DNA of 20,127 nt, taken from the IMG/VR virus record IMGVR_UViG_3300022187_000331, positions 1 through 20,127 of that record; one strand, 5' to 3'. Shown piece after piece: positions 1 through 20,127 of this stretch; position 1 is the first letter of the stretch; every line of letters begins with the position of its first letter. The position numbers and the translations under genes are program-made. A model generated the notes under the pieces. The model saw only the letters and a program-made list of their open reading frames with translations, was not told the DNA's origin and did not search any database. Source of the stretch: a virus.

Positions 1-202
1 GTACATGGTTACAGAAGATAAATCCGCTGGCGCGGGGACGCTAAAGTTTCAACCGCCACTAAGAGCAGAGATAGCATCAGGCACAGCGTTAGATTTTACA
101 TTGCCTAAAAGTCTATGGCGCATGGCATCAAATGATATTGGCTGGTCTACTGATACTGCCTCCCTTTATGGATTTACTCTAGCCTGTGTCGAGGCCATAT
201 AA
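1..202 (+). CDS. Phage tail-tip protein, C-terminal fragment (5' partial)
   Basis: The reading frame is open to the left edge of the window (codon phase begins at base 2), so this is the last ~66 residues of a longer gene; the ATG at 5 is unlikely to be its start. The visible end contains a PPLRAEIASGTALDF-type stretch followed by PKSLWRMASN. From memory, this pattern is common at the C-terminus of tail proteins encoded just before the DUF2163-like and host-specificity genes of marine siphophages and gene transfer agents. The stop TAA shares its last A with the next ATG (TAATG), suggesting translational coupling. A structural tail role is inferred from context and this pattern. The exact family cannot be set without the missing N-terminus. 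Confidence 0.7.
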   Translation, partial: YMVTEDKSAGAGTLKFQPPLRAEIASGTALDFTLPKSLWRMASNDIGWSTDTASLYGFTLACVEAI

Positions 203-819
203 TGAGTCGCACCCTATCAACTGAAATGCAAGCGGTCGCAACCGCTGAAGTAGTACGCCCGATCTATTTAATTGATATGGAGTTTACCTCTGGTAGCGTT
301 TACTTCTGGTCTGGCGTGGGCAATTTAACTTTTAATAGTAATACCTATATCGGTGCGGGTGATTTACTTAGCATCGGGTCGGTAAGCGAGACAGCCGAAC
401 TACAAGCAAATGGCGCAACTGTTACGCTGACAGGTATAAAACAATCACTGGTCACTATCGCTAGGGATGAGCCATATCAGGGTAGGCCGCTGACTATCCG
501 TTTAGGCGCATTAGATGATAGCGGTGATCTAGTTTCATCGCCTGTAATTATCTTTAGCGGCTTTATGGATGTAATGACTATAGCCGATGGCGGTGAGACA
601 TCTACAATATCTATCAGCGTAGAGAATAAATTAATCGCCTTTGAAAGATCATTTGTTAGACGCTATACCAGTGAAGATCAAAAGATTGAGCATCCCTCCG
701 ATAAGGGCTTTGAGTTTGTAACTAAGATTCAAGAGAAAGAGATTATCTGGGGCAGACCAACCCCAGCATCGGCAGGAACGCATTCAGGAGGTAGATCAGA
801 TTTAAGGGTTGGTAGATGA
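202..819 (+). CDS. DUF2163-like phage tail-tip protein
   Basis: 205 residues. The N-terminus (MSRTLSTEMQAVATAE) and the following pattern of an amphipathic start, then beta strands with FTSGSVYFWSG and an ELQANGATVTLTG segment, resemble phage tail proteins of the DUF2163/BR0599 type. These lie between the distal tail protein and the host-specificity protein and help build the baseplate or tail tip. The C-terminal part is short and polar (THSGGRSDLRVGR), so the protein looks smaller than full DUF2163 members, as I recall them. The start is set by the TAATG overlap with the previous gene, and the stop overlaps the next gene as ATGA at 816-819. The role is inferred from family resemblance and gene order; no catalytic motif is seen. 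Confidence 0.7.
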   Translation: MSRTLSTEMQAVATAEVVRPIYLIDMEFTSGSVYFWSGVGNLTFNSNTYIGAGDLLSIGSVSETAELQANGATVTLTGIKQSLVTIARDEPYQGRPLTIRLGALDDSGDLVSSPVIIFSGFMDVMTIADGGETSTISISVENKLIAFERSFVRRYTSEDQKIEHPSDKGFEFVTKIQEKEIIWGRPTPASAGTHSGGRSDLRVGR

Positions 820-1271
820 TAACAATACAGCATGAAAGTCTGGTAAATGTTAAAGAAGATATAAAGCCGCTATTGGAAGAACACTGGCGGCTTGTTGCGT
901 TAAATCAGGGCAAGATAAAACTCAATCCTGATTGGAAGGAATACGCTAGATTAGATGCGGCAGGGATATTGAACATATTTACTGCGCGTGATGATGGTGA
1001 GTTAGTTGGTTACTTTGTTTTAATAATCAATAAAAGCATCCATTATCAAGATCACTACTTTGCGGTAAATGATGTTGTATTTGTTTTGCCTGACAGTAGA
1101 GCGGGTGCAACTGGCTATAAATTGATCAAATTCGCAGAAGATTATTGTCGTGATATTGGTGTATCATTGATGATGATCAATACGAAGGTACACATACCTT
1201 TTGATAAGCTAATGATAGGAATGGGCTTTGATTTAATAGAGCGCGTTTATTCTAAATTTTTAGGAAAGTAA
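816..1271 (+). CDS. GNAT-fold acetyltransferase-like protein in the tail module
   Basis: 151 residues with the arrangement of a GCN5-related N-acetyltransferase. A strand-rich segment ends in ELVGYFVLII (about residues 62-71). The motif A region is NDVVFVLPDSRAGATGYKLI (85-104), whose R95-x-G97-x-x-G100 sits where GNAT enzymes bind the acetyl-CoA pyrophosphate. It is followed by a helix (KFAEDYCRDIG) and a final strand pair with GMGFDLIERVYSK. Family knowledge: such enzymes move acetyl groups onto amines. The glycine motif is loose, so the protein could be a structural GNAT fold like that proposed for T7 internal virion protein gp13. It sits where related phages often carry an NlpC/P60 tail peptidase. 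Start overlaps the previous stop (ATGA). Confidence 0.75.
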   Translation: MITIQHESLVNVKEDIKPLLEEHWRLVALNQGKIKLNPDWKEYARLDAAGILNIFTARDDGELVGYFVLIINKSIHYQDHYFAVNDVVFVLPDSRAGATGYKLIKFAEDYCRDIGVSLMMINTKVHIPFDKLMIGMGFDLIERVYSKFLGK

Positions 1272-1272
1272 A

Positions 1273-4200
1273 ATGGCAGTATCAGCAATAGCAGGATTGA
1301 TGACGGCAGGGGGTGCAGTTGCGGCCGCAGGAGGGTTTGCCGCATTTGCCGCAGGTACTTTATTTGGCGGCTCTTTGCTCACTGCTTTTGCCATTGGTGC
1401 TGGCCTTTCTGTTGTATCTCGCGCCTTGATGCCAACCCCTTCACTTGGCGCACAGATGCAGGGAAACTCTGTAACTGTCAGAGAACCTGCTGTATCCCGT
1501 AAAATCATTTATGGTCGCGCTAGAGTTGGCGGTGCTATTGTTTATATAGATTCTACTGGCACTGATAACGAGTATCTCCATTTAGTAATTGCTGTAGCGG
1601 GTCATGCGATTGATGGCTTTGAGCAAGTCTGGTTTAACGATACAAAAGTCTGGGATGGCAGTTTTCAAGGTAACTGGGGGTCTTATGTTCACATAGGCTT
1701 CCATGATGGTACGCAAACAACTGCCGACAGCACTCTAGTATCTGCATCCAGCGGCTGGACTAATGATCATAAATTATTAGACACAGCCTATATCTATGTT
1801 CGACTAAAATACGATACAGATCAATTCGCGCAGGGCTTGCCGAACATCTCTACAGTGGTTAGAGGTAAAAAGGTTTATAACCCTGTCTCAGCGACTACAG
1901 CATGGTCACAGAATCCCGCTCTCTGCGTGTTTGACTACTTAAAAGATACAAAGTATGGCTTGGCAGAGTCGGCCTCTAACGTCAATACAACGGCTCTGAT
2001 AGCGGCTCAAAGTTTATGCGATGAGACTGTTAATTTGTCAGGCGGTGGCAGTCAAAATAGATACGTTCTGGATGGCGTAGTAGACACTGCAAATAGCCGA
2101 AAAGATAACATCGAGGCCATGTTGTCGAGCATGGGTGGTAAGCTGATTTACTCAGGCGGTGAGTATTTTATTGTCGGTGCTGAATACAACACCCCCACGA
2201 TCACAGTGGATGAATCTGTATTAGTTGGTGGTATATCGGTTAAGACCAAGCAAAGCCGCAGAAGCCTCTACAATGGCGTTAAAGGCGTTTACTTAGCAGA
2301 AGAAGAAAACTACACCCTAGCGGATTATCCCTCTATAACTAGCAGTAGCTACTCTACAGAAGATGGCGATCCTATCTATCTAGATATGCCGTTGCCGTTT
2401 ACGACTAATAACGTAAGGGCGCAGAGAATCGCCAAGATTGCCCTATTGCAATCAAGACAACAAACGCAGATAACCATTCCTTGTAATCTGGCCGCACTGA
2501 AGTTTAAGGCTGGCGATAACATCATGGTTACCAACTCGCGTATGGGTTGGACTCAGAAAGTTTTTGAAGTTACTGGCTACCAACTAGACATAACCACTGA
2601 TGGCGCAATTATTGTAAACGTAGATGCGATAGAAACAGCCTCTGCCATATTTGATTGGTCAACATCCGATCAGCAAGACTTTACCACTGGGGGCGAGGTT
2701 GATTTGTATGATGGCTTTACTACTCAGCCGCCTACTAATCTTGCCGCTACATCTACGACAGTAGTCGCATCTGATGGGACTTTATTGCCCTCTCTTAGAT
2801 TGACTTGGACTGATTCAACCGATGTATTTGTCACCCAGTATGAAGTGCAATATCAGCGCGGGTCGGCTCTGGTTGATTACGGAAATATCACAGATGCCTA
2901 CACTACAAATACCGATCATGGCTTAATTACTAATGCGGCATCTATCACGTTGGATTACGGCTCTATTGATGATCCAGTGGCGACTGATGAGCCTAACTAT
3001 AATTCAGTCTTTGTAACGACTAATCAATATGTGATTACTGGTGTTGTCCCATCGGCTAATTACAACATAAGAATCAGGGCAGTAAATAATCTTGGTGTTA
3101 AAAGTAACTTTGTCACCCTGTCAGGATTGGCCGAAGGGGATACTGATCCCTGCGGTATTCCAGATAGCCTAAGTGCGGTTGGTGGCCTGAAAGAAATTAG
3201 CTTGTCGTGGATTATTCCCACTGAGCCTGATTACTCTCATGTTGAAGTATGGGAAAACATCGTAAACAACTCTGCGACTGCAACTAAGATTGCGACTGCC
3301 AGCGGGGATAACTTTGCCCGTACAGGTTTAGGTTATAACGTACTCAGATATTACTGGGTTAAATCGGTCGATTACTCTGGTAATGTTTCTGCGTTTTCAT
3401 CGGTAGCCAGTGCGACTACTTTATTTGTCGATACTGATTCCTTTAGTCAGGCAGTAAATGATTTATTCTCTGAGGCAGGTGCGTATGGTATCGAGCCTGT
3501 TAGTTCACTTCCTGCAACGGGTGACTTTAACGGTCAGATAAAATATAACACTACTCAAAATAAATTATACCGCTGGGATTCTGCAACTTCTGCGTGGACT
3601 GATGACATATTCTCGATTACGTCAGGCAGTGTTGATCTTGCATCATTCGCATCAGGCATTGAACCAATTAGTATTGTTTCTAGCTTGCCTAATCCATCAG
3701 GATATACTGGTGCAAACCTAGTATTTTTAACAACTGATTATAAATTATACCGATACAACGGCACTGCATTTGTCTCTAGTGTTGCGGCTGGTGATATTAC
3801 TGGCACTATCGGTTCGGATGTATTTCCAAATAATTTAAGGCCAGTAGAGATTGTTTCTACACTTCCTACTACGGGCAACTTCCAAGGTCGGCAGGTATTC
3901 CTTACATCTGACAATAAACTATACAGATATAACGGAACGTCATTTATCGCAAGCGTAGCAACTAGCGATCTACAGGGTCAGGTAAGCAGTACGCAGATCA
4001 GCGACAACTCAATATCTACAGCCAAGATACAAGCAGACGCGATCACTGCAAATGAAATATCAACTGGCGCGGTTACTGCTGATGCTATTACTGCTGGTTC
4101 TATTAGTTCGGCCGCTATTGCGGCTGATGCCATTACATCGGATAAGATTGCGGCTAACGCTGTTACAGCGGGTGCTATTCAGGCGGGTGCTATTAGTGCG

Positions 4201-4779
4201 ACTGCTATTGCTTCCGATGCTATTACATCTGATAAGATTTTGGCAGGGGCTATACAAACATCAGACTTAGCGGCTAACTCTATCACTGGTGGTCTTATTG
4301 CGGCATCAGGTGTCATCACTAGCGCGGCACAAATAGACGACGCTGTAATTACATCAGCCAAGATTGATAACCTTGCAGTAACTCAAGGTAAGATTGCTGA
4401 TTTAGCGGTTGATACAATTAAGATTGCAGATCAGGCTGTGACAATTCCATCGTCTGTAGAATTAGCAACCTCAACAAATATATTTGGATCTACCGAACAA
4501 TTAATATTAACTTTAACCTTTACTGGCACTGGGGCAAATGCTGATGTTTTATCTACTATTGCCGCTGGTGGATCTGGATCAGCATATTTGCAATTAAGTT
4601 ATTACCACAATAACAGCTTAGAAAAAGTACATAATTACCAATATGGTGGTGTTGTAGCTTTTCCGATTACAACAACATCAGGAACAAATACTATTAAATT
4701 ATATGGCAGAATATTTAGCGGAAGTCAGGGTGCATTTGTTCCAGAGGCATATATAAGGACATTGGAGACTAAAAAATGA
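1273..4779 (+). CDS. Host-specificity / tail-tip protein (lambda J-like) with FN3 domains
   Basis: 1168 residues, the largest gene here. The first ~50 residues are Ala/Gly-rich and hydrophobic, as in many J-like tail-tip proteins. Next comes the conserved tail-tip region (NEYLHLVIAVAGHAIDGFE near residues 95-115, then TVVRGKKVYNP and NPALCVFDYL). Two fibronectin type III-like segments follow (about 486-620 and 625-715). Three repeats of a ~35-residue KLYRYNGT-type motif start near residues 740, 796 and 858. An Ala-Ile-Thr rich repeat tract (ADAIT, SDKI) spans about 920-1050, and a short beta-rich C-terminal domain ends the protein. Lambda J-type proteins sit at the tail tip and contact the host receptor. 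An AGGAAAG Shine-Dalgarno lies before the ATG. The stop overlaps the next start (ATGA at 4776-4779). Confidence 0.88.
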   Translation: MAVSAIAGLMTAGGAVAAAGGFAAFAAGTLFGGSLLTAFAIGAGLSVVSRALMPTPSLGAQMQGNSVTVREPAVSRKIIYGRARVGGAIVYIDSTGTDNEYLHLVIAVAGHAIDGFEQVWFNDTKVWDGSFQGNWGSYVHIGFHDGTQTTADSTLVSASSGWTNDHKLLDTAYIYVRLKYDTDQFAQGLPNISTVVRGKKVYNPVSATTAWSQNPALCVFDYLKDTKYGLAESASNVNTTALIAAQSLCDETVNLSGGGSQNRYVLDGVVDTANSRKDNIEAMLSSMGGKLIYSGGEYFIVGAEYNTPTITVDESVLVGGISVKTKQSRRSLYNGVKGVYLAEEENYTLADYPSITSSSYSTEDGDPIYLDMPLPFTTNNVRAQRIAKIALLQSRQQTQITIPCNLAALKFKAGDNIMVTNSRMGWTQKVFEVTGYQLDITTDGAIIVNVDAIETASAIFDWSTSDQQDFTTGGEVDLYDGFTTQPPTNLAATSTTVVASDGTLLPSLRLTWTDSTDVFVTQYEVQYQRGSALVDYGNITDAYTTNTDHGLITNAASITLDYGSIDDPVATDEPNYNSVFVTTNQYVITGVVPSANYNIRIRAVNNLGVKSNFVTLSGLAEGDTDPCGIPDSLSAVGGLKEISLSWIIPTEPDYSHVEVWENIVNNSATATKIATASGDNFARTGLGYNVLRYYWVKSVDYSGNVSAFSSVASATTLFVDTDSFSQAVNDLFSEAGAYGIEPVSSLPATGDFNGQIKYNTTQNKLYRWDSATSAWTDDIFSITSGSVDLASFASGIEPISIVSSLPNPSGYTGANLVFLTTDYKLYRYNGTAFVSSVAAGDITGTIGSDVFPNNLRPVEIVSTLPTTGNFQGRQVFLTSDNKLYRYNGTSFIASVATSDLQGQVSSTQISDNSISTAKIQADAITANEISTGAVTADAITAGSISSAAIAADAITSDKIAANAVTAGAIQAGAISATAIASDAITSDKILAGAIQTSDLAANSITGGLIAASGVITSAAQIDDAVITSAKIDNLAVTQGKIADLAVDTIKIADQAVTIPSSVELATSTNIFGSTEQLILTLTFTGTGANADVLSTIAAGGSGSAYLQLSYYHNNSLEKVHNYQYGGVVAFPITTTSGTNTIKLYGRIFSGSQGAFVPEAYIRTLETKK
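3490..4400 (+). repeat. Internal repeat region of the tail-tip gene
   Basis: Two kinds of in-frame repeat are visible. Three copies of a motif ending in KLYR(W/Y) start near 3490, 3658 and 3844, about 56-62 codons apart. The Ala/Ile/Thr-rich tract from about 4037 contains near-identical 24-base units at 4126-4149 and 4216-4239, exactly 90 bases apart, within a longer run of shorter GCTATT-type units. Such tracts are expected to form elongated stalk or trimeric fibre sections. They may also expand or contract by slippage or recombination; that is inference. Confidence 0.75.
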
Positions 4780-5117
4780 TTAAAACATTTACAGTCATTA
4801 ATTCAATTACTAATCAACCTGTCCGATTTTGTCAGTGTGTGGAATCTGACAAAGATTTGTTGTGCGGAGAAAACGAACATTTAGTTGAGGGTAGGCAAGA
4901 ATTAGAGGTTGATTCGCAATTATTTTTAAATGAATTTAAAGATTTAAGAAACGCACTTTTAGCAGAATCAGATTGGACTCAATTTGCAGACAGCCCATTA
5001 ACCGACAAGAAAAAGGCAGAATGGGCAACGTACAGGCAAGCGTTAAGAGACTTGCCACAAGAATACCCTAATGCTATTTCAAATGATGATATAATTTGGC
5101 CTACAAAGCCGAGGTAA
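4776..5117 (+). CDS. Phage tail assembly chaperone (PF16778-like)
   Basis: 113 residues. The C-terminal half carries a well-recognised pattern: RNALLAESDWTQFADSPLTD, then KKAEWATYRQALRDLPQEYP and a final IIWPTKP. This is the signature of the Phage_tail_APC family (PF16778), small proteins usually encoded beside tail fibre genes and thought to assist tail or fibre assembly. The N-terminal half is less conserved; it has two cysteines (FCQCVES) and a third in LLCGEN. Start is fixed by the ATGA overlap with the tail-tip gene, and the tail fibre gene follows after 4 bases. The role in fibre assembly is family knowledge plus context. Confidence 0.85.
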   Translation: MIKTFTVINSITNQPVRFCQCVESDKDLLCGENEHLVEGRQELEVDSQLFLNEFKDLRNALLAESDWTQFADSPLTDKKKAEWATYRQALRDLPQEYPNAISNDDIIWPTKPR

Positions 5118-5121
5118 CGAC

Positions 5122-7092
5122 ATGACAACAGCAGTACAAAGACGCAGAGGCACTAACACCGAACACGCATCCTTTACAGGGTTAGAAGGTGAGTTAAGTG
5201 TAAATACTACCAACGAATCCGTACACGTTCACGATGGATCGACTGCTGGCGGTTTCGAGCTTGCAAGGGCAGATGCCTCTAATATTGTCGCAACTAGCAT
5301 TGATATTAATGGCGGCACTATCGACGGCACAGCCATTGGCGCATCCTCTGCATCCACAGGCGCGTTTACTACGCTGACTGCTAGTGGCGAAATCACAGCC
5401 AACGGTGGCATTGCTCTAGGCGATTCTGACAAGGCTACGTTTGGTGATAGTGATGATTTACAGATTTATCATGATGGGTCTAATAGTTACATTAGTGACC
5501 AAGGCACTAACGACCTTAAAATATTAGCTACAGATTTTCAGCTAAAAAATGCGGCAGATAATGAGTTTATGATGACTGCTGTTACTGATGGTGCTGTAAC
5601 TCTTTACCACAACAGCGCGGCCAAACTAGCCACCACCTCCACAGGCATAGACGTTACTGGCACGGCCACGATGGATGGGCTTACTGTTGATGGGGCGTAT
5701 ACTGATGTTAAATTTAAAACAACGCAAGGTCGTTTAGATTTATGGCTAACGGATACGGACACGACAGAAGGTCAAGTGCGTGTACGTGGCGACGCGAATA
5801 ATCTAGTATTTATTACAAACACAGCAGAACGCGCTAGGCTGACAAGCGATGGTGATTTGGGCATAGGTACTACAGCCATTATGCAGGACTTTGGTGGCGG
5901 CAGGACAACGCTTGCACTTAAAGGCGCAGGAAGCACTGATTACTCAACACTACAGCTAGGTAACTACGGCACTTCGTCCAACGGCCAGATTCACGGCCTC
6001 ATAAACTTTTATGACGGCACAACATCTGTATCAAGAATACAGAGCGTTAGGGCTTCAAATACCTCTGATGCTCATCTTGCGTTTTACACTGCGCCTTCCT
6101 CTGGTGGAATTACGGAGAGGGCTAGGCTGACAAGCGATGGCAACCTGTTGGTGGGTAAGACTGCTAGTGGAACTGCAAACACAGGCGCAGAATTAAGAAA
6201 TGGCTCATCAAATCATGCAGTAATTGCTACATCTACTTCAGAAACACCAGTGGTAGTGAACCGCAAAACTAATGACGGGTCGCTAATTAACTTCTTAAAA
6301 GACGGCTCAACCGTAGGGTCTATTGGCACAGTATCAGGCGACATACGTATTGGTGGCCTTGATGACAATCACGCATCATTAAGATTTGCCGCATCATCTA
6401 AGGCTGTACTGCCTGTTAAAAACAGTGACGGTGGCCTGAGCGATGCCACTACTGACTTGGGTGCTTCTAACGCTCGCTTCAAAGACCTCTACCTGTCAGG
6501 CAACGCATATCTTGGCGACGGTAAAGATTTAAGTTGGGGCGGTACTTATAACGACGGAAACCCAACAATAGCGGCTAGTTCTAACTTTATTGCTTTTTAT
6601 CCTGAAGGAACTACCTCTGGTGAGGCGGCCAGAATCAACTCCTCTGGCTATATAACAAGTCTACCAACATACAACAACGGTTCAGCAAGTTCTGCTAATA
6701 TGGTGGTTAATTCTAGCGGTTTATTTTTGCGTTCTGTTTCTTCAGGCAAGTACAAAACAGATGTCGAAGACGTGCAGGATTCTTATGTTGATTCTCTGTT
6801 AAACATTAGGCCTGTTTATTATCGTTCACTTTTGGAAAACGACAATTCTGAGCATAGTCATTGGGGCTTTATTGCAGAAGAAGTTGCAGAAATTGACCCT
6901 AGACTTGTCCACTACAAGACAGTTGATGTTTCTTACACTGACGGTGGCGAGCGAGTAGAGACTGAACTTAAAACCCCAGAACCAGAGGGTGTCCAGTACG
7001 AAAGATTTGTACCTTTGATGCTTAAATTAATACAAAATCAACAAACCTTAATTGAATCACTAACAGCCCGTATAGCGGCACTAGAGGAATAA
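5122..7092 (+). CDS. Tail fibre with Mtd-like N-terminus and S74 self-cleaving chaperone C-terminus
   Basis: 656 residues. Residues ~1-50 (QRRRGTNTEHASFTGLEGEL, SVHVHDGSTAGGFELA) match the N-terminal beta-prism domain of the BPP-1 major tropism determinant (Mtd_N). This is followed by a long repetitive shaft of the kind seen in marine phage fibres (IDINGGTIDGTAIG, DDLQIYHDGSNSYISDQGT, ERARLTSDG twice). The C-terminal ~120 residues are a Peptidase_S74 intramolecular chaperone, with S540 and K545 spaced as in the Ser-Lys dyad, then HWGFIAEEVAEIDPRLV and a terminal coiled coil (LIESLTARIAALEE). S74 domains trimerise the fibre and then cut themselves off. A GAGG Shine-Dalgarno lies 8-10 bases before ATG. 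Expected role: receptor binding at the tail. Confidence 0.88.
   Translation: MTTAVQRRRGTNTEHASFTGLEGELSVNTTNESVHVHDGSTAGGFELARADASNIVATSIDINGGTIDGTAIGASSASTGAFTTLTASGEITANGGIALGDSDKATFGDSDDLQIYHDGSNSYISDQGTNDLKILATDFQLKNAADNEFMMTAVTDGAVTLYHNSAAKLATTSTGIDVTGTATMDGLTVDGAYTDVKFKTTQGRLDLWLTDTDTTEGQVRVRGDANNLVFITNTAERARLTSDGDLGIGTTAIMQDFGGGRTTLALKGAGSTDYSTLQLGNYGTSSNGQIHGLINFYDGTTSVSRIQSVRASNTSDAHLAFYTAPSSGGITERARLTSDGNLLVGKTASGTANTGAELRNGSSNHAVIATSTSETPVVVNRKTNDGSLINFLKDGSTVGSIGTVSGDIRIGGLDDNHASLRFAASSKAVLPVKNSDGGLSDATTDLGASNARFKDLYLSGNAYLGDGKDLSWGGTYNDGNPTIAASSNFIAFYPEGTTSGEAARINSSGYITSLPTYNNGSASSANMVVNSSGLFLRSVSSGKYKTDVEDVQDSYVDSLLNIRPVYYRSLLENDNSEHSHWGFIAEEVAEIDPRLVHYKTVDVSYTDGGERVETELKTPEPEGVQYERFVPLMLKLIQNQQTLIESLTARIAALEE
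5833..6140 (+). repeat. 20-bp direct repeat inside the tail fibre gene
   Basis: An identical 20-base segment occurs at 5833-5852 and 6121-6140, 288 bases apart and in the same frame, encoding ARLTSDG. It marks a duplicated shaft module and could serve as a recombination point for exchange or deletion of fibre segments. Confidence 0.7.
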
Positions 7093-7096
7093 AATC

Positions 7097-7414
7097 ATGG
7101 CAGTAACTTGGACAATCTCAACACTAGAACGCAACACTGACGACGGTGTTGTTGTAGCACACTGGCGTGCTAGCGATAGCGAAGTAGTAGGCACTGGCGA
7201 TGACGCTGTAACTCACTCAGGTAGCTCATACGGCACTTGCGGCTTTACCCCTGACGCAGATGCTGACGGCTACACAGCCTATGCTGACATCACAGAGGCT
7301 CAGGTCATTGAGTGGGTAAAGGCTGACGTTGACGCTGACGCTATTGAGGCAAGCATTGCTTCACAGATTGCAGACAGCAAGGCTCCCGCGATTAGCACTG
7401 GAGTGCCTTGGTAA
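7097..7414 (+). CDS. Small tail-fibre-associated protein (MAVTWTIS-type, DUF7936-like)
   Basis: 105 residues, acidic. It begins MAVTWTISTLERNTDDGVVV and ends in GVPW. Small proteins with this start are common directly downstream of tail fibre genes in marine phages; I associate them with DUF7936, but the assignment is from memory. The middle carries a beta-rich stretch (SSYGTCGFTPDADADGY) and a helical end (EAQVIEWVKADVDADAIEASIASQI). An AGAGGA Shine-Dalgarno lies 7-12 bases before ATG. Its stop overlaps the next start (TAATG at 7412-7416). Position between the fibre and other small structural genes suggests a virion or fibre accessory role; function is unknown. Confidence 0.75.
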   Translation: MAVTWTISTLERNTDDGVVVAHWRASDSEVVGTGDDAVTHSGSSYGTCGFTPDADADGYTAYADITEAQVIEWVKADVDADAIEASIASQIADSKAPAISTGVPW

Positions 7415-7884
7415 TGATTGATCCCGTCACGGCCATCAGCATAGCCACTAACGCCTTTGGTACTGTAAAAAGGATGATTGAGGCTGGCCGAGATGTAGAG
7501 GATACACTTAGCCAAGTTGGTAGATGGTACGGGGCGGTCAGTGACTTAAATGAATGTCAGCGCAGGGCAGAAAATCCACCCCTGTTTAAGAAAATTGTTG
7601 CGTCACAATCTGTTGAGCAGGAGGCGATGCAGATATATGCTCACCAGAAAAAAATTCAGGCGCAAGAAAAGGAGCTACGCACTTTGCTTATGTATGCCTA
7701 CGGGCCTAGTGGCTATACTGAGCTAACTGAATTGCGGAGAAAAATAAGAGAGAAAAGAGAGCAAACAATTTACGCGCAGGAAAGAAAGCGCAAAGCGTTA
7801 TTCTGGAATAGCATTCAAATATCAGGAATCGCAGTTTTAGGCTATGCAATATATCTGATTATTGATTTCTTGATGAGGCAGTAA
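7414..7884 (+). CDS. Conserved phage protein with coiled coil and C-terminal membrane segment
   Basis: 156 residues from the ATG at 7414, chosen because it overlaps the previous stop as TAATG like its neighbours; a TTG two codons upstream is less likely. The N-terminus (MIDPVTAISIATNAFGTVKRMIEAG) is helical. The middle is a charged, Gln/Glu/Lys/Arg-rich helical stretch (about 60-125) that could form a coiled coil. The C-terminus is one hydrophobic membrane segment (about 130-153) followed by a short basic tail. Proteins of this build sit between structural and lysis genes in several marine phages. A role at the membrane or in the virion is inferred; no enzyme motif is present. Confidence 0.7.
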   Translation: MIDPVTAISIATNAFGTVKRMIEAGRDVEDTLSQVGRWYGAVSDLNECQRRAENPPLFKKIVASQSVEQEAMQIYAHQKKIQAQEKELRTLLMYAYGPSGYTELTELRRKIREKREQTIYAQERKRKALFWNSIQISGIAVLGYAIYLIIDFLMRQ

Positions 7885-7886
7885 CC

Positions 7887-8600
7887 ATGTATCAATTTGA
7901 TGAAGATATGCCAACCCCTAACTTTCTGCATGATGTTGCAAAAGGTAATATCTGGGATTCTAGGGCATTAAATATATTCGGCTTTAACCGCACTGTAGGA
8001 ACATCATTCGAGACGCTGTGGGATGATGGCGGTAATTATGTTTACCCTAGTTCTGCTGTTGCGATGGATGTCGTATCTACTTCTTCATCGGATACGATGG
8101 ATTTAAAAATTAACGGTCTAGATTCCAATTATGTTGAGATTAGCGAGACTGTCACGCTGACAGGCACTTCTGCTGTAACTACTACTGCGACATTTTTAAG
8201 AATTAACTCTGCCACTATCCTAGCTGGCTCGAATGTTGGTGATATTTCTATTACAAATGGCGGGACTAAATACGCCTTTATACAGGCAGAGATTGGCACT
8301 ACTCAATCTAGCGTTTACACTGTCCCCGCAGGACACTCGATCTACCTATTCCGAATAGATGTTACATCTGGTACTAACAACGGCCAGAAATATCTTACGT
8401 TTAGGAATGTGGTTAAAACAAACACTGGGAGAACATTAAGAGTTGCAGAAGCGACATTCGCCACATCGCAGGTCAGCTTTGATCGCCAACTCCCGTTTAA
8501 GATTGCAGAGAAATCAGACTTTCATTTCGAGGCGAAAAGCAGTAGCTCAGAAAACGAAGTCTCAATCTTTGTCGAAGCAATATTAGTTAAGGATTCATAA
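7887..8600 (+). CDS. Virion structural protein, cyanophage-like beta-rich family
   Basis: 237 residues, rich in Thr, Ser, Asn and Val and predicted mostly beta. Segments such as SRALNIFGFNRTVG, ETLWDDGGNYVYP, VEISETVTLTGTSAV and a late YTVPAGHSIYLFRID resemble a family of structural proteins in marine podo- and myoviruses, often annotated as virion or head-associated structural proteins. No signal peptide or transmembrane segment is seen. Start ATG lies 3 bases after the previous stop, and the stop overlaps the next start as TAATG at 8598-8602. Which part of the particle it occupies cannot be read from sequence; placement beside fibre genes hints at a decoration or fibre component. Confidence 0.7.
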   Translation: MYQFDEDMPTPNFLHDVAKGNIWDSRALNIFGFNRTVGTSFETLWDDGGNYVYPSSAVAMDVVSTSSSDTMDLKINGLDSNYVEISETVTLTGTSAVTTTATFLRINSATILAGSNVGDISITNGGTKYAFIQAEIGTTQSSVYTVPAGHSIYLFRIDVTSGTNNGQKYLTFRNVVKTNTGRTLRVAEATFATSQVSFDRQLPFKIAEKSDFHFEAKSSSSENEVSIFVEAILVKDS

Positions 8601-8785
8601 TGGCAACCGTTAAAGAAGCATTGATCCGCTTATCAGGACATGAGAAGGAATGCGCGATCAGATACCAGAACATCGAGAAGCGATTAGATGATGGTGCTGA
8701 TAGATTTAGGAAAAGCGAACTAATGCTATGGGGTATGTATCCCCTGATTATCGGTTTATTTCTAATCGAGAAAGGCTTTATCTAA
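8600..8785 (+). CDS. XhlA-like small membrane protein, probable lysis accessory
   Basis: 61 residues. The N-terminal two-thirds form a charged helix (HEKECAIRYQNIEKRLDDGA, then DRFRKSELMLWG) and the last ~17 residues (MYPLIIGLFLIEKGFI) form one membrane segment. This charged-helix-plus-terminal-TM layout is that of XhlA/hemolysin-type phage proteins, which work with holins. Start is set by the TAATG overlap with the structural gene, and its stop TAA again overlaps the next ATG (8783-8787). With the holin and endolysin directly downstream, a role in membrane disruption or lysis timing is a reasonable inference, not shown. Confidence 0.65.
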   Translation: MATVKEALIRLSGHEKECAIRYQNIEKRLDDGADRFRKSELMLWGMYPLIIGLFLIEKGFI

Positions 8786-9156
8786 TGCTTAAATTGTTGA
8801 TTGGTCCGATTGCTGATCTTGCTGGTGGATTCCTAAAGAACAAGGCAGAGCAAGCAAAAGCCAAACATGAAGCTAAAATGAACGTGATTCAGAACGATGC
8901 TGATTGGGAAGCTAAGATGGCTGATGCTTCTGGCAATAGCTGGAAAGATGAATTCTGGACCATCGTTCTAGCAGTGCCTATCTTTATGGTTGGTTATGCA
9001 ATAGTAGTAGATGATATGACGGTAATACATAGAGTAGAGCAAGCATTTGCCGCATTAAATGATCTGCCAGAGTGGTATCAGTATTTATTGTTTGTGGCGA
9101 TCTCTGCTAGTTTTGGGATCAAAGGCGCAAGCAAATTGATGAACATGAGGAAGTAA
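8785..9156 (+). CDS. Holin, 3-TM GTA type
   Basis: 123 residues from the ATG at 8785 (TAATG overlap); an in-frame ATG at 8728 lies inside the previous gene and is not preferred. The order matches the GTA_holin_3TM family (PF11351). A short N-terminal amphipathic/hydrophobic helix (LLIGPIADLAGGFL) is followed by a charged helix containing NDADWEAKMADASGNSWKDE, a membrane segment (FWTIVLAVPIFMVGYAIVV), and LPEWYQYLLFVAISASFGIK near the C-terminus. Such holins form membrane lesions that release the endolysin to the cell wall. The endolysin gene follows after one base. An alternative is a simple membrane protein of unknown role, but motif and context agree well. Confidence 0.85.
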   Translation: MLKLLIGPIADLAGGFLKNKAEQAKAKHEAKMNVIQNDADWEAKMADASGNSWKDEFWTIVLAVPIFMVGYAIVVDDMTVIHRVEQAFAALNDLPEWYQYLLFVAISASFGIKGASKLMNMRK

Positions 9157-9157
9157 A

Positions 9158-9550
9158 ATGGCTAAATCACCTAAGAAAGAAAAGCTAAATTATTTCAAGC
9201 CCAAAGAGTTAAAGTGCAAGCATACTGGTGAGGAAGGATTCGACAAAGACTTTCTTGAGACCCTGAACGCTATTCGACATGAGTGCGGTTTTAGCTTTGC
9301 CCTATCCAGTGCCTACAGAAGCCCCCAACACCCCATAGAAGCGCGTAAAGAGGTTCTAGGGGCGCATACCACTGGTAAGGCGGTAGATATACTAGCCAGC
9401 GGAGAAAAGGCGTTAGAGATCATTAGAGTGGCTCAGAAGCATGGTATACAACGAATAGGTATACAGCAAAAGGGATCGGGTCGATTTATACACCTAGATG
9501 GCTGTACTGAAGATGATGGATTCCCCTGCCCTGCTATCTGGTCATACTAG
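9158..9550 (+). CDS. Endolysin, Peptidase M15-type
   Basis: 130 residues, the usual size for single-domain M15_3 phage peptidases. The zinc-site pattern is visible: SSAYRSPQHP, then H70 and D77 in GAHTTGKAVDI, and H112 in RFIHLDG. These enzymes cut peptide bonds in the peptidoglycan stem or cross-bridge and act as endolysins. There is no signal peptide, so export depends on the holin encoded just upstream. A GAGGAAG Shine-Dalgarno lies before ATG 9158. Four cysteines are present (C20, C43, C116, C124). A tail-associated peptidase role is possible but the lysis-cassette position argues for an endolysin. Confidence 0.88.
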   Translation: MAKSPKKEKLNYFKPKELKCKHTGEEGFDKDFLETLNAIRHECGFSFALSSAYRSPQHPIEARKEVLGAHTTGKAVDILASGEKALEIIRVAQKHGIQRIGIQQKGSGRFIHLDGCTEDDGFPCPAIWSY

Positions 9551-9565
9551 TTCCACATAGAACAT

Positions 9566-9590
9566 AAAAAAGCCCCACCGAAGCGGGGCT
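9566..9590 (-). terminator. Intrinsic terminator of the minus-strand unit
   Basis: Read on the minus strand, the stem GCCCCGC/GTGGGGC (one G.U pair, plus a closing A-T) is capped by a C(UUCG)G tetraloop and followed by a run of T. It starts 6 bases after the stop of the 61-residue minus gene. On the + strand there is no U-run, so it acts in the minus direction. Confidence 0.88.
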
Positions 9591-9596
9591 GTTAGG

Positions 9597-9782
9597 TTAG
9601 TTGTCAGTAGATAATCTCAATACTGGTTCATCTGGCTCAACGTAAAATCTGCCTACGCTATCGTAAGGGCAATGAATTATCTTCCCTGTATTCCACCAAA
9701 TGCCATGTCCCTTGACCATTATCTGACCATCTGCATTTCTGAATATATCGCAATCGTTTAATTTTTCAAAAGTTGTTTTCAT
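9597..9782 (-). CDS. Hypothetical small protein, second gene of minus-strand unit
   Basis: 61 residues, not recognised. It begins MKTTFEKLNDCDIFRNADGQ and contains KGHGIWWNTG and FYVEPDEPV. The alternating hydrophobic pattern suggests a small beta-rich soluble fold; no membrane segment or metal motif is seen. The ATG at 9780-9782 (minus) has an AAGGA Shine-Dalgarno about 10 bases upstream. It lies 49 bases downstream of the 73-residue minus gene and ends just before a strong intrinsic terminator. Orientation opposite to all flanking genes, with its own promoter upstream, gives it the look of a moron (an extra gene expressed independently). Function unknown. Confidence 0.75.
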   Translation of the reverse strand: MKTTFEKLNDCDIFRNADGQIMVKGHGIWWNTGKIIHCPYDSVGRFYVEPDEPVLRLSTDN

Positions 9783-9806
9783 TAGGTTTTATCCTTTATT
9801 GATAAT

Positions 9807-9825
9807 GCCCCACCGAAGCGGGGCT
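9807..9825 (-). other. Intergenic stop-linked hairpin (copy on minus strand)
   Basis: The hairpin is the same GCCCCGC-UUCG-GUGGGGC structure as the terminator at 9566-9590. It lies inside a 29-base exact direct repeat (9572-9600 and 9807-9835) that includes the stop codon of each minus-strand gene. Here the stem is followed on the minus strand by ATTATC, not a U-run, so it probably acts as a weak terminator, processing site or 3' end stabiliser between the two genes. Confidence 0.75.
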
Positions 9826-9831
9826 GTTAGG

Positions 9832-10053
9832 TTAGCGTATCCCGTGGGACATGTCTTCTATCAAATGACTATAGACTTGAGGCATTACGCCTGCCCCCCT
9901 GTAGCCAAAGCTAACCACAATGCAAGACGCTTCGGTTGACTGCCACAGTTGACCTTTAGGTAGCCACACCTCTGCTTCGCCATGCTCTCTATTTATAAAT
10001 AACTCTGCTTTGTGCTTTGCGGCTTCTTTCCTAACTTGCGCTAATGTTGGCAT
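9832..10053 (-). CDS. Hypothetical small protein, first gene of minus-strand unit
   Basis: 73 residues from the ATG at 10053 (minus). This start is preferred over a longer reading with a hydrophobic N-terminus because AGAGGA sits 6-7 bases upstream, and because the longer version would run through the promoter. The sequence MPTLAQVRKEAAKHKAELFI starts with a basic helix. It is followed by EAEVWLPKGQLWQST, a probable strand pair, and CIVVSFGYRGAG. No known family is recognised. It is the first gene downstream of a perfect consensus sigma70 promoter, so early and strong expression is expected. Candidate roles such as host takeover or exclusion of other phages are speculation from moron-like placement. 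Confidence 0.75.
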   Translation of the reverse strand: MPTLAQVRKEAAKHKAELFINREHGEAEVWLPKGQLWQSTEASCIVVSFGYRGAGVMPQVYSHLIEDMSHGIR

Positions 10054-10111
10054 ATTATTCCTCTTGGTTTTTTGATTTTTAAAGAACGTGCCATTCAGTG
10101 ATGGCATAGCC

Positions 10112-10140
10112 ATTATACAACAAGTAAACAATAATGTCAA
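10112..10140 (-). promoter_or_regulatory. Perfect consensus sigma70 promoter (minus strand)
   Basis: On the minus strand TTGACA (10140-10135) is separated by exactly 17 bases from TATAAT (10117-10112). Both hexamers match consensus at all positions. It drives the two minus-strand genes, with transcription expected to begin near 10105. Confidence 0.92.
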
Positions 10141-10178
10141 TACACCTATTTTAAATAATATGTACAAAAGTGTTGACA
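10135..10178. promoter_or_regulatory. Inverted repeat covering both divergent -35 boxes
   Basis: TGTCAATACAC (10135-10145) and GTGTTGACA (10170-10178) are near-inverted copies, each containing the -35 hexamer of one of the two divergent promoters, with an AT-rich spacer containing TTTTAAATAATATG. This could be an operator that controls both directions or could simply reflect two similar promoters facing away from each other. Confidence 0.45.
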
Positions 10179-10201
10179 ATGCCTTTTAGGGGGTGTACTG
10201 T
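10173..10201 (+). promoter_or_regulatory. Early promoter of the + strand recombination operon
   Basis: TTGACA (10173-10178), 17-base spacer, then TACTGT (10196-10201) preceded by TG. The -35 is perfect and the -10 matches 3 of 6. Two bases later comes the conserved leader motif CACCTCAATCAAT (10204-10216). The same -10/leader layout recurs before the gene at 17260, which strengthens the call. Confidence 0.7.
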
Positions 10202-10203
10202 AG

Positions 10204-10225
10204 CACCTCAATCAATCAAAAAAGG
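10204..10225 (+). repeat. Conserved 5' leader motif, copy 1
   Basis: CACCTCAATCAAT followed by an A-rich stretch and the AAAGG Shine-Dalgarno (10221-10225). The same 13 bases and AAAGG occur at 17229-17250. It is part of the untranslated leader of the 205-residue zinc-finger gene. Confidence 0.7.
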
Positions 10226-10235
10226 TAATAAAGAC

Positions 10236-10853
10236 ATGGCTAAATTATATAAAAGAGGTTGTCACAAGTGCGATGGAACTGGCACCTTGCCACACTACTA
10301 CTGGATTCAAAGTGGTAGTTGCTTTACCTGTGGCGGTCTTGGTTACTTCACCGTTAAGACTGACCCCGCCATCCTTGATGCGCGTAAGGCCAAGGCCGCT
10401 GAGAAGCGTGAAGCCAAGAAAGAGGCAGAGCGTCAGGCGCACATCAAGCGCAACTTCTGGAAAAAGATCGCCAGTGGTATTCGTCAGGCAGTGTGGGCGG
10501 CAGAGCGTGAGATTGAGAACGCTAATGCAGAAGCTATCGTTAACGGTAAGCAATCCATCACGGGTGAGATCATCAGCACCAAGGTTGTCGATGGCTTTGC
10601 CTACGGCCAACGTGTTGTCAAGATGGTCGTTAAAGATGATCGCGGATTTAAGGTGTGGGGTACAGTGCCGCAAGCCATTTTAGATGAATATGTTTACCGT
10701 TCAGGAATAGGGTTTGATGCTGATGAAAATTACTGGAACTACAATGTTCTGAAAGGTCAGCGCGTCACATTCTCTGCCACTGTCGAAGCGTCAAATGACG
10801 ATGACAAGTTCGGCTTCTTTAAACGCCCAACCAAGGCCGCGATTGCGGCTTAA
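10236..10853 (+). CDS. Phage protein with DnaJ-type zinc-finger motifs
   Basis: 205 residues from ATG 10236. An upstream in-frame start at 10170 is rejected because it would overlap the promoter and leader. Two CxxCxGxG motifs (C9-C12 and C29-C32) form a DnaJ-like zinc site. A basic helical linker rich in Ala, Lys, Glu and Arg spans about 49-75. A C-terminal domain (about 120-200) includes ITGEIISTKVVDGFAYGQRV, KVWGTVP and KGQRVTFSATVEASNDD, a pattern that looks beta-barrel-like, then FGFFKRPTKA. It opens the early operon that encodes recombination proteins. Nucleic-acid binding or a chaperone-like role is possible; neither is shown. The gene is framed by a leader and a stop-hairpin element shared with the gene at 17260. 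Confidence 0.75.
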   Translation: MAKLYKRGCHKCDGTGTLPHYYWIQSGSCFTCGGLGYFTVKTDPAILDARKAKAAEKREAKKEAERQAHIKRNFWKKIASGIRQAVWAAEREIENANAEAIVNGKQSITGEIISTKVVDGFAYGQRVVKMVVKDDRGFKVWGTVPQAILDEYVYRSGIGFDADENYWNYNVLKGQRVTFSATVEASNDDDKFGFFKRPTKAAIAA

Positions 10854-10860
10854 TCTAACC

Positions 10861-10876
10861 GCCCCCGCGAGGGGGC
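10861..10876 (+). other. Stop-linked GC hairpin after the zinc-finger gene
   Basis: GCCCCC-GCGA-GGGGGC, a 6-bp stem with a GNRA tetraloop and no U-run. It begins 7 bases after the stop. The 16 bases from the stop into the stem (10851-10866) are identical to 17518-17533. It may be a 3'-stabilising or attenuating hairpin rather than a full terminator, since the operon continues. Confidence 0.75.
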
Positions 10877-10895
10877 ACTTGCTGTAGGAGGCAAT

Positions 10896-11054
10896 ATGGG
10901 AATAAATGATCTTAACGATCTAGAGCGCGGTGAGTACGACTGCGTTGTAGGTTATCCTGCCCTAGAGGGGCAATCAGATGCTTACTATGTTGGGTATGGT
11001 GAGCAGTACGCAAAAGAACAGGCTATAGGAGGCCGAAACAATGAAGTCAAGTGA
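10896..11054 (+). CDS. Small conserved-type phage protein, 52 residues
   Basis: 52 residues beginning MGINDLNDLERGEYDCVVGY and continuing with PALEGQSDAYYVGYGEQYAK. Short phage proteins with this spaced pattern (Y-x-C, GY-P, GQS-x-AY, GYG-x-x-Y) occur in early regions of other phages, by my recollection; function is unknown. A strong AGGAGG (10886-10891 region) stands 4-5 bases before the ATG. The last 14 bases overlap the start of the erf gene, whose own Shine-Dalgarno lies inside this reading frame, suggesting coupling. Its aromatic and acidic content suggests a small soluble partner protein. Confidence 0.7.
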   Translation: MGINDLNDLERGEYDCVVGYPALEGQSDAYYVGYGEQYAKEQAIGGRNNEVK

Positions 11055-11604
11055 CGCAATAAATGAACTGGCAAATGCACTCTGCAATGCTCAGTCGCAA
11101 ATGGGGGGTGCTGTTAAAGACAGTGCCAACCCTTTCTTTAAATCTAGCTATGCCGATCTAACGGCAGTTATCAAGGCCATCAAACAGCCCTTTGCTGATA
11201 ACGGTCTAAGCTATACCCAGTTCCCAGTCACCGATGAAAATGGAATGGGAGTTTGCACAAGGCTTATGCACGTTTCTGGGCAATGGCTAGAAGGTCAATT
11301 TACTCTGCCAGTGGTTAAGCGTGACCCACAGGCGGCTTCAAGCTCCCTGACGTATGCGCGTCGTGTATCTTTATCTTCTATCGCAGGGATTCCTACGGCA
11401 GATGATGACGCTGAATCTGCAATGCTACGGGGTGATGATAAGAAGATTATCTCTGATGACCAGATCATAGCCATCAAGAAATTACTTGATGAGACTGGTG
11501 CTGATAGTGAGAAATTCTGCAAGTGGCTCAAGGTTCGGTCAGTCGATCAGATTCTTGAGATTCACTATGATCGCGCTGTTGCCGCACTAGAGGCTAAGAA
11601 GTGA
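11041..11604 (+). CDS. erf: ERF-family single-strand annealing protein
   Basis: 187 residues. The N-terminal ~120 residues carry the ERF (PF04404) signature: NPFFKSSYADLTAVIKAI, GLSYTQFPV, then SSLTYARRVSLSSIAGIPTA followed by acidic DDDAE. These proteins anneal complementary single strands during phage recombination and genome circularisation. The C-terminal ~50 residues (IISDDQIIAIKKLLDETGAD and after) form a small helical domain often attached to ERF or related recombinases. AGGAGG lies about 8 bases before ATG. The stop overlaps the GTG of the exonuclease gene (GTGA), so annealing protein and exonuclease are produced together, as in lambda Red-type pairs. Confidence 0.9.
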   Translation: MKSSDAINELANALCNAQSQMGGAVKDSANPFFKSSYADLTAVIKAIKQPFADNGLSYTQFPVTDENGMGVCTRLMHVSGQWLEGQFTLPVVKRDPQAASSSLTYARRVSLSSIAGIPTADDDAESAMLRGDDKKIISDDQIIAIKKLLDETGADSEKFCKWLKVRSVDQILEIHYDRAVAALEAKK

Positions 11605-12212
11605 TTATCTTAGACCATGAGCAGGGATCACCAGAGTGGCTTGCCGCAAGATTGGGTAAGCCATCTGCCAGTATGTTTAATAAGCTAATTACGCAAACTG
11701 GGAAGCCATCGTCATCTGCTGATGGGTACATCAATGAGTTAATCGCAGAGCGCATTACAGGTAAATCTGAGCCGTTTCATGTGACCGAATGGATTGAGCG
11801 CGGCACAGCATTAGAGCCAGAAGCTAGAGAGGCATATGAGTTTATCTCTGGCAATGAGGTTCTTGAAACTGGCTTTATTTTAGATACCGATTGGGAGTTT
11901 GGATGCTCCCCTGATGGCTTGATACTTGAGAACGGGGATAGCTTGGGAGGATTGGAAATCAAATGCCCTGCGCCTAGAACGATGGTTAGTTACTTACGTG
12001 ATCCACAGGTAGGCGTTAAGAAATACTGGCAACAAATCCAAGGCTGTATGTGGATAACCAGAAGGGGGTGGTGGGACTTCTTTGCTTATCATCCTGAAAT
12101 GCCGCACGTTTTGGTGCGGGTTGAGCGCGATGATGACTATATCGCAAAACTAGCTACAGAGGTGGATAAGGCTGTGGCTGAAATTGTAAACCAAGTGGAG
12201 TTGTTAAAATGA
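11601..12212 (+). CDS. YqaJ-type (lambda Exo-like) exonuclease
   Basis: 203 residues starting with GTG at 11601, overlapping the previous stop. The order fits the YqaJ viral recombinase fold: GSPEWLAARLGKPSAS (9-24), EWIERGTALEPEAREAYE (63-80), the metal centre D105 in GCSPDGLI, E119 and K121 in GLEIKCP (the D...ExK motif), then YWQQIQGCMW (142-151) with the conserved glutamines. Such enzymes resect double-stranded ends 5' to 3', giving the single strands that ERF anneals. Its place between ERF and an SSB-like gene supports a phage-encoded recombination operon. All expected catalytic residues are present. Confidence 0.92.
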   Translation: MIILDHEQGSPEWLAARLGKPSASMFNKLITQTGKPSSSADGYINELIAERITGKSEPFHVTEWIERGTALEPEAREAYEFISGNEVLETGFILDTDWEFGCSPDGLILENGDSLGGLEIKCPAPRTMVSYLRDPQVGVKKYWQQIQGCMWITRRGWWDFFAYHPEMPHVLVRVERDDDYIAKLATEVDKAVAEIVNQVELLK

Positions 12213-12511
12213 AAGTAGGATTATCTGTAAGAATCGATGTAACCAAGATAGATAAGTCTCGCCTATACAAAGGGGCAAAGGGTACTTATCTCGATCTAAC
12301 TACCTTTGTGGATACTGAAGAGCAAGACCAGTATGAGAACAATGGTTTTATATCTCAATCTACCACCAAGGAAGAGCGCGAGGCTAACGTACAGACCCCG
12401 ATACTGGGTAACGTAAAGGTATTTTATACCGATGGCAGTACGCCCAGCAGTGCGCCTGTAGAGCAATCTGGCATGAGTCTGGAAGAGTTAGATGAGGATG
12501 TGCCGTTCTAG
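12209..12511 (+). CDS. Single-stranded DNA-binding protein-like, with SSB acidic tail
   Basis: 100 residues. The first ~75 look like a small beta-rich (OB-like) domain (MKVGLSVRIDVTKIDKSRLY, TYLDLTTFVD, LGNVKVFYTD). The C-terminus is a flexible Ser/Pro linker ending in EELDEDVPF, which closely resembles the acidic tip of bacterial and phage SSBs that binds partner proteins. It follows the exonuclease with an ATGA overlap. Expected role: coat single strands made by the exonuclease and recruit replication or repair proteins. The core is too divergent to identify by motif alone, so the call leans on the tail and context. Confidence 0.8.
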   Translation: MKVGLSVRIDVTKIDKSRLYKGAKGTYLDLTTFVDTEEQDQYENNGFISQSTTKEEREANVQTPILGNVKVFYTDGSTPSSAPVEQSGMSLEELDEDVPF

Positions 12512-12514
12512 GGT

Positions 12515-12538
12515 AAAAAAGCCCCCTCGAAAGGGGGC
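12515..12538 (-). terminator. Hairpin with U-tract only on the minus strand
   Basis: GCCCCCT-CGAA-AGGGGGC (12521-12538) forms a 7-bp stem. The A6 run at 12515-12520 becomes a U-run on the minus strand. On the + strand the stem is followed by AAACC. It could stop antisense transcription coming from the right, or act as a 3' hairpin for the SSB-like gene, whose stop lies just 9 bases before it. Confidence 0.6.
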
Positions 12539-12601
12539 AAACCATAGGAGGTTGCGAGTCGGGGGAACCCGCCTAATTAATATAACACAAGGTTTTTAAT
12601 C

Positions 12602-12811
12602 ATGGAATTAATCGACACTGGCAGATGCTTAATTGCCGCCCAAAGAAGCAAAGGCGTTAACAGTCGCCAGCTTGCAAAAATTGCTAAGACATCGCCACAG
12701 CAGGTATTAAGATGGCGCAAAAGCAAGAACATGAAGATACACACAATACAGTTGTTGTGCTTATCTTTGGATATATCAATTACTGATTTTATATCATTTG
12801 GTTATAAGTAG
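12602..12811 (+). CDS. Small helix-turn-helix DNA-binding protein
   Basis: 69 residues with a Cro/CI-like helix-turn-helix: SRQLAKIAKTSPQQVLRWRK (about 21-40), preceded by a helix containing LIAAQRSKG and followed by MKIHTIQLLCLSLDISITDF. This matches small XRE or phage regulator folds. It lacks any extra domain, so it is more like a Cro or accessory regulator than a CI repressor. The Shine-Dalgarno before ATG 12602 is weak (AAGG, 9 bases away). It stands alone between an upstream hairpin and a long non-coding stretch downstream. Targets are unknown; the inverted repeats at 10135-10178 and 17055-17130 are candidates. Confidence 0.7.
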   Translation: MELIDTGRCLIAAQRSKGVNSRQLAKIAKTSPQQVLRWRKSKNMKIHTIQLLCLSLDISITDFISFGYK

Positions 12812-13169
12812 GCTTTTGAGTTTACTTTGACCGCTTAATCTTTTAAGGTTCAAAAAGTATTCGGGTGTGTGGATTGGGAATTTGTAACCCATGAACGAGA
12901 GTGACCCCTCTATTAGCACCTCTTGATTGGTTTGACTGCTGAGCAAGAAATAACGATTAATGCGTCTAGGCGCAAGGGCAACGGAACTGCTACTGATTCT
13001 AAATACGGATACGATTAAGTCACTAAGTCGCTTTAAGCCCTTAGATTTGTAAATTATGCTTTTCAAGGTGTAAAGGGTTGGATCATCTTGAAGAAAGTAT
13101 AAACAAAGTTTAAACAAAAATAATTTATTAATCACTTGGCGAGGCTTGCCGAGCCATAGGAAAACAAAA
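12812..13169. other. 358-base stretch without a convincing gene
   Basis: No + strand gene is supported here. Visible elements are a tandem TAAGTC(A/G)C pair (13016-13031), two CGATTAA copies near 12954 and 13012, AT-rich repeats with TATAAACAAAG and GTTTAAAC near 13098-13115, and a small dyad TGGC...GCCA with internal GGC/GCC at 13137-13156 just before the next gene. A 113-codon minus-strand frame (12794-13135, GTG start, no Shine-Dalgarno) is open but unconvincing. Candidate roles are a regulatory region or replication origin; the sequence does not decide. Confidence 0.5.
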
Positions 13170-13415
13170 ATGAAAAATTACATAATAGAATGTACTGCTG
13201 TAATTACAGAAACTCGTGAATATATAGTACAAGCAAATAATGAAGAAGAAGCGTGTGATTTAGTGTTGAATTCAGGCGGGCAGGAAAAAGCTGATATGTC
13301 AACTTATGCTTTGTATTATGGTACTGAAGAAAATCTTTACCATTGTCATGCCAGTTCTGTCGGTGAGGTTGATGATGAAACTGCAAAACTACATTTGGGG
13401 GATCAATTCAAATGA
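13170..13415 (+). CDS. Hypothetical small protein
   Basis: 81 residues from ATG 13170, with AGGA about 8 bases upstream; a longer TTG start at 13146 is disfavoured. It begins MKNYIIECTAVITETREYIV and continues with QANNEEEACDLVLNSGG. The pattern of strand, then helix with EEA, resembles small phage proteins in which a beta strand of the form YxVxAxxxEEA precedes a helix (DpnD/PcfM-like), though the resemblance is only in pattern. No membrane segment. The stop overlaps the next start (ATGA at 13412-13415), so it is coupled to the PD-(D/E)XK-like gene. Function unknown. Confidence 0.65.
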   Translation: MKNYIIECTAVITETREYIVQANNEEEACDLVLNSGGQEKADMSTYALYYGTEENLYHCHASSVGEVDDETAKLHLGDQFK

Positions 13416-13918
13416 AAATACGTTTAAGCAAACAGGATTCGCACACTTGTCAATTAATGGGTGCTGATACTGTAAAACTATGCGAGATGCAGGGATTCGC
13501 TCCACGACTTGATAATAAAAAGCAATCTAGAACAGAGGCTAATGTTTACGGATTTAAGGCAGAATTTGCTGTTGCCAGATTGTTTAATTTAGAATTGCCT
13601 ACCGTTAATGTAGCTACAGATGGGGGCGTTGATTTATGGTTCGGGGACTTTACCATTGATGTTAAATTTACCAATGATGAATACGGAAATCTTATTTTCG
13701 ATTCTATGGAAAAATTTAAATCACAAATTGGCATACTGGTGGGGAGAACTGATGATCCAGATGTCATGCGTGTCAATGGTTGGATGGATCGCGCTAACTT
13801 TAAAAAAACGTGTCATAGTCACAATTTCGGATATGGCGATAGGCTCTACTTAAAGCATGATGAATTATTGCCAATAGAGAGTTTATGGTCGAGACTGATG
13901 CAACACAAATTCCAATAG
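13412..13918 (+). CDS. PD-(D/E)XK nuclease-like phage protein
   Basis: 168 residues. A nuclease-type motif is readable: E51 in YGFKAEFAVARLF, D74 in DGGVDLWFGDF, then D83 and K85 in TIDVKFTN, giving E...D...DxK as in PD-(D/E)XK enzymes. The second half has GILVGRTDDPDVMRVNGW and a C-terminal GYGDRLYLKHDELLPIESLW, typical of this group of phage nuclease-like proteins. It may cut host or recombining DNA, or process branched structures, but substrate is unknown and it may be an accessory repair protein. It follows a small gene with an ATGA overlap and precedes a replication-associated gene. The fold is inferred from the motif; activity is not shown. Confidence 0.75.
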   Translation: MKIRLSKQDSHTCQLMGADTVKLCEMQGFAPRLDNKKQSRTEANVYGFKAEFAVARLFNLELPTVNVATDGGVDLWFGDFTIDVKFTNDEYGNLIFDSMEKFKSQIGILVGRTDDPDVMRVNGWMDRANFKKTCHSHNFGYGDRLYLKHDELLPIESLWSRLMQHKFQ

Positions 13919-13926
13919 GAGGGATT

Positions 13927-14298
13927 ATGTTATTAAATACTAAAGAAGATTGGCAACCAGAAGAAGCAGATGTAATTGCATGGCAGAGAGCCTACCCTGC
14001 TATCAATGTTCACCAAGAATTAGCCGCCATGGAGTCGTGGTGCGATGCTAACCCTACCAAAAGAAAGACATCCAAAGGCATCAAGCGGTTTGTTAATTCG
14101 TGGTTATCTAGGGCGCAAGATCGGGGCGGTTCGCCACAAGCTAAGTCAGCCACTAAGTCAGATTCTATTCGCGCTAAAACCATTGATATGCAACTCACAG
14201 ATATATCGTGGCTAGACGGTGAAGATTACGAAAAAATGAAACAGTATTATCTAGAGACTCGCGGCTTTTATTATGACGGGGGTTTAATCAATGGCTAG
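13927..14298 (+). CDS. Replication-associated protein, phage replisome C-terminal-like
   Basis: 123 residues from ATG 13927, chosen for the AGGAGG 5-6 bases upstream; an in-frame ATG at 13885 lies inside the previous gene. Residues ~15-60 carry the pattern W-x-x-AYPAINVHQEL, MESWCDANPTKRKT, GIKRFVNSWLSRAQDRGG. I know this pattern from the C-terminal region of many phage replication-initiation or replisome organiser proteins, where it stands after the initiator domain. Here it is nearly alone, with a short acidic helical tail. It may recruit the host replisome or act with another initiator. Stop overlaps the next start by 8 bases (ATGGCTAG). Confidence 0.65.
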   Translation: MLLNTKEDWQPEEADVIAWQRAYPAINVHQELAAMESWCDANPTKRKTSKGIKRFVNSWLSRAQDRGGSPQAKSATKSDSIRAKTIDMQLTDISWLDGEDYEKMKQYYLETRGFYYDGGLING

Positions 14299-14629
14299 TA
14301 AATATCACCCAGCAAAAATCCCCTTTAAAGGCGAGCATCCATATTTTAAAGATGGCAAGGCGTACAGCTATCGTGAATATAGTAACTGGACTTTCCAAAA
14401 TGATGAGCGCAATGGCATCGTGCCTTCTACCATGAAAGGCAGATTAAGGGGGCAACCATTCTGTGAGGCTAGGCATTTATATCCTATTGCAGACTTTGCC
14501 GCTACCAGCGAGAAGATCAAAAAGCTAAGAGGCTATTGCAAGGAAGCTAGACTGCGTGTTCTAAACTCGCCCCGTCTGGAGGGCAAATCACAGAAGATGT
14601 CAGATAAGTGGTTGAGGGTTAAGTTGTGA
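14291..14629 (+). CDS. Hypothetical basic protein
   Basis: 112 residues, basic, not recognised. It begins MASKYHPAKIPFKGEHPYFK and includes YSYREYSNWTFQNDERNG. The C-terminus is Lys/Arg-rich (KIKKLRGYCKEARLRV, KMSDKWLRVKL). The charge suggests nucleic-acid contact. It overlaps the previous gene by 8 bases and the next (ninB) by 4 (GTGA), so it is translated as part of the replication/recombination run. Function unknown. Confidence 0.7.
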   Translation: MASKYHPAKIPFKGEHPYFKDGKAYSYREYSNWTFQNDERNGIVPSTMKGRLRGQPFCEARHLYPIADFAATSEKIKKLRGYCKEARLRVLNSPRLEGKSQKMSDKWLRVKL

Positions 14630-15072
14630 GTCAGGGCGATCACGTTAGGATCAACAGTAAGCGCGAGTCTGAAGATAGGCTTCCGTTTCTTTTGAAAAGG
14701 ATCGAGGCGTGGGATTACTCTGCGCCTTTAGTCGTTAAATTAGAGCCCTACAAAGACCCGCGATCACTGAGCCAGAATGCTTTGTTTCATGTTTGGTGCG
14801 CTGAGTTATCGGAGGCGTTTATTAAGAAAGTGCCTACCGCTAACAAAGAAAATATGAAGCTGATGCTCAAGCAACGGTTTTTAGGTACTTATGATATTCA
14901 GATAGGCAAGACGCTGATAGAAGGTCAGGTAAAGTCATCTTCTAAGCTAACGAAAGGCGAAATGGTACACTTTATGGATAACGTGTATCATTGGGCTAGG
15001 GAAAACGGGGTGCTGTTGAAGGTTCCGCATGACAGCGAGTACGCGAGGTTACAAAACCAGCAGGAGAGTTAA
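14626..15072 (+). CDS. ninB: NinB/Orf-like recombination mediator
   Basis: 148 residues starting with GTG at 14626, overlapping the previous stop. The NinB (PF05772) pattern is clear: KDPRSLSQNALFHVWCAELS (about 44-63), then ANKENMKLMLKQRFLG, and STKLTKGEM-like SSKLTKGEMVHFMDNVYHWA (about 108-127). In lambda, NinB (Orf) binds single-stranded DNA and SSB and can replace the host RecFOR loading function. Here it lies in the same gene block as ERF, exonuclease and SSB, completing a phage recombination set. Length is as expected for the family. Confidence 0.88.
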   Translation: MSQGDHVRINSKRESEDRLPFLLKRIEAWDYSAPLVVKLEPYKDPRSLSQNALFHVWCAELSEAFIKKVPTANKENMKLMLKQRFLGTYDIQIGKTLIEGQVKSSSKLTKGEMVHFMDNVYHWARENGVLLKVPHDSEYARLQNQQES

Positions 15073-16251
15073 ATGGACAAGATCGATCCTAGAGTGTTAA
15101 AGGAATTTGCAACTACAGATAGGCATCACGAAGTATTGGATGCTGTTATTGAAACTGGATCAGCTAACAAGGCGGCTAGAAAGCTAAGTTGTAATAGACG
15201 CAGTGTTGACAGGTTATTAAAATCATTAGAGGAAAAGGCCGCCTCTCAGGGCGTAGCCCCGCACAGGGATTTGGTTCACCAGACCGCAGAGGGATTTGAA
15301 GCCAAGCGAATATCTACCGCATATAAGGAAGATGGTTCTCAAGCCCTGCAATGGGTTATTCAGGAGAGAGCCAAGGGATTAAATAAAGATCAAATAGTGG
15401 ATGCCATCGAGGGTTTCGAGTGGAAGCCAGCCCCCAAGATAAAGCCGCCTAAAGGTCATGATTCTGAATTATTAACGCTCTACACTCTGACTGATTTTCA
15501 CTTAGGTATGTATAGCTGGGCGGCTGAAACTGGTGATGATTGGGATATGTCGATAGCGGAGCATGAGGCTTTATCCGCAATAACCAGAATGGCAGATGGA
15601 TCACCTAATAGCGAGTTGGCTATTTTAAATCTACAGGGCGACTTCCTGCATTGGGATGGATTACTAGCTGTAACTCCCGCCAGTAAGCACGTACTTGATG
15701 CCGATACGCGATATGGCAAGCTAATAGAAATGGCTTTATCTCTTACAATGCAGTGTATCGAAATACTTTTAACCAAGCATAAAAAAGTAAAGCTATTGGT
15801 TTGCGAAGGCAACCATGATGAGTCTGGCTCTGCTTGGCTCAGAAAAGCGGCAAAGGTTATTTATAAAAATAATCCAAGGCTAGAGGTCGATGATACTGAG
15901 TTTCCTTATTACGCGCATTTGCATGGCGAGATAATGCTAGGCTTCCACCACGGCCATAAAAAGAAAAATACCGCACTTCCTACTTTGTTTAGCGCAGAGC
16001 CTAGATATAGGGCTATGTGGGGTCAGGCCAAATACTGCTATATACACACAGGTCACTATCACCATAAAGAACAGGATGCATCTGAGGGAGGCGGGGCTAT
16101 TGTAGAACGCCACCCAACTCTTGCGGGTGCTGATGCTTATGCCGCTAGAGGCGGTTATGTAAGTTGGAGGGCGGCTCATGCAATCACCTATCATAATCGC
16201 ACTGGAGAGCATTCCCGCAAAACGGTAGTGCCAAGTTTACGAGATGAGTAA
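15073..16251 (+). CDS. Metallophosphoesterase with N-terminal helix-turn-helix
   Basis: 392 residues. The first ~55 form a helix-turn-helix (GSANKAARKLSCNRRSVDRL). The calcineurin-like phosphoesterase domain runs from about 134 to 380. Its metal ligands are in order: D141 and H143 (LTDFHLG), D190 (LQGDFLHWDG), N247-H248 in CEGNHDE, H292 and H295 (FHHGH), and H328 and H330 (HTGHYHH). All are present, so activity is likely. The substrate could be a nucleic acid or nucleotide; the DNA-binding N-terminus favours a nucleic acid. Such HTH-phosphoesterases are frequent in marine and lambda-like phages near recombination genes. It starts at the base after the ninB stop. Confidence 0.87.
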   Translation: MDKIDPRVLKEFATTDRHHEVLDAVIETGSANKAARKLSCNRRSVDRLLKSLEEKAASQGVAPHRDLVHQTAEGFEAKRISTAYKEDGSQALQWVIQERAKGLNKDQIVDAIEGFEWKPAPKIKPPKGHDSELLTLYTLTDFHLGMYSWAAETGDDWDMSIAEHEALSAITRMADGSPNSELAILNLQGDFLHWDGLLAVTPASKHVLDADTRYGKLIEMALSLTMQCIEILLTKHKKVKLLVCEGNHDESGSAWLRKAAKVIYKNNPRLEVDDTEFPYYAHLHGEIMLGFHHGHKKKNTALPTLFSAEPRYRAMWGQAKYCYIHTGHYHHKEQDASEGGGAIVERHPTLAGADAYAARGGYVSWRAAHAITYHNRTGEHSRKTVVPSLRDE

Positions 16252-16423
16252 TGTTATTAACTTTCCGAAAAGTGGAATTAGTGCTGTTAGACAGTTTTGC
16301 GATTGCGGTAATGGCCTCGAGTATTGGGTTGGCGATGATGACAATGCTTATGGCATTTGCCCTTATTGCAATCTTGGGATTCCATGCGAAGTTAAAATGC
16401 TTGAAACGGAGGAAGATGAGTGA
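16244..16423 (+). CDS. Small zinc-ribbon-like protein
   Basis: 59 residues from ATG 16244, overlapping the previous stop by 8 bases (ATGAGTAA), the same style of overlap as at 14291. Cysteines C19 and C21 (QFCDCGNG) and C39, C42 and C48 (ICPYCNLGIPC) give a probable zinc ribbon. The end is acidic (MLETEEDE). A different frame that is open through the same bases (16251-16529) encodes a composition unlike any phage protein and is rejected. The stop overlaps the GTG of the next gene. Small zinc ribbons in phage operons often contact RNA polymerase or DNA; here the role is unknown. Confidence 0.75.
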   Translation: MSNVINFPKSGISAVRQFCDCGNGLEYWVGDDDNAYGICPYCNLGIPCEVKMLETEEDE

Positions 16424-16650
16424 GTGCGTTGAACAAACAGGAAGGGGGCGATCATTACAAGTTAGCGATCCAGCCGATAGAATATATCACCGCGAACAAT
16501 TTAGATTTTATTCGCGGAAATATCGTTAAGTACGCGACTAGGGATAAAAATGGCGCGGAAGATATTAAAAAGATCATCCACTACTGTGAACTATTGTTAG
16601 AGTTGGAATATGGCGAAGAAGAAGAAATCTACGGTCGCGCAAGAGGTTGA
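16420..16650 (+). CDS. DUF3310 protein
   Basis: 76 residues beginning with GTG at 16420. The DUF3310 (PF11753) pattern is plain: GGDHYKLAIQPIEYITANN, then LDFIRGNIVKYATR, NGAEDIKKIIHYCELLLELE. These small proteins occur in many phages, often annotated nucleotide kinase-like without proof. The stop of the zinc ribbon overlaps its start, and its own last 41 bases overlap ninG. Function in the phage is unknown, probably early. Confidence 0.88.
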   Translation: MSALNKQEGGDHYKLAIQPIEYITANNLDFIRGNIVKYATRDKNGAEDIKKIIHYCELLLELEYGEEEEIYGRARG

Positions 16651-17041
16651 AAAGGCGGCCAAGCTATTACAAAGGTTGGTTAGGTTAAAGGCATCAGATG
16701 ATAACGGGTACTGCACCTGCGTAACGTGCGGCAAGGTAGATCACTATAAGAATATGCAGGGCGGTCATTTCTACTCCCGTAGGCATATAGTATTCAAGCT
16801 ATTTGAAGAGAACATCCACCCCCAATGCCCTGCTTGCAACCAGTGGGGCATGAAAACCACCAAAATCCAAGAAGCCTATCGGATATACATGGAAGATACG
16901 TATGGTGCTAGGCGCATCAGGGCAATGCAAAGGCTGGCTTGGAGGGCATCGCCTAAGTTCAACAGAGAAGAAGTAATCCAGTTCGCCAGAGACTTAAAAG
17001 AGCAGATCAAAGAGCAAGAGTGGCGCATAGGCGAAATGTAG
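16610..17041 (+). CDS. ninG: NinG/Rap-like recombination nuclease
   Basis: 143 residues from ATG 16610, overlapping the DUF3310 gene by 41 bases. After a basic start (MAKKKKSTVAQEVEKAAKLL) come the paired metal-binding elements of NinG (PF05766): C37-x2-C40 in CTCVTCGKVD, the GGHFYSRRH segment (51-59), and C73-x2-C76 in HPQCPACNQWG. In lambda, NinG (Rap) is an endonuclease for Holliday junctions and D-loops. It ends the recombination block; a 218-base region with repeats follows. All expected residues are visible. An HNH-type homing nuclease is the alternative, but the full-length match in pattern supports NinG. Confidence 0.88.
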   Translation: MAKKKKSTVAQEVEKAAKLLQRLVRLKASDDNGYCTCVTCGKVDHYKNMQGGHFYSRRHIVFKLFEENIHPQCPACNQWGMKTTKIQEAYRIYMEDTYGARRIRAMQRLAWRASPKFNREEVIQFARDLKEQIKEQEWRIGEM

Positions 17042-17054
17042 CGCAGTAAAGTGT

Positions 17055-17101
17055 CGTATTTTTGCATTTATATGTACGTATTTTTGCTATATGTACGTAT
17101 G
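17055..17101. repeat. Tandem CGTATTTTTGC / ATGTACGTAT repeats
   Basis: CGTATTTTTGC at 17055-17065 and 17077-17087, and ATGTACGTAT at 17072-17081 and 17091-17100, each centred on the palindrome TACGTA. Spacing is 22 and 19 bases. It lies in an AT-rich intergenic stretch ahead of a promoter, so the repeats may be operator or replication sites. Confidence 0.65.
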
Positions 17102-17109
17102 TTTTCACA

Positions 17110-17130
17110 TTTTCGCCATATATGCGAAAA
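17110..17130. repeat. Perfect 7-bp inverted repeat
   Basis: TTTTCGC (17110-17116) and GCGAAAA (17124-17130) flank the 7-base centre CATATAT. As DNA it is a dyad fit for a dimeric regulator; as RNA it would be a hairpin without a following U-run. It is about 70 bases upstream of the promoter at 17198. Confidence 0.65.
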
Positions 17131-17197
17131 AGCTATAAGCAGATTCGTTTTATTGCAAAATGTTATATAAAAACCATGATTATTGTATACAGAAAAG

Positions 17198-17226
17198 TTT
17201 ACTTTAGGCGGTAGATCGTTTATTGT
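17198..17226 (+). promoter_or_regulatory. Promoter of the small accessory gene cluster
   Basis: TTTACT (17198-17203), 17-base spacer, TATTGT (17221-17226), each 4 of 6 consensus. Two bases after the -10 the leader CACCTCAATCAAT (17229-17241) begins, exactly as at the promoter 10173-10201, and AAAGG follows at 17246-17250. The match between the two sites is the main support. Confidence 0.6.
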
Positions 17227-17228
17227 TA

Positions 17229-17250
17229 CACCTCAATCAATTAATAAAGG
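17229..17250 (+). repeat. Conserved 5' leader motif, copy 2
   Basis: The 13 bases CACCTCAATCAAT and the following AAAGG are shared with 10204-10225. A shorter CAATCAATCAA form occurs again at 17543-17553, before the gene at 17564. Confidence 0.7.
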
Positions 17251-17259
17251 CGAAACAAA

Positions 17260-17520
17260 ATGAAAGACTGGAACAAAGAGTTTGTAAAAATACTAGAAAC
17301 TTTGGAAAACGAAGCAGGGTCAAGGGGGCAGGACAATCCAGAAGCCTATGCCGCGCTGATTCAAATTCAAGACTGGATTTGGGGAGACCATGACTTATTA
17401 ATCACTTTTGCTGATGATGATGAGGCGTATGACCGCAGGGAGTATGCTGTTGTTATGTCCGAAATTGAAGCTAACGATTTATGCGACAAGCCATATTTTA
17501 AAGATATATACGCAATCTAA
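17260..17520 (+). CDS. Hypothetical acidic protein
   Basis: 86 residues, acidic and helical, not recognised. It begins MKDWNKEFVKILETLENEAG and continues with NPEAYAALIQIQDWIWGDHD, then a run of acidic residues (ADDDEAYDRREY). No cysteine pattern or membrane segment. ATG 17260 has AAAGG 9 bases upstream. The gene is framed by a leader shared with the zinc-finger gene at 10236 and a stop-hairpin element also shared with it, although the two proteins are unrelated. Function unknown; small acidic phage proteins sometimes mimic DNA or bind host enzymes, which is speculation here. Confidence 0.75.
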   Translation: MKDWNKEFVKILETLENEAGSRGQDNPEAYAALIQIQDWIWGDHDLLITFADDDEAYDRREYAVVMSEIEANDLCDKPYFKDIYAI

Positions 17521-17527
17521 TCTAACC

Positions 17528-17543
17528 GCCCCCTACGGGGGGC
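17528..17543 (+). other. Stop-linked GC hairpin after the acidic gene
   Basis: GCCCCC-TACG-GGGGGC, a 6-bp stem capped by a UNCG-type tetraloop, beginning 7 bases after the stop. The first 16 bases from the stop (17518-17533) are identical to 10851-10866. No U-run follows. Confidence 0.75.
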
Positions 17544-17563
17544 AATCAATCAAGGGGAATAAT

Positions 17564-17728
17564 ATGATTAACCATCCTTACAAAGTCGGCCAAGAAGCCG
17601 CACGAATTGAGCGCAAGAAACGCGCAGAAAGCAGACAGGCAATGGTAGCGGCAGTAGTTTTGTTTCTTATATTTAGCATTGTTTCACATATGGAATACAC
17701 CGACTGCGTCAAATACGGTGTATGTTAG
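17564..17728 (+). CDS. Small single-pass membrane protein
   Basis: 54 residues from ATG 17564, with an AAGGGG Shine-Dalgarno about 6-11 bases upstream. The N-terminal ~25 are basic (VGQEAARIERKKRAESRQ), followed by one membrane segment (MVAAVVLFLIFSIVSHM, about 27-43) and a short end with two cysteines (TDCVKYGVC). The basic N-terminus should stay inside the cell and the cysteine-bearing end outside. It stands between a hairpin and a strong intrinsic terminator, as a separate transcription unit end. Function unknown; possible roles include membrane-level exclusion or lysis control. Confidence 0.7.
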   Translation: MINHPYKVGQEAARIERKKRAESRQAMVAAVVLFLIFSIVSHMEYTDCVKYGVC

Positions 17729-17741
17729 TTTCTCCCCTCTT

Positions 17742-17763
17742 GCCCCCTTCGGGGGGCTTTTTT
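17742..17763 (+). terminator. Intrinsic terminator
   Basis: GCCCCC-UUCG-GGGGGC followed directly by TTTTTT on the + strand, 13 bases after the stop of the small membrane protein. This is the clearest + strand terminator in the window. Confidence 0.92.
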
Positions 17764-17775
17764 AAGGATAATAAT

Positions 17776-18240
17776 ATGAAAGCTGATTTAAGAGATTTTG
17801 TAGGTTGGGTCACATCAAGAGATGATAGATGGGATGGTGACTTGATCGCACTGAGCGACAGTGAGAAAGATGCTTGCTGTTATACGTGGCTTAAAATGCA
17901 TTCGACTTGGCTAGATGATATATTCCCGCATACATGTTCGGATAACTTTGATGCGGTGCTAGATTTAACTTATCGGATCGGGCAATATCAAGCGTTACCC
18001 TCTGGGTCGCTGGCTTACTATTTTAAGTCGAAAGAAACAGAATACCGCCATGAGTGCGATGATGACGGATTCTGGTCTGAGGCATTAGACGACTTCAAAG
18101 CTATATTAGACAATGATGACTTTGAAGAACTAATAAGGGGTAGAATATATCTCTATTTGGAAGATACTCTGAGGGAAAAGGTTTGGGATGAATTCTGCCA
18201 ATACCAAAGTATAGAGAGGGCATTTTCATGGGAACACTGA
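17776..18240 (+). CDS. Hypothetical acidic protein
   Basis: 154 residues from ATG 17776, with AAGGA about 8 bases upstream. Longer versions reading through the terminator are rejected. It begins MKADLRDFVGWVTSRDDRWD and is rich in Asp, Glu, Trp and Tyr, with helical stretches such as DDFKAILDNDDFEELIRGRI. No known motif or membrane segment. It directly follows a terminator, so its expression depends on readthrough or an unseen promoter. Its end overlaps the next small frame by 13 bases. Function unknown. Confidence 0.7.
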   Translation: MKADLRDFVGWVTSRDDRWDGDLIALSDSEKDACCYTWLKMHSTWLDDIFPHTCSDNFDAVLDLTYRIGQYQALPSGSLAYYFKSKETEYRHECDDDGFWSEALDDFKAILDNDDFEELIRGRIYLYLEDTLREKVWDEFCQYQSIERAFSWEH

Positions 18241-18395
18241 ATGCAGTTAATGAGTGGAAGCGTTTAAGAGAGTTATATCCAGCAATAGAAAAAAGCGAGG
18301 CAAATGATGAACCAGATAGAAAAAGCAATGAAAGAAGCCCACAGATTCGCAGACAAGGCGATAAAAGACGCCAACAAAAGCGACAGAATGGGTAA
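18228..18395 (+). CDS. Hypothetical small basic protein (overlaps next gene)
   Basis: 55 residues from ATG 18228, with AGAGAGGG 7 bases upstream. It starts MGTLNAVNEWKRLRELYPAI and becomes Arg/Gln/Lys-rich (IRRQGDKRRQQKRQNG). The last 92 bases overlap the next gene in another frame, so the C-terminal half may be constrained by that gene. The good Shine-Dalgarno supports translation. Alternatives: a short leader frame coupling translation of the next gene, or a non-functional frame. Confidence 0.5.
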   Translation: MGTLNAVNEWKRLRELYPAIEKSEANDEPDRKSNERSPQIRRQGDKRRQQKRQNG

Positions 18396-18501
18396 GATCA
18401 AAGAATGGCTAATGACTGATATAGTCGTAAAGCGTATGTATTTAGCGGTGATATACTTTAGTTTATTTGGGTTTATCGCTTTGGAGATATTGATTTACTA
18501 G
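18304..18501 (+). CDS. Small membrane protein with C-terminal anchor
   Basis: 65 residues from ATG 18304 (a second ATG follows at once) with GAGG 4-7 bases upstream. The first ~40 residues are a charged helix (QIEKAMKEAHRFADKAIKDA), and residues ~45-65 form one membrane segment (MYLAVIYFSLFGFIALEILI). A soluble helix with a C-terminal anchor is a build seen in phage lysis and exclusion proteins, but no family is recognised. It is the last gene before the structured intergenic region ahead of the terminase genes. Confidence 0.65.
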   Translation: MMNQIEKAMKEAHRFADKAIKDANKSDRMGKIKEWLMTDIVVKRMYLAVIYFSLFGFIALEILIY

Positions 18502-18502
18502 C

Positions 18503-18621
18503 GGTCAGGGGTTCATAACCCTTCCTGCCAGAGTGATGCACTGGTGACCACTACGCATCAGGCCAAGGTTTCCCTTAACCTTTTGACCCAGACTAGCCCA
18601 CTGGGGAGCCGAAACGGGCTA
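18503..18621 (+). ncRNA. Candidate structured RNA or packaging-site element upstream of terminase
   Basis: Four consecutive elements with 4-base linkers fill this stretch. A: 18503-18529, GG..CAGG GGTT / AACC..CCTG CC. B: 18534-18560, TGATGC/GCATCA enclosing TGG/CCA. C: 18565-18582, AAGGTT/AACCTT. D: 18587-18621, an H-type pseudoknot with stem 1 CCCAG/CTGGG (587-591, 601-605) and stem 2 TAGCCC/GGGCTA (594-599, 616-621), loops 2, 1 and 10 bases. All named pairs are Watson-Crick. It may be an RNA, a leader, or a DNA-level cos/pac site given the terminase genes downstream. No known RNA class was recognised. Confidence 0.5.
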
Positions 18622-18678
18622 TTAATATACATTAGAATATATACCAGAAAAGGTATTAATCTTATTAAAAACAAGCAT

Positions 18679-18707
18679 TTCTCAGCATAACCAAAAGTCT
18701 TTATAAT
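18679..18707 (+). promoter_or_regulatory. Sigma70-type promoter before a 21-codon frame
   Basis: TTCTCA (18679-18684, 4 of 6), 17-base spacer, TATAAT (18702-18707, perfect). Transcription would start near 18714, 24 bases before the GTG of the small peptide and upstream of the terminase genes. Confidence 0.65.
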
Positions 18708-18737
18708 CTCGCCTCATTCACGCAACCAGAGGCAACA

Positions 18738-18803
18738 GTGCTTTACATTATCCTATTTACCCTTATCTCCCTTACCGCAGTAGCCGCAGACGATCTAAGA
18801 TAA
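18738..18803 (+). CDS. Possible 21-residue hydrophobic peptide
   Basis: GTG start, preceded by AGAGG 6-10 bases upstream and a good promoter at 18679. The peptide (M)LYIILFTLISLTAVAADDLR is one membrane-length hydrophobic stretch with an AVAA-D signal-like end. It could be a leader peptide, a tiny membrane peptide or a toxin-like small protein, or an accidental frame. Length alone cannot separate these. Confidence 0.35.
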   Translation: MLYIILFTLISLTAVAADDLR

Positions 18804-18833
18804 TTTACATAATCGTTTAAAACCGTATACAAT
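18804..18833 (+). promoter_or_regulatory. Probable late promoter of the packaging operon
   Basis: TTTACA (18804-18809, 5 of 6) followed after 16 bases by TATACA (18826-18831) or after 18 bases by TACAAT (18828-18833). It lies about 30 bases upstream of the ATG at 18864. Confidence 0.6.
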
Positions 18834-18834
18834 G

Positions 18835-18857
18835 CCCCTATCCATCTACGTTAGGGG
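18835..18857 (+). other. Leader hairpin covering the Shine-Dalgarno
   Basis: CCCCTA (18835-18840) pairs with TAGGGG (18852-18857). The second arm is the AGGGG that would serve as Shine-Dalgarno for ATG 18864, so the stem could limit translation of the first packaging-operon gene. It would begin at or near the transcript 5' end. Confidence 0.5.
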
Positions 18858-18863
18858 TATGTT

Positions 18864-19109
18864 ATGGAATCAATCAAAGTATCAAATCGGATAGATGAAT
18901 GCCTATTTTTTGAGCTAGAAGATCATCTGGCTCAGTTCGACGCAATCATGGACTCACTTATAGAAACAGACGTACAACGCCACACAATACGCGAGGCTTT
19001 AGCGGATTGGTCGCAGTCTGTAGATGAGGCTGTGGAAGATATTATCGAGCAACAAAAGCCAGAAGAGCCTACACTTAAAGCAGATGAACTATTTGGGACA
19101 GAAGTATGA
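18864..19109 (+). CDS. Hypothetical acidic protein ahead of TerS
   Basis: 81 residues beginning MESIKVSNRIDECLFFELED, with a helical centre (FDAIMDSLIETDVQRHTIRE) and an acidic end (DEAVEDIIEQQKPEEPTLKA). No known domain. It begins the packaging operon and its stop overlaps the terS start (ATGA at 19106-19109). Small helical proteins before terS are common in such operons; a packaging accessory role is inferred only from position. Confidence 0.7.
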   Translation: MESIKVSNRIDECLFFELEDHLAQFDAIMDSLIETDVQRHTIREALADWSQSVDEAVEDIIEQQKPEEPTLKADELFGTEV

Positions 19110-19477
19110 CCGCTGGCAGACCAAAGTGGATACCTGATGAGCTAGCCTGTCGTAAGGCGCGAGAAATGGCCTCTAGGGGGCTTACAGTTAAGCAGATAGC
19201 CGATTGCTTGGGTGTGTCCGATGCAACCATATATGAGCGACAGAAAGAATATCCAGAGTTTCTTGAGGCTATAAAAAGGGGTCGCAGTGAAGGCATCAAT
19301 CAGGTAACGAATAAACTATTCGAGAAGGCGGTTGATGGTGACAATACCTGCATGATCTTTTATCTCAAGACTAGGGATAGGGAATCATGGGGCGATCAAT
19401 ATGTTGAACCAGTAAAAGAGATTCCACCAATACAAATCCTTGTGGATAAAGATGCAATTAACAAAGCCGCAGAGTGA
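19106..19477 (+). CDS. terS: Terminase small subunit
   Basis: 123 residues. The N-terminal helix-turn-helix is clear: GRPKWIPDELACRKAREMAS, then GLTVKQIADCLGVSDATIYE (about 25-44), RQKEYPEFLEAIKRGRSEG. The later helical part (NKLFEKAVDGDNTCMIFYLK, DRESWGDQY) fits small terminase subunits of this type, which bind the packaging site as oligomers. It overlaps the preceding gene as ATGA and the large-subunit gene by 26 bases. Its DNA target is often within or just upstream of terS, which is relevant to 18503-18621. Confidence 0.85.
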   Translation: MTAGRPKWIPDELACRKAREMASRGLTVKQIADCLGVSDATIYERQKEYPEFLEAIKRGRSEGINQVTNKLFEKAVDGDNTCMIFYLKTRDRESWGDQYVEPVKEIPPIQILVDKDAINKAAE

Positions 19478-20127
19478 AATCTTTTTAAGTGAGGCTAGGT
19501 TTGTTTCTGTTGTTGCAGGGCGTAGATTCGGCAAGACGTTTTTAGCTACTGGCGCATTATTGAGGGCGGCTATATCTGGAAACAATCGTAACGTCTGGTA
19601 TGTTGCCCCTACCTACGGGGCGGCAAAAGAGATTTGCTGGAATATGCTGATTGAGACTATTCCAGAAGAGTACATCCAAAAGACCAACGAAACAGCCCTG
19701 ACGATCAAGCTAATCAATGGATCGGTGATTGCCCTAAAGGGAGCAGAGAAGCCAAACAACTTACGTGGTCGTGCATTGGATTATGTCGTGCTAGATGAAT
19801 TCGCTGATATGCGGCCAGAGGCATGGTATGAAGTATTAAGAGCATCCCTATCTGATCGGCAAGGGGGTGCAATGTTTATCGGTACGCCTAAAGGCCGTAA
19901 TCACTTTTACGATCTCTGGGCAAAAGGGATTGATAAGGCGGCAGATTGGGAGTCATTCCAATACACCACCATCGAGGGCGGCAACGTACCTGAAGAAGAG
20001 ATAGAGCAAGCCAAGCAGGATTTAGATGAGAGAACATTCAATCAGGAATACTGCGCGGAGTTTGTCACTTACTCTGGATTGATTTATTACTCGTTCAGTC
20101 GTGAAGAGTCTGTATTGGCGTTAGACG
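19452..20127 (+). CDS. terL: Terminase large subunit (3' partial)
   Basis: 225 full codons are visible from ATG 19452, and the frame is open at the window end. The start overlaps terS, with GTGGAT weakly Shine-Dalgarno-like upstream. ATPase motifs are in place: Walker A GRRFGKT (23-29), a Q-motif-like start KPQSEIFLSEARF, VWYVAPTYGAAKE (48-60), Walker B VVLDEFADM (112-120) with catalytic Glu, and the coupling motif GTPKG (144-148). It powers DNA translocation into the prohead and cuts concatemers through a C-terminal nuclease domain, which lies beyond the window. Confidence 0.93.
   Translation, partial: MQLTKPQSEIFLSEARFVSVVAGRRFGKTFLATGALLRAAISGNNRNVWYVAPTYGAAKEICWNMLIETIPEEYIQKTNETALTIKLINGSVIALKGAEKPNNLRGRALDYVVLDEFADMRPEAWYEVLRASLSDRQGGAMFIGTPKGRNHFYDLWAKGIDKAADWESFQYTTIEGGNVPEEEIEQAKQDLDERTFNQEYCAEFVTYSGLIYYSFSREESVLALD

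Follow-up and report, generated by a model that had tools for sequence, protein, structure and literature searches.

Tandem copies of a conserved pseudoknotted RNA fold behind a small-ORF stop codon in uncultured marine phages

Described RNAs of related topology

In flaviviruses, class 1 xrRNAs occur as tandem copies downstream of the coding sequence, where they halt a 5'-3' exonuclease and so leave a stable fragment. In plant viruses (dianthovirus and luteovirus), xrRNAs are built on a coaxial stem whose apical loop pairs downstream. Glutamine riboswitches (glnA and Downstream-peptide, for which Rfam holds models) have the same strand order as the phage RNA described here, exist with P2 present or absent, form tandem copies and occur in marine sequences. 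At toxI loci, repeats are followed by a terminator, and phages encode pseudo-ToxI. The strands of class 1 xrRNAs follow the order P1, P2 hairpin, P3 with its loop, P1' and the partner of the loop, with 0-1 nt between P2 and P3 (PMC7527734), and one flaviviral xrRNA also halts the bacterial RNase J1 (PMC5760640). The toxI antitoxin consists of multiple RNA repeats (PMC8860590).

In this study we analysed a window of 20,127 bases, the IMG/VR record IMGVR_UViG_3300022187_000331, from an uncultured marine phage. Comparative evidence shows that the plus strand of positions 18503-18621 encodes a single compact RNA fold twice in tandem (Table 1). Each unit is a three-way junction of stems A, H and B, in which the loop of B pairs downstream of A as stem C, thereby closing an H-type pseudoknot across the junction.

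Like flaviviral class 1 xrRNAs (1a and 1b), the phage unit is a three-way junction P1/P2/P3, with covarying A, H and B, whose P3 loop pairs just 3' of P1 (Pk2, our stem C); as in 1b, P1 is 3-4 bp, the units are often in tandem and the setting is a viral 3'UTR. It differs in its loop layout (2-6-1), 6-bp pseudoknot and 5-nt linker, in a P2-P3 linker of about 4 nt (TTGA, 18583-18586) instead of 0-1, and in lacking sequence similarity to these RNAs and belonging to a DNA phage, in which its exonuclease resistance is hypothetical. In a search for Pk1, where the 5' end pairs with the junction and a ring closes round it, no further covarying pair with the 5' flank rose above background; the base 5' of stem A is an invariant A. 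Distant units that lack the H arm (G016-type, L327, L332) come close to the plant-virus xrRNAs, whereas most phage units have a third arm. Unlike glutamine riboswitches, the phage unit carries no conserved glutamine-aptamer sequence and sits after a stop codon, and cmscan returned no glutamine riboswitch at E<=10 for the element or ten relatives. Like the type III antitoxin RNAs ToxI and CptI, it forms tandem pseudoknots that in some cases precede a terminator, but its copies are diverged, the unit is longer and has the extra arm H, and neither a toxin gene nor an Rfam match accompanies it.

Fold, covariation and strand

Relatives were collected through their proteins, TerL and TerS each giving 80 loci on viral contigs, and the set was widened with DNA patterns to 73 distinct unit-like sequences from 317 loci. 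All are uncultured contigs of shared ancestry, so the counts given below are of sequences and not of independent events. Two covariance models were built, R1 from unit 2 only and R2 from unit 1s only. The pattern scans force one change in stem C, and the claim for this stem is based on the protein-selected loci and on a pattern in which the middle of C was left free.

By blastn, positions 18493-18624 form a block of ~80-90% identity in many relatives, with diverging flanks. The unit is kept in considerably more than a hundred contigs of related viruses. R1 detected it in 50 of the 51 TerS-selected loci, in each case on the same strand as the terminase genes; the sole locus without it has the most distant TerS (49% identity). 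Among 26 long contigs, R1 found one site per contig, with one or two units each, except for one contig with two sites. Some relatives have unit 2 alone. One pattern match (L260) was discarded as fortuitous (R1 E 0.3). The closest proteins of the window phage are found in alphaproteobacterial, enterobacterial and other phages, which does not settle the host, and GTDB genomes searched with the RNA pattern and a TerL profile gave no host match.

Table 1. Features of the element and its surroundings (positions in the window)
Feature	Position	Strand	Evidence or remark
65-aa upstream ORF with a hydrophobic segment at its C-terminus	18304-18501	+	sequence
Stop codon TAG of the 65-aa ORF	18499-18501	+	one base before unit 1
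Unit 1	18503-18560	+	covariation, R1/R2 models, descriptor scan
Stem A1	18503-18506/18546-18549	+	unit 1
Hairpin H1	18507-18513/18517-18523	+	unit 1
Stem B1	18527-18531/18541-18545	+	unit 1
Pseudoknot stem C1	18534-18539/18555-18560	+	unit 1
A18560	18560	+	last base of C1, directly 5' of stem A2; invariant
Unit 2, most conserved copy	18561-18621	+	covariation (A1, A4), G-U/A-C counts, R1 model
Stem A2	18561-18563/18608-18610, plus likely 18564-18606	+	unit 2
Hairpin H2	18565-18569/18578-18582	+	unit 2
Stem B2	18587-18591/18601-18605	+	unit 2
Pseudoknot stem C2	18594-18599/18616-18621	+	unit 2
Promoter-like region before the next operon, TTCTCA-17-TATAAT at 18679-18707	18622-18737	+	recurs in relatives
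21-codon ORF, GTG start, small hydrophobic peptide ending AVAADDLR	18738-18803	+	sequence
Second promoter-like site, TTTACA-18-TACAAT	18804-18833	+	recurs in relatives
81-aa ORF	18864-19109	+	behind the second promoter-like site
TerS (terminase small subunit)	19106-19477	+	phrog_309, E 2e-27; outside the RNA element

An earlier note, made from the sequence alone, had read these 119 bases as three hairpins and a pseudoknot paired beyond chance. Nested folding energy did not bear out the latter point, with an MFE of -38.6 kcal/mol against -36.2 +/- 3.8 for shuffled sequences (z -0.62) and 45 of 200 shuffles equally good, by a tool that does not score pseudoknots; the pairing claim therefore needed a comparative test. 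Compensatory change in homologues proved to be well above chance in three alignments. Alignment A4 was made from protein-selected loci and fitted to three of the stems (A, H and B), with C left unfitted. In it, 97.7% of the unit 2 cells pair, 12 of the 19 pairs show double-sided changes, and 97 cells are double-changed against 26.1 after shuffling (0/500), while sliding the partner by one base lowers pairing to 39-59%. A plain MAFFT alignment with no structure fitted (A1) gave 95.2% paired cells for unit 2, with 63 double-changed cells against 20.1 (0/500). For unit 1 (alignment A2, 20 sequences) the corresponding figures are 89.7% and 36 against 13.8 (0/500). Stem C, seen in A4 at loci not chosen by their RNA sequence, has 98.1% of its cells paired and double changes in 3 of its 6 pairs. 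Its variants include TAGCCC/GGGCTA, TAGTCC/GGACTA, TGGTTC/GAACCA, TGGCTC/GAGCCA and TGGTAC/GTACCA, and those of stem A are GGC/GCC, GAC/GTC, GAT/ATC, TGC/GCA and CGC/GCG, with GTAGC/GCTAC in distant loci.

The structure announced by the earlier note is thus real, but its fold was partly misdrawn, since the region comprises two tandem junction units. All four complementary stretches that it listed, 4 bases apart, are present. Its H-type pseudoknot at 18587-18621 (5 bp and 6 bp; loops of 2, 1 and 10) and its hairpin at 18565-18582 are conserved, as seen from covariation. In the element drawn at 18534-18560 the outer stem TGATGC/GCATCA holds, and in that at 18503-18529 the inner stem does, but the remaining stem of each fails in relatives. 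Two of the supposed 4-base spacers turn out to be paired, as GGCC at 18561-18564 is the 5' strand of A2 and 18530-18531 belong to B1. In the discarded stems of unit 1 (GGT/GCC and TGGT/ACTA), 64.3% of cells pair, compared with 66.1% in the shuffled control, and 1 pair has a double change where 3.3 are expected; these stems show no covariation.

The two units, of 58-61 nt, are diverged in sequence. In the window, unit 1 is found by R2 at E 2e-18 and by R1 at E 0.002, and unit 2 by R1 at E 1e-21. Across relatives, E values are mostly 1e-6 to 1e-7 for R2 on unit 2s, and range from 3e-7 to 2e-3 for R1 on unit 1s. Because each model recognises the other copy, both units can be regarded as copies of one fold, and the element would most simply be a tandem duplication.

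The paired columns of A4 contain 35 G-U cells and a single A-C cell, which indicates that the element acts as RNA in the plus direction; the opposite strand is disfavoured, as the G-U cells would become C-A mismatches there. A previous G-U tally, biased by its scoring, was set aside. In all 36 distinct rows of A4 six bases are invariant, A18560, A18586, A18600, G18606, A18614 and C18615, of which A18586, A18600, A18614 and C18615 are unpaired and G18606 likely pairs with C18564. Invariant unpaired positions, including the A flanking the 5' side, are what a tertiary core would predict. A candidate base triple at columns 9/35/59 was rejected, as it fails in other relatives (L209).

The suggestion of a phage structured RNA outside known families is backed by the covariation, the strand asymmetry and the Rfam scans. 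Rfam 15 gave no family at gathering threshold for the whole window, a single chance snoRNA match at E<=10 for the element, and no family at gathering score for ten diverse relatives. No tRNA or tmRNA was detected by a dedicated scan. The unit DNA had no match in the collection of isolated phages searched, R1 had none in the complete pelagiphages HTVC202P and HTVC112P and the Roseobacter phage CRP-406, and the RNA pattern found no unit in GTDB genomes. No paper on such an RNA was found in the open literature, subscription journals and preprints lying outside the scope of that search. The family therefore appears to be new, with known parallels to the topology of its fold.

Genomic setting

At the loci examined, the RNA is located in a 3'UTR or between cistrons, immediately after a small-ORF stop codon, the ORF usually being one for a membrane protein. 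Around the first parsed unit, 76 of 99 contexts have the stop codon of an ORF 40 aa or longer at -17 to +11; of the shifted control positions, 43 of 484 do. Reading the sequences showed that an unparsed unit 1 intervenes in most contexts outside that range. In 35 contexts, stem A begins with the last base of the stop codon. Of the 95 upstream ORFs of relatives, 94 have a stretch of 19 residues that is strongly hydrophobic; the upstream ORFs are nearly always small, with a single hydrophobic segment, and are of at least two kinds that look unrelated. In the main group the constant neighbour is the upstream stop codon and not the terminase, while in G016-type phages the unit lies some tens of bases from the stop.

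Downstream, the ORF of the AVAADDLR peptide, which lies behind the RNA and before the 81-aa ORF, recurs in relatives. Since a promoter scan of the window gave fewer promoter-like sites than shuffled sequence, the support for the two sites of Table 1 comes down to their recurrence in relatives. Several lineages have, behind unit 2 and before the promoter-like region, a hairpin and then a good intrinsic terminator, a stretch that the window lacks; such terminators occur in about 20 loci, with the T run beginning 42-78 nt downstream of the unit. At five loci (L256, L219, L262, L181 and L251) the stem of this hairpin changes wholesale (AAGGCTCG/CGAGCCTT, AAGACTCG/CGAGTCTT, GAGAGTG/CACTCTC, GGGGTG/CACCCC and GATGGTG/CACCATC), with the loop keeping CGTT and the terminator following. 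The CGTT-loop hairpin is possibly a second conserved RNA element. In the window itself, two similar GC hairpins (GCCCCCTTCGGGGGGC type) lie at 17528-17545 and 17742-17763; the latter is a good intrinsic terminator within the presumed early operon, which would thus need read-through or antitermination.

The spacing between the unit and TerS is at least 0.45 kb, often 0.45-0.6 kb, and reaches about 4.5 kb. The unit is retained where TerS is a relative of 31-41% identity or lies 2-4.5 kb away. At L261, L256, L183, L168 and others, TerS has been swapped for a relative of 32-41% identity or shifted about 2-4.5 kb by inserted genes, with TerL still ~80% identical. The unit also occurs without an adjoining terminase, at L194, where it precedes an ORF resembling 7408-7884 of the window, close to tail genes, and at L327. 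At two further loci (L176 and L180), another ORF comes directly after the unit, and only a few bases separate the unit's end from a Shine-Dalgarno-like sequence.

The G016/L327 phage type and its relatives L330 and L332 have diverged units between other genes, some without arm H. These units (L327:3093-3145 and 3311-3389, from G016; L330:1866-1914; L332:2252-2304) lie before a MoxR-like ATPase gene, and each is followed by a long hairpin (GAAGTATGTA...TACATACTTC; GAGGTATGTA...CTACATACCTC) and a CAC[TC]A[AG]TTT motif. Unit, hairpin and motif together look like a larger repeated noncoding RNA.

Possible functions

The reading that we place first, with a probability of roughly one in three, is that the unit may be a cis-acting mechanical roadblock to 5'-3' RNA decay, comparable to a flaviviral xrRNA. 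It is proposed from topology, tandem layout and position, and is ranked first because the strand order is that of class 1 xrRNAs and because one xrRNA stops RNase J1, so that such a mechanism could also work in bacterial cells. With the upstream ORF cleared of ribosomes, the pseudoknotted junction would halt a 5'-3' exoribonuclease of the RNase J type, and RNA from the unit onward would persist as a stable fragment, either a short noncoding RNA where a terminator is present or else a protected downstream message; the second copy would serve as a backup, as in flaviviral 3'UTRs. The roadblock reading is consistent with the covariation at loci selected by terminase proteins and in unit 1, the cross-detecting units, the plus strand, the stop-codon placement, the downstream terminators, the invariant unpaired positions with their 5' flanking A, and the topology (P1 of 3-5 bp, P2, P3 and a pseudoknot from L3 to the 3' side), which is that of class 1 xrRNAs (PMC7527734). 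Against it, no 5'-end-to-junction pairing (Pk1) rose above background, the H-B linker is 4 nt instead of 0-1, and the tight fit to the stop codon may merely mirror a compact genome. Moreover, the glutamine riboswitch uses the same topology, which on its own therefore leaves the function unfixed.

That riboswitch topology, the tandem pseudoknotted aptamer-like units, the invariant unpaired bases, the hairpin and terminator that follow in several relatives and the Shine-Dalgarno-like sequences at L176 and L180 would all suit tandem aptamers sensing a ligand or protein and controlling termination or read-through into the next operon. Most loci, including the window, have no terminator, however, separate promoters seem to serve the next operon, the distance to the downstream gene varies with the upstream stop codon fixed, and no Rfam riboswitch was matched even at E 10, so that we hold such a regulator to be rather unlikely. 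A regulatory leader, as the earlier note had proposed, might still apply, but the constant neighbour is the upstream stop codon and not a downstream start. Tandem pseudoknots with an occasional intrinsic terminator, as at toxI loci, could also denote an RNA acting in trans or binding protein, whether a decoy or sponge, such as a type III antitoxin mimic directed at a host RNase toxin, or the site of a phage protein. This seems unlikely, as toxI repeats are near identical and the copies here are not, the unit, at 58-61 nt, exceeds theirs in length, the neighbouring genes include no toxin family and no Rfam antitoxin matched. The position directly behind the stop codon, like that of REP elements, would suit a 3' stabiliser shielding the upstream message from 3'-5' exonucleases, yet that task would not require so elaborate a pseudoknot, with its invariant unpaired positions, or a second copy, and we judge it quite improbable.

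An RNA that is small, pseudoknotted and strongly covarying, and in which some unpaired bases are invariant, might be a self-cleaving ribozyme, but the strand order is unlike that of the HDV-like, pistol and twister folds, no Rfam model matched, and a fixed place behind a stop codon would be atypical, which makes this very unlikely. The frequent location 0.45-0.6 kb before terS would suit a DNA-level cos/pac site recognised by TerS or a packaging RNA, both of which the earlier note had considered. As the unit stays after replacement of TerS, or with TerS kilobases away, and occurs off the terminase, a packaging site is unlikely in the extreme; tolerance of G-U but not A-C and the pseudoknot and junction geometry are of RNA type, and nothing was found in favour of a packaging RNA. 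Least probable of all is a stimulator of stop-codon read-through or frameshifting, for which a pseudoknot immediately behind the stop codon would speak: no frame is conserved past the stop, H has indels of any length and early stops appear in relatives, and no recurring slippery heptamer was seen by eye.

Thus our work brings strong support for a family of structured RNAs in marine phages, carried by almost all phages of the terminase group concerned. Should the RNA not act as a decay roadblock, it would still represent a new aptamer-like or protein-binding RNA. As a wider and more tentative suggestion, DNA phages might carry xrRNAs of their own, with the flaviviral strand order but independently arisen and placed in tandem behind a stop codon, that halt 5'-3' decay by the host and leave stable phage RNA. 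If the unit does stop RNA decay, a strategy of eukaryotic RNA viruses would extend to bacteriophages.
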